A stretch of 54,763 bases of DNA from a virus. The notes under the pieces were generated by a model that saw only the letters and a list, made by a program, of their open reading frames with translations, did not search any database and was not told the DNA's origin. A program made the translations under genes and the position numbers. Position 1 is the first letter of the stretch, and every line of letters begins with the position of its first letter. Positions 1 to 54,763 of the stretch are shown here, in pieces. The stretch spans positions 1-54,763 of the IMG/VR virus record IMGVR_UViG_3300017917_002109; one strand, given 5' to 3'.

Positions 1-269
1 GATGCATCATAGAAAGTAACATTAAAATCACTATCAGAAACTAGGCTACCGTATGCCTTAATTAAAATAAGTTTACCTGCAGCATAACCAGAACCATCGG
101 TAATTAGTTTAGAGCCGATGGTAAAATTAGAATCTGCCGGTGCTACAAGTTTAGTAAAATCAGTACCATTAATGAATACTTTTAATTCCGTAAAAGGGGG
201 AGCACCGGATACGGCAAAGTCGTATACACCAGTCACACCTCCATATGAAAAATTACTTAAAGCGCTCAT
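1..269 (-). CDS. Tail fibre/virion protein, N-terminal part (cut by window edge)
   Basis: The start codon (269) and the first 89 residues are inside the window; the rest lies to the left. The visible part begins MSALSNFSYGG and is rich in Gly, Ser, Thr and aromatic residues with predicted beta strands, as in fibre or appendage proteins. It follows the 223-aa gene by 9 bases in the same late block. No specific family is recognised. The fibre role is inferred from composition and position. Confidence 0.6.
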   Translation of the reverse strand, partial: MSALSNFSYGGVTGVYDFAVSGAPPFTELKVFINGTDFTKLVAPADSNFTIGSKLITDGSGYAAGKLILIKAYGSLVSDSDFNVTFYDA

Positions 270-278
270 TTTTTACCT

Positions 279-950
279 TTATTTTACTATTTTGCTATTC
301 AATAACAAAGATTTTGTAGCTGCAATTTTAATCTCGGCCAAGTCTTGCATATCTTTAGAGTTTGAATATGGATCAAACTGACTAGCATTAGATACAGCAT
401 ATCCGCTTGTATATCCGTTTCTAACAGCAAAGTCTCTAGATGAATTTACACTATACTTAGAATAAACAGGATTGTCATCTAATGTATTGGATATAAATGT
501 ATTTAATGTGGAAACATTTGAAGTAATTTTAGTATTGGCAAATTGTTTCTCGTGTACCACCACCTGATAATGCTTCAATAAATTACCTTTTGAATCATTT
601 ATAGCTGCGGGTGTGTTTACCTGATCTACTGTTCTTCTATTTACAAAAGATGCACGTCTGTTTACTAAATCATTGGATTGTAAAGCAACTGTATCTGTTG
701 AATCTAAACCTAATGATCGTATGTGATCTGCGTAAATGATATCGTCTAAATCATTGGTTACATTTACCCACGCCGCCGCAGACGTGCCATATTTAACTTG
801 AAGATTTGCAGCAACTTCGGCAAATAAATTTACTATACCATTTGCCATTCCGTTGATAGCATAGTTGTCAAGTTGTGGAGGAACATTTACGCTAGGCGCA
901 ATATTTGCAAATAATGAATAATCTTCTGAATCATCTGTTACGTTGTACAT
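279..950 (-). CDS. Virion protein of unknown function (223 aa)
   Basis: I do not recognise this family. The protein is 223 aa, soluble, without signal peptide or membrane segment, and mostly helical with many Asn, Asp and Ser. It contains an Arg-rich stretch near residues 93-108 (NRRASFVNRRT). It lies between the DUF4815 structural gene and a fibre gene, so a role as a baseplate or fibre connector is plausible. That role is inferred only from position. Confidence 0.7.
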   Translation of the reverse strand: MYNVTDDSEDYSLFANIAPSVNVPPQLDNYAINGMANGIVNLFAEVAANLQVKYGTSAAAWVNVTNDLDDIIYADHIRSLGLDSTDTVALQSNDLVNRRASFVNRRTVDQVNTPAAINDSKGNLLKHYQVVVHEKQFANTKITSNVSTLNTFISNTLDDNPVYSKYSVNSSRDFAVRNGYTSGYAVSNASQFDPYSNSKDMQDLAEIKIAATKSLLLNSKIVK

Positions 951-967
951 TTATTTTCCTAACACTA

Positions 968-3900
968 TTAGAATGTTATGCTACCTTGAGTTGCAATTGC
1001 TACTCCAACTGCCACAAGAACACCTAAGAATCCCCATTTACTTTTCTTTCTAGGTGGAGTCCAATATTCTAACAAATATCTACCTGCCCACGGGAATGTT
1101 GGTGGGTTGAATGTTGGGGCGCCGATACCCATAGATGCACCGCCTGGGTTTACTGATGTTGTTGCAGTAACATCATACTGCGCAATCATTTTTTCTTCAG
1201 TATAATTCAATGTGATTAAATCGTCATAGTAAGAAACATCTGGGTCACCGTTAAAGAATAACTTATGCGCTACTGCTGAGAACGCAGGTCTTGCTATTTG
1301 ACTATCGGTATCAAGCGCCACTGTAAAATATGGGCTCTTAACTAAACCAGCGTCATAACTACCAAAATCCTCAACAAAGATATGTGTTGTATACAGAATA
1401 TTTCCAGATATCTGTGTTACATCGCCACCGCTTCTGTCAAACACCTTATTGTTTAACGCAATAATATCAATGCCTTGACGCTTTACTTTCTTTTCTACAT
1501 TTTCTAATCGTTTATCAATACTTTCAATATCTTTCATAGTATATCTAGGAGCATTAGAATAAACAACCTTTACATCTGATGCGCTAGCTGTATATGCGGG
1601 AGAAAGTAATGTTGCAACCAACATTGTATTTCTACCAGATTCATCGTTAGGTGGTACTGGGTTTACTGCAGGAGTACCTTCAACTAATCTAAATCTATTG
1701 CCAGGATCAAATTCGTTGTCCTTGTTTTCTAGATACAATCTATCTATTCTTGACAAGTAGTATGTTAGATCGCCTTGAGTTCCAGGTACAGCCAGTGGAT
1801 CAGGCTTAACATGATAGTTTGTTCTATATGTTGTAGGTGATGTTACTGTATCTTCTCTACGAGGTCTAAAATCTATACAATCTCTTAATGTATAAGTTAC
1901 ACCCTCAGTCTTAGATTCAAAAGTAGGTATTCTAGTATAACTATTAGCTGGATAAGAAGTTGCTACAATAGGACCAGAGCCGCTATGTGTAAAGTAGTCA
2001 AATACAACAAATACGTTTCCTGGCGCTGTTGTACCGGTATACATAATTCTTCCCCAATCATAGGAAGAATCACGTTGACCGTCATCTAATGTATACAACA
2101 ATAACGATTCTGGGGATAACGAACTCCAAACATTAGAGTTAGTTAGCGCAACGTTAGTTGTATTTGTTCCAGATATATTGATATAGGCTAACGAATTATA
2201 CTTAACCAATGATGTGGAATCATAAGTAGTTCCTAGGTCAAAATCGCCTTTATACGAATAACCAGAAGGAACTAGATAAACACCCTTTAAGCTAAATACG
2301 TCTGACTTATGTAGATTGTACCAAACACTAACATTGGATACATCGAATACATTGCCGTAATTTTCAACTAGTGTTTTTGTTCTTGGTGCTGTTTCATTAT
2401 TCTCAACTGTTGCAACAATATCAAATGTGCCGTTGATTAATGAACTACCGAAGTCAATAGTTAAAGATTGTTTGTTAGAATCTAACGATAAGGTTAGATC
2501 TTCCATGTTCATGTAGTCGCCTGCAGCATATGAAGGTACACTATCAGATTTCACATTTGCCGTAATAATGTAATGTGGTCTTGAAATTGATAGTGGAACG
2601 CCTGCACCTGCTGGGCCAACAAATTTTTCTGGCGATGTAATATTGATTGTGGCAACACCCGAGTACGCATTAATGGAACCAAAATACTTTTGGTAAACCA
2701 TATTAATATTGTCAACAGATTTAATGTAATTTTTGCCTGTTGGGAATACCAACGCAGTTTTCTTGCTTTGCTCAAAAATTCTTAGCTTTTGTGTAGTTGT
2801 ACCGTAGACAACATTTGTCAACGGATCTGTTGAATAAGTAACTACATTAGCAAGCCCACTTGCTGCAATATTAGCAAAAAACTTAGGGCTAGAATATGTA
2901 CCGTTGTTTCCTTCTATAACAGAAAGAGTATTTTGTACACTTATAATAGACTTAATATCTTCGGGAGATAGTGTTGGGCTTGCTTGCTCATAAGCATACC
3001 AGTAAAACTTATAAACACTGTTGTCGCCGCTGCCGCTATCATACTTCATAAGTTTGGGAGCGACGTAACCAACTAATGTACTGCCGTTCATGGCGTTTCT
3101 ATCAGTTGTATTGTGGCACTCCCACCAATAGTATGCTGTATACTGCTCAGGATTGTATAAACCGTATCTAGGAGCCTCTACAAGAACATAATTACCATAA
3201 TATGTGTCAATAGTTTCTTCGGCAATAGAATCAGTATCTCTTGATTTTCTTACAGAAATTTCTGTTTTATCTGCAGTCTTAATATCTCTACCGCCAATAA
3301 ACGCACGACCCTTGCTTATAAAGAATCTGTTTGATGTGCCGGATGGTAGAGAACCTGCGGATGATAGGTCGAACTTATCTACAATGTAATTGCCAGATTC
3401 TGTATATGTTCTTTCGGCCATTTCATCGCCGATAGTAGAATAAATAGAATTCAATGGCTCAATTAACGTATCCTTGCCGTTAATGATTCTAACGATTTCA
3501 ATATATCTATCAGATACTTCTGGTTTTCTTGCAGAGTTTAAATCAACCGAATCTATTAATAGTTGAACCTTTAATCTATCTGCGCCTGGTGCTAGATAGT
3601 TAGAATATCCAAATGCAGGATCTAATAAGCTCTCATCTGTACTAGATGTGGCGATTGATTCTGAATATCTAAGGATTACAGATTTGTTAGGATATATTGT
3701 ATATTTTTGCGGTACAATAGATTGTGTATTTACGTTTACAAAGAAACCATTTTTATAGTAGCTACCTTTGCCTACGGTAACTACCATTGTCTTTGTAGTA
3801 TTTCTTCTAGTGAAAACTAAATTACTATTGGTTAGAGCTCGTGTTCCAATATTTTTATTTACTCTAACTAAATTAGAAGAAATGATTTCTGTAACATATA

Positions 3901-4528
3901 CATCTTCAAACCCTTCTATTGCAACTTCGTCGCCTGCTACCAACGGTGCAGATAAGTTAGTTACATATAGTTCATCTAAGAAGCCACCTAAACTACCTGA
4001 AGCAGTAATATTGACATCTGCAGCAGTTACCTCAGAAGTACTATAAGTATTTGCTCTTGCTACAACATTCGCTTCTGTAACAGTAGGCTCATAGAAATAT
4101 AATGTTTCGCCAGAATTAAATGTGCCGTTTCCTTCTATTCTTCTTGGACGGAAAACAATAGTTGTAGGATCACCTGTTATAGGATCATCTTTTTCGTATG
4201 CAAATTCAATGATACCATAGGTATTAGATGTTTCACCTATAACATAGTAGCCAACTAGAGTAGAAATATTACTAGTATTTGTAGGATCTGCTAATTTTAC
4301 AGAACGTCTATCTCTTGTTACAGTTACAGATGAAGGATCATCACTAATTCTAGAACCATCTAAAAATATATGGTTAGCAAACTTCTTAATCTGATCTTGT
4401 AAGATAGTTTGTAATTGAGTCAACTCTCTGGCTTGTACTGCAAAGCCGGGTTTAAAAAGAATTCTATAAAAATTCTTTGTTTCATCGAAATCATCATGAT
4501 AAGGAGTTGCGTTTAAATTAAGAGACAT
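968..4528 (-). CDS. DUF4815-type large structural protein (baseplate/fibre, 1186 aa)
   Basis: A very large structural protein. The N terminus (ATPYHDDFDETKNFYRILFK, then QARELTQLQTILQDQIKKFA) is the hallmark of the DUF4815 proteins found in T4-like cyano- and pelagiphages, which sit at the end of the baseplate wedge operon and are thought to hold or form fibres. The body is beta-rich. A predicted helix near residues 1020-1045 (ESIDKRLENVEKKVKRQG) could trimerise. The C terminus ends in a short hydrophobic stretch (FLGVLVAVGVAIATQG), unusual for a tail protein. It lies 14 bases after the gp8-like gene. Confidence 0.85.
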   Translation of the reverse strand: MSLNLNATPYHDDFDETKNFYRILFKPGFAVQARELTQLQTILQDQIKKFANHIFLDGSRISDDPSSVTVTRDRRSVKLADPTNTSNISTLVGYYVIGETSNTYGIIEFAYEKDDPITGDPTTIVFRPRRIEGNGTFNSGETLYFYEPTVTEANVVARANTYSTSEVTAADVNITASGSLGGFLDELYVTNLSAPLVAGDEVAIEGFEDVYVTEIISSNLVRVNKNIGTRALTNSNLVFTRRNTTKTMVVTVGKGSYYKNGFFVNVNTQSIVPQKYTIYPNKSVILRYSESIATSSTDESLLDPAFGYSNYLAPGADRLKVQLLIDSVDLNSARKPEVSDRYIEIVRIINGKDTLIEPLNSIYSTIGDEMAERTYTESGNYIVDKFDLSSAGSLPSGTSNRFFISKGRAFIGGRDIKTADKTEISVRKSRDTDSIAEETIDTYYGNYVLVEAPRYGLYNPEQYTAYYWWECHNTTDRNAMNGSTLVGYVAPKLMKYDSGSGDNSVYKFYWYAYEQASPTLSPEDIKSIISVQNTLSVIEGNNGTYSSPKFFANIAASGLANVVTYSTDPLTNVVYGTTTQKLRIFEQSKKTALVFPTGKNYIKSVDNINMVYQKYFGSINAYSGVATINITSPEKFVGPAGAGVPLSISRPHYIITANVKSDSVPSYAAGDYMNMEDLTLSLDSNKQSLTIDFGSSLINGTFDIVATVENNETAPRTKTLVENYGNVFDVSNVSVWYNLHKSDVFSLKGVYLVPSGYSYKGDFDLGTTYDSTSLVKYNSLAYINISGTNTTNVALTNSNVWSSLSPESLLLYTLDDGQRDSSYDWGRIMYTGTTAPGNVFVVFDYFTHSGSGPIVATSYPANSYTRIPTFESKTEGVTYTLRDCIDFRPRREDTVTSPTTYRTNYHVKPDPLAVPGTQGDLTYYLSRIDRLYLENKDNEFDPGNRFRLVEGTPAVNPVPPNDESGRNTMLVATLLSPAYTASASDVKVVYSNAPRYTMKDIESIDKRLENVEKKVKRQGIDIIALNNKVFDRSGGDVTQISGNILYTTHIFVEDFGSYDAGLVKSPYFTVALDTDSQIARPAFSAVAHKLFFNGDPDVSYYDDLITLNYTEEKMIAQYDVTATTSVNPGGASMGIGAPTFNPPTFPWAGRYLLEYWTPPRKKSKWGFLGVLVAVGVAIATQGSITF

Positions 4529-4542
4529 TTTTTATTCCCGAA

Positions 4543-5865
4543 TTAGAATGATATAACGACGTGAATGTTTTCTGCTTGGTCAGCTGCTCGAATAATCTTT
4601 TTTCTGTTTTCCACATAAAGTACTTCACCTGTATAAGGAACAGCTTCCGGTTCAACTATTGTTGTGATATAGCCTGTTGTTGAATTGGTGTTTCCTGTTA
4701 CCACTTCACCTACAGTAAATAGTAATAAATCTGTATCAGAGTTAGTAGAAGAATATCTAATAACTGCAGTATTTGATTGAGTATTTGTAGTTGCAGAAAC
4801 AACTATTGCATTCGATAAAGAATTAGAACCACTAATAATTTCATCTGTATCGTAAACACCGTATACATTGCTTACATACATTGTAAAAGTAGCATCCAAC
4901 GTTCTTTCGACTGCAATGTTACCCGTATACTTAGATACAGGGTTCTTTATTAAACCGATTCTTCTATAATCATTTACTGTAGGGAAATCGCCGCCGCCTT
5001 CTGCAAAATCCAATCTTGTATTGAACATTACATAGCGGGCGCCCAACTCAAACTCGTTATCATACCCATGCCCAAGCGGAGGGCTAATAATTGGTCTTAT
5101 ATTTGCGTTTGCACCCTGACCATTAACAATTAGTTTTGCAATAGTATAACCATTACCAGCATTTGTGATGTTTATGCCAGAAATAGTATTTTGTGATCCG
5201 TTTATAATGGGTGTACCCAAGAATCCTGTACCATTACCTATAATATAAACGTTGGTGGGGTAGTTAGAATCAGTTGCGCTGAAATAACCATCACCACCAT
5301 TTACTATTTCAAAAGTTTCTATGGAACCACCCACAGCAGTGTTTCTAACATCTGGGTTGTTATTCACTGCCATATAGTTTTGCGTAAAGAATCTTAACAG
5401 ATCAGAGTCAGATAAAGAATACAAATATTTCCACTTATACCCATCAGAAGTTTCAAACACATTAGTAGAAGTTCCTGTTGGCTTTATAACTGACGCCGCA
5501 CCTTTATTGTTTGATATACACAAATAGACATTGTTTTCAGGAAGAGTCAAAACATAAAAATTAGTTCCATAGATGTTATCGCTTCTATTATCATACTGAG
5601 TATATACTGTTCCATCAATCCAATCGTGTCTAGGTATAACTAACTTAGCTTCACTGGGCGCAACTTTCTTCAGCGCCATAGCACTACGCCAACTGGACAC
5701 ACTTGTGTATGTGCTATCAGTAGGAGTAGGCGGTGTTTCTTCATCTGTCCATTCTGCAGGTCTACCAATAAAAAGGTAGACATTATTATTTGCAGTATCC
5801 TTTAAGGATTCTACAAAACTAGATGCAATGGTTGTTCTTAATCTGTTTGTAATTATTTGTGACAT
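4543..5865 (-). CDS. 8: Baseplate wedge protein, gp8-like (440 aa)
   Basis: Homologue of T4 gp8, a wedge component that bridges gp7, gp6 and gp10. Matching features are the N-terminal pattern LYLFIGRP-type (here VYLFIGRPAEW), a PRHDW motif near residue 79 (T4 PRRDW), and the C terminus GEVLYVENRKKIIRAADQ, which parallels T4 GEMIYMENRPPIIMAMDQ. At 440 aa it is about 100 residues longer than T4 gp8, with extra beta-rich insertions around residues 185-240 and 320-410. A late-type AATAAATA element lies just upstream at 5888-5895. Confidence 0.85.
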   Translation of the reverse strand: MSQIITNRLRTTIASSFVESLKDTANNNVYLFIGRPAEWTDEETPPTPTDSTYTSVSSWRSAMALKKVAPSEAKLVIPRHDWIDGTVYTQYDNRSDNIYGTNFYVLTLPENNVYLCISNNKGAASVIKPTGTSTNVFETSDGYKWKYLYSLSDSDLLRFFTQNYMAVNNNPDVRNTAVGGSIETFEIVNGGDGYFSATDSNYPTNVYIIGNGTGFLGTPIINGSQNTISGINITNAGNGYTIAKLIVNGQGANANIRPIISPPLGHGYDNEFELGARYVMFNTRLDFAEGGGDFPTVNDYRRIGLIKNPVSKYTGNIAVERTLDATFTMYVSNVYGVYDTDEIISGSNSLSNAIVVSATTNTQSNTAVIRYSSTNSDTDLLLFTVGEVVTGNTNSTTGYITTIVEPEAVPYTGEVLYVENRKKIIRAADQAENIHVVISF

Positions 5866-5887
5866 TATGCTAATCCATATTCTGTAA

Positions 5888-5895
5888 TATTTATT
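5888..5895 (-). promoter_or_regulatory. Late-promoter-like AATAAATA upstream of gp8-like gene
   Basis: On the minus strand this reads AATAAATATT, one base off the T4-type late -10 TATAAATA. It lies about 22 bases before the gp8-like start codon. The same variant recurs at 9917-9924, 9970-9977 and 52509-52516, all in front of virion genes. AT-rich sequence makes chance matches likely, so confidence is modest. Confidence 0.4.
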
Positions 5896-7633
5896 ACAAA
5901 TATCCTATGCGGTAATAGACCACATCCACAGTATAAGGCAGACCTATAACGTTACTATGTGAGAAGTCTGTAGAATCACTTGTTAAAATATTGCCAGCAT
6001 AGTCTGCAGTAAATCCCAAATAATCCCAAATTTCAGTATTGCCGGTGTGGTTGATATTGCTACTTACCGTTGCATTCAGTTCAATTTCGCCGAATACTTC
6101 TGTGCCTGCAGGGTGTATACTATGCTTTGCTAATTCTTTCCATTTATCTGTAGTAACGCCGCTCTTGATAACATACGAGAATGGTTGATAAAATAGAATA
6201 TTAGCATTAGGTGCATCTGGTAGAGAACCTTGGATAACGATATCTTCAGAAATTTTTCCAGAACTGCCTGCCCAATATCCAGGGTATTCTGAAGTATATC
6301 CGACATTAGCACGTAATACTGCAGTATTTAAATAAGAAATAAGAGCACTATATGTGCCATTGCCTTTTGTTACGTCAAACTTAACCTGCGATGCATTTAA
6401 AATAATTCTTGCAGTAACTTGTACTTCAGAATCATCTGCAATCTGTACTTTAAACTGTTGCCCCTTTCGCAAACCGTGTGGTCTAACAGTTGTCATTGTA
6501 GCAACATTATTTGTTACTATAACATTTCCGGAAACTGATAAGGAAGGATCACTTAATGTAATTACTGCAGATTCATTTTGATAATAAAAGATACCTGGAT
6601 CTACAACATCAAAACTAAGAAGTTTGCCTGTTTCATCTACTTCTTTTACTTTGACGTATGAATTCTTACCCGCAGAATGTGTTACTGTCACTTTAGAATC
6701 TGTGCTATATCCCGTACCGCCATCTAGAACATCTATATGTCTAAGTATAGGTATTGCTCTTGCTCTAACATGAATATGTGTATTCGAGGCTTTGTCTACT
6801 AACTTGATTGCGGTAACATCTTCGTTAGTAAACTCACCCTTAACATTGTTTAAAAGTAATTCGTAATATTCGTATCCATCTGTTGCGTACTTTAAAACAT
6901 TATCTACAACCGCAGTTGATTTTGTTAAAGCTCCTGTTATTTTGGTGTTCTGAAACTGATAAGGCAATTCGCCCTCAGTATAGTCAACCCGCATAACTGT
7001 CTTACGAACCCATTTGCCGTCAGATGGTCTAAGTACATATTTTATCGGGTAATCAAAAGAAATGGTTTCGTCAAATAATATTCTAAAGAATAATTTATAC
7101 GCTTCTTCAGTTCCCTTTGTCTGATGTATATCTTTAAAGAATTTGATAAACGTGCGCTTATCTGTTCTTAGATTTCGTGGGATATCATCGCCATATTGCT
7201 TGAAGAACTGTTCAAGCAAACTATCAATAGTCTTTTCACTATCGTTGTATTTTTTGGCGTTTTGTAATAGTTCTTGAGGATGCTGATCTTGCTCTAGAAA
7301 TTTAAAGTATGCCTCAATAAATTTTACGAAGTTAGATGTGCCATCTATTCTGGTAAATGTTAACTGCCCGTTGGATATTGTGATTGGAGAATCACTATCA
7401 ATTCTAATCTTTTTACCGGAAATTATATGTGTCACATAACGGTTGACCGCAAGTGTGGGATGTGTTAATTTGTCCCCAACCTTAATTCCCGAGGAATTTG
7501 AAACAGTTACTACCCTTGAACCTTCGGTGACAGTACCTTGAACAATAGTAGACAAAGGTATATCAGTTACCCGTAAAAACTCGGGTACCTGATTTAAAAA
7601 TATTTTAGATAATTTGTCTTCTATTCTACTCAT
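5894..7633 (-). CDS. 7: Baseplate wedge protein at the gp7 position (579 aa)
   Basis: The order gp6 - this gene - gp8 is that of T4, where gp7 occupies this place. The N terminus (SRIEDKLSKIFLNQVPEFLR) and the central helical block (residues about 108-190, ending FKDIHQTKGTEEAYKLFFRILFDE) are typical of the short gp7-like wedge proteins of T4-like environmental phages. It is about half the length of T4 gp7 (1032 aa), so only the core is shared. Its start abuts the gp6 stop codon. Assignment is by synteny plus recalled family pattern. Confidence 0.7.
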   Translation of the reverse strand: MSRIEDKLSKIFLNQVPEFLRVTDIPLSTIVQGTVTEGSRVVTVSNSSGIKVGDKLTHPTLAVNRYVTHIISGKKIRIDSDSPITISNGQLTFTRIDGTSNFVKFIEAYFKFLEQDQHPQELLQNAKKYNDSEKTIDSLLEQFFKQYGDDIPRNLRTDKRTFIKFFKDIHQTKGTEEAYKLFFRILFDETISFDYPIKYVLRPSDGKWVRKTVMRVDYTEGELPYQFQNTKITGALTKSTAVVDNVLKYATDGYEYYELLLNNVKGEFTNEDVTAIKLVDKASNTHIHVRARAIPILRHIDVLDGGTGYSTDSKVTVTHSAGKNSYVKVKEVDETGKLLSFDVVDPGIFYYQNESAVITLSDPSLSVSGNVIVTNNVATMTTVRPHGLRKGQQFKVQIADDSEVQVTARIILNASQVKFDVTKGNGTYSALISYLNTAVLRANVGYTSEYPGYWAGSSGKISEDIVIQGSLPDAPNANILFYQPFSYVIKSGVTTDKWKELAKHSIHPAGTEVFGEIELNATVSSNINHTGNTEIWDYLGFTADYAGNILTSDSTDFSHSNVIGLPYTVDVVYYRIGYL

Positions 7634-9510
7634 TACTGATTCGTAACTGAAATGGTGCTAACGGTCAACCCTGCATCTCTATTCACTAGGCCATTTTTAG
7701 TGCTGTCATCCAACACTAGTATTTGATTATTACCAACAACAACATCTAAGAAAGAATTTTGTACTTCGGCAGTGAATCTAATATCGGATGCATCTTCGGT
7801 ATAACCTACAATCGCGATATTGTCGATTGACACTTCGCCCGTACCATAATTTACTTTTCCATAATTGGTATTAATTACGTCTAATGTTGTTGCATTAATT
7901 AATCTTAGTGTTCCTGTACCTGTATCACTAGGGGGTGATGTGTCCGGAATATCAACGATTCTTACTTCAACTGATTCACTATCTTTATTAACTACGTAGG
8001 TTGTAGATTGCAATGTTCCGGGAACGATACCGTTTTTAAATTTTATAGTATTGTTATACAAATAACTATTATTTGCACTATTAATTATAGGTGTAATTCG
8101 TTTCTGCAATCTTAGTGTAATTAGATTACCTATAATAGAAGAATCAATAGCATCTATTTGTCTAGATAGCTTGGAGAACACAAAGTCTTTATTAAATTGC
8201 TGCAATTCTGTAGCAAAATAATTTTGTATTGCGTTAATTGCCAAATTCTTTATTTCGGTCGCAGTATATTTTGTTGTTCTGGAATTATACTTTACCTTAA
8301 CATCTAGATTAACATAGAAGTAATCTGGATCCACAAACTCTGGGCTTATAGTTACTACTTGTTTTGCTTGTAGTAAAGTATCGCGAATGCTATTCTTAAC
8401 TTGATCTGTTATTTCATAGCCACTATAAGGCTTCAACGAAATAAACACCTTACCATATTTAGGAGGATCATTTGTTTCGCCACCCCAAATGGATACAGAT
8501 TCAATTAGTGGGTAATTCTTTTGTACCAGCGCAGAGTAATCATCACCTGTCACTGCTCTATTTTGTGCTGATAAGAATTTAGGAGCTTTAAATTTAATAC
8601 TATCAATAGTCTCTCTATCAGAACCGCCTGTAGAATTTAGTGTTGCAATAATTGATCCGGTAACTGATCCGCCACCTATTATAGTTTCGCAAGTAAATTC
8701 TTGTTCAATATTTCCCGAAACATTACACAATGATCCGTTACTAACGACATATGTGATTTTGACGATATTATTTCTTGTTAGCTTTTTGCCAAGAATACCA
8801 TCACCAAAATAAATTTGATACTTGCCCTGAGCATTTTCTTCTAAAAAGAATACTTTGGAAGTAGAATCAATATTTAGAACATTGTCACTTAGATTATAGG
8901 TTTCAGTTGTTGTATCTGAGAATGAATTTTGAACAACGACTCTTATTGTGGATGTATCAATGTTTTCGTTAGGTATAACATATTTTTCAGCTGGACCCGG
9001 AACATCTACAGTATACGCATATTCTAGAGGAATGCCCTCGGTGAGAACAACATCTTCAAAAACATATTCGCCATTTGTAGGTTGAATTGTAACTGATTCT
9101 AAATTAACAAAAGTAAATTTGTTTTCTCCGATGTCTGTTGTAAATGGAGTAAACTTTTCTAAGGTTAAAAATGCAGGATTGCCTGTTGGATTAGTTACTG
9201 TAAATGTTAATGTAGCCTTAGCGCCCTTGACTGAAGTCGGCGTATATCCTAGATGCTTTGCTAAAGATACTGCGGATTCTCTTTTAACTGCTGAATCTAA
9301 GAACATCTCATTAATAACCATATTAGACAAATATGCGTTATAGTGAGTATTGTATGCAAGTAGATCTAATAGGATTGATAATCCAGAACCCTCAAAATCA
9401 AAATCTGTAAAGTAAGGGGTACCGTCATCGTCGGTATAGTTCTTTAAAAATTCTTTAAAATTATCTTTGATAGCATCAAAGTCTAATTCTGCTAATCTTA
9501 AGTTGGCCAT
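7633..9510 (-). CDS. 6: Baseplate wedge subunit gp6 (625 aa)
   Basis: T4 gp6-like wedge protein, which forms the inner iris of the baseplate with gp25, gp7 and gp53. The N terminus (LRLAELDFDAIKDNFKEFLK, then FEGSGLSILLDLLAYNTHYNA and NEMFLDSAVKRESAVSLAKHLGY) is strongly conserved in the gp6 / baseplate J family. Length is close to T4 gp6 (660 aa). Start and stop touch the neighbouring genes by one base, indicating translational coupling with gp25 upstream. Confidence 0.93.
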   Translation of the reverse strand: MANLRLAELDFDAIKDNFKEFLKNYTDDDGTPYFTDFDFEGSGLSILLDLLAYNTHYNAYLSNMVINEMFLDSAVKRESAVSLAKHLGYTPTSVKGAKATLTFTVTNPTGNPAFLTLEKFTPFTTDIGENKFTFVNLESVTIQPTNGEYVFEDVVLTEGIPLEYAYTVDVPGPAEKYVIPNENIDTSTIRVVVQNSFSDTTTETYNLSDNVLNIDSTSKVFFLEENAQGKYQIYFGDGILGKKLTRNNIVKITYVVSNGSLCNVSGNIEQEFTCETIIGGGSVTGSIIATLNSTGGSDRETIDSIKFKAPKFLSAQNRAVTGDDYSALVQKNYPLIESVSIWGGETNDPPKYGKVFISLKPYSGYEITDQVKNSIRDTLLQAKQVVTISPEFVDPDYFYVNLDVKVKYNSRTTKYTATEIKNLAINAIQNYFATELQQFNKDFVFSKLSRQIDAIDSSIIGNLITLRLQKRITPIINSANNSYLYNNTIKFKNGIVPGTLQSTTYVVNKDSESVEVRIVDIPDTSPPSDTGTGTLRLINATTLDVINTNYGKVNYGTGEVSIDNIAIVGYTEDASDIRFTAEVQNSFLDVVVGNNQILVLDDSTKNGLVNRDAGLTVSTISVTNQ

Positions 9511-9911
9511 TATCTTACTCTACTAAGGGTAGTTACTACAGTAACGGGTTGTTCTAGATTGTTTATTGTGAATGTTATTTCTATTCTCACTCCGTTAATC
9601 TCAGAGTCATCCTCAACCACAATATCTGTAACTGTTGCTCTTGGCTCAAATTTTTCTATAGTCTGAAGAATAGATTTTCTAATTGCAGCAACGGTACTTG
9701 GTATAAATGGTTCAAATAATAAAGATCTAACTTGACACCCAATTTCAGGGTGGAACAAACGCTCGTAATTAGATGTTTGTACTAGGTTAATTACAGAATT
9801 CTTTATAGCATCTGCGTTTACGCGGGTTAGCACATCCTTAGTAAACGGATGCGCCTCTAAAATGAGGTTTAGATCTCTATATTTTCTAACCTGCCTATTG
9901 ACTGTTGCCAT
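9510..9911 (-). CDS. 25: Baseplate wedge protein gp25 (133 aa)
   Basis: Small wedge protein of the gp25 / lysozyme-like fold, which nucleates the sheath at the baseplate. Visible family marks are the KDVLTRVNADAIKNSVINL region, RLFHPEIGCQVRSLLFEPF and the C-terminal beta strands GVRIEITFTI. Length matches T4 gp25 (132 aa). It is first in the gp25-gp6-gp7-gp8-DUF4815 run. Late-type AATAAATA elements lie at 9917-9924 and 9970-9977. Confidence 0.95.
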   Translation of the reverse strand: MATVNRQVRKYRDLNLILEAHPFTKDVLTRVNADAIKNSVINLVQTSNYERLFHPEIGCQVRSLLFEPFIPSTVAAIRKSILQTIEKFEPRATVTDIVVEDDSEINGVRIEITFTINNLEQPVTVVTTLSRVR

Positions 9912-9916
9912 TTAAA

Positions 9917-9977
9917 TATTTATTGTTTTTCTTTGTTTCTAGGGGGCCTAGTTTATAAATAAGCCTAATTATTTATT
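9917..9977 (-). promoter_or_regulatory. Two late-promoter-like elements and a small hairpin before gp25
   Basis: The 64-base gap between the gp5-like stop and the gp25 start has AATAAATA on the minus strand at 9917-9924 and 9970-9977. Between them is a short dyad (CTAGG / CCTAG, 9940-9952). A TATAAATA also reads on the plus strand at 9954-9961, pointing the wrong way for any nearby gene. The layout suits a late promoter for the gp25 operon behind a weak terminator. Confidence 0.4.
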
Positions 9978-12033
9978 ACCCTGCGGAACCATAATTTACA
10001 AACTTGTTCTTTGCTCCTGCGCCTGCTGTCGTATGGTTCACTAATGTTCCAATCGGCATTGGGGCTTTTCCTCCATCTGGGGACGCAGCAACGTGAATCC
10101 AGGAAGTTAACGATCCATCAGATCTCTTTGCATATTCTAATAGCACTTGTCTGTACGGTGTGTTATCACGAATCCAGCGGGCAATATCATAATACTCGCT
10201 TATAGATCTGCCAGTAAATTGTAGATCTGCCGCTTGACCTTTGTCGTGGTCAGAGCTTTCGTTCTTTGATCTAAAGCCGCTAGTAATAACCATATCAGGA
10301 TATTGTTCTTTAACTTTATCCAGAACGTTTACCGCAAGGTGCTTTAAATTGCCTGCAATTTGTTCTTTTGATAATCCTGCTTGGGCCTTGAGTTCATACG
10401 AACTTGCGGTTGTGCCTGTCGTTAAATCTTCAAGGTTGAAATATTTAGAAAGCTTCAACGAGCCAGGCAATTTATCATATCCGCCAAATTCGCTGGTATC
10501 TACTTTTGTAGGTGTCACTTTTCTGGCAGACCCCATACCATCTTGAGGAGCAGTTTTTGCTACATCTTTTAGGCTTTGTATATCCGTAGATATAGTTTTT
10601 TCTGCTTCACGTTGTCTGCTGAAAACAGCATCATTTTTGCATAAAGAGTCGCCCAAGAATAACGACTCACTGTCTGGTCTAGATAGTTTACCGTAGATGG
10701 TTTCTTTTATTGTTTTCTTTTCTGGTGGCTCAAGTGAAGATACACTACTTGTTGCGACAGAAATATGACCCATTTTTGTCTTAACTACAGAAGCATCTAA
10801 TAGAAGCGATAACCCGCCATTAAAGCTGCCCGTTTCCCTAGCATCAAAAGCGATTTTGTTTGCCTTACCTACAATAGGCCCAGACTTGCCTTTTAGAGAA
10901 ATTTGGCTGCCCTGAATATTTACGGGCCCGTCACTTATTAAGTCCAAACTTGATTTTGCGTTAACCTGAATGTTTTCTGCAACTATTTGTGCGGAGGAGG
11001 CTGCCTGCACTAACGTGGATCCATGAGATGTTAATGTAGTGTCACCGTCAACTTGTATATCAGCGTTACTCTGAACTAGTATTTTCGTTGTACCATCAAC
11101 CGTCAGATTATATGCACCCTTTACATATACAAATCCGTTACGATCCATAATCTCATAATCATCACCGACAGTTTTCTTAACAACAGTGCCGTTCAAATCT
11201 ACTTCAACATAAGTGCCGGTTTTATGATACAAGTGTATACGTTCTTGGTTGGGCGTAGAATCAAATTCTAATACGTGTCCTGCCTCTGTTTCAAAAACAT
11301 GGTTGTACGGATATTTTGCAGCATATGCTGTTTTTGGTTCGTCCCATGTAGTAGAACCAACTGCGGTTTTCACGCCTGTTTTACGTATCTTTTCTTTGCG
11401 GGCAAACATCTTATGCGTTTTGTCAGATGTTGCCAATTTATTTGTGTCGGGTTTACCGCTATAATCTGCCTTAGGGTATACTTTAGACGGATCTTTAAAT
11501 CCCTCGGCGTTTGCCATTGAAGGATCGTTTAGAGGACCTGCAGGATTACAAGATGGGTTAGCTGGGTTAATACCTGTGGCAGATTCTGTAGTATATTCTT
11601 GTGCCTCTGCTGAGCCGATAACAATGGGATTACCTGAACCGTCTCTTACTATAGAACCGTTGCTTGTAGTAAGGTAGTTACCTGCTCTCAAATTATCTAA
11701 TTCTGTTTTTTCTTTTGCCTTTTTAACCTCTTCATTTTTGCCAGCAATAGTACCCATCATTATAGGCTGTTGGCAATCATCGTCGTCTAAGAACCAACCG
11801 ATTACCCATGTTCCTTCTACGGGGCCCACCGGCGATGTTCCAACGCCCGAATTAGCAGCAGATGTTATTGGTTGTAACGGTACTGCCCAAGGCAATTTAT
11901 TTGTAGGCAACACTGCAAGATCGCTTGTATGGTGTCCAAAAATTCTGACACGACAGCGACCTAACTTTTCTGGGTCTTTTCGGTCTTCTACTACACCTAC
12001 CCACCAAATAAAATTGTTACCTAATAAATTCAT
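9976..12033 (-). CDS. 5: Baseplate hub/spike gp5-like protein with C-terminal M15 peptidase (685 aa)
   Basis: Central spike protein. The N-terminal OB-fold (residues about 8-120: WVGVVEDRKDPEKLGRCRVR, then PWAVPLQPI and GTWVIGWFLDDDD) and the repetitive beta-helix (about 250-400, VDLNGTVVKKTVGDDYEI and repeats) match gp5/VgrG-type spikes. T4 gp5 carries a lysozyme between these parts. Here the enzyme is at the C terminus (about 535-670) and is an M15/VanY-type peptidase with the zinc ligand pattern H596, D603 (HDKGQAAD) and H647 (WIHVAA). This would cut peptide cross-links in peptidoglycan during entry. It follows the gp27-like gene directly. Confidence 0.9.
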   Translation of the reverse strand: MNLLGNNFIWWVGVVEDRKDPEKLGRCRVRIFGHHTSDLAVLPTNKLPWAVPLQPITSAANSGVGTSPVGPVEGTWVIGWFLDDDDCQQPIMMGTIAGKNEEVKKAKEKTELDNLRAGNYLTTSNGSIVRDGSGNPIVIGSAEAQEYTTESATGINPANPSCNPAGPLNDPSMANAEGFKDPSKVYPKADYSGKPDTNKLATSDKTHKMFARKEKIRKTGVKTAVGSTTWDEPKTAYAAKYPYNHVFETEAGHVLEFDSTPNQERIHLYHKTGTYVEVDLNGTVVKKTVGDDYEIMDRNGFVYVKGAYNLTVDGTTKILVQSNADIQVDGDTTLTSHGSTLVQAASSAQIVAENIQVNAKSSLDLISDGPVNIQGSQISLKGKSGPIVGKANKIAFDARETGSFNGGLSLLLDASVVKTKMGHISVATSSVSSLEPPEKKTIKETIYGKLSRPDSESLFLGDSLCKNDAVFSRQREAEKTISTDIQSLKDVAKTAPQDGMGSARKVTPTKVDTSEFGGYDKLPGSLKLSKYFNLEDLTTGTTASSYELKAQAGLSKEQIAGNLKHLAVNVLDKVKEQYPDMVITSGFRSKNESSDHDKGQAADLQFTGRSISEYYDIARWIRDNTPYRQVLLEYAKRSDGSLTSWIHVAASPDGGKAPMPIGTLVNHTTAGAGAKNKFVNYGSAG

Positions 12034-13416
12034 TTAGTACCCGTACAAATTATCTGCATTGTAGCCATCTTTAACTACTTCCATAATCATATAATGTCTA
12101 TTAACACCGCCTGTTATTTTATGTCTTATAGATGTTATCAAGTAATTTCCACTATATCTAGGATCAACGTGTTCTCTGGTAATCTTACTCTCATCTACAG
12201 GTGAGACATCTGGAATGTTAACTGTTATCTTCATTCCCGCTTCTATGTCTGTTCTACCGTTGATCGTAATATTCATTCTCAAGTTGTTTAAGTCTTTTAT
12301 ATTAGAAATACGATTGCCATATATCTCACCCACACGCTCATTTATGTTGCGCTCTGCGTTGTTGAACAGTTTAGGATATTTAGGGTTTAATCTAATTTTT
12401 CTAAACTTGTTTGCAATGTTCACTTCTTTATTGAATAAAGGATCTACTGAATAGTTAAGATGTTTATAATCAGTATACTTATTAGAATGGTCGTAGGTTA
12501 TGTTCTCATATTTCTTATTGAACAGGTTAACATCTATAACCGTACTCTTTAGATAACCATCGTTTAAATTGTTAAGTTGATCTGGTTCATTGACAATTTC
12601 AAGTTTCTCTATAAGAGTCATCTTTTCTTTTATATCAAATGTGTCTCTTGCATTAAAGTCTTTTAATGTAGTAAACTCAGAATATGTATAGATGCCTACA
12701 CTTGCACTGTTGTCAATAAGTTGTTCTGCAGTACCAAAGTAAAATGTCTTATTTGTTTCCCAGAATAAAAATGTGCACGCCTTGCCGGAAGCGGGTATAG
12801 ACTTTTTAGCCAACCAATTTATAGTTTGCATAGGTGTCCAACCCGGCGTAACAAACGTAACTTCATTTAAAGTATTGTCTAATACTGTTAGTTCTGTTTT
12901 TGTATCAGAAGTTTGAAACTCACCTGCAGAAGAATCTACTGCAATAGATCTTGTAGTTTTTAGATACTTATCAAAAATTGTCTTTACTATTTCTGATGGC
13001 TTGCCAGTGTATGGTTCAAATATAGGTGAAACAGAATCAGCAATTGCTTCAAGCGATACAAATTTAAGACAATAGACTTGCGTATTTCTATCTCTAACAA
13101 TACTTCTGTTTTCAATTGAATATATTCTAAACGTTTTACTTATCTTGCCATATTTAGAACTACTACCTAATGATGGTGTTTCAAAACTAACAATTAATAA
13201 TTCATCCCCCGCTATAGGCAAATATGTTATTAGGTTTCTGCTATCTGAAATAACAATATCGCCGCTCAAAGAATTGTTATAGATACTTTCATAAAGATTA
13301 AATTCTACAAAGTAATCCTGTAGAGAGATGTAGCGACCATTCGCACCTACAAGTGTAATCTCGCCAATGGATACGTCGCCCGCTGTTTGCAGGCCAGAAT
13401 TTATTAAATCACTCAT
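12034..13416 (-). CDS. 27: Baseplate hub protein, gp27-like (460 aa)
   Basis: By position (immediately before gp5, overlapping the gp53 stop by 8 bases) and fold pattern this is the gp27-like hub subunit that adapts the trimeric spike to the six-fold tube. The N terminus has the tail-hub beta pattern (YFVEFNLYESIYNNSLSGDI, then DELLIVSFETP). A mid region (residues 190-205, FVTPGWTPMQTINWLAKKS) is the conserved hub segment. The C terminus contains a predicted small beta barrel (ITINGRTDIEAGMKITVNIP) typical of gpD/gp27 hubs. It is somewhat longer than T4 gp27 (391 aa). Confidence 0.85.
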   Translation of the reverse strand: MSDLINSGLQTAGDVSIGEITLVGANGRYISLQDYFVEFNLYESIYNNSLSGDIVISDSRNLITYLPIAGDELLIVSFETPSLGSSSKYGKISKTFRIYSIENRSIVRDRNTQVYCLKFVSLEAIADSVSPIFEPYTGKPSEIVKTIFDKYLKTTRSIAVDSSAGEFQTSDTKTELTVLDNTLNEVTFVTPGWTPMQTINWLAKKSIPASGKACTFLFWETNKTFYFGTAEQLIDNSASVGIYTYSEFTTLKDFNARDTFDIKEKMTLIEKLEIVNEPDQLNNLNDGYLKSTVIDVNLFNKKYENITYDHSNKYTDYKHLNYSVDPLFNKEVNIANKFRKIRLNPKYPKLFNNAERNINERVGEIYGNRISNIKDLNNLRMNITINGRTDIEAGMKITVNIPDVSPVDESKITREHVDPRYSGNYLITSIRHKITGGVNRHYMIMEVVKDGYNADNLYGY

Positions 13417-14005
13417 TAACTAGTTTTGTAAATAGTTCGTCTATTTCAGAAATGGCGTCGGGCTTTAGTATATTAATTCTTCGTTTGCCCTCATTGATCG
13501 CATCTTCGTAATCTAAATTAGTAACAGCAATTAGTTCGCCCGCTGCCGGCGCATTTTCTAAAAGAATAGAAGATTCAATACCATCGGTTGTTTCCAATAT
13601 GATTGGCAATGGGTTATTGATTGTAGAATCTTCTCTCACGCCTCTATACCCGCCGATTCTATAACCCGCCGGGTTTGTATAATGATGTACAGAAGATACT
13701 CTGTCATCACCATATTTACCTTTTACATAATTAACCAACGTGTTGAAATCCATGACCCAATCGAGACGAGGATCAATTATTTCATTAGACAAAAGTATGA
13801 TCCAATGTAGTGTAGAATCGCCGTAAAACTTATCTGCAACTATCTCAGGTGTTTCACCGTCCATCACATCATACTTATCAAAGAATGATTTGTTTCTTTT
13901 AACTTCTTCAGATAGTTTTACACGTCTTAAGATATCTGGAATATACTGATAAGATGCACCATCATCTAATGTATATGCTAGTAGAGGAAATTTTCTAAAA
14001 TACAT
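13409..14005 (-). CDS. 53: Baseplate wedge protein gp53 (198 aa)
   Basis: gp53-like wedge protein, which clamps adjacent wedges together. Diagnostic stretch: ETPEIVADKFYGDSTLHWII (near residues 51-70), corresponding to PEELANAIYGNPQLYWVLLM in T4. Length matches T4 gp53 (196 aa). It sits between the gp48-like gene (2-base gap) and the gp27-like gene (8-base overlap). Confidence 0.92.
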   Translation of the reverse strand: MYFRKFPLLAYTLDDGASYQYIPDILRRVKLSEEVKRNKSFFDKYDVMDGETPEIVADKFYGDSTLHWIILLSNEIIDPRLDWVMDFNTLVNYVKGKYGDDRVSSVHHYTNPAGYRIGGYRGVREDSTINNPLPIILETTDGIESSILLENAPAAGELIAVTNLDYEDAINEGKRRINILKPDAISEIDELFTKLVNE

Positions 14006-14007
14006 TT

Positions 14008-15102
14008 TTAGAATCCATATTTGCTTATTGCTTCTTTGGTCAGAAGTTCCTGCTCTCTGAAACTTAGAACCATATTAATTTCTACAGGAGCGCCGTTTGA
14101 AAAGGTTGAGAACTGGTCTCCGCCATATTCGACCTGCATATCAGTTAATACACATGGTGCAATCTTATGCAGATAGTTATTTTCTTTACCTGCATAATAG
14201 TATGCTATTTCAAACTCAGATGGGTACAAATAAAAGTATCCATTACTGGATAACTCTGGGTGCATATGAAATTTGAAAGTATCAATGATCTTTTTAACAT
14301 TTTTAGATTCATTTTCATCTTTCGGCATGAATCTATATCTAAAATTAAATTGTCTGTAATCAACACCCTCAAAGAATACTTCTCTAAATGGGTTTGTTTT
14401 AACTTTAGCACCAAACTGTACTGCGTCAGTTAGCGAACCTAGACCAGGAAGAATAGATGGGATTTTCGCCATTTGTAACAAAAACGCAGAACCTAATTCT
14501 GTACCTGCATTTGTAATATCATCTGATAGTGAAGACCCACTTGTCAAAAAATTACCCAATATACCGATATCTTTATCTTGATAATTTACCCCATACTTAA
14601 CGACCGGACGGTCCTCAAGGTGTAACGTGATTACATCGGTTAATCTATTCTTGTTATCTTTTCTTAAAAGATCTAATGAATTTTGAGCAACAGCAGTTAG
14701 ACCCACGGTTGCTGCGACTGCACCACCTGCCGCCAGACCCGCCTTGGCCGCACCTACTGGACCCTGACCTGTAGCAAGACCGATTCCCGTAGTAACAGCA
14801 CCTACTGTAGCTGCAAGTGCACCACCCTTTTCTGGGCTGACATTTGTAGCAACCCCCGGTGTGCCAATTCTACCCATAATATCTTTGTTTAGATCAGAGC
14901 TTGTATTATACTTAAAGTTTGATTTGCCTCGTGTATTAATAAAGAAAGCTACCTCATGCTGCAAATCGTCAGATGTTCCTAGCCCTGTCGGATAACTAAG
15001 ATTTCTAATATTGTATCCGCGGGATGTTAGAGAAGATGTGGTTCTTCTGTAGGCTAGATTTGGATCAGAGCCGTATTGTTGGAATTCTTCTGTAGAGGCC
15101 AT
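14008..15102 (-). CDS. 48: Baseplate tail-tube cap gp48 (364 aa)
   Basis: T4 gp48-like tube initiator that caps the hub and starts the tail tube. Length is equal to T4 gp48. The N terminus contains the YPTGLGTSDDLQHEVAFFIN pattern, a Gly/Ala-rich hydrophobic stretch (residues about 93-140) follows, and the C terminus has the tube fold (PCVLTDMQVEYGG, then PVEINMVLSFREQELLTKE) seen in T4 as ITLEITMREIITL-type strands. It is first in the leftward late operon, 32 bases from a TATAAATA late promoter. Confidence 0.9.
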   Translation of the reverse strand: MASTEEFQQYGSDPNLAYRRTTSSLTSRGYNIRNLSYPTGLGTSDDLQHEVAFFINTRGKSNFKYNTSSDLNKDIMGRIGTPGVATNVSPEKGGALAATVGAVTTGIGLATGQGPVGAAKAGLAAGGAVAATVGLTAVAQNSLDLLRKDNKNRLTDVITLHLEDRPVVKYGVNYQDKDIGILGNFLTSGSSLSDDITNAGTELGSAFLLQMAKIPSILPGLGSLTDAVQFGAKVKTNPFREVFFEGVDYRQFNFRYRFMPKDENESKNVKKIIDTFKFHMHPELSSNGYFYLYPSEFEIAYYYAGKENNYLHKIAPCVLTDMQVEYGGDQFSTFSNGAPVEINMVLSFREQELLTKEAISKYGF

Positions 15103-15110
15103 TATTTCCC

Positions 15111-15118
15111 TATAAATA
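15111..15118 (+). promoter_or_regulatory. Late promoter TATAAATA for the rightward operon
   Basis: Exact T4-type late -10 element TATAAATA, 29 bases upstream of the gp4 start codon. It is the only start signal seen for the whole rightward block 15148-19614. It lies within the leader of the opposing gp48 gene. Confidence 0.8.
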
Positions 15119-15133
15119 TTATAGTATTTTAAT

Positions 15134-15141
15134 TATTTATA
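15134..15141 (-). promoter_or_regulatory. Late promoter TATAAATA for the leftward baseplate operon
   Basis: Exact TATAAATA on the minus strand (plus-strand TATTTATA), 31 bases upstream of the gp48 start. It faces the rightward late promoter at 15111-15118 so that the two start regions overlap, each lying in the other's initially transcribed region. Confidence 0.8.
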
Positions 15142-15147
15142 TGAGCA

Positions 15148-15591
15148 ATGTACACCAAAACATACAAAGGTCGGTATAGAGTAGTGAATCCCACGAAATA
15201 TAACGGTGACATAACTAATATCATTTACAGGTCCCTCTGGGAACTGAAATTCATGAAATGGTGCGATACTAACCCGTCGGTAATAGAATGGGGGTCGGAA
15301 ACAGTAATTGTCCCATATGTTTCTCCCCTTGATAAGAAAGTTCACAGATATTTTGTAGACTTTTATATAAAGGTAAAGACTAAAACCGGAGATATTGAAA
15401 AGTTCCTCATAGAAATAAAACCTGAAAGATTTACAAAGCCGCCAGAAATACCAAAAAAGAAAACGAAGCGGTTCATAGATGAGGTATTTCAGTATGGGGT
15501 AAATGAAGCTAAGTGGAAAGCAGCTTTTGAATTTTGTAAAGACAGAAAAATGAAATTTATGGTTTTAACCGAAAAAGATTTAGGAATTTAA
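15148..15591 (+). CDS. 4: Head completion nuclease gp4 (147 aa)
   Basis: Homologue of T4 gp4 (gp50/65), a TnsA/PD-(D/E)XK-like protein needed to finish filled heads. The run NPTKYNGDITNIIYRSLWEL matches the family, with the conserved E in RSLWELK, the D in YFVDFYIK and the E-I-K in FLIEIKPE as the nuclease triad. Length is as in T4 (150 aa). It is first in the rightward late operon, 3 bases before the next gene. Confidence 0.93.
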   Translation: MYTKTYKGRYRVVNPTKYNGDITNIIYRSLWELKFMKWCDTNPSVIEWGSETVIVPYVSPLDKKVHRYFVDFYIKVKTKTGDIEKFLIEIKPERFTKPPEIPKKKTKRFIDEVFQYGVNEAKWKAAFEFCKDRKMKFMVLTEKDLGI

Positions 15592-15594
15592 CTA

Positions 15595-16164
15595 ATGGCA
15601 ACCAAAAATCCTTTTGAGCAGATACGTCTAAGTGCTGCCGGGCAGGATAAATCATATCAGTGGTATAGACAGCAGGTAAGTGCACTTGGAAGATTGTCTA
15701 GTACGAACCAAGTGTTAAAAGATACAAAGATAGTAAATAGAATAGTACCAGGCGAGATGTATCTATTCTTCTATGATCCTAAATTTAAGAATGTTCTGCC
15801 CTACTATGACAGAATGCCATTAGTTCTACCCTTCCGTGTAGTTAATGACGGGTTCTACGGTATAAACCTTCACTACCTACCCTACATGATGAGATTTAAT
15901 ATTTTGGGTGCGTTATCAGAGTTCGCCACTGGCGAGCAGAATGACCCAAACACAAGAATACAATTATCATGGAACTTGTTAACAGCGTCATCGAGACTAG
16001 CGCCGGTCAAGTTTGCAGTAAAACACTATTTAAATGCTCACGTAAAATCTAATTTTTATAAGATAGACTATACTGATTGGGTAACAGCTTCACAGTTACC
16101 TGTTGAAAAATTTGTAGGAGCACAAAAGAATAAAGTCTGGCAAGATTTTAGAAAATCAGTATAA
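15595..16164 (+). CDS. Virion morphogenesis protein, probable DNA end protector gp2-like (189 aa)
   Basis: Basic 189-aa protein with a conserved centre (GEMYLFFYDPKFKNVLPYYD, then MPLVLPFRV and GINLHYLP, residues about 55-105) that I recall from T4-like environmental phages directly next to gp4. T4 places gene 2 (DNA end protector) beside gene 4, so gp2 is the most likely assignment. It could instead be another head-tail joining protein. Soluble, no signal peptide. Confidence 0.55.
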   Translation: MATKNPFEQIRLSAAGQDKSYQWYRQQVSALGRLSSTNQVLKDTKIVNRIVPGEMYLFFYDPKFKNVLPYYDRMPLVLPFRVVNDGFYGINLHYLPYMMRFNILGALSEFATGEQNDPNTRIQLSWNLLTASSRLAPVKFAVKHYLNAHVKSNFYKIDYTDWVTASQLPVEKFVGAQKNKVWQDFRKSV

Positions 16165-16172
16165 GGATACAG

Positions 16173-16928
16173 ATGGCTAATTTTAACATCAATAATTTTA
16201 GATCAGAAGTTTTAGCAAGAGATCTGGCTAGACCTTCAAAGTTTGAAGTTAGAATATACACGCCGCCAATATTGACTGCGTTTTCTAATCAGGCATCTGT
16301 GGTTAGTGTATTCTGCGATTCTGCAAACCTACCAGGTATGAATATAGCTACAAGACCATATAGAATATATGGCCCTGCATATCAGAGACCTATAACTTCT
16401 GATTTTGGCGGTGACGGTACAACCATGGTCTTTAACATAGACAAAGACATGATGATTAAAAAGTTCTTTGATGCTTGGATGCAAAATATAGTTAATCCAA
16501 AAACATTCAATGTAAATTATTCAAAGACCTATACATCTAATAGAATTGATATTATTCAATTAGACAACAATGACCGTGAAACATATTCTGTTAGTTTAAT
16601 AGATGCGTTCCCAAGATCAATGAACTTGTTAGATCTTAATTCAAGTTCAACAAACCAAACTCATAAACTAACAGTCACATTCGCTTACAGAAAATGGATA
16701 GCGAATAATTCATTCTCAAATTATAACACTAGCGAAGTCGCAGCACGTCGAGATCAATTTGATGCAGGTGCACTACCTACAGTAACATCGAGACCTAACG
16801 GATTCGGCGGCCAAAAGAGTAGTGTTGATTTATTATCTGAAGTGAAAAATGTAACTAGAAATTTAGCTTCAGGTGCTGAGACAGCAGTAAATAGCGCAAT
16901 AGATGCAGTTAAAAATGTTTTGAAATAA
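16173..16928 (+). CDS. 54: Tail-tube-fold protein, gp54-like tube initiator (251 aa)
   Basis: Residues about 10-180 have the gp19/gp54 tube fold: an ARPSKFEVRIYTPP start, a beta strand with CDSANLPGMN, the FDAWMQNIVNP helix and the final LTVTFAYRKW strand, as in T4 gp54 (ITTFDVTFAYR). The C-terminal about 60 residues are low-complexity and helical. With gp48 encoded nearby and the gp26 genes following, baseplate-tube junction protein gp54 is most likely. A tail tube gp19 role cannot be excluded. Confidence 0.65.
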   Translation: MANFNINNFRSEVLARDLARPSKFEVRIYTPPILTAFSNQASVVSVFCDSANLPGMNIATRPYRIYGPAYQRPITSDFGGDGTTMVFNIDKDMMIKKFFDAWMQNIVNPKTFNVNYSKTYTSNRIDIIQLDNNDRETYSVSLIDAFPRSMNLLDLNSSSTNQTHKLTVTFAYRKWIANNSFSNYNTSEVAARRDQFDAGALPTVTSRPNGFGGQKSSVDLLSEVKNVTRNLASGAETAVNSAIDAVKNVLK

Positions 16929-16937
16929 GGAATAAGT

Positions 16938-17633
16938 ATGCCATTACCTATATTAGAGGCACCGACCTATGAATTGAAATTACCGTCAACCGGGAAAAAA
17001 GTTAAGTACAGACCGTTTCTTGTAAAAGAATATAAGATATTGCTGACTGCTTTAGAAGCTGATAATAAGGAAATTTCAAGAGTAGTTACAGAACTGATAG
17101 ATGTTTGTACGTTCAATAAGTTAGATGTAAACAAATTATCTCATTTTGATATTGAGTATTTGTTTCTTAACATACGATCTAAGTCTATTAGTGAAATTGC
17201 AGAAGTAGTTATAACTTGCGATTGCGGGGAACAAATAGATGTTGCGATGGATTTAACAAAAGCAGAAGTTAAATCTGAGGGCAAGCTAGACAATAAAGTT
17301 ATGATAACCGAAGACTTGGGTGTGGTAATGCGGTATCCGAAGTTTGAGGAAATAATTGAGATACAAGAAAATACTAAGAACGAAAATATTATTAATTTAA
17401 TTTGTAATTGCGTAGATGCAGTGTTTACAAAAGAAGATTACTATGATAAGTCATCGTATACGAATGAAGAACTTGAAGACTTTATAAACTCATTCTCAAA
17501 AGATCAGTTTGGTAAGTTGGAGGAGTTCTTTAAAAAGATACCTAAGATACAACAAACATTAGAGGCAGATTGCCCCAAGTGTGGTAAACATAATACTGCG
17601 ACGATTGAAGGATTACAATATTTTTTCGTCTAA
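16938..17633 (+). CDS. 26: Baseplate hub/tail assembly protein gp26 (T4_baseplate family, 231 aa)
   Basis: Matches the T4 gp26 / T4_baseplate family in length and in the N terminus (LPILEAPTYELKLPSTGKKV, KYRPFLVKEYKILLTALE). It carries a four-Cys zinc-binding pattern: CDCG near residue 95 and CPKCG near residue 214. Its last codons TAT TTT TTC GTC TAA form the heptamer T TTT TTC, where a -1 slip would join it to the gp51-like frame and give a 295-aa product. The layout (short product, frameshifted long product, then tape measure) mimics tail assembly chaperone pairs. Confidence 0.85.
   Translation: MPLPILEAPTYELKLPSTGKKVKYRPFLVKEYKILLTALEADNKEISRVVTELIDVCTFNKLDVNKLSHFDIEYLFLNIRSKSISEIAEVVITCDCGEQIDVAMDLTKAEVKSEGKLDNKVMITEDLGVVMRYPKFEEIIEIQENTKNENIINLICNCVDAVFTKEDYYDKSSYTNEELEDFINSFSKDQFGKLEEFFKKIPKIQQTLEADCPKCGKHNTATIEGLQYFFV
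17621..17627 (+). promoter_or_regulatory. Candidate -1 ribosomal frameshift site T TTT TTC (gp26 to gp51)
   Basis: In the gp26 frame the sequence is TA T TTT TTC GTC TAA. T TTT TTC fits X XXY YYZ exactly. A -1 slip here continues as CGT CTA ACT CTT TCT CAT and reads through into the gp51-like frame without a stop. The stop of the zero frame follows one codon later. The downstream frame has no ATG, GTG or TTG between the slip site and 17669, yet its sequence there (LSHETLVDYFRMNF) looks like normal protein. Confidence 0.7.
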
Positions 17634-17668
17634 CTCTTTCTCATGAAACTCTTGTTGATTACTTTAGA

Positions 17669-17824
17669 ATGAATTTTTCATTGATGCAACATCATAAATA
17701 TTCTTTAACCGAGCTAGAGAATATGGTTCCGTGGGAAAGAGACGTATATGTGACAATGTTAGTATCCTATATTAATGAAGAGAATGAAAAAATAAAAGCA
17801 AAAGCTAAAAATAAGGGTGGTTAA
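17669..17824 (+). CDS. 51: gp51-like hub assembly protein (51 aa from own ATG; longer by frameshift)
   Basis: From the first ATG the product is 51 aa (MNFSLMQHHKYSLTELENMV, then PWERDVYVTMLVSYINEENE). This motif is that of small gp51-like hub assembly proteins, and of the T part of tail chaperones, in T4-like phages. The same frame is open upstream to the T TTT TTC site at 17621-17627, and the extra residues LTLSHETLVDYFR look conserved in style. The real protein is therefore likely made as a gp26-gp51 fusion. No good ribosome binding site precedes 17669. The stop abuts the next start. Confidence 0.75.
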   Translation: MNFSLMQHHKYSLTELENMVPWERDVYVTMLVSYINEENEKIKAKAKNKGG

Positions 17825-18229
17825 ATGAAAGAACTTAGCCAATTTGATATCAATAATGATGGAAAAGTGTCAGGTGAAGAAATGAATAAAACTGAAAAAA
17901 TTATATCAATTGAGAATGAGGATAAGAAACAAGATGCTCAGCGACGAATGGCATGGTTCGCTTTGTTCGGTATGTTGTTATATCCTTTCGCGGTTGTTGC
18001 CGCGGCTGCTACGGGACATGAAAGTGCAGCAAAAATATTAGGTGATATGGCGGCAACTTATTTTGTTGCTGTTGCTGCTATTGTTGCAGCATTCTATGGT
18101 AAAGAAGCATATGTTAGTAGCAGGCAAGAAAAAGTTATTAGTATTGCGCCTGTAAAAAAGGAACCGGTATTAGATCCTGAGGTAACGCCGGTAGAAAAGA
18201 AACCAATAGTAAGAAGACCTAATCTATAA
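17825..18229 (+). CDS. EF-hand plus membrane-segment protein (134 aa)
   Basis: Residues 8-19 (DINNDGKVSGEE) are a canonical EF-hand loop: D, N, D, G, hydrophobic and final E in the right places. A short charged helix follows, then two hydrophobic segments (about 43-62, WFALFGMLLYPFAVVAAAAT; and about 75-95, ATYFVAVAAIVAAFYG), then a Lys/Pro-rich tail. I recall similar proteins in T4-like cyanophages but no known function. Its place between gp51 and the tape measure suggests a tail-tip or membrane-contact part that could respond to calcium. That is inference. Confidence 0.75.
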   Translation: MKELSQFDINNDGKVSGEEMNKTEKIISIENEDKKQDAQRRMAWFALFGMLLYPFAVVAAAATGHESAAKILGDMAATYFVAVAAIVAAFYGKEAYVSSRQEKVISIAPVKKEPVLDPEVTPVEKKPIVRRPNL

Positions 18230-19614
18230 TGGCAACTCAATTAACACCGTTAGAGAATTTATCTCGTTTTGCTAAGTCATCGATATTAGAAGACTTAGCT
18301 AAAACTTTTGGAATGAGTGGTAATAAGCCTTCCAAGAAACAAGAAAAAACGACGGAAGAAGTAAACCAACAATTAGCTCAATCTTTAGATAGATTAACTA
18401 CTCTATTAAAAGAAAGGGCAATGGTCAAAGATGCTCCCAAAAGAACGCTACAGGGAGATCTTCAGAAAACGTTTATTCAACCTTTTGTAGATATTAAAGA
18501 ATATCTTACTGGTAAATCTGTAACGGGCAAAGAAGTTAAACCAAACGATACTGGATCGTTAGCACCAAAAACAGAGCTACCACTTGGGGTCGAGCCAAAC
18601 AGTGAAGAAGAAAAACAACAGGATCGAGAAAAGCTAGCAGAAGCCATTGCTAGAAAAATGCAGGTCGTTTTAGATAATATAGATTTTTGCTGCGGTAGCG
18701 GGTTGATTCCTGGTATGGGATTTCCCGGCGGTGGTGGCAAGGGTGGTAAATCTGGCGGACCAGCTAATAAGCCACGTGGCGGAGGAAAAGCTCCTGCAGC
18801 ACTAGGCGCTGGGCTTCTAGGAAGAGCGGCGCTTGGTGTATTAAGTGGGACAGCAGCAGGGTATGGTGTATATTCTGCTATTGAAGGTCCAGAGGCTCAG
18901 AAGATAATGGGCGGTGCTATTACTGCAGGAGCAATTTCAGGTGCAAATATGTTCGGTGTACCTGGTGCTATAGGAGGGGGCTTGTTCGGTTTGGCCGCTG
19001 GCACATATAATGCATTTAAAAATGCAGAACCAGAGCCATTAAGAGCAGGACCTAGAGTATCTACAACTGTACGTAGAGGTGAGGTTGAAGACGTTGTTAA
19101 GTCTAATTTAACAGATGAAGAAATAATTAGCGAATATGGCTCTACAAGAAAACAATTAGAGGATTGGCTAAAGAATAATCCACAGGAAAAGACTTATCAG
19201 GTTACACCATATAAAGCAATCTCTAAAGAAATGCAGCAACCCGATATTTCTGAGATTAAAGGAACGGGTCCAAGTAGTGCAGAATTCGCAGCAATTGATC
19301 CTAGACGTCTGGATTTGAAAGCTCCTGTTGTTGCACCTTCGGTTGCTCAAGTAAGCATACCTGAAAAGGCTGTAGATATACTACCGAAGGAAGCATCCAC
19401 ATTAACTGAAGTTGTAGATAAAGTTATGGGCACTAACTTAGATTTGAAGATGTTCTCGCCGCAAGGGCAAACTGCTATAGCTCAACCTATTATTTCTAAT
19501 AGAACAATTAACAATACAGAGCAAACATACTTAGGTGCATCGCCAGCACCATTCAATAATACAAATAGCTTTTTGCGTTGGCAAAATAGCAGATCAAATT
19601 TTACTGATCGTTAA
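18229..19614 (+). CDS. Tape-measure-like tail protein (461 aa)
   Basis: The gene directly follows the gp26-gp51 frameshift pair and the EF-hand gene, the position of tape measure genes in most tailed phages. The protein has a helical charged N-terminal half (residues about 1-140), a Gly-rich hinge (163-190), two hydrophobic Gly/Ala segments (about 190-215 and 225-262) and a C-terminal tail. Membrane-like segments are typical of tape measures that enter the cell envelope. At 461 aa it is shorter than T4 gp29 (590), which would fit a shorter tail. It could alternatively be a separate hub protein. Confidence 0.55.
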   Translation: MATQLTPLENLSRFAKSSILEDLAKTFGMSGNKPSKKQEKTTEEVNQQLAQSLDRLTTLLKERAMVKDAPKRTLQGDLQKTFIQPFVDIKEYLTGKSVTGKEVKPNDTGSLAPKTELPLGVEPNSEEEKQQDREKLAEAIARKMQVVLDNIDFCCGSGLIPGMGFPGGGGKGGKSGGPANKPRGGGKAPAALGAGLLGRAALGVLSGTAAGYGVYSAIEGPEAQKIMGGAITAGAISGANMFGVPGAIGGGLFGLAAGTYNAFKNAEPEPLRAGPRVSTTVRRGEVEDVVKSNLTDEEIISEYGSTRKQLEDWLKNNPQEKTYQVTPYKAISKEMQQPDISEIKGTGPSSAEFAAIDPRRLDLKAPVVAPSVAQVSIPEKAVDILPKEASTLTEVVDKVMGTNLDLKMFSPQGQTAIAQPIISNRTINNTEQTYLGASPAPFNNTNSFLRWQNSRSNFTDR

Positions 19615-19646
19615 AAAAGCCCGGGGTTACCGGGCTTTCTTTTTTA
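19613..19646. terminator. Bidirectional intrinsic terminator
   Basis: AAAAAAGCCCGG / CCGGGCTTTCTTTTTT hairpin with A-run before and T-run after, placed between the convergent tape-measure-like gene and the small exported gene. It works on both strands. Confidence 0.9.
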
Positions 19647-19874
19647 CTTCTTAAGTTCTTCGGGTTTCTTCAACTTCGGTTGTTTAACCTTTGTATCTGA
19701 TTTATCACCCTCGTTCTCAATCTTCTTAACACCTGGAGTAGGTGTTGCGCTTGCTTCTGCCTTTTTCGCTGCTGCAGGCTTATCCGTTTTTGGCGGGTCG
19801 CCTGCGAATGCGGAGGCAGCTAAAGATACACCAATTGCAACAGATAAAGATAACATAAGTTGTTTAACCTTCAT
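19644..19874 (-). CDS. Small exported Lys/Pro-rich protein (76 aa)
   Basis: A clear Sec signal peptide (MKVKQLMLSLSVAIGVSLAA, cleavage near ASAFA-GD at residues 24-25) is followed by a short disordered Lys/Ala/Pro/Thr-rich chain. The mature part is strongly basic and probably periplasmic. No family recognised. It directly follows gp32 (1-base gap), so it is probably co-expressed. Confidence 0.7.
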   Translation of the reverse strand: MKVKQLMLSLSVAIGVSLAASAFAGDPPKTDKPAAAKKAEASATPTPGVKKIENEGDKSDTKVKQPKLKKPEELKK

Positions 19875-19875
19875 T

Positions 19876-20793
19876 TTAGTCCTCTGCTAGTTTTGCGAAA
19901 TAAGAAATAGAATCGTCGTTATCGTCGAAGTCTACTTCTCTTGCTGGGGCAGGAGTAGGTGCAACTGCCTTAGCTGTTACTTTAGATGTACCTGTATCAA
20001 AAGGCGCGTCGTCAAGATCAACGTTTTCTGCCTTCTTCATAGGTGCACCGCCACCGAGTACCATATCAAGTTTGCGCTTTAGCTCGTCGTAAGACTTGAA
20101 GTGCTTAGGATCGAGGAAAGCGGTAAGGGAATGTTGCTGGTTCCAAATGTTCTCGATAATAGAATCATCCTCGGATACGGGACTTGGTGAATCAAACTCC
20201 GATTTGTCGTAATTGCGATATCCTTCTACGTTACGAATTTTTAGCTTGAAGTTTGCACCTTCCCAGAAGTCGAACGGATTAAGTGGCTTTTCGTCTTCGA
20301 ACTGTGGTTCAGCAACATCTTTAATCTTATCAAAAATCTTCTTGCCGAATTTAAACAAGAATACCTTGCCCTCATTTTCAGGGTGCTTGGAATCTTGAAC
20401 AACAAGAATATTAGTGTAGTATGTTAGTTTACGTTTCTGTTTGCGAGCAACTTCTTTGTTTGCTTCAGAGCCAGAATTCCATAGCTCTGTATTCATTTCA
20501 GAAACAGGATCGGGCTTGCCGATAGTTGTAAGTGAATTCTCGATATACCACTTACCAGTAGGTCCTTGGAAACCGTGATTCCAAATACGAACCCATGGAA
20601 GCTCCTCACCTTTAGGAGGAGGAAGGAATCGAATAACAGCATAGCCGTTACCTGCCTTGTCTACCTCAGGTGACCAAAAGCGATCGTCGCTTCGAGATTC
20701 AGATTGGGGATTTGCGATCTTTTCTACTTCCTTCATCAAGGAATCAAACCCACCGCGGGATTTACGTAGATCAGCTAGAGATGTGAATGCCAT
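19876..20793 (-). CDS. 32: Single-stranded DNA-binding protein gp32 (305 aa)
   Basis: T4 gp32-type SSB. The N-terminal LAST-like basic motif (LADLRKSRGGFDSL), the OB core (YAVIRFLPPPKGEELPWVRI, then WYIENSLTTIG and KLTYYTNILVVQDSKHPENE) and the acidic C-terminal tail (FDDNDDSISYFAKLAED), which would bind gp59 and other replication proteins, are all present. Length equals T4 (301 aa). The T4 His-Cys3 zinc site is not seen: the corresponding segment (IGKPDPVSEMNTELW) has no cysteine. Its leader carries three 10-11-base repeats (20809-20840). Confidence 0.95.
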   Translation of the reverse strand: MAFTSLADLRKSRGGFDSLMKEVEKIANPQSESRSDDRFWSPEVDKAGNGYAVIRFLPPPKGEELPWVRIWNHGFQGPTGKWYIENSLTTIGKPDPVSEMNTELWNSGSEANKEVARKQKRKLTYYTNILVVQDSKHPENEGKVFLFKFGKKIFDKIKDVAEPQFEDEKPLNPFDFWEGANFKLKIRNVEGYRNYDKSEFDSPSPVSEDDSIIENIWNQQHSLTAFLDPKHFKSYDELKRKLDMVLGGGAPMKKAENVDLDDAPFDTGTSKVTAKAVAPTPAPAREVDFDDNDDSISYFAKLAED

Positions 20794-20808
20794 AGTATTT
20801 TCCTTTCG

Positions 20809-20840
20809 TATAGCGTTGTATAAGCGTTGTATTAGCGTCG
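20809..20840 (-). repeat. Triple direct repeat in the gp32 mRNA leader
   Basis: On the minus strand three units of about 11 bases follow each other: CGACGCTAATA, CAACGCTTATA, CAACGCTATA, ending 16 bases before the gp32 start codon and just before the AAGGAAAA ribosome binding site. The first unit contains the stop codon of the preceding gene. T4 gp32 represses its own translation by binding its leader, so an operator role is plausible but unproven. Confidence 0.65.
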
Positions 20841-21029
20841 TTTATTTTTTTGATTTGCGTATGCATAATCTAAAACTTCATCAAACGCATCATCCTCATC
20901 CTTTAGGGATTTATATGATGCTATATTATATATAACTTTTCTATGCTTGTCGATCTTAGATTTGCTCTTTTCGACACGATGAATTCGTTTTTCACGATCA
21001 TTAAGATCAGTTCTTTTAGACTTGTCCAT
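20832..21029 (-). CDS. Small basic protein between gp59 and gp32 (65 aa)
   Basis: A 65-aa, very Lys/Arg/Asp-rich protein with a predicted long helix. The stop codon lies in the repeat block of the gp32 leader. I do not recognise it. Co-transcription with gp32 and gp59 suggests a replication-related or nucleic-acid-binding role, but that rests on position and charge only. Confidence 0.6.
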   Translation of the reverse strand: MDKSKRTDLNDREKRIHRVEKSKSKIDKHRKVIYNIASYKSLKDEDDAFDEVLDYAYANQKNKRR

Positions 21030-21059
21030 TTTAAAAAATAGAATCTCCGTTTAATATAA

Positions 21060-21281
21060 TTACACGTCTTCTCTCTTTTTAGGAGAGATTTTTAGGTAAG
21101 GCCAGGTTGATACACGTTTATTTAATTCGGCTTGGCTATGTGCAAGTTTAATTAAATACCTTTGTGTTTCTTTTAGCGACTCTTGAGTCTGCAAAATTGA
21201 ATCCTGCATCATCGAAATTTCACTCTCGATTCTGCGAATCATCTGATTGTGTTCCTCTAACTCGTCTTCTAAATTCTGCAT
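21060..21281 (-). CDS. Short coiled-coil protein (73 aa)
   Basis: Residues 1-45 (LEDELEEHNQMIRRIESEIS and on) have a heptad pattern of a coiled coil; the tail is basic. With the start at 21281, preceded by GGAAAG, it overlaps the gp59 gene by 62 bases. Starts at 21242 (after GAGGAA) or 21212 would reduce the overlap. Unknown function; it sits between the helicase loader and gp32. Confidence 0.55.
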   Translation of the reverse strand: MQNLEDELEEHNQMIRRIESEISMMQDSILQTQESLKETQRYLIKLAHSQAELNKRVSTWPYLKISPKKREDV

Positions 21282-21855
21282 CGTACTTTCCCAACTCCAC
21301 AGTTAAAAATGGGTTATACTTTTTGATTAGCCTAGAAATATCAGGCCAAACAACTGGATCAGTAATCTGTTTGTCAAATACTTTTACAAACTTAACTATC
21401 TTTTCCAGAATAACCAACGTCTCAATAGATACCGTTTTTCTAAGGTATGCTTTTATTATATATGGATGTTGGCCTTTTGCAACCTCGAACGCATCTTGCA
21501 TAGATTGTCCTTGTTGCTCAAGTTCAAAACAAAGATTATCTAAATCCTTGTTAAAAATATAGAATAGACTTTCGTTACGCTTTTTCCATTCCTGATAGCG
21601 TTTACCTGCATCACTATCAAAGACGCCTCCCCATCGGTCACCTGAGACAAAGTTCGCAACTAAAAAGTTCGCCACTTCCTCATCCGAATATGTCTTAGCA
21701 ATTTTTTTGATACTATAAAGATCTCGTCGTTTTAAAAAAGCCGCGCGACTAGCTTTGACACGGCCTTGCTGCTCTACAACATCATAGTTATCAGATGTAA
21801 AGTGTAGGCGTAATGCAAGATACATTTTATAAACTGAGAATTCATCCATTATCAT
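21220..21855 (-). CDS. 59: Helicase loader gp59 (211 aa)
   Basis: T4 gp59-like loader of the replicative helicase at forks. The N terminus (FSVYKMYLALRLHFTSDNYD) and the segment FLVANFVSGDRWGGVF (residues about 66-81) are characteristic. Length matches T4 (217 aa). It starts within the gp33 stop codon (ATGA overlap), giving the T4 order 33-59-32. Confidence 0.93.
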   Translation of the reverse strand: MIMDEFSVYKMYLALRLHFTSDNYDVVEQQGRVKASRAAFLKRRDLYSIKKIAKTYSDEEVANFLVANFVSGDRWGGVFDSDAGKRYQEWKKRNESLFYIFNKDLDNLCFELEQQGQSMQDAFEVAKGQHPYIIKAYLRKTVSIETLVILEKIVKFVKVFDKQITDPVVWPDISRLIKKYNPFLTVELGKYDAEFRRRVRGTQSDDSQNRE

Positions 21856-22121
21856 AACGGCAGTTTGCCCCTAGGCTTCATATAATTTTGTTCTTCGGCC
21901 TCGACCTGAATTTTATCACGCAATGATTGATTAATCAGATTTGCGACCGCTTCTACATCAATGTCAATGTCATTGCAATACTGTATAATTGCGTCCATAT
22001 AACCTATTTTATCAGAAATTACTCTATTCTCAATATAGAGTGAGAACTCGTTTGGCGATCTAAATCGTTTCGTGATAACCAAACCATCGGTTAGCTCTTC
22101 AATTTTATAAGTTTCGGTCAT
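21852..22121 (-). CDS. 33: Late transcription co-activator gp33 (89 aa)
   Basis: gp33-type RNA polymerase-binding protein, which in T4 links sliding-clamp-activated late transcription to the polymerase. Matching pattern: FSLYIENRVISDKIGYMDAI, QYCNDIDIDVEAVANLINQS. Its place before gp59 is the T4 one. It would work with a gp55-like sigma (not in this window) at the TATAAATA promoters found here. Confidence 0.88.
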   Translation of the reverse strand: MTETYKIEELTDGLVITKRFRSPNEFSLYIENRVISDKIGYMDAIIQYCNDIDIDVEAVANLINQSLRDKIQVEAEEQNYMKPRGKLPL

Positions 22122-22122
22122 A

Positions 22123-22461
22123 TTACTTAAAAAGGATTAGTGCGAGAAATGCAGCATGGACAATAAATCCAGCTCCAATAGTTACAATGTGCAGCATATC
22201 CTTGATGATTGTTGCTCGGACAAACAACATAGCAAGCCCGGCCCACATCAAAAGAATTAAATCGACCGGAGGCATCTTATCAGATAGCCCAGACATAGTT
22301 GCAATCATTGTAGGAATAATAGATGCATGGATAAGAACAATACCAATCCAGGCAAATGTTTCTGCAGTAGCCTTCGTCAACGTATTGTTGAAATAATCAA
22401 TAACTGCCTGCAGGTCAAACTTAAATTTAAATTTGGGTTTGGTTTCAATTTCAGTATTCAT
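22123..22461 (-). CDS. Membrane protein, three to four segments (112 aa)
   Basis: After a basic cytosolic N terminus (KPKFKFKFDLQ) there are hydrophobic segments at about residues 37-57, 68-83 and 88-111. The family is one I recall from T4-like environmental phages without known role. It sits between the SleB-type hydrolase and gp33. A holin role could be considered because of the lytic enzyme gene upstream, but nothing specific supports it. Confidence 0.7.
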   Translation of the reverse strand: MNTEIETKPKFKFKFDLQAVIDYFNNTLTKATAETFAWIGIVLIHASIIPTMIATMSGLSDKMPPVDLILLMWAGLAMLFVRATIIKDMLHIVTIGAGFIVHAAFLALILFK

Positions 22462-22466
22462 AATAA

Positions 22467-22997
22467 TTACTTGTAAAAGATGTGATTGCCAATTTGAGCG
22501 ATTTTAGTTCTGTTCCACTTTGGATTAACATACGTTGCGTGATAGTACATTGCATTATTTAAACTGGGAAGTCTAAATCCTTCTAGCAATACTTTCTTTG
22601 CTACTTCCTGCGATTCACGATATGCAGTATTATGAATAGGTTTTACTCGCGATGCGGTTTCACAATACCAACTAAACTGACAGATCACTTTATCATATAC
22701 TACAGTCTTTTGATAAATTACTCTACAGATATCGTTGGGAAATTGTCCAGAAGATGCCCTATTTAGAGTAACTTGAGCTACAGCGACTTTACCCTCAAAC
22801 GGTTCGCTGCCAGCTTCGTGATAAATGTTCCGTGCCAAACATTCCAATTGCTGTTCTCGTACAGCTACAGTAATATTATTATCTTCGTATTTTACTTCTT
22901 TGAGTTTTTCAATTTTGCCTTGTGTGATGGATGCGATGGCACCAACTAAAAAGAATGCGGCGATTGCCACAAGAATATTTCGTGTGTATTTAATCAT
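22467..22997 (-). CDS. SleB/CwlJ-type cell wall hydrolase (176 aa)
   Basis: Hydrolase_2 family (SleB/CwlJ). The catalytic region reads LECLARNIYHEAGSEPFEGK VAVAQVTLNR (residues about 52-81), with the conserved Glu in YHEA, and continues with the conserved CQFSWYC and NAMYYHATYVNPKW. A single N-terminal hydrophobic segment (residues about 9-26) would act as signal anchor or SAR element. It would cleave peptidoglycan at lysis. A GC-rich hairpin lies in its leader. Confidence 0.9.
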   Translation of the reverse strand: MIKYTRNILVAIAAFFLVGAIASITQGKIEKLKEVKYEDNNITVAVREQQLECLARNIYHEAGSEPFEGKVAVAQVTLNRASSGQFPNDICRVIYQKTVVYDKVICQFSWYCETASRVKPIHNTAYRESQEVAKKVLLEGFRLPSLNNAMYYHATYVNPKWNRTKIAQIGNHIFYK

Positions 22998-23013
22998 TTG
23001 TTCTCCTTCTTAG

Positions 23014-23032
23014 GAGGGGCAAGATGCCCCTC
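23014..23032 (-). promoter_or_regulatory. GC-rich hairpin in the leader of the SleB-type hydrolase
   Basis: GAGGGGCA-TCT-TGCCCCTC, eight perfect pairs with a 3-base loop, just after the stop of the upstream gene and 17 bases before the hydrolase start. No T-run follows, so it is more likely an RNA-processing, stability or translation-control element than a terminator. Its strength stands out in this AT-rich genome. Confidence 0.6.
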
Positions 23033-23042
23033 GGTCGTCAGA

Positions 23043-23309
23043 TTACTTCCTTGATGACTTTTCTGATGTGTTGATTTGAGATACAAACCCGTTTAAGGAT
23101 TGTGCTTTAGCGATAACTTCCGCTTCTGTTGGATATGCTGGAAATCCGGGATGATCTGGTGGCTGAGCACCTGCATGTCGAGCATTTTCTACTTTGACTT
23201 GCCAGTCATTAGAAACTTGCTCACGCTTACCATAATAGTCCTCAGTAAGCATATCCTTCGCCATTTTTAGAAGTTCTAGGCGAATCTCGAACGGTGTCAT
23301 ATTTGACAT
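23043..23309 (-). CDS. Conserved phage protein of unknown function (88 aa)
   Basis: Begins MSNMTPFEIRLELLKMAKDM and continues EDYYGKREQVSNDW, a pattern I recall from many T4-like cyanophages and pelagiphages with no assigned function. Mostly helical and soluble; the C terminus (PTEAEVIAKAQSLNGFVSQ) is conserved in style. Good ribosome binding site (AGGAGAAAG). Confidence 0.8.
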   Translation of the reverse strand: MSNMTPFEIRLELLKMAKDMLTEDYYGKREQVSNDWQVKVENARHAGAQPPDHPGFPAYPTEAEVIAKAQSLNGFVSQINTSEKSSRK

Positions 23310-23325
23310 AACTTTCTCCTGTGTG

Positions 23326-23904
23326 TTAATGTGTAAATTGACTGAACCAAAGATTGGTTAGTCTCTTTCGCAGCTCAGAATATTCATGCATGATTTCTGA
23401 GTGCTCTTTCCAGAGGTGTGTATTAACCTCGAAAAGATTCGGTGCAGGTACTTCAATTGCCGCAGTTCGTTCACCCGGCGATCGGTCCCTTGTTTTTAAT
23501 CCAAACTTTGTTGCAAGGTGTTGTATAGTTTTATTGTCCTCTATACAATGCATAAACACCTCATCAATATGATTGACCTTGGCCCACGCAAGCATTTCTC
23601 TGATTAGCTTGCTGCCAATACCAGTATTCTGTTTGTCATGGTCTACACTAAGTGCAAGCTCCCATGTAGAGCCCTCAGCAGCCATGTGGCCCCAACCAAC
23701 TATTGTTCCCTGATTATTTTTGGCAACCCACAATTTATGATTATTTTGATCGTATGCAATATTGAGCATTAACTTGTCAATAGCATAGTCGTTTGCCTTG
23801 TACCCGAAGCGAAAAATTTTATCTTGCTCAGGTAAATTTTTTAGATGGTCACTATAATTTTTCAATAGTGATATACTTGCAGTTTCAATTCGTATTTGCG
23901 ACAT
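23326..23904 (-). CDS. GNAT-family N-acetyltransferase (192 aa)
   Basis: GNAT fold: beta strand with WVAKNNQGTIVGWGHMA, strand 4 WELALSVDHDKQNTGIGSKL with the acetyl-CoA loop Q-N-T-G-I-G (residues about 96-101), then the FMHCIEDNKTIQHLATKFGL motif typical of the C-terminal half. Substrate unknown. It follows directly after the tmRNA coding piece in the same transcript direction. Confidence 0.85.
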   Translation of the reverse strand: MSQIRIETASISLLKNYSDHLKNLPEQDKIFRFGYKANDYAIDKLMLNIAYDQNNHKLWVAKNNQGTIVGWGHMAAEGSTWELALSVDHDKQNTGIGSKLIREMLAWAKVNHIDEVFMHCIEDNKTIQHLATKFGLKTRDRSPGERTAAIEVPAPNLFEVNTHLWKEHSEIMHEYSELRKRLTNLWFSQFTH

Positions 23905-23930
23905 TGTGTTCCTATGTGTTTGTGTAAAAT

Positions 23931-24098
23931 GGTGGGTATTCTGTTACGAGGAACCCACCGAACCCTAGGCTGCTTTAGATCAAGCTGCCAATGCAAATCT
24001 TTCGTCGTTTGCGTTTACGTTATTTTCTTCTTTTTACATCGTCGCTGATGTGCTGTCCACTCTGTTACTCTTTGCCCTGTCGAAACCATGACTGGCCC
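23931..24098 (-). ncRNA. ssrA: Permuted tmRNA, coding piece with tag ANDERFALAA
   Basis: The 5' end GGGCCAG (24098-24092) is the 5' strand of the tmRNA acceptor stem and is followed by the tmRNA D-arm-like TCATGGTTTCGACAGG. The tag frame at 24012-23980 reads GCA AAC GAC GAA AGA TTT GCA TTG GCA GCT TGA, i.e. ANDERFALAA-stop, ending in the LAA degradation signal. The 3' end is placed at the hairpin GGTGGGT / ACCCACC (23931-23959), which is an estimate. This piece lies downstream of the acceptor piece, so the gene is circularly permuted and the mature RNA should be two-piece. G3-U70 in the acceptor stem fits alanine charging. Confidence 0.93.
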
Positions 24099-24170
24099 AT
24101 TAGAAAGCACACTAGCACCAGCGACCGGATCAATGGTGGGGAATCGAACCCTCGTTGATAATGTGCTTAC
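24099..24170 (-). other. Intervening segment between the two tmRNA pieces
   Basis: These 72 bases join the acceptor piece's CCA to the coding piece's 5' end. AAGCACA just after the CCA and TGTGCTT just before GGGCCAG are exactly complementary, so they would extend the acceptor stem and close the precursor. The segment also holds a T-arm-like GAGGGTTCGATTCCCC with only three good stem pairs. It should be cut out at both ends by tRNA-type processing. Confidence 0.75.
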
Positions 24171-24224
24171 TGGTGGACCAGGCGGGAGTCGAACCCGCGT
24201 CCAGAACACTTTTCTCTTTGCTTC
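24171..24224 (-). ncRNA. ssrA: Permuted tmRNA, acceptor piece ending in encoded CCA
   Basis: Minus strand: GGACGCGGGTTCGACTCCCG CCTGGTCCACCA. This is the tmRNA T-arm (GCGGG/CCCGC around TTCGACT) and 3' acceptor strand CTGGTCC, discriminator A and encoded CCA ending at 24171. CTGGTCC pairs with GGGCCAG of the coding piece over seven positions, including the G-U that marks alanine tmRNA. The 5' boundary (about 24224) is approximate. TGTTCT before the T-arm can pair with AG(T)AACA of the coding piece as a P2-like helix. Confidence 0.92.
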
Positions 24225-24236
24225 ATACAGCAATAA

Positions 24237-24632
24237 TTAAAACGGCGTGAACTGAGTATAAGTTCTGCCTCGATAACTAAAAGTTATGACCTCACCTAAT
24301 TGGTACTGCTCGTATGTAGTATTACATACTGTTCGCTGTTCATAACGATTTTCATACTGCTGGTTTGCAATACCGGAACCTACAATGGAACCAATAACCG
24401 CACCTGCAACTCTAGTGTCACCGTGACCAATTTGGCTACCTACAATACCACCTAGCAACCCACCCATGGTAGATGCGCCTTGGCTTCTAGGTACTTGCAC
24501 CATATGGTTTGAACAAACCTGCATTGGTCGATATCCCATTTTAGGTTCGACCGAAATTACCTGCGGTTGCTCTTGTGCTACTGCATAACCAGAAATAAGA
24601 GTAGCGATCAAAACAAACGATTTAAAATTCAT
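24237..24632 (-). CDS. Exported glycine-zipper (17-kDa antigen-like) protein (131 aa)
   Basis: Signal peptide MNFKSFVLIATLISGYAVAQ, then a loop with two pairs of cysteines (C38 and C103 visible), and a glycine-zipper region at about residues 55-92 (TMGGLLGGIVGSQIGHGD, VAGAVIGSIVGSGIANQQYE) like the Rickettsia 17-kDa surface antigen / YMGG family of Proteobacteria. Such proteins sit in the outer membrane. The gene looks host-derived. It is first after a consensus promoter (24655-24683) and is followed 13 bases later by the tmRNA acceptor piece. Confidence 0.85.
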   Translation of the reverse strand: MNFKSFVLIATLISGYAVAQEQPQVISVEPKMGYRPMQVCSNHMVQVPRSQGASTMGGLLGGIVGSQIGHGDTRVAGAVIGSIVGSGIANQQYENRYEQRTVCNTTYEQYQLGEVITFSYRGRTYTQFTPF

Positions 24633-24654
24633 AACTTTTCCTCATTGTTTCTAT

Positions 24655-24683
24655 ATTATATATGAAAACAATCAAGCAGTCAA
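24655..24683 (-). promoter_or_regulatory. Sigma-70 promoter TTGACT-17-TATAAT
   Basis: -35 TTGACT (24683-24678), 17-nt spacer, -10 TATAAT (24660-24655), 23 bases before the glycine-zipper start codon. The most likely promoter for that gene and the tmRNA. The -35 lies in the end of the nuclease gene. Confidence 0.85.
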
Positions 24684-25346
24684 CAACTTTTTATCCATTT
24701 CATATTGATCTCGATATCGAAGAAGCTCTGGAACCCAAGTATTTCGTTTTTCAACAAATAATAAGGGATCGTCATCTTCAACTGCCATAATAATAACCAA
24801 TTTATCTACAGGCGTACCAGTTAATTCCTCGTACATAATCGCATATGCTGCGCATTGCATAAAATATGTAGGAATATCTTCTCTGGATTTCTTACGACTA
24901 GATGTCTTATAATCAATAACAGATAATCTACCATCAAACTCTGCGATACAATCTACTGTACCTGCTAACCGCAAATGGTGAGAATATAGTCTCTTTTCTT
25001 GAAGATGCACATTATTAATTCTATGTAGTAAAGGCAAAATACTAGTAAATAATGGCTTATCAAAAATAGTTAGTTTATCAATAACGTTATTATTATTTAG
25101 ATAATCCTCACACTGTAAATGCAACTTAGAACCGCGCTTTGTTGCTCGTTGTGAGATTCTATTTGCTTCTTCCTCGCCTACTCTTTTTCTCCATTCAATT
25201 AATGCCTGCTTATTAAATGAAGATAGAATAGTTGTAACTGAAGGATACTTTTTACCTGTCGGGGTAGAATAAACCCTTGTCCCATCCGCTGCTGTTATTT
25301 GCTCGATAGCAGGGATATCTTTCACCTTAACATGATTATAGATCAT
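24672..25346 (-). CDS. PD-(D/E)XK (Cas4/RecB-like) exonuclease (224 aa)
   Basis: PD-(D/E)XK nuclease. Motifs: KYPSVTTILS near the start, RGSKLHLQCEDYL (helix with His), LAGTVDCIAEFDGRLSVIDYKT (catalytic D in GTVDCIAEF and D-Y-K in VIDYKTSSRK) and the QCAAYAIMYEE helix. In T4-like phages such enzymes act in DNA recombination or host DNA breakdown. The start at 25346 (MIYNHVKVKD) is chosen because an upstream ATG at 25403 would overlap the preceding gene by 53 bases. Confidence 0.85.
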   Translation of the reverse strand: MIYNHVKVKDIPAIEQITAADGTRVYSTPTGKKYPSVTTILSSFNKQALIEWRKRVGEEEANRISQRATKRGSKLHLQCEDYLNNNNVIDKLTIFDKPLFTSILPLLHRINNVHLQEKRLYSHHLRLAGTVDCIAEFDGRLSVIDYKTSSRKKSREDIPTYFMQCAAYAIMYEELTGTPVDKLVIIMAVEDDDPLLFVEKRNTWVPELLRYRDQYEMDKKLLTA

Positions 25347-25350
25347 AATT

Positions 25351-25659
25351 TTATTCCGTCTCTGGCACCGTCGCCAAAATTGCATTAATCTCTCTACATA
25401 CACCCATTACTTTAAAATGCAATGTATCCCATTCTGTATACCATTCAATTGAATGCTCTGGATTTTGCATACTATCTTTTTTAGCAATACAATAATGATT
25501 TGCAACTACATTCTCGGGAACAGCATAGGCAGATTCTGTGGGCTTCTCTGGATTTAATAGATCCTGCAATTCTATGCACTTACTAACTAGTAATTCTTTA
25601 TCTAAGTCTAGAACAATAGCATCTAATTGTTCTGAAGTAATATCTTCAACCTTAATCAT
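25351..25659 (-). CDS. Phage protein of unknown function (102 aa)
   Basis: A 102-aa acidic, helical soluble protein. I do not recognise a family. It stands between the GH19 endolysin (4-base gap) and the nuclease (4-base gap), clearly part of the same operon. Confidence 0.7.
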   Translation of the reverse strand: MIKVEDITSEQLDAIVLDLDKELLVSKCIELQDLLNPEKPTESAYAVPENVVANHYCIAKKDSMQNPEHSIEWYTEWDTLHFKVMGVCREINAILATVPETE

Positions 25660-25663
25660 TTGA

Positions 25664-26302
25664 TTATCCTTGTAAAACTTCTATGGCATGATTATAGTGT
25701 TTAATTCTATCTTCTAATCCTATGAATCCGCCGTTAATTCTCTTTGTTAACATTTTAATGTCTTGTGCGTCAGCTAATGCATTCAAGTTGTTCGAGTTCC
25801 AGAACCAGCATGCCGAGTTAAGTGCATAGTATGGTTGAGATAGAATATCTGGATTATCTACAAGGGTGTTGTCATCGAAGAATGCCTGAGAACATCTTGT
25901 GTAATTTGATCTACCTGTCAACTGGATTAGACCACGGCCTCTAAACTTCCAACCATCGCCTGTTGATTCGTCACCATTGCCCATTCTGTTAGCATACACT
26001 CTATTAGCAATCTTTTCAGGTTTACGGGCATATTGATTTGCTAGGTCATCTGTTGGGAAATACTTACCAAATATTTTGCGTAGTCCCTGAGCACTATAAT
26101 TTAGGTTTTCTTCCATTATAGTAAACCCGCCTGACTCGTGAGCGCATTGAGCAATGAACGCTGATACTCGTGCAATATCGTCAATATTGTATTGTGGTAG
26201 AGTTTCGCAAATAGAGCTGTACCATTCAGATACGTTTTTTACTCTTGGTAATAAATGATGTAGTTTCTCCTCAGTGAAATCAAATTTGAATCCTTCAGAC
26301 AT
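25664..26302 (-). CDS. GH19 chitinase-type endolysin (212 aa)
   Basis: Glycoside hydrolase family 19 lysozyme/chitinase fold as used by many phages. The catalytic Glu region is AFIAQCAHESGGFTIMEENL (residues about 48-67), followed by ANRMGNGDESTGDGWKFRGR and GLIQLTGRSNY, all family hallmarks. There is no signal peptide, so a holin would be needed for release. A TATAAATA late promoter is 52 bases upstream, which fits expression at the end of infection. Confidence 0.95.
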   Translation of the reverse strand: MSEGFKFDFTEEKLHHLLPRVKNVSEWYSSICETLPQYNIDDIARVSAFIAQCAHESGGFTIMEENLNYSAQGLRKIFGKYFPTDDLANQYARKPEKIANRVYANRMGNGDESTGDGWKFRGRGLIQLTGRSNYTRCSQAFFDDNTLVDNPDILSQPYYALNSACWFWNSNNLNALADAQDIKMLTKRINGGFIGLEDRIKHYNHAIEVLQG

Positions 26303-26353
26303 TTTTTAACCCTTTATAAAAAGAAATAGAGCCAATATTGCTACTGACTCTAT

Positions 26354-26361
26354 TATTTATA
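26354..26361 (-). promoter_or_regulatory. Late promoter TATAAATA for the endolysin operon
   Basis: Exact TATAAATA on the minus strand in the gap between PhoH and the GH19 endolysin, 52 bases before the endolysin start. Confidence 0.75.
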
Positions 26362-26365
26362 AGGG

Positions 26366-27121
26366 TTATGAACAGTATCGTGTTTCGTAATCTAGTCTAG
26401 CTAGAATATACTCTTTGACTATAGCTGATCTGACAATATCGTCTACGCCGAATTCAAATGTTTTGAAAGAGGGCATCATATCGGCGATTGCCATGAACTT
26501 TTTGAGTCCAGACATATCAGTTTTACGATAGAGGTCAGTTTGTCTAAAGTCTCCGCAGAATATAATTTTTGATCTGTTGCCAACTCTGGTTATTACAGAG
26601 TTAAGTTCCATATCCGTCATATTCTGACATTCGTCAACTATAATAATAGAATCTTCTAATGTTATACCTCTGACGAATGAAGTAATTAAAAATTTAATTG
26701 CTCCTTGTTCTTCTAGTCTTTGATAAGCATCTCCTCGGCTGAAAAGATCTTGACAAATTTCTATGTAAGGTTCAGTATATACTTCTGTTTTTTCCTTTTC
26801 GTCTCCTGGCAAGTGACCAATTTCCCTACTAGGTACTGCTGATCTAACTATTATAACTCGTTTGTAAGGATTGGATCTATCAAGGACCTCCTCTAATGCG
26901 TGATAGAGCGCAATAAATGTTTTACCTGTTCCCGCTACCCCATGGAGTAGCATTATATCAGATTCATCATAAGCATCAAAAAAGTGTTTCTGGTTTTCTG
27001 TCAATGGATCAATCGTTTTCATATCATCCAGTCTGATCTTTAGCTTATTAGATGAAGCGGTTGAAGCTAAAGTTAATGTAGGCTGGACGCTATGTGATTG
27101 ATTTGTTTTTGACTTTGCCAT
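26366..27121 (-). CDS. phoH: PhoH-like P-loop ATPase (251 aa)
   Basis: PhoH family. Walker A GVAGTGKT at residues 61-68, Walker B SIIIVDECQNM (about 162-172) and the conserved TENQKHFFDAY, PYIEICQDLF and RSKIIFCGDFRQTDL motifs. Widespread in marine and freshwater myoviruses, often expressed under phosphate stress in hosts; the biochemical role in phage is unclear. A strong terminator precedes it, so it starts a new unit. Confidence 0.95.
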   Translation of the reverse strand: MAKSKTNQSHSVQPTLTLASTASSNKLKIRLDDMKTIDPLTENQKHFFDAYDESDIMLLHGVAGTGKTFIALYHALEEVLDRSNPYKRVIIVRSAVPSREIGHLPGDEKEKTEVYTEPYIEICQDLFSRGDAYQRLEEQGAIKFLITSFVRGITLEDSIIIVDECQNMTDMELNSVITRVGNRSKIIFCGDFRQTDLYRKTDMSGLKKFMAIADMMPSFKTFEFGVDDIVRSAIVKEYILARLDYETRYCS

Positions 27122-27130
27122 GTATGCCCT

Positions 27131-27176
27131 CTTAAAGAAAAAGAAAGGGCAATCTAGCCTATAGCTATTGCCCTTC
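27131..27176 (-). terminator. Intrinsic terminator between the zinc-ribbon gene and PhoH
   Basis: AAGGGCAAT / ATTGCCCTT nine-pair stem followed by TCTTTTTCTTT on the minus strand. It ends the ligase-to-zinc-ribbon transcript. Confidence 0.88.
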
Positions 27177-27201
27177 TGTTAGTGTGGTTGATAAAAACAT
27201 T

Positions 27202-27459
27202 TTAACGTCTACTTAGTTTGTCTGCCAAGTTACTCTTGTAATTATTGTTGTGTATCTTAGACAAGACTTCTTTAAACCCATTATCCACTGTTCTGACCCC
27301 TAGACGGACAGGGTCACCCAGCGCCGGAGCACCTGTGAAATGGGATTCGTGATTCTTGGATTTGCAGGAAGGACACTCCTGCTCGGGACGGGAAGCGTAT
27401 GAACACATTACATTGAATATGTTTTCGCAATCATTACATTTTAATGTATAAAGAGGCAT
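27202..27459 (-). CDS. FmdB-type zinc-ribbon protein (85 aa)
   Basis: MPLYTLKCNDCENIFNVMCS followed by ECPSCKS is the FmdB-like zinc ribbon (two CxxC pairs at residues about 8-11 and 29-32 from this start). Function in phages is unknown, possibly transcription-related. The start at 27459 is chosen because family members begin MPxYxxxC; it overlaps the preceding gene by 26 bases. Confidence 0.8.
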   Translation of the reverse strand: MPLYTLKCNDCENIFNVMCSYASRPEQECPSCKSKNHESHFTGAPALGDPVRLGVRTVDNGFKEVLSKIHNNNYKSNLADKLSRR

Positions 27460-28000
27460 TATCGTACCATTCAGGTTTTTCTCGTTTTTTCCACGATGCA
27501 AGATGTTGCTTTGCACCTACATAATAATTTATATATGATCTGATGGAATTCCCGGATACTTTGTACTGATCTGGCATTGCAGGAGTAGGTTCCGTGAATT
27601 CAACATCCGGGATATTTTTCGGGATATTGTTAAGTAAAATAAAACACAAACCGTCTCGTTCGACCTTATGTGTTTTTCCATAGCGGTGAGTATATTCTTT
27701 ACATAGCTCCACAAGCATAGTTGCCAGCCACAAGTAATTTTGTTTACTTGCACGGGTCCAAACTGCAGATGGATGATTAGCATGCGTAGATTTATATAAA
27801 ACAGAATCTAAAGAAGACTCTAATTTCCAGCGGGTGATTCTTCGACCAGCTAGTGTAAGCTCTTTGGCTTCTACGCCGTCAAGCATACGATGCGCAGTCG
27901 ATAACAACTGAGCATATTCGAGAATCATCTTGACTACATGCTTGTCAGTATGTAATTTAGCGCATTCTTGTTGATCTTTATGTAAGTAGAAAATATTCAT
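27434..28000 (-). CDS. Conserved T4-like phage protein with CxDKHVVKM-type N terminus (188 aa)
   Basis: The N terminus (IFYLHKDQQECAKLHTDKHV VKMILEYAQLLSTAHR), HPSAVWTRASKQNYLWL, and the C-terminal half with KREKPEW are a family I recall from many myoviruses. It is sometimes labelled as a pyrimidine-dimer glycosylase-like protein, but I cannot confirm that activity. Soluble. The start overlaps the stop of the 57-aa AbrB-like gene (ATGA). Confidence 0.78.
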   Translation of the reverse strand: MNIFYLHKDQQECAKLHTDKHVVKMILEYAQLLSTAHRMLDGVEAKELTLAGRRITRWKLESSLDSVLYKSTHANHPSAVWTRASKQNYLWLATMLVELCKEYTHRYGKTHKVERDGLCFILLNNIPKNIPDVEFTEPTPAMPDQYKVSGNSIRSYINYYVGAKQHLASWKKREKPEWYDNASLYIKM

Positions 28001-28170
28001 GTATCATTAACCTTGCGAATTATAATTTTATCGCCGTCGGTATCGAAAGTCAAATTATCGCCCTCCTTCCAACCTGCTTCTTCTAGTAAATCAGGTGGAA
28101 AATTAAGTATGACGTCTTCACCGTCTTCCTCGAGTTTAACTGACCATTGCTTGTTAGAATTCGTGTTCAT
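27997..28170 (-). CDS. Small AbrB/MazE-like protein (57 aa)
   Basis: MNTNSNKQWSVKLEEDGEDV followed by ILNFPPDLLEEAGWKEGDNL and a KIIIRK end. The pattern (beta strand, FPPDLLEEAGWKEGD turn, beta strands) is that of the AbrB/SpoVT swapped-hairpin domain, common as a tiny protein in T4-like phages. It is linked by 4-base ATGA overlaps to both the ligase upstream and the 188-aa gene downstream. DNA binding is inferred from the fold only. Confidence 0.8.
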   Translation of the reverse strand: MNTNSNKQWSVKLEEDGEDVILNFPPDLLEEAGWKEGDNLTFDTDGDKIIIRKVNDT

Positions 28171-29498
28171 TTGATTTTCTTACTTGTGTCTGCAACGTCT
28201 TTGTCTTCACGCAGTTCAATGAAGATAGGCAGGAACAGACGTTCTTGATTGCCACCTTTATCTTTGATACGTGCGTTGTACTTAACCGTTACAATCTTAC
28301 CAATCATGTTCTTACGGTCTTTCCAATATTCATCACGCTGGGCATCAAGAAAACCTGAACCAACATTAACTTGAATAACACCGTCAGCTGATTCGCAAAT
28401 AATAGCACCAAGGCGGCCTGCGTTTTTACCTGTACCTTCTTCTACGCCAACGATAGCCAGATCACATTCAAGCTCACCTTTAAATTTGATCTGTTCCTTA
28501 GAACGCTTATCTTCCCAGATATTTGTCTTGGACTTGAGAATAGTACCTTCTTGACCTTCGGCCAGGAACTTCTCAAAAATAGATTGAGCCTGAACCTGAT
28601 TAGACACTTCTTTAGTCCAGACGATATCAACAAAATGACCAATAGAAGTTTTCTCTTTAAGAGATGCTACCTTATTGGTAAGTTCGGCAAAGCGTTCATC
28701 ATACTTAACCTTGTGGACACCTGCAGTAAAAGAAGTATAGGGAATAGCATCCCACAGTGTTACTCGCACCATATCCGCTTCTTTTTCGGACATTGTACCT
28801 TTAACACCCTTACTCAGAATACCGTTGCCTGTTTTACGATCAAGCGGCTTGCCTGCAGAGTCTACAACAAGAAGTTCGCCATCAAACACATAGTCGGCAC
28901 CATAATAAGAAGCAAGTTTGACCAAGGCGTCAGAAAATAGCTTACTCGGAATAAAAAGTTCTTTACCATTACGGCTCCTATATTCTACAGTGTTACCTTT
29001 GACGATTGCGTTGAATCGCATTCCGTCGAGCTTAAGCTGACAATAAGCGGGGAATTGGATTTTATCAACGAGCTTTTGGTCGAATCCAGAAGCCAGCATA
29101 ACCGGGTAGGTTGAAACAAGCCCAGGCCAGATTTTGTTCGCTGTCGCTTCGGATACTCCGCAACGGAGATCTTTTGCGATGATTTTTTCAATAACACTGG
29201 AATTTGACTCATCAAGTGACTCCAATACATTTTTAAGCAACTCAATTGCTGCGTTGCCTGTAACATTACGAGTTTGCAGATTCTGTTCGATCTGATCCAT
29301 CGCCCACGACAAAGACTTTTTACCTTTGGCGTTGTATGCAGGAATCTTACGAATGTAGAAACTGATTAGCGGGTCAAGTGCAAGCTTGATTACCCGTTGC
29401 AAATCTTTGTTATCTTTGTTCTGTTTAAGAATCGCTTCTTTAGCCAGACGAGAATTATCTGCGGCCAACGAATCAAAGATATCGGAGATTGTAGTCAT
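28167..29498 (-). CDS. 30: ATP-dependent DNA ligase gp30-like (443 aa)
   Basis: T4 gp30-type ligase. Nucleotidyltransferase motif I is QLKLDGMR with the AMP-accepting lysine at K156; motif III YVFDGELLVVD, motif IV EGTILKSK and motif V QIKFKGELECDL are visible. The N-terminal about 130 residues form the DNA-binding domain. Length is a little shorter than T4 (487 aa). Seals nicks in replication and repair. The start lies inside the preceding 48-aa frame; AAGGTG precedes it. Confidence 0.95.
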   Translation of the reverse strand: MTTISDIFDSLAADNSRLAKEAILKQNKDNKDLQRVIKLALDPLISFYIRKIPAYNAKGKKSLSWAMDQIEQNLQTRNVTGNAAIELLKNVLESLDESNSSVIEKIIAKDLRCGVSEATANKIWPGLVSTYPVMLASGFDQKLVDKIQFPAYCQLKLDGMRFNAIVKGNTVEYRSRNGKELFIPSKLFSDALVKLASYYGADYVFDGELLVVDSAGKPLDRKTGNGILSKGVKGTMSEKEADMVRVTLWDAIPYTSFTAGVHKVKYDERFAELTNKVASLKEKTSIGHFVDIVWTKEVSNQVQAQSIFEKFLAEGQEGTILKSKTNIWEDKRSKEQIKFKGELECDLAIVGVEEGTGKNAGRLGAIICESADGVIQVNVGSGFLDAQRDEYWKDRKNMIGKIVTVKYNARIKDKGGNQERLFLPIFIELREDKDVADTSKKIK

Positions 29499-29619
29499 GT
29501 TGATTTTTCACCTTACGTTTGTAACCAGTTTTGAGTTCGACTTTTCGCATACGATACTTCGGAGTACGAAGATCCTTAGCGACGTAGTCTCGCATAGGAA
29601 TGTCTTTAACCTGTTTCAT
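29473..29619 (-). CDS. Small basic phage protein (RDYVAK..LRTP, 48 aa)
   Basis: The sequence around MRDYVAKDLRTPKYRMRKVE resembles small conserved phage proteins with an (R/N)xxVAKxLRT motif and a Lys-rich tail. Unknown role. I chose the ATG at 29619 because the promoter -10 ends only 9 bases before it, so an upstream ATG at 29661 would not be transcribed. It overlaps the ligase start by 26 bases. Confidence 0.6.
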   Translation of the reverse strand: MKQVKDIPMRDYVAKDLRTPKYRMRKVELKTGYKRKVKNQHDYNLRYL

Positions 29620-29628
29620 AATACGTTT

Positions 29629-29657
29629 ATTATAATTGAAATCTTCGTCTGTGTCAA
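29629..29657 (-). promoter_or_regulatory. Consensus sigma-70 promoter TTGACA-17-TATAAT
   Basis: Perfect -35 TTGACA (29657-29652), 17-nt spacer, perfect -10 TATAAT (29634-29629). Drives the 48-aa gene, ligase and downstream genes. The -10 is only 9 bases from the first ATG, so the transcript is leaderless or almost so. Confidence 0.9.
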
Positions 29658-29673
29658 CCATAAAGATATTAAT

Positions 29674-29691
29674 AAAAAGGTTTTACCTTTT
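29674..29691 (-). terminator. Weak intrinsic terminator behind the 62-aa gene
   Basis: AAAAGGT-AAA-ACCTTTTT hairpin on the minus strand just after the stop of the 62-aa gene and before the ligase promoter. The stem is AT-rich, so strength is uncertain. Confidence 0.55.
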
Positions 29692-29704
29692 AACTGCTAC
29701 AAAT

Positions 29705-29893
29705 TTAAGCAAAAAATGGATGTTGTTCTGTATTTACGTTGAATGTAACGCTAGAATATTTGTGAGGTTCGGCCTCAACTTTAGACTTAGCAATTTCTAC
29801 ATCCTTGAGCGAGGCGTAAACACCTACAATGCTTTGCTTTTTATTGCGACCAATTTTATCTCGCCATGTCGCTTCAAGAATGTATCTAATCAT
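29705..29893 (-). CDS. Small phage protein of unknown function (62 aa)
   Basis: MIRYILEATWRDKIGRNKKQ, then SIVGVYASLKDVEIAKSKVE: a small alpha/beta protein. Start overlaps the DsbA-like stop (ATGA). Not recognised; the beta-alpha-beta pattern and operon position support it being real. Confidence 0.65.
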   Translation of the reverse strand: MIRYILEATWRDKIGRNKKQSIVGVYASLKDVEIAKSKVEAEPHKYSSVTFNVNTEQHPFFA

Positions 29894-30171
29894 GCTGCAG
29901 TCGAGGACATTGTAGTCTGCCCTGTAATAGTTTCATACATGGATTCGAATTCTTCATGCTCTTCGATTTCCTTGTTGAAGTTCTGCTTATGGTAAACTTT
30001 AGCAAGACGTCGGAAAGTCTTTTTGCTTAGTTCTTTATTCTCGCAGATAGTTTTAATTGCTTCACGAATAAATTCTCGCTCACCCTCAATACGAGTCATG
30101 CTTGCTGAAATCTCTTTCATGCAATCAAGAATTTCTTTACGATCTGTGGGGCTAGATGGAATTCCTGCCAT
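29890..30171 (-). CDS. dsbA: DsbA-like double-strand DNA-binding/late transcription protein (93 aa)
   Basis: Resembles T4 DsbA: a helical segment (SASMTRIEGEREFIREAIKT) and FRRLAKVYHKQNFNKEIEEH, matching T4 FNRLLALYHKDNRDVFEAET. T4 DsbA binds dsDNA near late promoters and has an accessory transcription role. I chose the ATG at 30171 because AAGGAAAT lies 9 bases before it; an ATG at 30201 would overlap the upstream gene. Confidence 0.78.
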   Translation of the reverse strand: MAGIPSSPTDRKEILDCMKEISASMTRIEGEREFIREAIKTICENKELSKKTFRRLAKVYHKQNFNKEIEEHEEFESMYETITGQTTMSSTAA

Positions 30172-30175
30172 AATA

Positions 30176-30940
30176 TTATTTCCTTTCAATATCTTCTTCA
30201 ATGCAATTTTCGCCGTATTGGATTTCGACGATTTTCAATGGCTTATCAGTTTCATTACAAAGCTGATGCCATTCAGTTTTCCTTAGATGGAGACTTTCAA
30301 ATTTATTGAACACTCCATAAAGGTCAACATCGGTGCTAGAGTTTAGTGTGTAAACTGTAGCTGTTCCTTCAGCAATGAACCAATGCTCAGCTCGCTCTTG
30401 GTGTCGTTGCATACTAAGGCACTTACCAGGATCAACAGTAAGTTCCTTAACTTTAACTTCTTTGCCTTGTTCATGTAGAACACGGTATACGCCCCATGGA
30501 CGTAGAGTTTTAGGCGCTTTCCAATCTTCGAGAATCCAAGAACTCGAATTCATCTTATCCTCGCCACCCACGCCAAATTCAAAATCAAGATTTAGATCCT
30601 GAACATCCATTTCAGGAATATTGGTAGATGTTCTATCTCCGCCGTTAGCAAAAATGATTTTTTCGTTAGGATACAATGTTCTGACAAAATTAATAGCATC
30701 ACGGGCACTACCATCGTCATCATTAAAAGTAATACAACGATCAACAATACCCATAGTTTCTACAACTGCTCGACGGTTCGCCAAGTCCATAAAGGGGCGG
30801 CCTTTTTTACGAGTCAGCCATTCATCAGAATTAATACCTACGACAAGAATATCGCCTAGCTTTTTTGCAGCTTTAAGATATGAAATATGGCCGGCGTGGA
30901 TAGGATCGAACCCGCCAGTAACTAAAACAACTTTTCTCAT
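30176..30940 (-). CDS. Nucleotidyltransferase (RfaE/TagD-like) fused to a mannose-6-P isomerase-type cupin (254 aa)
   Basis: Residues about 1-110 are a cytidylyltransferase domain with the HxGH signature in GGFDPIHAGHISYLKAAKKL. From about 140 on comes a cupin of the type-II phosphomannose isomerase kind (RPWGVYRVLHE, VDPGKCLSMQRHQERAEHWF, then GTATVY). Together these suggest synthesis or modification of a sugar nucleotide, perhaps for a surface glycan. The start overlaps the upstream stop by one base. Fusions of this kind are known in T4-like phages as far as I recall. Confidence 0.88.
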   Translation of the reverse strand: MRKVVLVTGGFDPIHAGHISYLKAAKKLGDILVVGINSDEWLTRKKGRPFMDLANRRAVVETMGIVDRCITFNDDDGSARDAINFVRTLYPNEKIIFANGGDRTSTNIPEMDVQDLNLDFEFGVGGEDKMNSSSWILEDWKAPKTLRPWGVYRVLHEQGKEVKVKELTVDPGKCLSMQRHQERAEHWFIAEGTATVYTLNSSTDVDLYGVFNKFESLHLRKTEWHQLCNETDKPLKIVEIQYGENCIEEDIERK

Positions 30941-31308
30941 TAGCGCCTCATACTTGAAATAGATTTTGCCTCGTCATCGTTAAAGATGGGAACGGCATTA
31001 GATTTGTGCATAGTACCAATACCTAGAATTTTGGTACCTGTATACTTAGGTGTCTGCTTGACGGTAACTGCGCCAGTATGGCCTGTATCCTTGCTCTTAA
31101 CTTCTTGAGTAACACGACCAGTAAGCTTGTACTCTAGTTGGTTAGAAGTTTTAAGCTGCTTAGATGTCGGACCGTACTTTTTAATGAGTTTTTGCCACTC
31201 AGCGTCCAACTCACGGGCACGTTTAGCCTCTTCTGCAGATTTAAACTTCTGTTTACCCTTTTTCTTACCGGTTGTAGAAAGCCAAGGACCTACGATGTGC
31301 ATTGTCAT
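30940..31308 (-). CDS. Conserved T4-like phage protein of unknown function (122 aa)
   Basis: Basic protein whose C terminus (KYTGTKILGIGTMHKSNAVP IF) is a signature I recall from many cyanophages and related myoviruses; the N-terminal half is Lys-rich with a helix around LDAEWQKLIKKYG. The ATG at 31308 is used because GGAG stands 8 bases upstream; a GTG at 31317 in the same frame is the alternative. It is first after a perfect promoter (31334-31362). Confidence 0.8.
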   Translation of the reverse strand: MTMHIVGPWLSTTGKKKGKQKFKSAEEAKRARELDAEWQKLIKKYGPTSKQLKTSNQLEYKLTGRVTQEVKSKDTGHTGAVTVKQTPKYTGTKILGIGTMHKSNAVPIFNDDEAKSISSMRR

Positions 31309-31333
31309 ACCGAACACTCCATAATATAATTAA

Positions 31334-31362
31334 ATTATAACACCTTTTTCAATATTTGTCAA
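31334..31362 (-). promoter_or_regulatory. Consensus sigma-70 promoter TTGACA-17-TATAAT
   Basis: Perfect -35 TTGACA (31362-31357), 17-nt spacer and TATAAT (31339-31334) with an extended TGT before it. It lies over the last codons of the frameshift-extension frame and drives the 122-aa gene and the genes after it. Confidence 0.92.
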
Positions 31363-31507
31363 ATGCTCTGTATTTGTGGTGGTTATATAATCTCGGATCG
31401 TTTTTGGGGTCATCTGGGACATCATATGAAACTGACCATGCATTGGTGACCTCTACCGGTTCGTCTCGTTTGAAAATCCGAGTTAGCCTTTCAAAGAGAC
31501 CCTGGAT
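31349..31507 (-). CDS. Start-less frame of 52 codons, probably reached by -1 frameshift
   Basis: The frame reads IQGLFERLTRIFKRDEPVEV, then TNAWSVSYDVPDDPKNDPRL and YNHHKYRAFDKY-stop. It looks like genuine protein (amphipathic helix, then Pro/Asp-rich and aromatic tail), but it contains no ATG, GTG or TTG. It begins exactly in the -1 frame after the A AAA AAA run of the preceding 165-aa gene. A slip there would give a 210-aa fusion. A 1-base sequence error in the homopolymer is the main alternative. Confidence 0.6.
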   Translation of the reverse strand: MQGLFERLTRIFKRDEPVEVTNAWSVSYDVPDDPKNDPRLYNHHKYRAFDKY

Positions 31508-31980
31508 TTTTTTGCTGGGGGTTCCTTTACCTTTTCTTCCTTCGGTGCAGGAGGTGGAAGCAAATCTGGGAATGCTTCACGAACAAGGTCTTCTTTAATG
31601 GACTTATATTTTGTTTGTAACTTACGATCCTTTGCCAAGCACAAGTCCTCGGCCTCTGACCAATGTACACCTTCTAGAAGTTGAATAAACAACTGTTCTT
31701 TTCTAAATTTGTTTACATTAGTGTTAGGATCAAGCCAAATATACATACGGCGGAATTCCTGAAACAAATTAGTCTCAGAATATCCAACCGGGATTTGCTT
31801 ATCCTTTTTAAACGGAGGCTCGCCGGCGGGCAAATCCATTTTTACATTAGGGTTGAAGTTAATTTGCAATAGACCACGCATAACCGGGTGGTCATATGCT
31901 CTAAAGACTTTAATTTTATCTTGACGTGAAGAAGCCTTCTCTACTTCTTCAAAGATTTGTGGGACAGATGTTCTCATCAA
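31483..31980 (-). CDS. Conserved phage protein (DUF6433-like), 165 aa
   Basis: Soluble helical protein starting MRTSVPQIFEEVEKASSRQD with PVMRGLLQINFNPNVKMDLP and a Lys/Pro-rich C terminus (LLPPPAPKEEKVKEPPAKK). I recall the family in T4-like phages (DUF6433), always next to RNase H, without function. Zero-frame ends SRVSLKG after the codons GCA AAA AAA, where a -1 slip would add 52 residues. Start overlaps the RNase H stop (ATGA). Confidence 0.75.
   Translation of the reverse strand: MMRTSVPQIFEEVEKASSRQDKIKVFRAYDHPVMRGLLQINFNPNVKMDLPAGEPPFKKDKQIPVGYSETNLFQEFRRMYIWLDPNTNVNKFRKEQLFIQLLEGVHWSEAEDLCLAKDRKLQTKYKSIKEDLVREAFPDLLPPPAPKEEKVKEPPAKKSRVSLKG
31507..31513 (-). promoter_or_regulatory. 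Candidate -1 frameshift site A AAA AAA with upstream SD-like AAAGGA
   Basis: In the 165-aa frame the codons are GCA AAA AAA TCC, giving the heptamer A AAA AAA. AAAGGA lies 9 bases upstream, similar in spacing to the stimulatory Shine-Dalgarno of the E. coli dnaX frameshift site. No strong stem-loop is seen downstream. Confidence 0.55.
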
Positions 31981-32864
31981 AATTCCTCGATCAATTCCAT
32001 CATATTTTTCATTTTATGCTTAATGAAGAAATCCAAAAGCATGCTCTTGTTTTTATCAGGTTGCCCTGTGTAATTATTTATAATGGCATCTTTAATGTTT
32101 TGCGGAATGTAACTAAAGTCGACAAGTGTCTTGTTACGAGCGAATCTAGTTTTGAATTCGTCGTCACTTGGCATTGTCGTTTCATCTTTGTACCATTCTG
32201 CAAGTTTCTTAGATGAAATAGGTTTTTGTCGTGTGCCTGTTTGAATGCTATCATCAGCAGACAATACATTAGGTACACCATCGCCCTTATCGCCCTTAAT
32301 TGTATGTTCGAAGATATACTGCTTCGGAGACATATCGGGCTTGACAAACTTCTTTTGAACAGGCGAGAACTGTTTCACATTCTTATATTTCTGCAACTGA
32401 ATAAAATCATGATCGCCAGAAATGATTAGAAATGGCTTCGGGTCACCTTCAAAGATTGATCCATTCTCAAGATCATTTGTCTGAGACCACTCTGCAAGAA
32501 CAGCAATAACGTCATCTGCTTCTGCGCCTTCGACGTTGACAACTTTATAAGGAAACACCGCATTAATTTCCTCACGGATAAGATTCAACGCCTCGAAGAT
32601 TGCCTTCCAATCGAGACCAGACTCGTCGCGGGCTTTCTTGCGGCCAGCCTTGTAGAGCGGAAATACTTGTCGGCGCCAATATGTTTGGTTATCAATCGCA
32701 ATAACCATTGGGCCATATTCCTTGCCAAATTTTTGCTTGTAGCTTCGAATAGAATTCAAGATCATGTGGCGAAGAAGCGGCACCTGAATCTCTACATCTT
32801 TTCGATTACCAATTTCCATCATAAGATTAGAAATAGCTGTTTGGCTATAATCAACAACAATCAT
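31977..32864 (-). CDS. rnh: RNase H (T4 Rnh, FEN/5'-3' exonuclease family, 295 aa)
   Basis: T4 RNase H-like 5' nuclease that removes RNA primers. Acidic metal-site residues are in place: VVDYSQ at the N terminus, VIAIDNQTYWRRQVFPLYKA GRK, EGAEADDVIAVLAEW and ISGDHDFIQLQ, followed by IKGDKGDGVPN of the helix-hairpin-helix. Length matches T4 (305 aa). It acts with gp32, ligase and polymerase at the lagging strand. Confidence 0.95.
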   Translation of the reverse strand: MIVVDYSQTAISNLMMEIGNRKDVEIQVPLLRHMILNSIRSYKQKFGKEYGPMVIAIDNQTYWRRQVFPLYKAGRKKARDESGLDWKAIFEALNLIREEINAVFPYKVVNVEGAEADDVIAVLAEWSQTNDLENGSIFEGDPKPFLIISGDHDFIQLQKYKNVKQFSPVQKKFVKPDMSPKQYIFEHTIKGDKGDGVPNVLSADDSIQTGTRQKPISSKKLAEWYKDETTMPSDDEFKTRFARNKTLVDFSYIPQNIKDAIINNYTGQPDKNKSMLLDFFIKHKMKNMMELIEEF

Positions 32865-32873
32865 AATATATCC

Positions 32874-33773
32874 TTAAAGTGTTTCTGTAGCTGTTCCGGG
32901 TGTACTACCGTCTTGGTTTAATTTGCCTTCTAAAATCTTTTGCTGATATGCAGCATAAGGTGTTAGTGCTTGTTTAACTGATGGAATAAGTGTCGCATTC
33001 AACAATTCATTACTGCATCCAGAAAGAAGATTGAATACCAAGAAGTTAATATAATTTTCAACTGCTCTTTGAATAATTGCCTTGTTCAACTTAGATGTAA
33101 TAACATCGTTGAAATTAGATACACTGGTCTTTAATGAATTTACAGATAGCAACAACTCAGGCAAACCCAAATTACCAGCAATACGATTAATGAGATTTTG
33201 TTTTAGCTGCTCAATAACAGCACCACTCTTTAGACCATCAATCAATACTTGCAGATTAACATCCGGCACATCTGAGGCAGGCTTACATCCATCACCTAAT
33301 AAATCTGCAAGTGTACAACCGCCGAAGCCGTTTGCAGTATTAGGTTCAACGACACCTGTCAGTGTGTCTGTATGAGTTTTGAAATTAACTAGCTCTGTTC
33401 GTAGCCCGCTTAGTTTAGATTGTTCGTCAAGCAAGTTTGCGTTGCTTGGATCGGACAGCAATGCCTCATCAATTTGCGCCAGGCGCTCATCAATTTTGCC
33501 GATCGTCTCTGTTGTTACTGTACCTACCGGATTATAAAAGAATTGTTGTGCCATTCGAGACATTGCATTAATGTCCCCGGTTAGAGAATTCAACTGATTC
33601 GTTACTTGTGTAACTAGCGCAGCGATCTGCTGAAACTCTGTAGGTAGAGCTCCTCGTGTGGTAATCTGACGATACCCCTGAGATAGCTGAGTGTAAACTT
33701 GTTGTAGTGGACTACCGCCAATCTGAGCTAAGATAATTTTAACTAATTGACAGTATGATAATTTTAAAGCCAT
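32874..33773 (-). CDS. Phage protein of unknown function, helical (299 aa)
   Basis: Long helical protein with heptad-like stretches (about residues 45-75 and 90-135) and a short Cys/Gly motif (FGGCTLADLLGDGCKP near residues 150-165). A hydrophobic region near 235-250 (YINFLVFNLLSG) is too polar to be a clear membrane segment. Could be a structural or scaffold protein, but the neighbours are replication genes. Not recognised. Confidence 0.7.
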   Translation of the reverse strand: MALKLSYCQLVKIILAQIGGSPLQQVYTQLSQGYRQITTRGALPTEFQQIAALVTQVTNQLNSLTGDINAMSRMAQQFFYNPVGTVTTETIGKIDERLAQIDEALLSDPSNANLLDEQSKLSGLRTELVNFKTHTDTLTGVVEPNTANGFGGCTLADLLGDGCKPASDVPDVNLQVLIDGLKSGAVIEQLKQNLINRIAGNLGLPELLLSVNSLKTSVSNFNDVITSKLNKAIIQRAVENYINFLVFNLLSGCSNELLNATLIPSVKQALTPYAAYQQKILEGKLNQDGSTPGTATETL

Positions 33774-33781
33774 GTTATTCC

Positions 33782-34873
33782 TTACTTGATTACTCGCAAG
33801 ATAACCATGTCTGCATTCATACGACCACTAACGGGCTGTTCTTTTGAATTAATAGTATCCATGAACTTTCGTAGTTGTACTTTGCCTGCATTGGCCAATG
33901 CCTTAATTTGCTCTGCAGGTTTACGCAGAGTCTTTTGACAACATTGGTCGGGTTCATAATTTTGCAGGCTAGTGTTCTTAACCTGAATACCTGAAGCAGA
34001 GTCTGTACGATACACAATCAATTTACGTTGTTTGGTATTATAGAGCCAGACTTGTTGTGCGCCTACGATTTCGGTAGGAGATACTGAAGTTAGATTCAAT
34101 TCATCAAACTGTTTCAAATACTTAAGATTACGAACTTGAACGCCTGCAGGCTTTGCCTTAACGACACGTGGCTTGCGATTTGCCTTTTTAAACTCTGAGT
34201 ATTTATCACAGTCTTCTACAAAGGTACCTAGAAGTTTAACTAGGTTCTTGATCTTTTTCTTCGGAATATGTTTATACGCTTCTACAAGTTGTGAATCCTT
34301 GCCTTCGTACACTTCAATATATTCGCGAAGTTTCTTTTTAGTCCAGTCTTTAACTGCAGGAACATACGGCTTAGGTGTTTGGCGAGACTGCATATCTTTA
34401 TACAATGAGAAATCTGCATCCTCATAGATAACAGCATCCCAACTACCTTCAAGCTCTCCGATATATTCAGAGATCTTTTCTTTCATTGCATCTTGAATAG
34501 ATGTCTTTGCAACAACTTGTACCTGATTCACAGGAGCAGCAATTTTTACACTGTCGACGGTTGCCAACACTGTACGAATAAAGTTATTAAAATCATTAAG
34601 GTGCTTATCTGAAAGTTTCGCACCATTAAGGATAAGTCGAGCGATCCAACCATAGGTAGGAACAATAGACGTATCTTTTACTTCGTCGAATGTTTTCAAC
34701 TCCGACGGCATTTTCTTTTTGATATATTCTCGAATGTAGCGACGTGCATCACTCTTAAGTTTTTCTGCAGAATACCAATTCAATGCTCGCATAAGGCGAG
34801 GTGCGTAACGCTCGTGCTCGCAATCAACAAGCAACGGATCCGGCTCTGCATTAATACTAGCTACTCGAGACAT
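33782..34873 (-). CDS. Conserved T4-like phage protein of unknown function (363 aa)
   Basis: Basic 363-aa protein. The C-terminal third (QQVWLYNTKQRKLIVYRTDS, then NYEPDQCCQKTLRKPAEQI and GRMNADMVILRVI) is a pattern I recall from T4-like cyanophage proteins with no assigned function. The N-terminal half is helical and Lys-rich (EKLKSDARRYIREYIKKKM). Possibly nucleic-acid binding. Confidence 0.78.
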   Translation of the reverse strand: MSRVASINAEPDPLLVDCEHERYAPRLMRALNWYSAEKLKSDARRYIREYIKKKMPSELKTFDEVKDTSIVPTYGWIARLILNGAKLSDKHLNDFNNFIRTVLATVDSVKIAAPVNQVQVVAKTSIQDAMKEKISEYIGELEGSWDAVIYEDADFSLYKDMQSRQTPKPYVPAVKDWTKKKLREYIEVYEGKDSQLVEAYKHIPKKKIKNLVKLLGTFVEDCDKYSEFKKANRKPRVVKAKPAGVQVRNLKYLKQFDELNLTSVSPTEIVGAQQVWLYNTKQRKLIVYRTDSASGIQVKNTSLQNYEPDQCCQKTLRKPAEQIKALANAGKVQLRKFMDTINSKEQPVSGRMNADMVILRVIK

Positions 34874-34885
34874 TTTAACCTTTCG

Positions 34886-35119
34886 TTATTCAAAAACAGA
34901 AATAGAATCATAACGAACAGATCGCCACGCATTCTTTTCTAAATCCCAAACACTAATCACGTCTGGATTAGGTTTGCGAACAGATACTTCTGGTGCTGGA
35001 GGCAATGCACTTTCCTGCAAGGTGCATTTCATATATCTAATAGTACCATCTTTTTTCGTGAACGTCAAATTTACTTCACCGTCACGAAGTTTGGATTTCA
35101 ACAAATCAACATCAATCAT
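34886..35119 (-). CDS. SH3-fold DUF2693-like protein (77 aa)
   Basis: LLKSKLRDGEVNLTFTKKDG TIRYMKCTL and the C terminus NPDVISVWDLEKNAWRSVRY DSI match the small DUF2693 / SH3 beta-barrel proteins common in T4-like phages. Function unknown. First gene after a perfect promoter. Confidence 0.85.
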   Translation of the reverse strand: MIDVDLLKSKLRDGEVNLTFTKKDGTIRYMKCTLQESALPPAPEVSVRKPNPDVISVWDLEKNAWRSVRYDSISVFE

Positions 35120-35140
35120 ATCTATGTCCTTTAAAATTTA

Positions 35141-35169
35141 ATTATAACACCAAAAAGAAACCCTGTCAA
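35141..35169 (-). promoter_or_regulatory. Consensus sigma-70 promoter TTGACA-17-TATAAT inside a terminator
   Basis: -35 TTGACA (35169-35164) overlaps the loop and 3' arm of the hairpin at 35159-35179; 17-nt spacer; -10 TATAAT (35146-35141) preceded by TGT. Drives the DUF2693-like gene and following genes. Confidence 0.92.
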
Positions 35170-35180
35170 GCGCAGGGTTA
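35150..35180 (-). terminator. Intrinsic terminator overlapping the next promoter
   Basis: AACCCTG-CGCTTGA-CAGGGTT followed by TCTTTTT on the minus strand. It stops transcription of the NUDIX/35192 unit while its loop and 3' arm provide the -35 of the next promoter. Confidence 0.85.
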
Positions 35181-35191
35181 ATAAAAAGGTT

Positions 35192-35464
35192 TTAATTTTT
35201 AGGAACTTTATACGTTTCAATTGGTGCGATTTCTTCGTCGATACTCTTTTCCAAGTATTTTCCGAATTCCCGCTCCATATAATATCGAGCCATTTTATTA
35301 GTGCACTGTTCCATTAAACTTGTGGTTTCATCTTCAAGCCAAAAACGAACAGGAGATTTACCCCAAGTTTTAGTTTTAAGAACAGAATGAAAAATTTTTC
35401 GATGTTCTTTAATTGTAGGATTGAATGTAACCCATGGACGAGAATATTGTTCAACTTTACTCAT
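35192..35464 (-). CDS. Conserved phage protein of unknown function (90 aa)
   Basis: SKVEQYSRPWVTFNPTIKEH RKIF, followed by TWGKSPVRFWLED, is a pattern I recall from T4-like phages. Soluble, helical. The ATG at 35464 is used because it overlaps the NUDIX stop by only 8 bases; an upstream start at 35530 would overlap by 74. Confidence 0.75.
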   Translation of the reverse strand: MSKVEQYSRPWVTFNPTIKEHRKIFHSVLKTKTWGKSPVRFWLEDETTSLMEQCTNKMARYYMEREFGKYLEKSIDEEIAPIETYKVPKN

Positions 35465-35894
35465 AATATGTTCTAAATCCTTTAATGTTAAAACGATCAG
35501 GCAATTCTGTAAATAAACCCCAGTCACCACTAGTGTGATCTAATTCAATATTGTTAATATCGTGAATATCGCCAATATAAACAATACTAATCGTAGAATA
35601 TGTTGTATTATTAGAAAAAGAATTTTCCGTATAAGTATCCTCATAAAATCCGACTGGTTTTAATTTGTCAGTATAATCAATACCAATCTCTTGTTTTATT
35701 TTTCTGATAGCAGCTTCCTCAGCAGTTTCACCTTTATAGATTCTACCACCGATAGGCCAGAAAACTCCCTTGCAAGGTTCTTCCAATCTTTTAATTAAAA
35801 GAAATCGACCTTTGTGTTTTAAAACAACATCAACACAAACATTGATAACGTTATTAATTACTGCTTTGTATAACTCGGGTTCAATGTAACTCAT
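35457..35894 (-). CDS. NUDIX hydrolase, GDP-mannose hydrolase-like (145 aa)
   Basis: Nudix region: GGRIYKGETAEEAAIRKIKQ EIGI. The canonical box G-x5-E-x7-R-E-U-x-E-E-x-G-U is kept except that R-E and E-E appear as R-K and Q-E. That kind of deviation, with the preceding FLLIKRLEEPCKGVFWPIGG, resembles GDP-mannose mannosyl hydrolases (VPGGRVQKDET). The substrate is therefore more likely a sugar nucleotide than a mutagenic dNTP. ATGA overlap with the upstream phosphoesterase. Confidence 0.88.
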   Translation of the reverse strand: MSYIEPELYKAVINNVINVCVDVVLKHKGRFLLIKRLEEPCKGVFWPIGGRIYKGETAEEAAIRKIKQEIGIDYTDKLKPVGFYEDTYTENSFSNNTTYSTISIVYIGDIHDINNIELDHTSGDWGLFTELPDRFNIKGFRTYYE

Positions 35895-36745
35895 ACCTCA
35901 ACCAACATATCCATGTTAAAACCAGTATCATCTTCATAACCATCATACCCACGTGGGTTACAAACAATGCGAGTAGAACCAATCATATAGTCAAACGCAT
36001 TATGTGTATGACCGTGAGTCCATAGTTTAATTTGTGGATTGTCAAGAATAAATTCAGACAGATCAGAACTGTAACCACCATTCATAAGATGATCTTCAGC
36101 ATATCTAGGTTTTGTAGAAAGCTTAGACGGTGCATGGTGCCCGCATACAACAAATTTACTATCGAACTTACCTTCAACTACCTGCTTGATATAAGACAAC
36201 GTATGCTTATGTTCTTCAACTGCATCTTGCGGGTTGAATTTAGATGTACGGGTGTGGAAGTTTCCGTCTGCATCTCTAAAATGAGTTTGTCTATTACTGT
36301 TCCCAACAACTCTAAAATCATTCATCATACTTTGAATATGATAAAGTGTTAAAGAATCTTCCTTGTTCATATCAGTCCACAGCGTGCCGCCGATAAAGGT
36401 CACATCATCAATCACTTTAGTATCTTTATCTAAGAAATAGATATTACTAAATTCAGACAAGGCACCTTTTAGAATATTTGCTGAATGCGCAAAGTCACCG
36501 TGATAATGTTCATGGTTGCCCATGACATAGATTACATGCGAAAACTGAGAACTACAACGGCTGAAAAAATCTATGATGCGATTGCTGCGAGAACCCTCCA
36601 GAAACTCATGGGGATCGGGGCGACCAATATCAGCAGCTACGCAGATATCTCCGGACAGAACTAGAACATCTGCGCCGTTATTTTTAATATCAATATCTGC
36701 GAATTCAAGATGCAGATCGGAAACAATTTTAATCTTCAATGTCAT
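35891..36745 (-). CDS. Metallophosphoesterase (calcineurin-like, 284 aa)
   Basis: Calcineurin-like phosphoesterase with all metal motifs: SDLHLEF (DxH), VLSGDICVAADI (GD), YVMGNHEHYHGDF (GNHE), VVCGHHAPS (GH) and THGHTHNAFDY (GHxH). Substrate unknown; phage members may act on cyclic or terminal phosphates of nucleic acids. The start at 36745 (MTLKIKIVSD) places the first beta strand correctly and overlaps the upstream gene by 17 bases. Confidence 0.9.
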   Translation of the reverse strand: MTLKIKIVSDLHLEFADIDIKNNGADVLVLSGDICVAADIGRPDPHEFLEGSRSNRIIDFFSRCSSQFSHVIYVMGNHEHYHGDFAHSANILKGALSEFSNIYFLDKDTKVIDDVTFIGGTLWTDMNKEDSLTLYHIQSMMNDFRVVGNSNRQTHFRDADGNFHTRTSKFNPQDAVEEHKHTLSYIKQVVEGKFDSKFVVCGHHAPSKLSTKPRYAEDHLMNGGYSSDLSEFILDNPQIKLWTHGHTHNAFDYMIGSTRIVCNPRGYDGYEDDTGFNMDMLVEV

Positions 36746-37199
36746 TATCAAAGTCTTTAAGTTTTTCAATAACAATTCTATCTGCGGCATCTTCGCCGAA
36801 GGACATATTGTTATGGTAAACTTTCACCAAGCCTTTTCTCGCAAGGCTTTCCATAGTAATCATAACCATGAATTTATTTACTGTTTGTTGTAGTTCAGTA
36901 TCGTTAGCAGACGTAATACCCTCTGCCCTGGACAACATTTCGGCGATTAGAACAAGATCAGCTAAGCGAGGATCCTCAACTGTATCTTCTTCTTCAATAT
37001 CAAAGTTTGCTTCTACGATCTCACTAAATGTTGCGAGATCAGAATCGGAAAGATTCTTAAGAAAGATGCCAACAGTTAGATACGGATTTTGCATCAAGTC
37101 TGCGGCAAGCAAACGTGTTACCGGCAAGCATTCTTTGCATGCGAGAACACTATCATAATTAATTTCAAATTCACCGATTTGATCTTCGTCGTCAGTCAT
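36729..37199 (-). CDS. Acidic phage protein of unknown function (156 aa)
   Basis: Strongly acidic, helical 156-aa protein (DDEDQIGEFEINYD at the N terminus, FDIEEEDTVEDP in the middle). No family recognised; it shows no membrane segment. Start overlaps the stop of the upstream 57-aa gene (ATGA), same operon as the phosphoesterase. Confidence 0.7.
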   Translation of the reverse strand: MTDDEDQIGEFEINYDSVLACKECLPVTRLLAADLMQNPYLTVGIFLKNLSDSDLATFSEIVEANFDIEEEDTVEDPRLADLVLIAEMLSRAEGITSANDTELQQTVNKFMVMITMESLARKGLVKVYHNNMSFGEDAADRIVIEKLKDFDNDIED

Positions 37200-37369
37200 T
37201 CCAGGCTTTCATGTTGTTTAACATAATTCTTAATCTTTTCTAGGAGAGTAAGATATTTGTGTGGATATACTAGACCGTATGTAAACATACTACCGTCCCA
37301 CTTTTTGTCCTCTTCCAGAAGACAGATAACTTGTTCTAGTAGCTCTACAGCAGTTTCGTTTTTATCCAT
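37196..37369 (-). CDS. Small phage protein (57 aa)
   Basis: MDKNETAVELLEQVICLLEE, then DKKWDGSMFTYGLVYPHKY: helical, acidic. The gene is preceded by a promoter whose -10 ends 6 bases before the ATG, so its mRNA would be leaderless. ATGA overlap to the next gene supports it as real. Function unknown. Confidence 0.7.
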   Translation of the reverse strand: MDKNETAVELLEQVICLLEEDKKWDGSMFTYGLVYPHKYLTLLEKIKNYVKQHESLE

Positions 37370-37375
37370 ATTTTT

Positions 37376-37404
37376 ATTATATTATCTTTTGTTGGGAAAG
37401 TCAA
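37376..37404 (-). promoter_or_regulatory. Sigma-70 promoter TTGACT-17-TATAAT
   Basis: -35 TTGACT (37404-37399), 17-nt spacer, -10 TATAAT (37381-37376), with only 6 bases from the -10 to the ATG of the 57-aa gene. It heads the operon that includes the phosphoesterase and NUDIX genes. Confidence 0.85.
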
Positions 37405-37407
37405 GCA

Positions 37408-37656
37408 TTATTCTTGATAGAATTTATCTTGATAAAGGCGCTGTTCTTGAGGGGTCAAATCTCCAAAAATTTTTCTTGGATTTGCACACATAACACATTT
37501 AGGATTGCCGCAATCAAGGGCATGATGTTTAGCATATCTATGTGGTTCCTTTTCCTCTATCCCGTATGTTTTGGCAATTTTACGTTGTTTTTCAATTTTA
37601 ACCTCTTTCTTATGAATTCGGTTAGCATGTTTTGCTTTTTGATCAGGATTGGACAT
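37408..37656 (-). CDS. Small phage protein with CGNPKCVMCANPRK motif (82 aa)
   Basis: Basic N-terminal half (KAKHANRIHKKEVKIEKQRK) and a short Cys motif near residues 49-58 (C-x4-C-x2-C: DCGNPKCVMCANPRK), a pattern I recall from small phage proteins, possibly a zinc knuckle with His in AKHHALDC. Function unknown. Confidence 0.8.
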   Translation of the reverse strand: MSNPDQKAKHANRIHKKEVKIEKQRKIAKTYGIEEKEPHRYAKHHALDCGNPKCVMCANPRKIFGDLTPQEQRLYQDKFYQE

Positions 37657-37679
37657 AGTTTGCTCCTTGGGTTTAGTAT

Positions 37680-37886
37680 TTATTTGTTTGAAGCCTCAAA
37701 TTGTTGTATTGCTTGTCGAGCACGTTCTTCAAGTGTAGCTACAGTCATTAAGGCATTCTGCGCCCACAACTTGTATTCTGTGTGTGTACCTTCTGTTTTG
37801 GCAATTTTAGCCAAAGCCGACATAGAGATCTTAACCATTTCCTCGGTATACTCCATCATTGTTTGATCTAGTTCTTCTTCGGTCAT
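37680..37886 (-). CDS. Small acidic helical protein (68 aa)
   Basis: MTEEELDQTMMEYTEEMVKI and on: entirely helical, acidic, no cysteines or membrane segments. Start overlaps the preceding gene's stop (ATGA). Unknown. Confidence 0.7.
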   Translation of the reverse strand: MTEEELDQTMMEYTEEMVKISMSALAKIAKTEGTHTEYKLWAQNALMTVATLEERARQAIQQFEASNK

Positions 37887-38032
37887 TTATTTACCTTTAA
37901 TAATTCCTCAATACGACGCTTCCATTCAATCGCATCTTCTTCGTAATCAAAATGGGGGCTCAATACAATATTTTCATCATAGTCTTCAACCCAGAAATAT
38001 ACTTGATCTACATCGTCACAAATTAATCGCAT
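37883..38032 (-). CDS. Small acidic protein (49 aa)
   Basis: MRLICDDVDQVYFWVEDYDE, ending DAIEWKRRIEELLKVNK. Two beta strands and a C-terminal helix are likely. Overlaps its downstream neighbour by ATGA, which supports translation. Too short to assign. Confidence 0.65.
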   Translation of the reverse strand: MRLICDDVDQVYFWVEDYDENIVLSPHFDYEEDAIEWKRRIEELLKVNK

Positions 38033-38041
38033 ACTTTATCC

Positions 38042-38146
38042 TTATGACAACCATACTTTCAATGCCTTGACCAACAAGTCAAAGACATCCGGGTCTCCTG
38101 TAAAGAGAACCATGAATACCAATAATGTAGTAGCCCATTTGTACAT
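38042..38146 (-). CDS. Membrane microprotein (34 aa)
   Basis: MYKWATTLLVFMVLFTGDPD followed by VFDLLVKALKVWLS: one hydrophobic segment. Part of a string of tiny membrane proteins expressed in one direction. Function unknown. Confidence 0.55.
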   Translation of the reverse strand: MYKWATTLLVFMVLFTGDPDVFDLLVKALKVWLS

Positions 38147-38149
38147 AGT

Positions 38150-38314
38150 TTAAACAAGTTCCTCGACAATGCCAAGAATTTCAGCAACAATGATAAACAC
38201 GCCTGCTAAGATTATGCTCTGAGGCCAGATCATAGAAATACCTGCAGCAATTCTTGTTGCACTTTTTACAAGACTAACATAAAAATGCCCAGCTCCTGGA
38301 TCTTTTAAATTCAT
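38150..38314 (-). CDS. Membrane microprotein (54 aa)
   Basis: After MNLKDPGAGHFYVSLVKSAT comes a hydrophobic stretch (IAAGISMIWPQSIILAGVFI IVAEILGIV) that could cross the membrane once or twice. It overlaps the upstream gene's stop by 4 bases. Similar tiny proteins occur in T4-like phages. Unknown role. Confidence 0.65.
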   Translation of the reverse strand: MNLKDPGAGHFYVSLVKSATRIAAGISMIWPQSIILAGVFIIVAEILGIVEELV

Positions 38315-38487
38315 AGAAGCACACCTCGATGTACACAGCTATAACCATCGGTGCTCTTCATTAAGACACCGCCTTTAGATTCACAAATTTGTTGGGTGAT
38401 ACTTTGCTTTTGCATGGTGTATGCCATGATACCAAGGCAGACTGCAACAAACAAAATCATCAAAGAATAAAATACGCGATCAGACAT
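38311..38487 (-). CDS. Single-pass membrane protein (58 aa)
   Basis: From the ATG at 38487 (AAGGAA 8 bases upstream) the protein is MSDRVFYSLMILFVAVCLGI MAYTMQ with one membrane segment and a short outside domain holding two cysteines (QQICESKGG, YSCVHRGV), probably disulphide-linked in the periplasm. Unknown role. Confidence 0.7.
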   Translation of the reverse strand: MSDRVFYSLMILFVAVCLGIMAYTMQKQSITQQICESKGGVLMKSTDGYSCVHRGVLL

Positions 38488-38731
38488 TTTCTGTTTCCTT
38501 ACTTTGTGAATTAAACCCTCGTACATCTGTTAGTTTGATTAACTCAAAACGATTTTGAGTTTTAACCAACGTCAGCCCTGCACGGGTAATGGCTAGCAGA
38601 ATATCTTTCTGCTCCTTGTCAAAGCTATTATAAACGAATTCCAAAAGATTTTCTACATCTTCTACATTCACCCATTTGCCACTTGTATCGGTTTTGATAG
38701 ACTTCATGGCCTCGTTTGTTTTTGTATTCAT
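38480..38731 (-). CDS. Small phage protein (83 aa)
   Basis: Soluble, helical protein (VEDVENLLEFVYNSFDKEQK DILLAITRAG). Not recognised. Closely packed with membrane microprotein genes on both sides. Confidence 0.65.
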   Translation of the reverse strand: MNTKTNEAMKSIKTDTSGKWVNVEDVENLLEFVYNSFDKEQKDILLAITRAGLTLVKTQNRFELIKLTDVRGFNSQSKETENV

Positions 38732-38732
38732 A

Positions 38733-38837
38733 TTAACTAAAAATTAGAAAAATTGTAATGAGCAGAGCAATAAATGCAGTCACGAGCCAGGGCATAACTT
38801 CGTGATCTGCAGGTTGGGGTTTATCTTCGTAATTCAT
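38733..38837 (-). CDS. Membrane microprotein (34 aa)
   Basis: MNYEDKPQPADHEVMPWLVT, then AFIALLITIFLIFS: short cytosolic start and one membrane segment at the very C terminus (tail-anchored type). ATGA overlap with the upstream 39-aa gene. Confidence 0.6.
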   Translation of the reverse strand: MNYEDKPQPADHEVMPWLVTAFIALLITIFLIFS

Positions 38838-38953
38838 TCTTTACTCTTTAATTCAGCAGAACTAATCTGATTACAACGGGTACAGACATACCAGTAGGTA
38901 TTAGATGTATGTTCTTTGGTTAAATCAGGAATCCAGTTATGTTTACAATTCAT
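38834..38953 (-). CDS. Tiny zinc-ribbon-like protein (39 aa)
   Basis: MNCKHNWIPDLTKEHTSNTY WYVCTRCNQISS: C-x-H and C-x2-C could form one zinc knuckle. Similar short proteins are common in T4-like phages. Overlaps the neighbours on both sides by a few bases. Confidence 0.6.
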   Translation of the reverse strand: MNCKHNWIPDLTKEHTSNTYWYVCTRCNQISSAELKSKE

Positions 38954-39239
38954 TTGTTTTATCCTTGTTTTTAATATATTCTTCTATTGCAGTTTTCTTT
39001 GAACCAAAAATTTCTGCACCACAACACGCACATGACCAAATATCAAGATATTGCAGACGTTCCTTCGTTTGGTCTTCTACAAACGCTATCCAGCCATAAT
39101 GAATGTTATTTACAATGTATGCGGTTTGATTCCAAATCCATCCAACCTTGGTCCAGCCTTCATCTCCATCTTTGCGATAAAGAGGTATAGGCAAATTCCA
39201 CCAGCGTAGACGCTTAACTTTCCATGATGGATTGGTCAT
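38943..39239 (-). CDS. Phage protein of unknown function, Trp-rich (98 aa)
   Basis: MTNPSWKVKRLRWWNLPIPL YRKDGDEGWTKVGWIWNQTA with further Trp residues and a CACC motif near residue 72. Starting at 39239 gives an ATGA overlap with the upstream gene; a longer start at 39299 would read into it. Not recognised. Confidence 0.65.
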   Translation of the reverse strand: MTNPSWKVKRLRWWNLPIPLYRKDGDEGWTKVGWIWNQTAYIVNNIHYGWIAFVEDQTKERLQYLDIWSCACCGAEIFGSKKTAIEEYIKNKDKTNEL

Positions 39240-39460
39240 GCCTGCCCCCTTGCGCGGATGGCGGCGGCGATTTGAAAATCTGCCCATTCGTCGCGCCAAT
39301 GATCTTCAAAAAACCTTGCAAGTTCCTCACGCTCGGCAGCAGCGACAAGGGCGGCAAAGCGTTCAATCTCCTCGGTGAAACACACCCAATCGTGACTGTC
39401 CTTGAACAGTTCTTCAAACCCAGCCTCCCGCGCCCAGCGAATCACATCGTCACGGTTCAT
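39236..39460 (-). CDS. Burkholderiales-phage-type small protein (74 aa)
   Basis: MNRDDVIRWAREAGF, LERFAALVAAAERE-like (here IERFAALVAAAEREELARFF) and the end AAIRARGQA form a pattern very common in phages of Burkholderiales. Base composition is clearly more GC-rich than the surroundings, suggesting recent transfer. Function unknown. Start 39460 preferred because the family begins MNRxD. Confidence 0.8.
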   Translation of the reverse strand: MNRDDVIRWAREAGFEELFKDSHDWVCFTEEIERFAALVAAAEREELARFFEDHWRDEWADFQIAAAIRARGQA

Positions 39461-40086
39461 GCGTTCTTCTCCCGCAGCTTGGCTTCGAGAACGGTGTATA
39501 CATCGACCAAGGAATGACTGTTCCATGTCCGCATCCTGTCGCCGATCATGTTCAGTTCATCTTGATTCAGCCCCACCCACGGCTTGCTTGCTGGTGGGGA
39601 TGTGTAGAGGGGCGTGTAATTCTCAGAATCCCCTCGTTCCCAAACCACTACGCTCGGGACTTCATCTGACCCGTGTTCAATCCACGCCACCGGCTCCTGC
39701 TGCTGTGCCTTGAGCCTTGCGTTCTCATTAGTCAATCGTGCAATCTCCGTCCGCAGTTCGCACATGGCGTCCATGTTTTCGTGCGGGTGGCTACGACTGC
39801 ATCCATGCTGTGCTGGCTGCTCGGCCAGTGCTTCGCGGCAGTCAATCAACAAATCTCTAACTGCATCGTGGTCTGCAAGCTCCGGGTTGTACAAACCACC
39901 GCCAGCCAAATAGTCTGTGATTCTTTGCGCCAGGCGCAGAGCGGCCTCTTGTTTTGCAATCTGTTGCTCCAGATTTTCAATACGCTGCTTTAGTACATCG
40001 GCAATATGCATTCCGAGTTCATGGGGCTTAATCGTTGATCGTACCCAATCAGTTTTATCAAACCATTCTTTTAATGCAGGTTCCAT
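39457..40086 (-). CDS. Burkholderiales-phage-type protein with EPVAW..TPLYTSPP motif (209 aa)
   Basis: A coiled-coil region (RIENLEQQIAKQEAALRLAQ, residues about 36-55; and RTEIARLTNENARLKAQQQE, about 112-131) is followed by QQEPVAWIEHG ... TPLYTSPPAS, the short motif pair seen in many phage proteins of this host group, and a C-terminal helical part. GC-rich relative to the neighbours, as the 74-aa gene next to it. Role unknown. Confidence 0.75.
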   Translation of the reverse strand: MEPALKEWFDKTDWVRSTIKPHELGMHIADVLKQRIENLEQQIAKQEAALRLAQRITDYLAGGGLYNPELADHDAVRDLLIDCREALAEQPAQHGCSRSHPHENMDAMCELRTEIARLTNENARLKAQQQEPVAWIEHGSDEVPSVVVWERGDSENYTPLYTSPPASKPWVGLNQDELNMIGDRMRTWNSHSLVDVYTVLEAKLREKNA

Positions 40087-40319
40087 TATTCAAGTCCAAA
40101 GTTTTCTTTAATATCGTCTCTAATCTCTTTTAGAGCAGCATAGGTCCATTCGCAGGCCAGTTCGCCAGATACACTGTTACCTACAGGGATACGATAAGTT
40201 TCGATTTTATCAATACAATCTTTAATAATCAACTCGGCAAATTCTTCGAGTCGCACGTGGCTAATGCAATGTTCCACCTTTGCTTGTACAGCAAGCTCTG
40301 TAAGTCGTTCGTTCATCAC
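40086..40319 (-). CDS. MNERI..FAELI..FGVE family, copy 1 (77 aa)
   Basis: MMNERLTELAVQAK, EEFAELIIKDC and the end NFGLE define a small-protein family with six copies in this window. The N terminus is a short helix, the middle FAELI helix and the C-terminal (H/N)FG(V/L)E tail are the conserved parts, with variable sequence between. I recall such paralogues from T4-like phages but no function. Confidence 0.75.
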   Translation of the reverse strand: MMNERLTELAVQAKVEHCISHVRLEEFAELIIKDCIDKIETYRIPVGNSVSGELACEWTYAALKEIRDDIKENFGLE

Positions 40320-40573
40320 TAAACTCCGAAATGTTTTCTAATATCCTTAGAGGCCTCGACGCAGGCCATATCCCAGGTATGTCCGAATGTTTTTCTTACA
40401 TATTCGTCAGAATCGGGAAAAGCGGTACGGGCCGCTACACCGGCACATTCTTTAATAATCAAGTCGGCGAACTTTTCAATGGCCTCTTGGTCGTATTTGT
40501 CCATGTTGTTCCAACAACCGTCGGCAGTTAGACCTGCGTCATACATCAGCTTTTCTAATACTTCGTTCATCAT
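40319..40573 (-). CDS. MNERI..FAELI..FGVE family, copy 2 (84 aa)
   Basis: MMNEVLEKLMYDAGL, IEKFADLIIKECAGVAAR and the end KHFGV place it in the same family; copy 1 starts at its stop codon. More diverged, with a longer middle part. Unknown function. Confidence 0.72.
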   Translation of the reverse strand: MMNEVLEKLMYDAGLTADGCWNNMDKYDQEAIEKFADLIIKECAGVAARTAFPDSDEYVRKTFGHTWDMACVEASKDIRKHFGV

Positions 40574-40636
40574 TCTATATTCTCAGTTCCACTCTGTCAA
40601 CAAAAAGTTTTTTCTACACTGTGCCATTGTTTTGGT

Positions 40637-40873
40637 TCACCGCAAGTCCGGGTCTTTATCGTAACAATCAAAACACACGGCATCATGTTTAGGCCCCATA
40701 CTATGGTAAATTGCACCGTTACAATACTTACATAGTATAAACGCCTGAGTCACAATAGAACCCTTCGGGGGAGCGTAGAGTTTATAGAAACCCTCATCAC
40801 GTTCAATCCAACCTATTTGCTGACGATTTTCGGTCATACGCCAAATTTCTTTAGCTACATCAGAAGATCTCAT
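40637..40873 (-). CDS. Small zinc-finger-like protein (78 aa)
   Basis: Two Cys pairs, C48-x2-C51 (CKYCNG) and C67-x2-C70 (CFDCYD), suggest one treble-clef-like zinc site. The N-terminal half includes RQQIGWIERDEGFYKLYAPP. Unknown function; a 60-base gap separates it from copy 2 of the FGVE family. Confidence 0.65.
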   Translation of the reverse strand: MRSSDVAKEIWRMTENRQQIGWIERDEGFYKLYAPPKGSIVTQAFILCKYCNGAIYHSMGPKHDAVCFDCYDKDPDLR

Positions 40874-40881
40874 ATTCTACC

Positions 40882-41055
40882 CTAAAACAAAGACACCGGC
40901 GGAACATTAGAACCACCGCTCTTATTAAGTATATGCCGGTACTTCTCCGGATGCTTTTTCATGTCCTCAAGTCGTTCGAGGAATCGTTTCTCAATCAAAT
41001 CCATCTGATCCGGTTGGTCAAAAAATTCTTTGATCTTTTTAAACAGATTCATCAT
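40882..41055 (-). CDS. Small helical protein (57 aa)
   Basis: MMNLFKKIKEFFDQPDQMDL IEKRFLERLEDMKKHPEKYR: basic and helical. The ATGATG start overlaps the stop of FGVE family copy 3. Not recognised; the gene arrangement supports translation. Confidence 0.65.
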   Translation of the reverse strand: MMNLFKKIKEFFDQPDQMDLIEKRFLERLEDMKKHPEKYRHILNKSGGSNVPPVSLF

Positions 41056-41249
41056 TCAACTCCGAAATGTTCTTTAAGTTTACTTTCTGTAATCGAACCA
41101 ACTTGACTAATTTCAATGCATTCCTTAATAAGCAACTCGGCAAATTTATTAATATTATCGTAACCTACTAATGCCCGATTCTTTGGTTCACCATGAATAG
41201 GAATCGCACCAGCCTGTGCCGCAAGCTCTTGAATTCGTTCGTTCATCAT
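41052..41249 (-). CDS. MNERI..FAELI..FGVE family, copy 3 (65 aa)
   Basis: MMNERIQELAAQAG, INKFAELLIKECIEISQ and KEHFGVE: full family pattern. Start at 41249 overlaps copy 4's stop (ATGATGA); an upstream start would be inside copy 4. Confidence 0.78.
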   Translation of the reverse strand: MMNERIQELAAQAGAIPIHGEPKNRALVGYDNINKFAELLIKECIEISQVGSITESKLKEHFGVE

Positions 41250-41425
41250 TCGACTCCGAAATGTTCCAAGATACCCCTGGGACCATCGTATGCCAAACTG
41301 GCACATTCCCTCACAATCAACTCGGCGAACTTTTCTTTACTGAAGACCAAACACTCGAAAGAATTTTCATCCTTCACTGTAATATACGATTGTTGTTCAA
41401 GCTCTTTAATACGGGTATTGGACAT
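41246..41425 (-). CDS. MNERI..FAELI..FGVE family, copy 4 (59 aa)
   Basis: MSNTRIKELEQQSYITVKDE, then KEKFAELIVRECASLAYDG and ILEHFGVE. A short family member directly joined to copy 3. It is preceded by about 320 bases without a gene. Confidence 0.75.
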   Translation of the reverse strand: MSNTRIKELEQQSYITVKDENSFECLVFSKEKFAELIVRECASLAYDGPRGILEHFGVE

Positions 41426-41745
41426 TTTTTGGCTCGTTTTTTCTGGAGGAAATTTTTTATAGAGTAGAATATTAGAAATAGATCAAAGATCGTATAGACT
41501 CGGAATCTATATAGAAACGATTAGGGAACGACTGGACTATTTTTGGGTGTAGATTTCTGGGGGAAAAATTTTTTAGATGAGAAAATAAGAATAGAAGTGA
41601 GGGACTTAGAGCAGGGCGTAGAGCAGAAAGGGGTAAAACACGGATAAAAGGGCAAGGTGGTGATATACCCGTTATGCTATCGGGGACCCTAACCTATAAT
41701 TATATAGGGGGTCCTGATGCTATATACTTAAGCACTCTGCATACG
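41426..41745. other. 320-base stretch without a recognisable gene
   Basis: No convincing frame is seen on either strand. The minus strand is pyrimidine-rich (about 41570-41660) and the part near 41430-41530 is AT-rich with short runs of T. A long hairpin (41684-41714) marks its right side. It could be a long leader of the FGVE operon, an untranslated RNA or a replication element. I see no sigma-70 promoter of the kind found elsewhere. Confidence 0.5.
41684..41714. repeat. Long inverted repeat (hairpin)
   Basis: GGACCC-TAA-CCTATA-ATTA-TATAGG-GGGTCC: two stacked six-pair stems with a 3-base bulge on one side and a 4-base loop. It lies behind the 54-aa exported protein gene. No T-run on either side, so if it terminates transcription it does so poorly. 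Confidence 0.75.
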
Positions 41746-41910
41746 TTACCGTTTCGTGAATCCTTTCGGTCGGCTCTCGCAAAAAGCAAAGGTTCCGTGC
41801 TCGATTACTTGAAGTACCTTGGCCTCGCATTTCTGCTTCGTTTCGTATTCTCCGACTCCGACTGCTGGGGACGTGAGAGTGAATCCCATGATGAACAGAA
41901 CGTAGGTCAT
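41746..41910 (-). CDS. Small exported protein with two cysteines (54 aa)
   Basis: MTYVLFIMGFTLTSPAVGVG looks like a signal peptide, followed by a short domain with KCEAKV and FAFCESRP whose cysteines (28 and 44) could form a disulphide in the periplasm. Starts inside the stop of the 28-aa gene (ATGA). Higher GC than the stretch that follows. Unknown role. Confidence 0.65.
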   Translation of the reverse strand: MTYVLFIMGFTLTSPAVGVGEYETKQKCEAKVLQVIEHGTFAFCESRPKGFTKR

Positions 41911-41993
41911 ACCAGGGCCTTCACGATCTCTACGATGAAGGGAATCGCCAGAGTGATACCGAAGAGTGCTGCGTATGCGTAGTCTTTAATCAT
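41907..41993 (-). CDS. Membrane microprotein (28 aa)
   Basis: MIKDYAYAALFGITLAIPFI VEIVKALV: one membrane segment. Good AAGGAAAC ribosome site and the shared GAGTCATAGCAACAAGGA leader behind a consensus promoter (42019-42047). Overlaps the next gene by ATGA. Confidence 0.65.
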   Translation of the reverse strand: MIKDYAYAALFGITLAIPFIVEIVKALV

Positions 41994-42018
41994 GATGTTT
42001 CCTTGTTGCTATGACTCT

Positions 42019-42047
42019 ATTATATGATCTTTACCGAACGGTGTCAA
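42019..42047 (-). promoter_or_regulatory. Consensus sigma-70 promoter TTGACA-17-TATAAT with shared leader
   Basis: -35 TTGACA (42047-42042) lies in the last codons of the 53-aa gene; 17-nt spacer; TATAAT (42024-42019), then the leader AGAGTCATAGCAACAAGGA. Confidence 0.92.
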
Positions 42048-42192
42048 TTACCACGGATTCGTAGAGTTCGAAGAGATCTAGATCGGACATCGTGTCCAAC
42101 TCTTCCTCGAAAACACCGTATTCGGCGATCAGAGTCTCCTCGGGTACGGCGAACAAAATTCGCTGGGTCACCAGCTCACGCATGCTAATCAT
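42031..42192 (-). CDS. Small acidic protein (53 aa)
   Basis: MISMRELVTQRILFAVPEET followed by LIAEYGVFEEELDTMSDLDL FELYE: acidic and helical. The start overlaps the stop of the 74-aa gene (TGATG). Its final codons contain the next promoter's -35. Unknown role. Confidence 0.7.
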   Translation of the reverse strand: MISMRELVTQRILFAVPEETLIAEYGVFEEELDTMSDLDLFELYESVVIDTVR

Positions 42193-42413
42193 CGCTTGGC
42201 CTCTTGCATCTCGCACAAAATGAACTTCGCGATGTTCAGCTGCTTGCGAACTTCGTCCTTCGCTCCCATCGCCGCACACTCTTGAGCATCGGACAAAATG
42301 CCCATGACCACCATCTCCAGACCGCTGAGCTTTGCGGTGATACCGTTCATGTAGTCTTCACGAATGTCTGCTGTCGTCATACCAAACATTTCGATCTCTC
42401 TTTGCTCTACCAT
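42189..42413 (-). CDS. Small helical protein (74 aa)
   Basis: MVEQREIEMFGMTTADIRED and a helical remainder with KDEVRKQLNIAKFILCEMQE. AAGGAG stands 7 bases before the ATG behind the shared early leader. Not recognised. Confidence 0.72.
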   Translation of the reverse strand: MVEQREIEMFGMTTADIREDYMNGITAKLSGLEMVVMGILSDAQECAAMGAKDEVRKQLNIAKFILCEMQEAKR

Positions 42414-42444
42414 CGCATTCTCCTTGTTGCTGCGCTATGTCTAT

Positions 42445-42473
42445 ATTATAACACCAAACGGGCAAGAGTGCAA
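42445..42473 (-). promoter_or_regulatory. Sigma-70 promoter TTGCAC-17-TATAAT with shared leader
   Basis: -35 TTGCAC (42473-42468), 17-nt spacer, TGT then TATAAT (42450-42445), followed by ATAGACATAGC...CAACAAGGAG. Confidence 0.85.
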
Positions 42474-42476
42474 ACC

Positions 42477-42505
42477 AAAAGACCCTTTCGTAAAAAGGGG
42501 CTTTT
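42477..42505 (-). terminator. Intrinsic terminator
   Basis: AAAAGCCCCTTT-TTACG-AAAGGGTCTTTT on the minus strand (one mismatch), directly before the promoter at 42445-42473. Confidence 0.8.
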
Positions 42506-42619
42506 CGAAGACTTAATTAGTCTGTTTTAATATCTAGGTACCAGAGTGCGCAAAATCGTGAATTTTCGACGTTTAAGTCATTGATTTACAATGTCTTTTT
42601 TTCGAGAATTTCGAGTAGA

Positions 42620-42931
42620 TCACACCAATTTCGACGCTGCATGGGACACTTCGTCGGCGTGGACCTTGAATGCTCTGGAGAACTTGCCGAGCTTCTCACG
42701 TAGCGTGTACTTGCCGTATTTGTCGAGCGTCAGGGGTCGTGCTTTGCTAGCGGCACCTTTACAGGAAACCAGTCCGCGAGTCTCTTTGCTATAAAAGACA
42801 TCGTTGGGAACCATGTTAATGACACCGTCGTTGGTGAAGACCTTCTGCAGCTTGTAGACCAACGAGAGACCCATGCGACCCTCGATTACACGAATTTCAG
42901 GGGATGTAGCCAGTTCAACGTATTCACGCAT
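42620..42931 (-). CDS. Phage protein of unknown function (103 aa)
   Basis: MREYVELATSPEIRVIEGRM GLSLVYKLQKVFTNDGVINM; basic C-terminal part (KARPLTLDKYGKYTLREKLG). The ATG at 42931 with GGAG 6 bases upstream is preferred. About 110 bases behind it, up to the terminator, hold no gene. Confidence 0.68.
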   Translation of the reverse strand: MREYVELATSPEIRVIEGRMGLSLVYKLQKVFTNDGVINMVPNDVFYSKETRGLVSCKGAASKARPLTLDKYGKYTLREKLGKFSRAFKVHADEVSHAASKLV

Positions 42932-42945
42932 TTCTTTCTCCAATA

Positions 42946-43191
42946 TTACTCGAAACGACCCACGAATTGCTCGTAGTCGTAGAACCCAACGACCTGGTCC
43001 TCGAAGTAGAACACTATAATGCCGCCGATGTTCTCACTGCTATCGTAGAGCTCTTTATTAGCGTACATCACTCGTTCAATTAGAGCTTCTGTAATATCGA
43101 TGCCTTTAGCAAACGCTGCATCTGCTTCTGCGCTATAATCAATCGTATACTCTGCTGTTGCATTGCAGAACTCGTCAATTGCATCGTACAT
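42946..43191 (-). CDS. Acidic phage protein (81 aa)
   Basis: MYDAIDEFCNATAEYTIDYS and a C-terminal beta part (GGIIVFYFEDQVVGFYDYEQ FVGRFE). Acidic. Behind a promoter (43225-43253). Not recognised. Confidence 0.7.
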   Translation of the reverse strand: MYDAIDEFCNATAEYTIDYSAEADAAFAKGIDITEALIERVMYANKELYDSSENIGGIIVFYFEDQVVGFYDYEQFVGRFE

Positions 43192-43224
43192 AGTGTAGAC
43201 CTTTCTTTCTTTGCTACATAGAGT

Positions 43225-43253
43225 ATTATAACGGCATCACGAAAAGCGGTCAA
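43225..43253 (-). promoter_or_regulatory. Sigma-70 promoter TTGACC-17-TATAAT
   Basis: -35 TTGACC (43253-43248) contains the TGA stop codon of the upstream 61-aa gene; 17-nt spacer; TATAAT (43230-43225). The leader differs from the others (CTCTATGTAGCAAAGAAAG). Confidence 0.88.
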
Positions 43254-43435
43254 TAGCTTTTTGACGGAAAACGGGCAGTGGGATCCGCACGGAGCTTCAT
43301 GCCAGAATTGGACTTGCCACGAGCACTAACAGCCTTCGGATTCTTACGGCCTTTGAGTTGCTCGACAACACCCCCAGAAGCCAGGAAACGGGCGATCGCA
43401 TTCTCTTGAGCCTGACGCAGTTCTGTTTTAGACAT
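43250..43435 (-). CDS. Small basic protein (61 aa)
   Basis: MSKTELRQAQENAIARFLAS GGVVEQLKGRKNPKAVSARG: basic, with one helix and a flexible Arg/Lys/Ser tail; could bind nucleic acid. Resembles small phage proteins with RFLxxGGxV. Function unknown. Confidence 0.7.
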   Translation of the reverse strand: MSKTELRQAQENAIARFLASGGVVEQLKGRKNPKAVSARGKSNSGMKLRADPTARFPSKSY

Positions 43436-43468
43436 TTGCTAAGTTCCTTTCTCTGTTGCTATGCCTCT

Positions 43469-43497
43469 ATTATAGCACAAATGGACAACTTGAACAA
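43469..43497 (-). promoter_or_regulatory. Sigma-70 promoter TTGTTC-17-TATAAT with shared leader
   Basis: -35 TTGTTC (43497-43492), 17-nt spacer, TGC then TATAAT (43474-43469), leader AGAGGCATAGCAACAGAGAA. An ACCC/GGGT hairpin (about 43499-43530) just upstream looks like the paired terminator. Confidence 0.85.
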
Positions 43498-43790
43498 GGG
43501 GTAACCCGTAGGACAAAAGGGGTACTCAGGGAGCTTGACACGGAGCGGGAACGATGTTAGAATTAGGGATAAAAGAAAGATTAATAAGAAAGTTAACAGA
43601 TTTAAAAAAGAATTAAAAAATAATAAATTCGTTTATAATCTGATCTACCCCCGATCTTTCTAGCCATAAATACAAATCAAGCACTCATTTTCTCATTTCT
43701 AAATAGGCTCGATTATATTGCTCTGATCCCTCGATTAGCACAATAATATTGCTCTAATAATGTTTCTAGCGCAATCTTTATATACTTACG
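43498..43790. other. About 290 bases without a supported gene
   Basis: Very AT-rich. On the minus strand, the frame of the 58-aa gene stays open for 25 codons after its TAG stop (RKYIKIALETLLEQYYCANR GIRAI-stop), and a 21-codon frame starts at MARKIGGRSDYKR; both look protein-like but neither is long enough to call. A CATAAATAC late-like element on the plus strand (about 43664-43672) points to no gene. Confidence 0.45.
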
Positions 43791-43967
43791 CTATACGATT
43801 TCGTCTATATTCTTTCCCTTATCGGTGCTTGGCCTCTTATATTCTTCTCCGAATATCTCTTTATAATCCTTTAACGCTTCTTTCCACTCGTCGTAGCTAA
43901 TATCTGAATCGTTTTGCATTTTATGCATCAGATTATCGTAGTACTTTTTAAATAGCTTACTGAACAT
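43791..43967 (-). CDS. Small charged protein (58 aa)
   Basis: MFSKLFKKYYDNLMHKMQND followed by SDISYDEWKEALKDYKEIFG: basic N-terminal helix, acidic middle. Overlaps the upstream membrane protein gene by 11 bases. Ends in TAG followed by an open in-frame run. Unknown role. Confidence 0.65.
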   Translation of the reverse strand: MFSKLFKKYYDNLMHKMQNDSDISYDEWKEALKDYKEIFGEEYKRPSTDKGKNIDEIV

Positions 43968-44151
43968 CTTTATTCGTAATGAAATAATGTGCTATAACGA
44001 TAATGGGAAGAACGGATATTGCTATACTTAATGCTTCGTAGAACCAGGGGGATAATGGAATTAATACTGCTACGATTTGTGCTAATATAATCGCGATTGA
44101 AACTCTTACCGGAAGAGTAAATGGAAAAGGATTAATGTAAGTGTATTTCAT
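43957..44151 (-). CDS. Two-pass membrane protein (64 aa)
   Basis: From MKYTYINPFPFTLPVRVSIA there are two hydrophobic segments (about residues 14-33 and 37-56) with a PLSPWFYEA turn. The upstream reading beyond 44151 has no good start. Unknown role. Confidence 0.68.
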   Translation of the reverse strand: MKYTYINPFPFTLPVRVSIAIILAQIVAVLIPLSPWFYEALSIAISVLPIIVIAHYFITNKDVQ

Positions 44152-44161
44152 TTCGTTTACC

Positions 44162-44386
44162 TTAAAAGAACCCGGGGCCACGCTTATTATCTTTGTGGGG
44201 AGTATCAAACATAATATATTCGATGACACGTCCCACGGCGGCGATTGTACCAAGAGTTCCGAGGATTACTAGAGTCATTCGATAATCCATTGCCAACAAT
44301 GCACACAGGACCACTACTAGAAACAACACACTGATTCGAACCGATAAGGGCATATCGGAGAATCGATTCTTGAGTTCTTTAAACAT
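44162..44386 (-). CDS. Two-pass membrane protein (74 aa)
   Basis: MFKELKNRFSDMPLSVRISV LFLVVVLCALLAMD and TLVILGTLGTIAAVGRVIEY: two membrane segments and a charged C terminus. It follows the AAA+ ATPase by one base, so the two may act together. Confidence 0.72.
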   Translation of the reverse strand: MFKELKNRFSDMPLSVRISVLFLVVVLCALLAMDYRMTLVILGTLGTIAAVGRVIEYIMFDTPHKDNKRGPGFF

Positions 44387-44387
44387 A

Positions 44388-45302
44388 TCAGGCTCCTTGA
44401 GTCAGAACATACTTGGCCAGGGGTTTCCAGTCGCCACCCTCAGCGCAAATTTTGGTTGTAGAAATAAGCGTACGCAAGCTCAGATTGCTCACGGTGTTCA
44501 TGTGCTCACGAATAAATTCCATGGCCTGAGTCTTGTCTTCCATGCTATAGTCCTGCAGGAATTCGGGGTCTTTGACCAGAGTTTCCATGCGCTCGACCTT
44601 CTGTTCTTGAGTCATCGTCAGGTCCACGCACATTGCTCGCGAACGAACTGCTTGGTCAACACGATCCAGGTCCATGTTGGAAATGAACACAATCGTGCCT
44701 TCGAACTTGAAGCTACGGGGCAAGTCGTCATCACGGATGTCTGCGTTCCAGTTGATCCAGCGCTCGCCGTACGAGTCCAGAGCACCTTTGAGCAGATTCA
44801 ACGCAACCGGATCTTTGAGCACCGAGTCGCAGTCGTCAAATACCAGAACCTGGCCGTTACCCTCGAACAGAGTACGATACAGGCCCTTAGCGGTACTGAA
44901 ACCCTTGACCAATTTGAATGCCTTGTAGGTCGGAATGCGAGTACCTTCTTCGAACTGAGCCACGTCTGTGGTGTCGATCAGGCCCTGATTCTTGAGTGTC
45001 TTCAGGACGGTGTGAGTCTTACCCAGGCCACCTTGCCCGGTGATGATTGCACTGGCGATTGTTTTCTTGGCCACCATCTGAACCATTTGAGTCACGAACT
45101 CAAAACGCTTGTTGATGCCAAACTCGTCAACCTTGGGTTGGGTGTTGACCTGGCCCTGGGCATTGATCAAAGTACCAACCCCCAATTTGTAAATCTGATC
45201 TCGAACATAGGACTCATGCTTGCTGCGGGAAACCATTTTGCCGTCAACGAAACCTTCGTAACGACCTTTTGCATTGTTGTATTTGACTGTTACTTGCATC
45301 AT
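44388..45302 (-). CDS. AAA+ ATPase (304 aa)
   Basis: Walker A GQGGLGKT (residues 89-96 from MMQV), Walker B VLVFDDCD (about 150-157), sensor 1 IVFISNMD (about 201-208) and an arginine-finger region (VDQAVRSRAMCVDL). N-terminal about 60 residues are a separate beta-rich region. The pattern fits a stand-alone AAA+ ATPase of the kind found in T4-like phages, role unknown. Base composition is distinctly more GC-rich than the flanks, suggesting separate origin. Shared promoter and leader directly upstream; start 45302 follows AAGGAACAG. Confidence 0.88.
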   Translation of the reverse strand: MMQVTVKYNNAKGRYEGFVDGKMVSRSKHESYVRDQIYKLGVGTLINAQGQVNTQPKVDEFGINKRFEFVTQMVQMVAKKTIASAIITGQGGLGKTHTVLKTLKNQGLIDTTDVAQFEEGTRIPTYKAFKLVKGFSTAKGLYRTLFEGNGQVLVFDDCDSVLKDPVALNLLKGALDSYGERWINWNADIRDDDLPRSFKFEGTIVFISNMDLDRVDQAVRSRAMCVDLTMTQEQKVERMETLVKDPEFLQDYSMEDKTQAMEFIREHMNTVSNLSLRTLISTTKICAEGGDWKPLAKYVLTQGA

Positions 45303-45325
45303 CTGTTCCTTGTTGCTATGCCTCA

Positions 45326-45354
45326 ATTATAGCACACTTTGGTCGGGCGGACAA
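45326..45354 (-). promoter_or_regulatory. Sigma-70 promoter TTGTCC-17-TATAAT with shared leader
   Basis: -35 TTGTCC (45354-45349), 17-nt spacer, TGC then TATAAT (45331-45326), leader TGAGGCATAGCAACAAGGA running into the AAA+ ATPase start. Confidence 0.88.
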
Positions 45355-45356
45355 GC

Positions 45357-45382
45357 AAAACCCTTGTACGAAAAGGGTCTTT
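45357..45382 (-). terminator. Intrinsic terminator directly before a promoter
   Basis: ACCCTT-TTCGTAC-AAGGGT followed by TTTG on the minus strand, 3 bases upstream of the -35 at 45349-45354. Confidence 0.8.
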
Positions 45383-45497
45383 ACCACAGAATGCAAGCCA
45401 AACGATCAGCGCTGGGAAACATCTCAGCACACTGCCACGATTTAAGATAAAATGCCAAGATGAATACCACGATAAGAAAAATACCTAAAAATCTCAC
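45381..45497 (-). CDS. Membrane microprotein, GTG start (38 aa)
   Basis: GTG start with GAGGAG 6 bases upstream, giving (M)RFLGIFLIVVFILAFYLKSW and a Cys-containing tail (QCAEMF, LACILW). The GTGA overlap with the upstream stop fits translational coupling. Unknown role. Confidence 0.62.
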   Translation of the reverse strand: MRFLGIFLIVVFILAFYLKSWQCAEMFPSADRLACILW

Positions 45498-45649
45498 AAT
45501 CGCTCCTCATAACCTTTACCAAAACCAATGTAGATATTGAAACAACCAATTAGAATAGTTGCACAATATTCATGTGGGAATTTACTGAAATAAATCGCCA
45601 GACCAAAACCATTTGTAATACTAAATTGAATTTTATCTCCAGAACCCAT
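45494..45649 (-). CDS. Small beta-rich or membrane-associated protein (51 aa)
   Basis: MGSGDKIQFSITNGFGLAIY FSKFPHEYCATILIGCFNIY with a short charged end. Moderately hydrophobic. Closely linked on both sides (3-base gap upstream... stop overlap downstream). Not recognised. Confidence 0.6.
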   Translation of the reverse strand: MGSGDKIQFSITNGFGLAIYFSKFPHEYCATILIGCFNIYIGFGKGYEERL

Positions 45650-45772
45650 TTAAATCTCCTTAATTAATTCAATAACCCAGCTAACAGGAATATCATATTT
45701 CGATGCGATTTCGACGAAACTCAATTCACCTGAATCAATATCTTTTTTGATATTATCAAGATAATCTTTCAT
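45650..45772 (-). CDS. Tiny HTH-like protein (40 aa)
   Basis: MKDYLDNIKKDIDSGELSFV EIASKYDIPVSWVIELIKEI. The segment ELSFVEIASKYDIPVSWVIEL fits a helix-turn-helix (helix, GLY-free turn DIP, recognition helix). Such a small domain could bind DNA as a dimer. The start overlaps copy 5 of the FGVE family by 4 bases. Confidence 0.62.
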   Translation of the reverse strand: MKDYLDNIKKDIDSGELSFVEIASKYDIPVSWVIELIKEI

Positions 45773-45966
45773 AATTCAACTCCAAAATCTTCTTTGAATC
45801 TTTCAATCAACTCTGTATAGGATTCATTTCGAATCTTAGCACCATGGACTTTCATGAGACATTCCGTCACAATCAACTCGGCGAACTCTTGCTTATCTTG
45901 TTCGGTCCAAACAAGACCGCTAAACCCATTTTGGGCCTGAATCAGTTCAAAAATTCGTTCGTTCAT
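45769..45966 (-). CDS. MNERI..FAELI..FGVE family, copy 5 (65 aa)
   Basis: MNERIFELIQAQNGFSGLVW, then KQEFAELIVTECLMKVHG and KEDFGVEL. An ATG two codons upstream (45972) is an alternative start. Overlaps the stop of the 88-aa gene. Confidence 0.76.
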   Translation of the reverse strand: MNERIFELIQAQNGFSGLVWTEQDKQEFAELIVTECLMKVHGAKIRNESYTELIERFKEDFGVEL

Positions 45967-46229
45967 CGCCATTCACCTGCACGGTCGGGGTTGGTTTGCC
46001 AGTGCGCCCAAGTAGAAAACTCTTTGTTGTCAGCCATACATTGTTCAACATCAGCTAGGATCTTTTTGAGTTCGTCAATGTTGATAGCAAGAAACTTGAT
46101 AGCGGTACTCAATGCCATACTTCCTGTCATAGTTGGCAGGAGATAGTTCTCTTTCATTTCAGCAAGATGCTTTTCCTTGCCCTCGATTGTGTTACGCAGA
46201 TTCTCTGCTACGGTTTGGATGTTCATCAT
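45963..46229 (-). CDS. Phage protein of unknown function (88 aa)
   Basis: MMNIQTVAENLRNTIEGKEK and FLAINIDELKKILADVEQCM, then WQTNPDRAGEWR. The FLxINIDEL..ILxDVExC pattern is one I recall from T4-like phages and from Burkholderiales phages. Helical, soluble. ATGATGA overlap with copy 6 of the FGVE family. Confidence 0.75.
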   Translation of the reverse strand: MMNIQTVAENLRNTIEGKEKHLAEMKENYLLPTMTGSMALSTAIKFLAINIDELKKILADVEQCMADNKEFSTWAHWQTNPDRAGEWR

Positions 46230-46447
46230 TCAACTCCGAAATGTTGTTTGATCCTGTCTTTGATAACTTCCGAAACATTGCCATTGATACCAACTTCACG
46301 ACTATACCAAACCTGTTCCATACATTCCCGAACAATCAACTCGGCGAGTTTTTTTGTGTATGTTTGATGGAACTCGCCACCTTGATCCACGATTGAATCA
46401 GCATAGTCTTCGGCTTGATATGCTAATTCTTGAATTCGTTCGTTCAT
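46226..46447 (-). CDS. MNERI..FAELI..FGVE family, copy 6 (73 aa)
   Basis: MNERIQELAYQAEDYADSIV, TKKLAELIVRECMEQVWYS and IKQHFGVE. An ATA/ATG start further up (46462) is less likely given the family start MNERI. Overlap of its stop with the next gene. Confidence 0.78.
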   Translation of the reverse strand: MNERIQELAYQAEDYADSIVDQGGEFHQTYTKKLAELIVRECMEQVWYSREVGINGNVSEVIKDRIKQHFGVE

Positions 46448-46454
46448 AGTGTTC

Positions 46455-46661
46455 TCAATCAAAACGATGTGCCCAACGACTTTCGTAAATGCGATCCATA
46501 GCAGCCTGACACTCAGGATCCTTCATCAAGTCTTGAACCTGCTCTGTAGCAAAATCACGGATGAATTGTTCTTCTTCTGCGGTCAGCGGCTTGGCTCTGC
46601 GGCCACCACGCTTAATACCGCTCAGCAGTTCGTAACGTTGGGCTTTGGTGAAAAAACTCAT
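46455..46661 (-). CDS. Small charged protein (68 aa)
   Basis: MSFFTKAQRYELLSGIKRGG RRAKPLTAEEEQFIRDFATE, helical and charged; could bind nucleic acid through the RGGRRAK loop. Start overlaps the stop of the gene upstream (ATGA). Unknown. Confidence 0.7.
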   Translation of the reverse strand: MSFFTKAQRYELLSGIKRGGRRAKPLTAEEEQFIRDFATEQVQDLMKDPECQAAMDRIYESRWAHRFD

Positions 46662-46855
46662 TTTATTTTCCTCGCACGGATTTGCTGGGCCACTGTAGGA
46701 GTTTCATATTCAGTATCCCAGCCCCAACCCTTGGCGTTATCCTCGGGCTCTTTGTCGTACAGCTCGTATGCCTTCTTGGCCATCTTTGCAGTCTTGAATT
46801 TGATCTCGGTGATCTTACCACTGCGATACTCGATGTAGAAATATGCTCCAGGCAT
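46658..46855 (-). CDS. Small basic protein (65 aa)
   Basis: MPGAYFYIEYRSGKITEIKF KTAKMAKKAYELYDKEPEDN and a Lys/Arg end. The N-terminal beta-beta-alpha pattern resembles other small phage proteins; a GGAGAAAGATATG start region supports 46855. Confidence 0.7.
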   Translation of the reverse strand: MPGAYFYIEYRSGKITEIKFKTAKMAKKAYELYDKEPEDNAKGWGWDTEYETPTVAQQIRARKIK

Positions 46856-46865
46856 ATCTTTCTCC

Positions 46866-47033
46866 TTAAGCGAACAGTTTACGGAAATCACGCATCGCTA
46901 CTCGGAATGCTCGCACTTCTTTGTCGTTGAAATTGTCCAGATCGTTCTGCATTTCCTGCAGTGTTTCCAGAAGACCCAGGCCAAGTTTGTCTTGCACATC
47001 TTGGATGATTTCAATTGCTGTTGTGAAGTCCAT
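46866..47033 (-). CDS. Small helical protein (55 aa)
   Basis: MDFTTAIEIIQDVQDKLGLG LLETLQEMQNDLDNFNDKEV: entirely helical. First gene behind a shared promoter and leader (47062-47090). GC-richer codon choice like the AAA+ ATPase gene. Unknown role. Confidence 0.72.
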   Translation of the reverse strand: MDFTTAIEIIQDVQDKLGLGLLETLQEMQNDLDNFNDKEVRAFRVAMRDFRKLFA

Positions 47034-47061
47034 TTGCTCTGTTCCTTGTTACTATGTCTCA

Positions 47062-47090
47062 ATTATAGCACAATTTGGGCGAACGAACAA
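47062..47090 (-). promoter_or_regulatory. Sigma-70 promoter TTGTTC-17-TATAAT with shared leader
   Basis: -35 TTGTTC (47090-47085), 17-nt spacer, TGC then TATAAT (47067-47062), leader TGAGACATAGTAACAAGGA. Confidence 0.88.
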
Positions 47091-47092
47091 GC

Positions 47093-47120
47093 AAAAACCC
47101 TACACTCGGTAGGGTCTTTG
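47093..47120 (-). terminator. Intrinsic terminator directly before a promoter
   Basis: ACCCTAC-CGAGT-GTAGGGT followed by TTTTTG on the minus strand; the T-run ends 3 bases before the -35. Confidence 0.88.
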
Positions 47121-47121
47121 T

Positions 47122-47271
47122 TTAGGTAATAAGAAAGTTAACGATTGCGGCGCCATTAAAAGCACTGGCGAATATATTAATCCACCAGCCAAACGACCAC
47201 TGCGGAAATCTATTTGCGTGTTTCCAAGATAATATAACGAAGATTATATTAATGATTAAGAAATATTCCAT
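47122..47271 (-). CDS. Membrane microprotein (49 aa)
   Basis: MEYFLIINIIFVILSWKHAN and WINIFASAFNGAAIVNFLIT: two hydrophobic segments with a Trp-rich linker. Last gene before a strong terminator. Unknown role. Confidence 0.62.
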   Translation of the reverse strand: MEYFLIINIIFVILSWKHANRFPQWSFGWWINIFASAFNGAAIVNFLIT

Positions 47272-47276
47272 GGTAA

Positions 47277-47780
47277 TTAATCGTGGTCATAATCATCAAC
47301 CTCAAAACCTTCACGGGTTGCGATAATCTTAACATGGTCACCAAACATTTCCAGCATCACATCTTCCATTGCCGGAGAACAAATCATACTGGAAAATTCA
47401 TTGCACGATTTTGCATCCACACCGCCGAGTTTCTGAATTAGTTGTTTCACGTTTTCATAATATGGGCTATCTGATTTTAGAATGTAACCAATACTATCTA
47501 CAGCAAAAACATTTTCTTCCTCGCCCTCATATTCATAACGAACATTCTCGGGATCAGGTGCATTGGTAAATACCGGCTCATAAACATTAAATGTGCATGG
47601 TTCGCCGTCATTAAAATACGGAGTATATTGATGCCAAACAACTGCAGTAATAGTTGGATTTTTATCGAAAAACGCTTTGGTTGTTTCTTTAAAAAGAGTC
47701 TGGGCAGTTACTTGAAACTCAGCTCGCAGTTTTTCTTGTTCTTCGATAAGTTGATTGAATTTTTCGGTCAGTTCAGACAT
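47277..47780 (-). CDS. Conserved phage protein of unknown function (167 aa)
   Basis: An N-terminal helix (SELTEKFNQLIEEQEKLRAE) and an alpha/beta core with AVVWHQYTPYFNDGEPCTFN VYEP and acidic C terminus (EGFEVDDYDHD). The VVWxQYTPYFNDGxxC motif is one I recall from myoviruses of several host groups. Soluble. Unknown function. Confidence 0.8.
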   Translation of the reverse strand: MSELTEKFNQLIEEQEKLRAEFQVTAQTLFKETTKAFFDKNPTITAVVWHQYTPYFNDGEPCTFNVYEPVFTNAPDPENVRYEYEGEEENVFAVDSIGYILKSDSPYYENVKQLIQKLGGVDAKSCNEFSSMICSPAMEDVMLEMFGDHVKIIATREGFEVDDYDHD

Positions 47781-47786
47781 GATATA

Positions 47787-48152
47787 TTAATCCTCAAGTT
47801 TAATGAATTTAGATTTAGAACCTGCGTTCTTCTTCTCGGTACCAGACATCCAGGGTTGGATAGCCATATTGTTTAGGTACATTTCCATGGTGGGAATGAA
47901 ACCTAAGTCTTGTTGGATGTGGTCTTCTGCGATGTCTCGTGGAGAATACTCCTTCCCGTCCGAGTTGATGCGTGTACGACCAAAAGTTCTTTCGACGATG
48001 TAGCACCCGAACGCAGAGTGCAGTATTGCCCGGTGCCGTACATCAGGTACGGCTGCTTTGGAACTGTCGATGAAGTCGTCAATGTCGGCGTAGTCATCTG
48101 GGACTCCGCCATACTTTTTGGCGTGGATTTTACCATGTAAGAATGCTTTCAT
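47787..48152 (-). CDS. DUF6915-like phage protein (121 aa)
   Basis: HGKIHAKKYGGVPDDYADID DFIDSSKAAVPDVRHRAILH, then FGCYIVERTFG and SPRDIAEDHIQQDLGFIPTM, ending with PWMSG. These conserved His/Asp-rich motifs match a widespread phage family (DUF6915 from memory). The three His/Asp clusters suggest a metal-dependent or nuclease-like site but no activity is established. Start overlaps the upstream stop. Confidence 0.83.
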   Translation of the reverse strand: MKAFLHGKIHAKKYGGVPDDYADIDDFIDSSKAAVPDVRHRAILHSAFGCYIVERTFGRTRINSDGKEYSPRDIAEDHIQQDLGFIPTMEMYLNNMAIQPWMSGTEKKNAGSKSKFIKLED

Positions 48153-48373
48153 CGCTTGATCTCGACAGGCGGCTCGTCGTAGATATACTGAATGTCTTTA
48201 GGTTCAAGAATGACACGATCACGGACGACACCAAACACCTTGATCGGTTCACGCAATTGGACATGGTGGCTGACCTCTCCGCCATACTTTACTCGACTAT
48301 GGTCAACCATACCACCTACAGGGAAAAGACCAAGATAGATGCCGGTCACATACTTGTTTTCAAGATTCCACAT
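48149..48373 (-). CDS. Small phage protein with VQLREPIKVFG motif (74 aa)
   Basis: MWNLENKYVTGIYLGLFPVG GMVDHSRVKYGGEVSHHVQL, then EPIKVFGVVRDRVILEPKDI. A beta-rich domain found in small phage proteins next to the DUF6915-like gene. The ATG at 48373 follows AAGGAGCG and the shared leader. Unknown function. Confidence 0.75.
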   Translation of the reverse strand: MWNLENKYVTGIYLGLFPVGGMVDHSRVKYGGEVSHHVQLREPIKVFGVVRDRVILEPKDIQYIYDEPPVEIKR

Positions 48374-48399
48374 AGATCGCTCCTTGTTACTATGCCTCA

Positions 48400-48428
48400 A
48401 TTATAGCATATCTAGGGTTGCGTGTCAA
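48400..48428 (-). promoter_or_regulatory. Consensus sigma-70 promoter TTGACA-17-TATAAT with shared leader
   Basis: -35 TTGACA (48428-48423), 17-nt spacer, TGC then TATAAT (48405-48400), leader TGAGGCATAGTAACAAGGA. Confidence 0.92.
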
Positions 48429-48444
48429 GAATAACCTTATTCCC

Positions 48445-48864
48445 TCAAGGGTTTTTATTAAACATAGAATTAATAAATTCGTTAGCTTTTTCTTGTAGGA
48501 CAGATTTTTCTAAATCCATGGGTTCCCATGAGTTACCGTCATAAATCTCAATTTGAAAATTACTATTAATTCTAGAATCACCTGCTTCTGGTGGAAGATC
48601 TAAATCTAAAAGTGTAAGGGGAACACGATTTTTATCGCTTCTGGCAATATTAATTTGATTTAGAATATCTCGAATATCTTTTCTATTTTTATAACTGCCG
48701 ATAAAAACACCATGAGGATCGCTAATTCCTTTTAATGCATATACGCTGCTGACATAGACATAAAAGGCTTCTGACCCCTCATTTAGTTTTTTATGGACAT
48801 AATTCTTATATTCTGAATGGGTGCCGGCAATGACAAAAAGCTTAGAAGTCTGAGACTGGACCAT
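48445..48864 (-). CDS. AT-rich phage protein of unknown function (139 aa)
   Basis: KLFVIAGTHSEYKNYVHKKL and VYVSSVYALKGISDPHGVFI GSYKNRKDI suggest an alpha/beta (P-loop-free Rossmann-like) core. Clearly more AT-rich than the genes around. Overlaps the upstream 52-aa gene by 23 bases. Not recognised. Confidence 0.7.
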   Translation of the reverse strand: MVQSQTSKLFVIAGTHSEYKNYVHKKLNEGSEAFYVYVSSVYALKGISDPHGVFIGSYKNRKDIRDILNQINIARSDKNRVPLTLLDLDLPPEAGDSRINSNFQIEIYDGNSWEPMDLEKSVLQEKANEFINSMFNKNP

Positions 48865-49000
48865 CGTTAGATTCTTTCTGTGATTTGGAAGGTGATTGTG
48901 CTTCTACCTTGATGTTATCTGTTTTGATATTAACATCCCAATCAACTGTAGTCGCCAGCCACCATCCAAACAATATAATCCAAAAAAGATTTTCTTTCAT
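48842..49000 (-). CDS. Small signal-anchored protein (52 aa)
   Basis: MKENLFWIILFGWWLATTVD followed by a short polar tail (NIKTDNIKVEAQSPSKSQKE). The N-terminal segment would be a signal peptide or anchor. Start 49000 overlaps the previous stop (ATGA). Unknown role. Confidence 0.65.
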   Translation of the reverse strand: MKENLFWIILFGWWLATTVDWDVNIKTDNIKVEAQSPSKSQKESNDGPVSDF

Positions 49001-49476
49001 TTTGAAGCCACCGATGAAATTATAGGACCCAAACCTGTGGGGCATTCAATATTAGTACAAGAATATGACATAACACTGTCAAGTTTAATACCGCACTTTG
49101 GACATACTTTACTCCAGGTAATAGGATTCCAGGGTATTTCTTCTCGCTCAGGCCAGAGTTTCTTGAAAGGATCCTCTTGGCTAGTAGTCACGGGCTCATA
49201 TGTTTCAACAAAGATGTCTGGCTTGCAGGCATAGTACTCGCCTTTAATGCCTCGAATGATATAGTCACCCTCGGTTGCAATATGGACTACTTTGAAATCG
49301 GGATGTTCTCCATCCTCAAGTGTTCCAATCTCGGCATAGCCTTTGGCACCCGGGTGTCGATCCTTGCCGACTTTACCTATAGCAGCGCCAGCAAAACGGC
49401 GCAAGGCATCAATACCGTCTTTAGAATAGACAAATTGAATTGCGTCAATCTCTACCGGCTTCTTTCGATATCTCAT
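48997..49476 (-). CDS. Widespread phage protein (RYRKKPVEIDA..GDYIIRGIKGE) with C-terminal zinc ribbon (159 aa)
   Basis: MRYRKKPVEIDAIQFVYSKD and the later GDYIIRGIKGEYYACKPDIF VETYEPV are the hallmarks of a small protein found in very many phages of unrelated hosts, function unknown. Here it is extended by a C-terminal ribbon with C-x2-C (CPKCG) and C-x4-C (CTNIEC). The ATG at 49476 matches the family start. Confidence 0.85.
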   Translation of the reverse strand: MRYRKKPVEIDAIQFVYSKDGIDALRRFAGAAIGKVGKDRHPGAKGYAEIGTLEDGEHPDFKVVHIATEGDYIIRGIKGEYYACKPDIFVETYEPVTTSQEDPFKKLWPEREEIPWNPITWSKVCPKCGIKLDSVMSYSCTNIECPTGLGPIISSVASK

Positions 49477-49630
49477 TATTCTCTCCTTTGGCACACGCCC
49501 AACAGGCTTTGAGCCATTCAAGGCCCCGTTTGTCATCCATATCTTTTAGTTCATCGAAAAAGCGCTCGCCACGAGTAGCGTAGTTCTCAATTTCCCAGAA
49601 CCAGTCATCAAAGTCTTTATATTTTTTCAT
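49445..49630 (-). CDS. Small phage protein (61 aa)
   Basis: MKKYKDFDDWFWEIENYATR GERFFDELKDMD: acidic, Trp-rich. Start 49630 overlaps the upstream stop (ATGA). Its end overlaps the next gene by 32 bases. Not recognised. Confidence 0.65.
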   Translation of the reverse strand: MKKYKDFDDWFWEIENYATRGERFFDELKDMDDKRGLEWLKACWACAKGENNEISKEAGRD

Positions 49631-49734
49631 AGCATACAACCAAGCACAAAAATGATTAGGGCAACGATAGGATGCCCTGTCAAAGCAACAAACATAGCCA
49701 GGATGGTTCCAAAGAATGCTTTGTCTGTATTCAT
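49627..49734 (-). CDS. Membrane microprotein (35 aa)
   Basis: MNTDKAFFGTILAMFVALTG HPIVALIIFVLGCML: hydrophobic over most of its length with a short turn (TGHP), perhaps a two-helix hairpin. ATGA overlaps on both sides. Downstream of the SPFH lipoprotein gene. Confidence 0.65.
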   Translation of the reverse strand: MNTDKAFFGTILAMFVALTGHPIVALIIFVLGCML

Positions 49735-49847
49735 ACTATAAGTTTCTTTACGACGCCAAACACAATGCCGGCGGCAGGAATTAATAGCAATAGCAGCCCG
49801 AATACGACTGCTACTGCCATTATTAGACCAAGTATACGTTCAATCAC
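49731..49847 (-). CDS. Membrane microprotein, GTG start (38 aa)
   Basis: (M)IERILGLIMAVAVVFGLL LLLIPAAGIVFGVVKKLIV: one or two membrane segments. The GTG start overlaps the SPFH gene stop (GTGA), so it is likely translated with it. Confidence 0.62.
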   Translation of the reverse strand: MIERILGLIMAVAVVFGLLLLLIPAAGIVFGVVKKLIV

Positions 49848-50641
49848 TTAGGCATCATCAATGCATTGAAGTTAGCAGGAACAACAATAGTCTGAACCTT
49901 GCCTTGCTTAATACCTTCAGAGATATTCAGAGCAGCTTGTGCCTGCATATAAGCAATAGAGCTTGAACTCTGATTAGCAAGTGCCGCCATACGACGAGCT
50001 TCTGCTTCTGCTGTCTTGACTTCAACTTCCTTTTGCTTCAGTTCGTTCTTTGCACGAACAAGCTCGTTGGCAGATGTAACTACGCTATCTGCAGGAAGAA
50101 TGTTACGAACAAGGACTTGCGTGATTGAGATTGCATTGTCAAGCTTTTCATCACGCAGTGTTTGCTGCATAATGTCTTTGACTTTTGTTTCAATTGCTGC
50201 ACGTTGATCGTTCATATCAAGTGCCTCATATTCTCGAGCTGCTTTGTAAATTGCATTACGAGCAGTCTGCAGAATGTAGTTGTACATCAGATAAGTGTCG
50301 CCTTTATAGTCGACGTGGAATGCTTTACTCTTTGAATTGTAGAGCTCTGCAACCTGACTCTGATTCAAATTGTAGATAATAACAGCATCAAAGTCTTTCA
50401 TTGTACTGTTGTCTTTAGCCAGCGGAGTCATGTCCTCGACCTTGACGTTGACGTCTTTAACCGGGAAGGTCATAACACTGCCAACGATTGTTTGGTTGAA
50501 TGTACCAGGCAAAAGCTCTTGATTAGAGACCTGTTTATCAAATCCAACACGAAGGCCAACCTCACCCGTTTCAATTCGAGTACATGCTGTCATAAAAGTG
50601 ATGGCAGCAATAGCAGTGGCCAATTTAGCATAACGATTCAT
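49844..50641 (-). CDS. SPFH/prohibitin-like lipoprotein (265 aa)
   Basis: N-terminal signal with lipobox-like TFMTAC (Cys20), then an SPFH/Band 7 domain (VGLRVGFDKQVSNQELLPGT through ALDMNDQRAAIETKVKDIMQ) and a coiled coil (ANELVRAKNELKQKEVEVKT AEAEARR, about 190-215), as in prohibitins, HflK/C and stomatins. These assemble into rings on membranes and shield or regulate proteases such as FtsH. The lipidated N terminus is unusual and would place it outside the inner membrane. A promoter lies within the upstream membrane gene. Confidence 0.88.
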   Translation of the reverse strand: MNRYAKLATAIAAITFMTACTRIETGEVGLRVGFDKQVSNQELLPGTFNQTIVGSVMTFPVKDVNVKVEDMTPLAKDNSTMKDFDAVIIYNLNQSQVAELYNSKSKAFHVDYKGDTYLMYNYILQTARNAIYKAAREYEALDMNDQRAAIETKVKDIMQQTLRDEKLDNAISITQVLVRNILPADSVVTSANELVRAKNELKQKEVEVKTAEAEARRMAALANQSSSSIAYMQAQAALNISEGIKQGKVQTIVVPANFNALMMPK

Positions 50642-50642
50642 A

Positions 50643-50729
50643 TCAAAGAACTCCTGTAGAAAAAAGATAAAAACAAACTACGAAACCAAGTGCAAAATAC
50701 AAGGGCCTAAGCCAAATGTCATTAATCAT
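50643..50729 (-). CDS. Membrane microprotein (28 aa)
   Basis: MINDIWLRPLYFALGFVVCF YLFSTGVL with GAGGATCACT before the ATG. One membrane segment. It lies between the 58-aa membrane gene and the SPFH gene. Confidence 0.6.
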   Translation of the reverse strand: MINDIWLRPLYFALGFVVCFYLFSTGVL

Positions 50730-50737
50730 AGTGATCC

Positions 50738-50914
50738 TCAGAACAGATAAACAATGCCCAGTAGCGCAGCAAATGCGATACTTCCTGCGATTATAAAGTA
50801 TGTTGCATACTTTGTCAACATCAAAAGTTGTTCGGTTGTCATCTTTTCGGTTGCCTTGATAGCAAGATAACTCAAACCGGTCAACACCAGAAACATGAAA
50901 ATTACTTTAATCAT
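50738..50914 (-). CDS. Two-pass membrane protein (58 aa)
   Basis: MIKVIFMFLVLTGLSYLAIK and YATYFIIAGSIAFAALLGIV YLF: two membrane segments around a short polar loop (ATEKMTTEQLLM). The start overlaps the upstream stop (ATGA). It contains an internal promoter. Confidence 0.68.
   Translation of the reverse strand: MIKVIFMFLVLTGLSYLAIKATEKMTTEQLLMLTKYATYFIIAGSIAFAALLGIVYLF
50790..50818 (-). promoter_or_regulatory. Consensus promoter TTGACA-17-TATAAT whose spacer is a perfect palindrome
   Basis: -35 TTGACA (50818-50813), -10 TATAAT (50795-50790). The 17-nt spacer is AAGTATG-CAA-CATACTT, a perfect 7+3+7 inverted repeat, a typical repressor operator layout. Lies within the coding region of the 58-aa membrane protein and points to the 28-aa and SPFH genes. 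Confidence 0.85.
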
Positions 50915-51153
50915 ATTACTTTGCCCAATCCATAATAAATCATTTTGTCAACTTCATCTGAGTAATCTTGACCTAGCCTGCGCTTGAACCAAACTGCTTC
51001 AAGAAGTTCTCGCATTGCGTCGCCGTCGATATACTGAGTATTAAGATCCAATCCTCGTCTATCGAGTTCCTGAATTAGATCGTCGTCATCAATTTCTCGA
51101 AGAACATCCTCGACATAAACATCTGCATCTACATTTACTGTGACATATGGCAT
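50911..51153 (-). CDS. Acidic phage protein (VDADVYVEDVLREIDDDDLIQEL type, 80 aa)
   Basis: MPYVTVNVDADVYVEDVLRE followed by IDDDDLIQELDRRGLDLN: a small acidic protein common in phages of Proteobacteria, function unknown. Good Shine-Dalgarno (AAGGAAAAATC). In the operon behind the promoter at 51472-51500. Confidence 0.82.
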   Translation of the reverse strand: MPYVTVNVDADVYVEDVLREIDDDDLIQELDRRGLDLNTQYIDGDAMRELLEAVWFKRRLGQDYSDEVDKMIYYGLGKVI

Positions 51154-51162
51154 GATTTTTCC

Positions 51163-51441
51163 TTATACCAAATCAACTTGAACCTCAACGGTATCACGCT
51201 CAATGCCGTCGGTGTAGTTGTAATTAAAGCCAAACCCAACAGAAACTTCGCGGCGACCAGCAGCTTTGGCCAGTTGACGGTCTGATGCCAGATTCATTAG
51301 CGCCGTTTGAACTGCCATACGATGCTTGCGGGTCATAATGTCACTGGTACCACTAACGGTAGTGTAAAACCCTACACCGTCAACGATTACACGAATACGC
51401 TGGCTATTCTTGAAACCGTCGATGAATGTTTTAGTACGCAT
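51163..51441 (-). CDS. Phage protein of unknown function (92 aa)
   Basis: MRTKTFIDGFKNSQRIRVIV DGVGFYTTVSGTSDIMTRKH, ending with a beta-rich GFGFNYNYTDGIERDTVEVQ. The ATG at 51441 with AGGAG 6 bases upstream is used. Basic, soluble. Not recognised. Confidence 0.7.
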   Translation of the reverse strand: MRTKTFIDGFKNSQRIRVIVDGVGFYTTVSGTSDIMTRKHRMAVQTALMNLASDRQLAKAAGRREVSVGFGFNYNYTDGIERDTVEVQVDLV

Positions 51442-51471
51442 TCTAACTCCTATTTGTTGACCTATGCCGCA

Positions 51472-51500
51472 ATTATAACGAAAAACCAAAAGAAAGTCAA
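51472..51500 (-). promoter_or_regulatory. Sigma-70 promoter TTGACT-17-TATAAT with shared leader
   Basis: -35 TTGACT (51500-51495) begins in the T-run of the upstream terminator; 17-nt spacer; TATAAT (51477-51472); leader TGCGGCATAGGTCAACAAAT. Confidence 0.88.
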
Positions 51501-51535
51501 AAAGTAACCCTACGCTCGGCAGGGTTACTAAAAAG
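51497..51535 (-). terminator. Strong intrinsic terminator overlapping the next promoter
   Basis: AGTAACCCT / AGGGTTACT nine-pair stem with TTTTTGAC on the minus strand. It separates the late virion genes (51557 and up) from the early region. Confidence 0.9.
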
Positions 51536-51556
51536 GTAATAAAAAGGTTTTAAGTT

Positions 51557-52480
51557 TTATTCTTCGGATTCGTTGACTCGTCTTTCAACCATGCCAACGT
51601 GTTCTATACTGTGCACTTTATACCCTTGCTTTTTCATATGCTTTTTGGCTGCTATTTCTGCATCAGCCTTATACACTGTTTCTCCGTTGTGAGTCGAGGG
51701 CACAATAAGCTGTTTCTTTTGTTTTTCCTTGCGCTTAGATGCATCGGCATGCATAGGTTCGGAGAATGTAACTAGAAACCGGTGTTTCATTGTCTTTGGA
51801 TGTGCAAGATCTCCTAGCTCAGATTCTTCCGTCACACCTTGTTCAACACTTTCAGAATAAGACTTACCTGATTTAGGATCATAGCCACCTAGTGGTTTAT
51901 GTGGAGCAGCTTTTTGTGGAACAATCGGTGTACGCTGTTTATCTTGTACTGCAATAACCTTCTTGGTTGCAGAAGCCATACCTTTTTCACGTTTTGCTAA
52001 AACTGTTTCAGCCTCTGGCTTGTTTTGTCCGCTAGCATGTTTGTAATGTTGAATTTGTGTATGAGCTTTGCTTCTATAAGATTGAAGTGTACCATAAGAT
52101 ACTTCATCAATCTGTTCTGTTTCCTCATTAACTCTTTCTAGTTGCTTTGGCGTTGCCTTTGCTGCACCTAGATGATACTTGATTGCTGTTGGTGGTACAC
52201 CGCTTGGCTTGATGTTAACTGAACCGTCATTATGAACATGGATAACATCGTGTATCATACCTTTGTGGGGTCCTGCGTTTGGTCTTACTTTGTCACCTAC
52301 CTTGAATGATTCTTCGATATGTGTGCAGTTGCAAGGTGTCTGTCCACATACATTGCACATATCTGTGGCTTCTTCAATATGCTGACCTGTTTCACAAATA
52401 CATGGGTCATGGTCGCAAACAGGACAAATATCCATGCTCTCACACTGTAAAGATTTTCTAAGTTGTTTGAACTTTTTCAT
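51557..52480 (-). CDS. Phage protein with two CxxC zinc motifs and a KOW-like segment (307 aa)
   Basis: Two similar Cys repeats at residues about 18-30 (CPVCDHDPCIC) and 42-52 (CNVCGQTPCNC), then FKVGDKVRPNAGPHKGMIHD VIHV, which resembles a KOW/SH3-like domain, then a linker with NEETEQIDEVSYGTLQSYRS KA. The IDEVSxxTLxxYxxKA motif is one I recall from C-terminal parts of T4-like head and scaffold proteins. The protein may be part of the virion or its assembly. The order late promoter - this gene - terminator makes it an independent late unit. Confidence 0.65.
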   Translation of the reverse strand: MKKFKQLRKSLQCESMDICPVCDHDPCICETGQHIEEATDMCNVCGQTPCNCTHIEESFKVGDKVRPNAGPHKGMIHDVIHVHNDGSVNIKPSGVPPTAIKYHLGAAKATPKQLERVNEETEQIDEVSYGTLQSYRSKAHTQIQHYKHASGQNKPEAETVLAKREKGMASATKKVIAVQDKQRTPIVPQKAAPHKPLGGYDPKSGKSYSESVEQGVTEESELGDLAHPKTMKHRFLVTFSEPMHADASKRKEKQKKQLIVPSTHNGETVYKADAEIAAKKHMKKQGYKVHSIEHVGMVERRVNESEE

Positions 52481-52508
52481 CTATCTATTCCTTGGTAGAT
52501 TATAGTAA

Positions 52509-52516
52509 TATTTATT
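52509..52516 (-). promoter_or_regulatory. Late-promoter-like AATAAATA before the CxxC/KOW-like gene
   Basis: On the minus strand TAATAAATATTACTATAAT; both AATAAATA and, further down, TATAAT (52503-52498) could be used. About 29 bases before the start of the 307-aa gene, overlapping the stop of the fibre tip gene. Confidence 0.4.
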
Positions 52517-53654
52517 AGATGGTGATTGAGCCAGAACCTGTAAAGGTATAGTACTTAAATCCACCTGATTCTGAGAATGTAGGTGCGCCCGTGGTCGTTG
52601 TTGCGTTGGCATATGTGTTTGGATATCTAAGTATAACAACACCTGATCCACCAGCACCACCCAAAGTACTATTAACAGACAAGCCCGCGCCGCCACCACC
52701 ACCGGTGTTTACGTTACCTGCTCGACCTGTACCTTGAGGGGCAATACCGCCACCTGGACCCCCGCCGTGGAACGCATTACCATAAGTACCGCCTCCACCG
52801 CCAGCATAGAATATACCGTTCTGCCATTGTATACCTACGCCACCGACGCCACCTGCTGCTGCGTTACCACCCGCGCCACCAGCACCGCCGCCGCCACCGG
52901 GAACTCCGCCAGCACCACCGCCTTGGCCACCATCGTAACCTTGTCTATCAGCATTTACAAAAGTAGAGCCAGGATAAACACCTTTACCCGCAGTGCCGCC
53001 TAGGTCACCATAAGCACCGCCGCCTGAACCACCAGGGCCACCTGAAGAAATACCGCTACCAAAACCACCACCGTATGCCAACAATGACAATGCTGTAGTA
53101 TTGGAACCTGCAGTACCAGCACTTTGGTTACCGCCAGAACCACCGCCACCAATTACAACTGAGTATGTAACTGCCGCGGTTAAGTTTGCGTTGCCTCTTA
53201 GTAAACCACCAGCACCACCACCACCTGCTTCATATGTTCCTGATTTAGCTCCACCACCGCCACCACCGCCGGCAACAATTAAGTAATCAACCGGAACAAG
53301 AACAGGTGCATATTCTAAACCAATTGGTCTTAATCCAAATGTACCATCAGTATTGATAACATAAAGGTCATACTTGCCTTGCGCTTGAGCAGGAACCTGT
53401 ACATGTAATTGTGTTGAGTCAACTACAGATATACTTGTAGCAGCCGTCGTACCTGTTGTACCTATGAAAACTTGAGCACCGGTATTAAACTTGGCACCGT
53501 TAACTTTTATGTAACCACCAAATGTAGAAACTGTATTTGCACCTGTAGGCACATAACTTGCATTTGTTACCTGAATATTAGCTATTCGTGGCCCGCCACC
53601 TATTGTGGCAAGCGATGATGCTTGAATATTGTCTGAAGATATCTTAGTTGTCAT
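52515..53654 (-). CDS. Polyglycine-rich tail fibre/adhesin protein with IPT/TIG-like domain (379 aa)
   Basis: N-terminal tip-attachment region (KISSDNIQASSLATIGGGP), a beta-sandwich of IPT/TIG type (about residues 20-115: NTVSTFGGYIKVNGAKFNTG AQVFIGT), then about 220 residues of Gly-rich repeats (GGGGGG, GGAGG, GGPGGSGGGAYG) like polyglycine-II adhesins (e.g. the gp38 type at T4-like fibre tips), and the C terminus GFKYYTFTGSGSITI. Probably binds the host receptor. The repeats are targets for host-range change. Confidence 0.85.
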   Translation of the reverse strand: MTTKISSDNIQASSLATIGGGPRIANIQVTNASYVPTGANTVSTFGGYIKVNGAKFNTGAQVFIGTTGTTAATSISVVDSTQLHVQVPAQAQGKYDLYVINTDGTFGLRPIGLEYAPVLVPVDYLIVAGGGGGGGAKSGTYEAGGGGAGGLLRGNANLTAAVTYSVVIGGGGSGGNQSAGTAGSNTTALSLLAYGGGFGSGISSGGPGGSGGGAYGDLGGTAGKGVYPGSTFVNADRQGYDGGQGGGAGGVPGGGGGAGGAGGNAAAGGVGGVGIQWQNGIFYAGGGGGTYGNAFHGGGPGGGIAPQGTGRAGNVNTGGGGGAGLSVNSTLGGAGGSGVVILRYPNTYANATTTTGAPTFSESGGFKYYTFTGSGSITI

Positions 53655-53655
53655 T

Positions 53656-54763
53656 TTACTTAATGGTCAAAGGTGCTGTAGGTGCTGTAAAATTACTTGT
53701 ATATCTTGCGTAACCTTTTGTTACTCTAACATCTGCTAGATAGCCCTTAAAGTCGTATGTTGAATTTCCTCTTGCATCGCCAGCAGTACCTAAAGTAAAA
53801 CTACCTGTACTGCCTAAATCGGTAGTAAACGACGTGGTCGACCCTGCTTGCGTACCGTTTAAGAATAAACGTAGTGAACCGTTTGCACGAGTAACTGCGA
53901 CATGTGTCCATTTATTTAACCCGACTCCGGTTGTTGCACTTATTATAGCAGTGCCGCCTGCTGCTACAATCATACCCTCACCACTACTACCCATCCCAAG
54001 GTTAAGTTTGGTTTCTGCTGTTTTTCTTGTATCGAAGAATATATATGCGGAGGTTGATGTCGGGAAAACCCACATTTCAACAGTGAAGTCTCCTGTTCCG
54101 AAACCAAATTCAGGAGTATCATTTCTTCCTGCAAGATAGTCACTACCATCAAAGAATAAAGACGTTGTGCCGTACTTTACGTTAGATGTAAATAACTTCA
54201 CATCGCCAAATGTTTCTAAATCAGAGTTTCTGCTACTGTCATAGATACCTGCATCCTCACCCGAAAGTAGTAATGTTGTATTTCTTATTGCAGGCAGAGG
54301 TGATCTATCTGGAGGAACAAAGTTTGTAGTATAAGTTACACTATTAGTAAATCTAAAATCACTAATGTAACCATAGAATGCTGTCGTACCGGATGCAGTA
54401 TAATAACCTATTGTAGTAGGTGCATTGCCTTCTCCACCGGTACCTGACACTGAACCATCTAAAATTCCATTAGCATATGTTCTTGTTGTAGTGCCATCAT
54501 ATGTCATTGCAAAATGATTCCATTGATTCAATGGCATATTGTTTGTACCAGTAATTTGGACACCTACGCCGTGTTTATCTACGCTCATTCTTGTTGTAGA
54601 TCCGTTATACAATAAACAGAAATACCCTCCCGCATTTCTAGCTAAAAGATATTGCCCTGTAGAAGTGCCTGTTGAATAAAACCAAAATTCAACAGTATAT
54701 CTTCCAGTTTGTGATAGCAGCGGGGAAGAGTATGGTATGGATAGATAATCTCCAGTACCATCA
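53656..54763 (-). CDS. LamG-domain tail fibre protein, C-terminal part (cut by window edge)
   Basis: The frame is open to the right edge, so the start lies outside. It holds two laminin-G/concanavalin-like domains: one from the edge to about 54270 (TVEFWFYSTGTSTGQYLLAR, NQWNHFAMTYDG) and one about 54200-53660 (FTVEMWVFPTSTSAYIFFD, LNKWTHVAVTRANGSLRLF), each ending with a (D/S)FRFT or DVRVT..Y(T)SNFTAP motif. Such domains bind glycans. It precedes the polyglycine fibre tip gene by one base. Confidence 0.88.
   Translation of the reverse strand, partial: DGTGDYLSIPYSSPLLSQTGRYTVEFWFYSTGTSTGQYLLARNAGGYFCLLYNGSTTRMSVDKHGVGVQITGTNNMPLNQWNHFAMTYDGTTTRTYANGILDGSVSGTGGEGNAPTTIGYYTASGTTAFYGYISDFRFTNSVTYTTNFVPPDRSPLPAIRNTTLLLSGEDAGIYDSSRNSDLETFGDVKLFTSNVKYGTTSLFFDGSDYLAGRNDTPEFGFGTGDFTVEMWVFPTSTSAYIFFDTRKTAETKLNLGMGSSGEGMIVAAGGTAIISATTGVGLNKWTHVAVTRANGSLRLFLNGTQAGSTTSFTTDLGSTGSFTLGTAGDARGNSTYDFKGYLADVRVTKGYARYTSNFTAPTAPLTIK

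Follow-up and report, generated by a model that had tools for sequence, protein, structure and literature searches.

Background

Two-piece tmRNAs encoded by phages are already known as such. Buchholz et al. (2022, PMC9004378) reported 402 screened phage genomes with a tmRNA and 53 two-piece tmRNAs, and described the two-piece tmRNA of phage Melnitz; the 2025 tmRNA database holds 79 phage sequences (PMC11915505). The part of the gene between the CCA and the 5′ end, called the spacer below, is absent from the mature two-piece molecule (PMC11915505). Among published spacer contents, a single tRNA gene and a single repetitive element come nearest (PMC11915505); in the openly accessible literature we met no account of a protein gene placed inside a tmRNA spacer.

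Melnitz (PMC9004378) resembles the phage analysed here in being T4-like, in having a permuted tmRNA within the order PhoH, PDDEXK nuclease, tmRNA, gp33, gp59 and gp32, and in the presence of a closing helix in the spacer. It differs in that its tmRNA was placed with alphaproteobacterial ones and carries the tag ANDNYVPVDYALAA, and its 142-nt spacer has an unannotated open frame of 41 codons, whereas the spacer found here has no reading frame. The betaproteobacterial permuted tmRNA (RF01850) shares with our gene the gene order, the tRNA-like domain, the tag ANDERFALAA and a stem near the 3′ end. However, host spacers are 3–42 nt long (30 genes), compared to 72 nt with a T-arm-like insert here, and our gene lacks the final stem of the model. 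The GCA-2688965 permuted tmRNA (PMC11915505) also has tRNA-like material in the spacer, but there it is an intact tRNA-Ala gene in the intervening sequence, while here it is only a T-arm-like hairpin that is not recognised as a tRNA. Stenotrophomonas, Streptomyces and other phage tmRNAs in GenBank match the T-arm and acceptor region of our gene, although the match is limited to short stretches.

A permuted tmRNA gene in a T4-like phage fragment

The window, which is the whole stretch of 54,763 nucleotides from IMG/VR record IMGVR_UViG_3300017917_002109, is a 54.8-kb fragment of a T4-like phage, in agreement with the original prediction. It encodes baseplate proteins, a tail lysozyme, gp32, gp59, gp33, PhoH, DNA ligase and others, and PHROG annotation assigned T4-type homologues of gp53, gp48, gp5, gp25, gp6, gp32, gp59 and gp33. 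The closest cultured relatives by gp6, at ~38% identity, were the Pelagibacter phages HTVC008M and Mosig and the Methylophilales phage Melnitz. The tmRNA gene has the following parts.

23925..24265, minus strand: whole permuted tmRNA gene, delimited by the beta_tmRNA model (RF01850, 117.7 bits); RF04321 scores 121.2 bits over 24232-23980; also called by ARAGORN
24171..24232, minus strand: acceptor piece, the 3′ part of the tRNA-like domain (sequence, ARAGORN domain table, Rfam alignment)
23925..24098, minus strand: coding piece, with the 5′ acceptor strand GGGCCAG, UGGUUUCGACAGGGC, the tag frame and the 3′ hairpin (sequence, Rfam, ARAGORN)
23980..24012, minus strand: tag reading frame ANDERFALAA and stop UGA (ARAGORN tag and resume consensus)
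23931..23959, minus strand: 3′ hairpin GGUGGGU...ACCCACC near the gene end (inverted repeat; matches the stem near the end of the beta model)

The gene order is permuted, with the CCA at 24173-24171 upstream of G1 at 24098 on the minus strand. The acceptor piece, whose 5′ end is uncertain, comprises the T-arm GCGGG-UUCGACU-CCCGC and the acceptor strand CUGGUCC-A-CCA. By inspection, the coding piece starts with GGGCCAG from 24098, followed by TCATGGTTTCGACAGG. The seven-pair acceptor stem that had been proposed between GGGCCAG and CTGGTCC, including the alanine-type G3-U70, forms at every position (G1-C72, G2-C71, G3-U70, C4-G69, C5-G68, A6-U67 and G7-C66). The resume consensus is cgtaaacgcaaacgacga. 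The tag frame reads GCA AAC GAC GAA AGA TTT GCA TTG GCA GCT TGA from 24012 to 23980, and its hydrophobic end and stop were both present according to ARAGORN. All elements named in the original prediction were found on this strand, and the permuted tmRNA is complete. The search with permuted Rfam models that it had suggested gave 121.2 bits for RF04321, tmRNA_permuted (gathering threshold 47, E 3e-23), and 117.7 bits for RF01850, beta_tmRNA (gathering threshold 84, E 3e-35), both well over threshold, and RF01850 was the clan winner at this locus among the clade-specific permuted models. ARAGORN independently called a permuted tmRNA with the same proteolysis-type tag at the same position. The locus had been placed correctly, but the interval given for it, 23931-24224, was slightly too narrow compared to that of the beta model.

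Based on these model and sequence matches, the window gene is classified as a permuted tmRNA of the betaproteobacterial type. The comparison with betaproteobacterial tmRNAs, also suggested earlier, showed that ANDERFALAA is common to many betaproteobacterial records, and this distribution suggests the host, although it is no proof of it. Free folding of 24060-24220 (161 nt around the junction) gave the acceptor stem, the T-arm and the closing helix together. The minimum free energy structure of the whole precursor is a different fold (-95.5 kcal/mol, compared to -90.1 kcal/mol with the tmRNA helices enforced), to which we gave little weight because such folding cannot represent pseudoknots and ignores those of tmRNA.

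Length, closing helix and turnover of the spacer

Three features define the spacer of the window gene.

24099..24170, minus strand: intervening sequence (spacer) of 72 nt between the encoded CCA and G1; processing would remove it from the mature RNA
24159..24168, minus strand: 5′ arm of the closing helix, AAGCACAUUA, pairing with 24105-24114; seen in the free fold of 24060-24220
24105..24114, minus strand: 3′ arm of the closing helix, in a register shared with 180 phage spacers; seen in the free fold

Spacers were compared in 203 phage and 30 host genes, the latter a narrow sample since host genes were chosen by tag. Phage spacers had a median length of 79 nt, with 166 of them at least 50 nt and the longest 405 nt, whereas none of the host spacers exceeded 42 nt. 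Three unusually long spacers initially counted as host (85, 127 and 236 nt) had wrong tag calls and were dropped.

In the register that matches base 1 to base -5 and continues inwards, the first eight positions of 180 distinct phage spacers formed 91% canonical pairs, compared to 60% with 3′ arms shuffled (at most 63% in 500 shuffles) and 40–60% in other registers. At least four pair types occurred at most positions, which is covariation across the 180 spacers. In the window, 11 of 12 positions pair in this register, with one U-U mismatch. This pattern of pairing indicates that the closing helix, and not the spacer sequence, is under selection in phages.

The sequences enclosed by the helix turn over rapidly relative to the tmRNA around them, as 15 of 22 phage gene pairs with cores at least 95% identical had dissimilar spacers. 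In loci L140 and L147 the cores are 99.6% identical and the spacers unrelated, the closing helix differing too. Conversely, a single insert recurs with different tags in L108, L152 and L183, and another does so in L254 and L380. Copies of inserts were also found outside the spacer, elsewhere in phage contigs: several loci have the L259 insert close to their tmRNA, and L181 and L187 have relatives of the L210 and L217 inserts upstream of theirs. By sequence comparison, the phage tmRNA spacer is thus best described as a hypervariable slot, in which the closing helix alone is conserved and the content is swapped, including protein genes. As a group, non-coding inserts were no more stable than shuffles (mean z -0.3), and Rfam recognised no known RNA family in any spacer of the 19 related loci.

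A 52-nt element with a T-loop lies inside the spacer of L259; in L109, L165, L172, L182, L193, L220, L238 and L265 it was observed beyond the spacer, often immediately upstream of the tmRNA.

Protein reading frames in spacers

A protein reading frame was present in the spacer of 42 of the 203 phage genes. Among the 88 spacers at least 75 nt long, 25 start a frame at an ATG within their first 20 nt and keep it open up to their end, compared to 5.2 expected from dinucleotide shuffles. The longest spacer (405 nt, L533, 1371-1775) holds a complete iscU of 128 codons (NifU_N, 3e-55) between the acceptor and coding pieces, and the spacer of L302 encodes a CxxCxxCC-domain protein with a homologue in L378; these two cases came from an added pattern search for long spacers. 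The spacers of L096 and L324 encode an Oxidored-like domain. Most coding spacers have a purine-rich ribosome-binding site within the 5′ arm of the closing helix, and their stop codon falls inside the 3′ arm or next to it.

Over eight homologous pairs of spacer frames, pooled pN/pS was 0.24 and substitutions at the three codon positions numbered 47, 24 and 89, with the excess at the third. By these substitution patterns, the comparable frames are under purifying selection. The core tree shows ~34 changes between presence and absence of a frame, with 14 or more of them on well-supported branches.

The spacer of L135 has a ferredoxin-like CxC...CGxC frame, which was not recognised by Pfam. Further nested protein frames were seen in L178, L167, L300, L262, L504, L512, L525 and L531, and frames for tiny hydrophobic peptides of about 21-29 residues (e.g. 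MNDDLTPLAIGVVVVLVVFAIVLL) in the spacers of L200, L218, L221, L226, L293, L343, L374, L536 and L541.

The 41-codon frame of Melnitz has a GGAG site (region MZ577097 45984-46436, corresponding to L543:15985-16437), and its location within the annotated SsrA feature has left it without an annotation. It is a weaker case for coding, since no homologue was found outside Melnitz isolates. The frame runs on into the tmRNA, so that processing would strip its stop codon.

The 72-nt insert of the window

Within the spacer of the window lies one further feature, which the original prediction did not mention.

24139..24151, minus strand: second, T-arm-like hairpin GGG-UUCGAUU-CCC (17-nt direct repeat of the true T-arm at 88% identity)

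There is an even chance that this insert is no more than the remains of a tRNA or a second copy of the T-arm of the gene, filling the loop of the closing helix and having no further function; this explanation applies to the insert alone, and the tmRNA could be functional all the same. The 17-nt repeat speaks for it, as do the failure of both ARAGORN and Rfam to find a tRNA there, a stability no higher than that of shuffles (z +0.9) and the lack of relatives in exact searches of IMG/VR. However, the T-loop motif recurs in 9 of 202 phage spacers, compared to about 0.05 expected by a simple base-count estimate, and in several of them it stands beside the closing helix as in tRNA, directly so in L337 and L237. 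Taken together, a decayed fragment or duplicate and a functional small RNA seem about equally likely for the window insert. The T-arm-bearing spacers were also considered as tRNAs, a reading we rejected as ARAGORN called none of them.

We also propose, tentatively and with somewhat more doubt than belief, that the spacer serves as a dedicated cargo slot with fast exchange. Whole protein genes and small RNAs would travel in it and be freed when the tmRNA is processed, and most coding inserts would have their ribosome-binding site in the closing helix. On this view the 72-nt spacer of the window would be a cargo as well, namely a small RNA that has a tRNA T-loop. If this is true, placing genes between the halves of a stable RNA and coupling their expression to tRNA-type processing would give phages a new packing mode, and nesting in tmRNA would perhaps also time small phage genes. 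Nesting would explain small genes that escape annotation; the Melnitz frame sits within an SsrA annotation. The many natural spacer replacements in near-identical tmRNA backgrounds make the effect of the spacer on maturation directly testable.

Phage lineage and tags

In a tree of spacer-free cores, a branch with support 93 separated the 30 betaproteobacterial genes from all phage genes. Because of this separation, the window gene is placed in a settled phage lineage, as opposed to a recent capture from the hosts sampled. Its closest tmRNA core is only about 80–85% identical. A permuted tmRNA occupies this place in 24 of 33 IMG/VR relatives, namely those with at least 5 kb upstream of gp32. 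With these relatives and the 53 published two-piece cases (PMC9004378), the earlier view that a permuted tmRNA is unusual in a T4-like phage holds at best in part.

It is improbable that the gene is an inactive relic, i.e. a host-derived tmRNA gene decaying in the phage. Its identity to any host gene examined is low, about 50%, and the extra T-arm copy in the spacer could resemble decay, but the acceptor stem, T-arm, resume signal, tag and stop are all complete and the model scores high, the tmRNA is retained at the same place across many diverged phages, and phage genes have their own side of the core tree.

Among phage tags, 174 of 189 end in LAA, so that the proteolysis signal is kept. This bears on the idea of a decoy that interferes with host trans-translation, for which there is a precedent in phage DS6A, whose tag-less tmRNA was reported to inhibit host tmRNA (PMC11915505). 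With the tag frame of the window intact and the LAA end so widespread among phages, we regard a decoy as quite improbable.

Unusual tag ends were observed in L088 (ANDNSYRMVA), L271 (ANDEQFLMVA), L512 (ANDSQFLMVA), L204 (ANDTQFALVA), L174 (ANEESFLMAA) and L169 (ANDESYRIAA), and they may alter protease recognition. The tag frame called in the phage permuted tmRNAs of L101, L106 and L117 has no initial alanine (DNSYMSYANSYALAA and similar).

Genomic neighbourhood

The genes around the tmRNA are arranged as follows.

24237..24632, minus strand: glycine-zipper protein gene (Pfam PF05433, E 2.7e-7), ending 4 nt before the tmRNA core
24655..24683, minus strand: sigma-70-like promoter candidate TTGACT-17-TATAAT (consensus scan, 11/12 match), the nearest strong candidate upstream
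24672..25403, minus strand: PD-(D/E)XK nuclease, upstream neighbour as in Melnitz (phrog_298, 5e-76; PF12705)
21852..22121, minus strand: gp33-like late-transcription coactivator, downstream neighbour as in Melnitz (PF16805, 9.6e-21)
21220..21855, minus strand: gp59-like gene (phrog_269, 1e-62)
19876..20793, minus strand: gp32-like single-strand DNA-binding protein (phrog_224, 2e-120)

Given its position, the glycine-zipper gene is possibly co-transcribed with the tmRNA. The promoter candidate stands before this gene and is a consensus match alone, which is no proof of function. The T4 late promoter motif TATAAATA occurred in the window at chance frequency, with none before the tmRNA.

tmRNA genes are common integration sites (PMC11915505), but an attachment site or integration scar in place of a working gene is extremely unlikely here, since the gene is entire and not a fragment, the gene set is T4-like with no integrase among the genes annotated on the contig (PHROG, Pfam), and none is annotated next to the Melnitz tmRNA.

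A gene for SmpB was not found in the window contig or in 25 related records, although it was detected in this way in 10 of 14 control genomes. The tmRNA would then depend on host factors, and the description of it as a phage-controlled RNA in the original prediction was too strong.

Proposed function of the two-piece tmRNA

We believe it highly probable that the window encodes a functional two-piece tmRNA of the betaproteobacterial type, with its spacer in a hypervariable slot. Its transcription, processing, charging and tagging, as well as any role of its insert, are what we infer in keeping with what is established for tmRNAs. Transcription would yield a single precursor, probably starting at the TTGACT/TATAAT promoter candidate and taking in the glycine-zipper gene. 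Host tRNA-processing enzymes would cut after the CCA (24171) and before G1 (24098), removing the 72-nt spacer, which would be held in the closing helix stacked on the acceptor stem. The closing helix probably holds both cut sites together whatever the insert, and such a role would account for a conserved helix around a changing insert. The two pieces would remain paired, and AlaRS would charge the acceptor piece with alanine by virtue of G3-U70. The charged tmRNA, with host SmpB and EF-Tu, would rescue stalled ribosomes, and the rescued products, tagged with ANDERFALAA, would pass to host proteases, of the ClpXP type according to the original prediction. Our guess is that a phage degrading host DNA and mRNA would gain from secured ribosome rescue.

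Elsewhere in the window, the gene at 30176-30940 resembles members of the heptose 7-phosphate kinase / heptose 1-phosphate adenylyltransferase family (phrog_7878, 8e-28).
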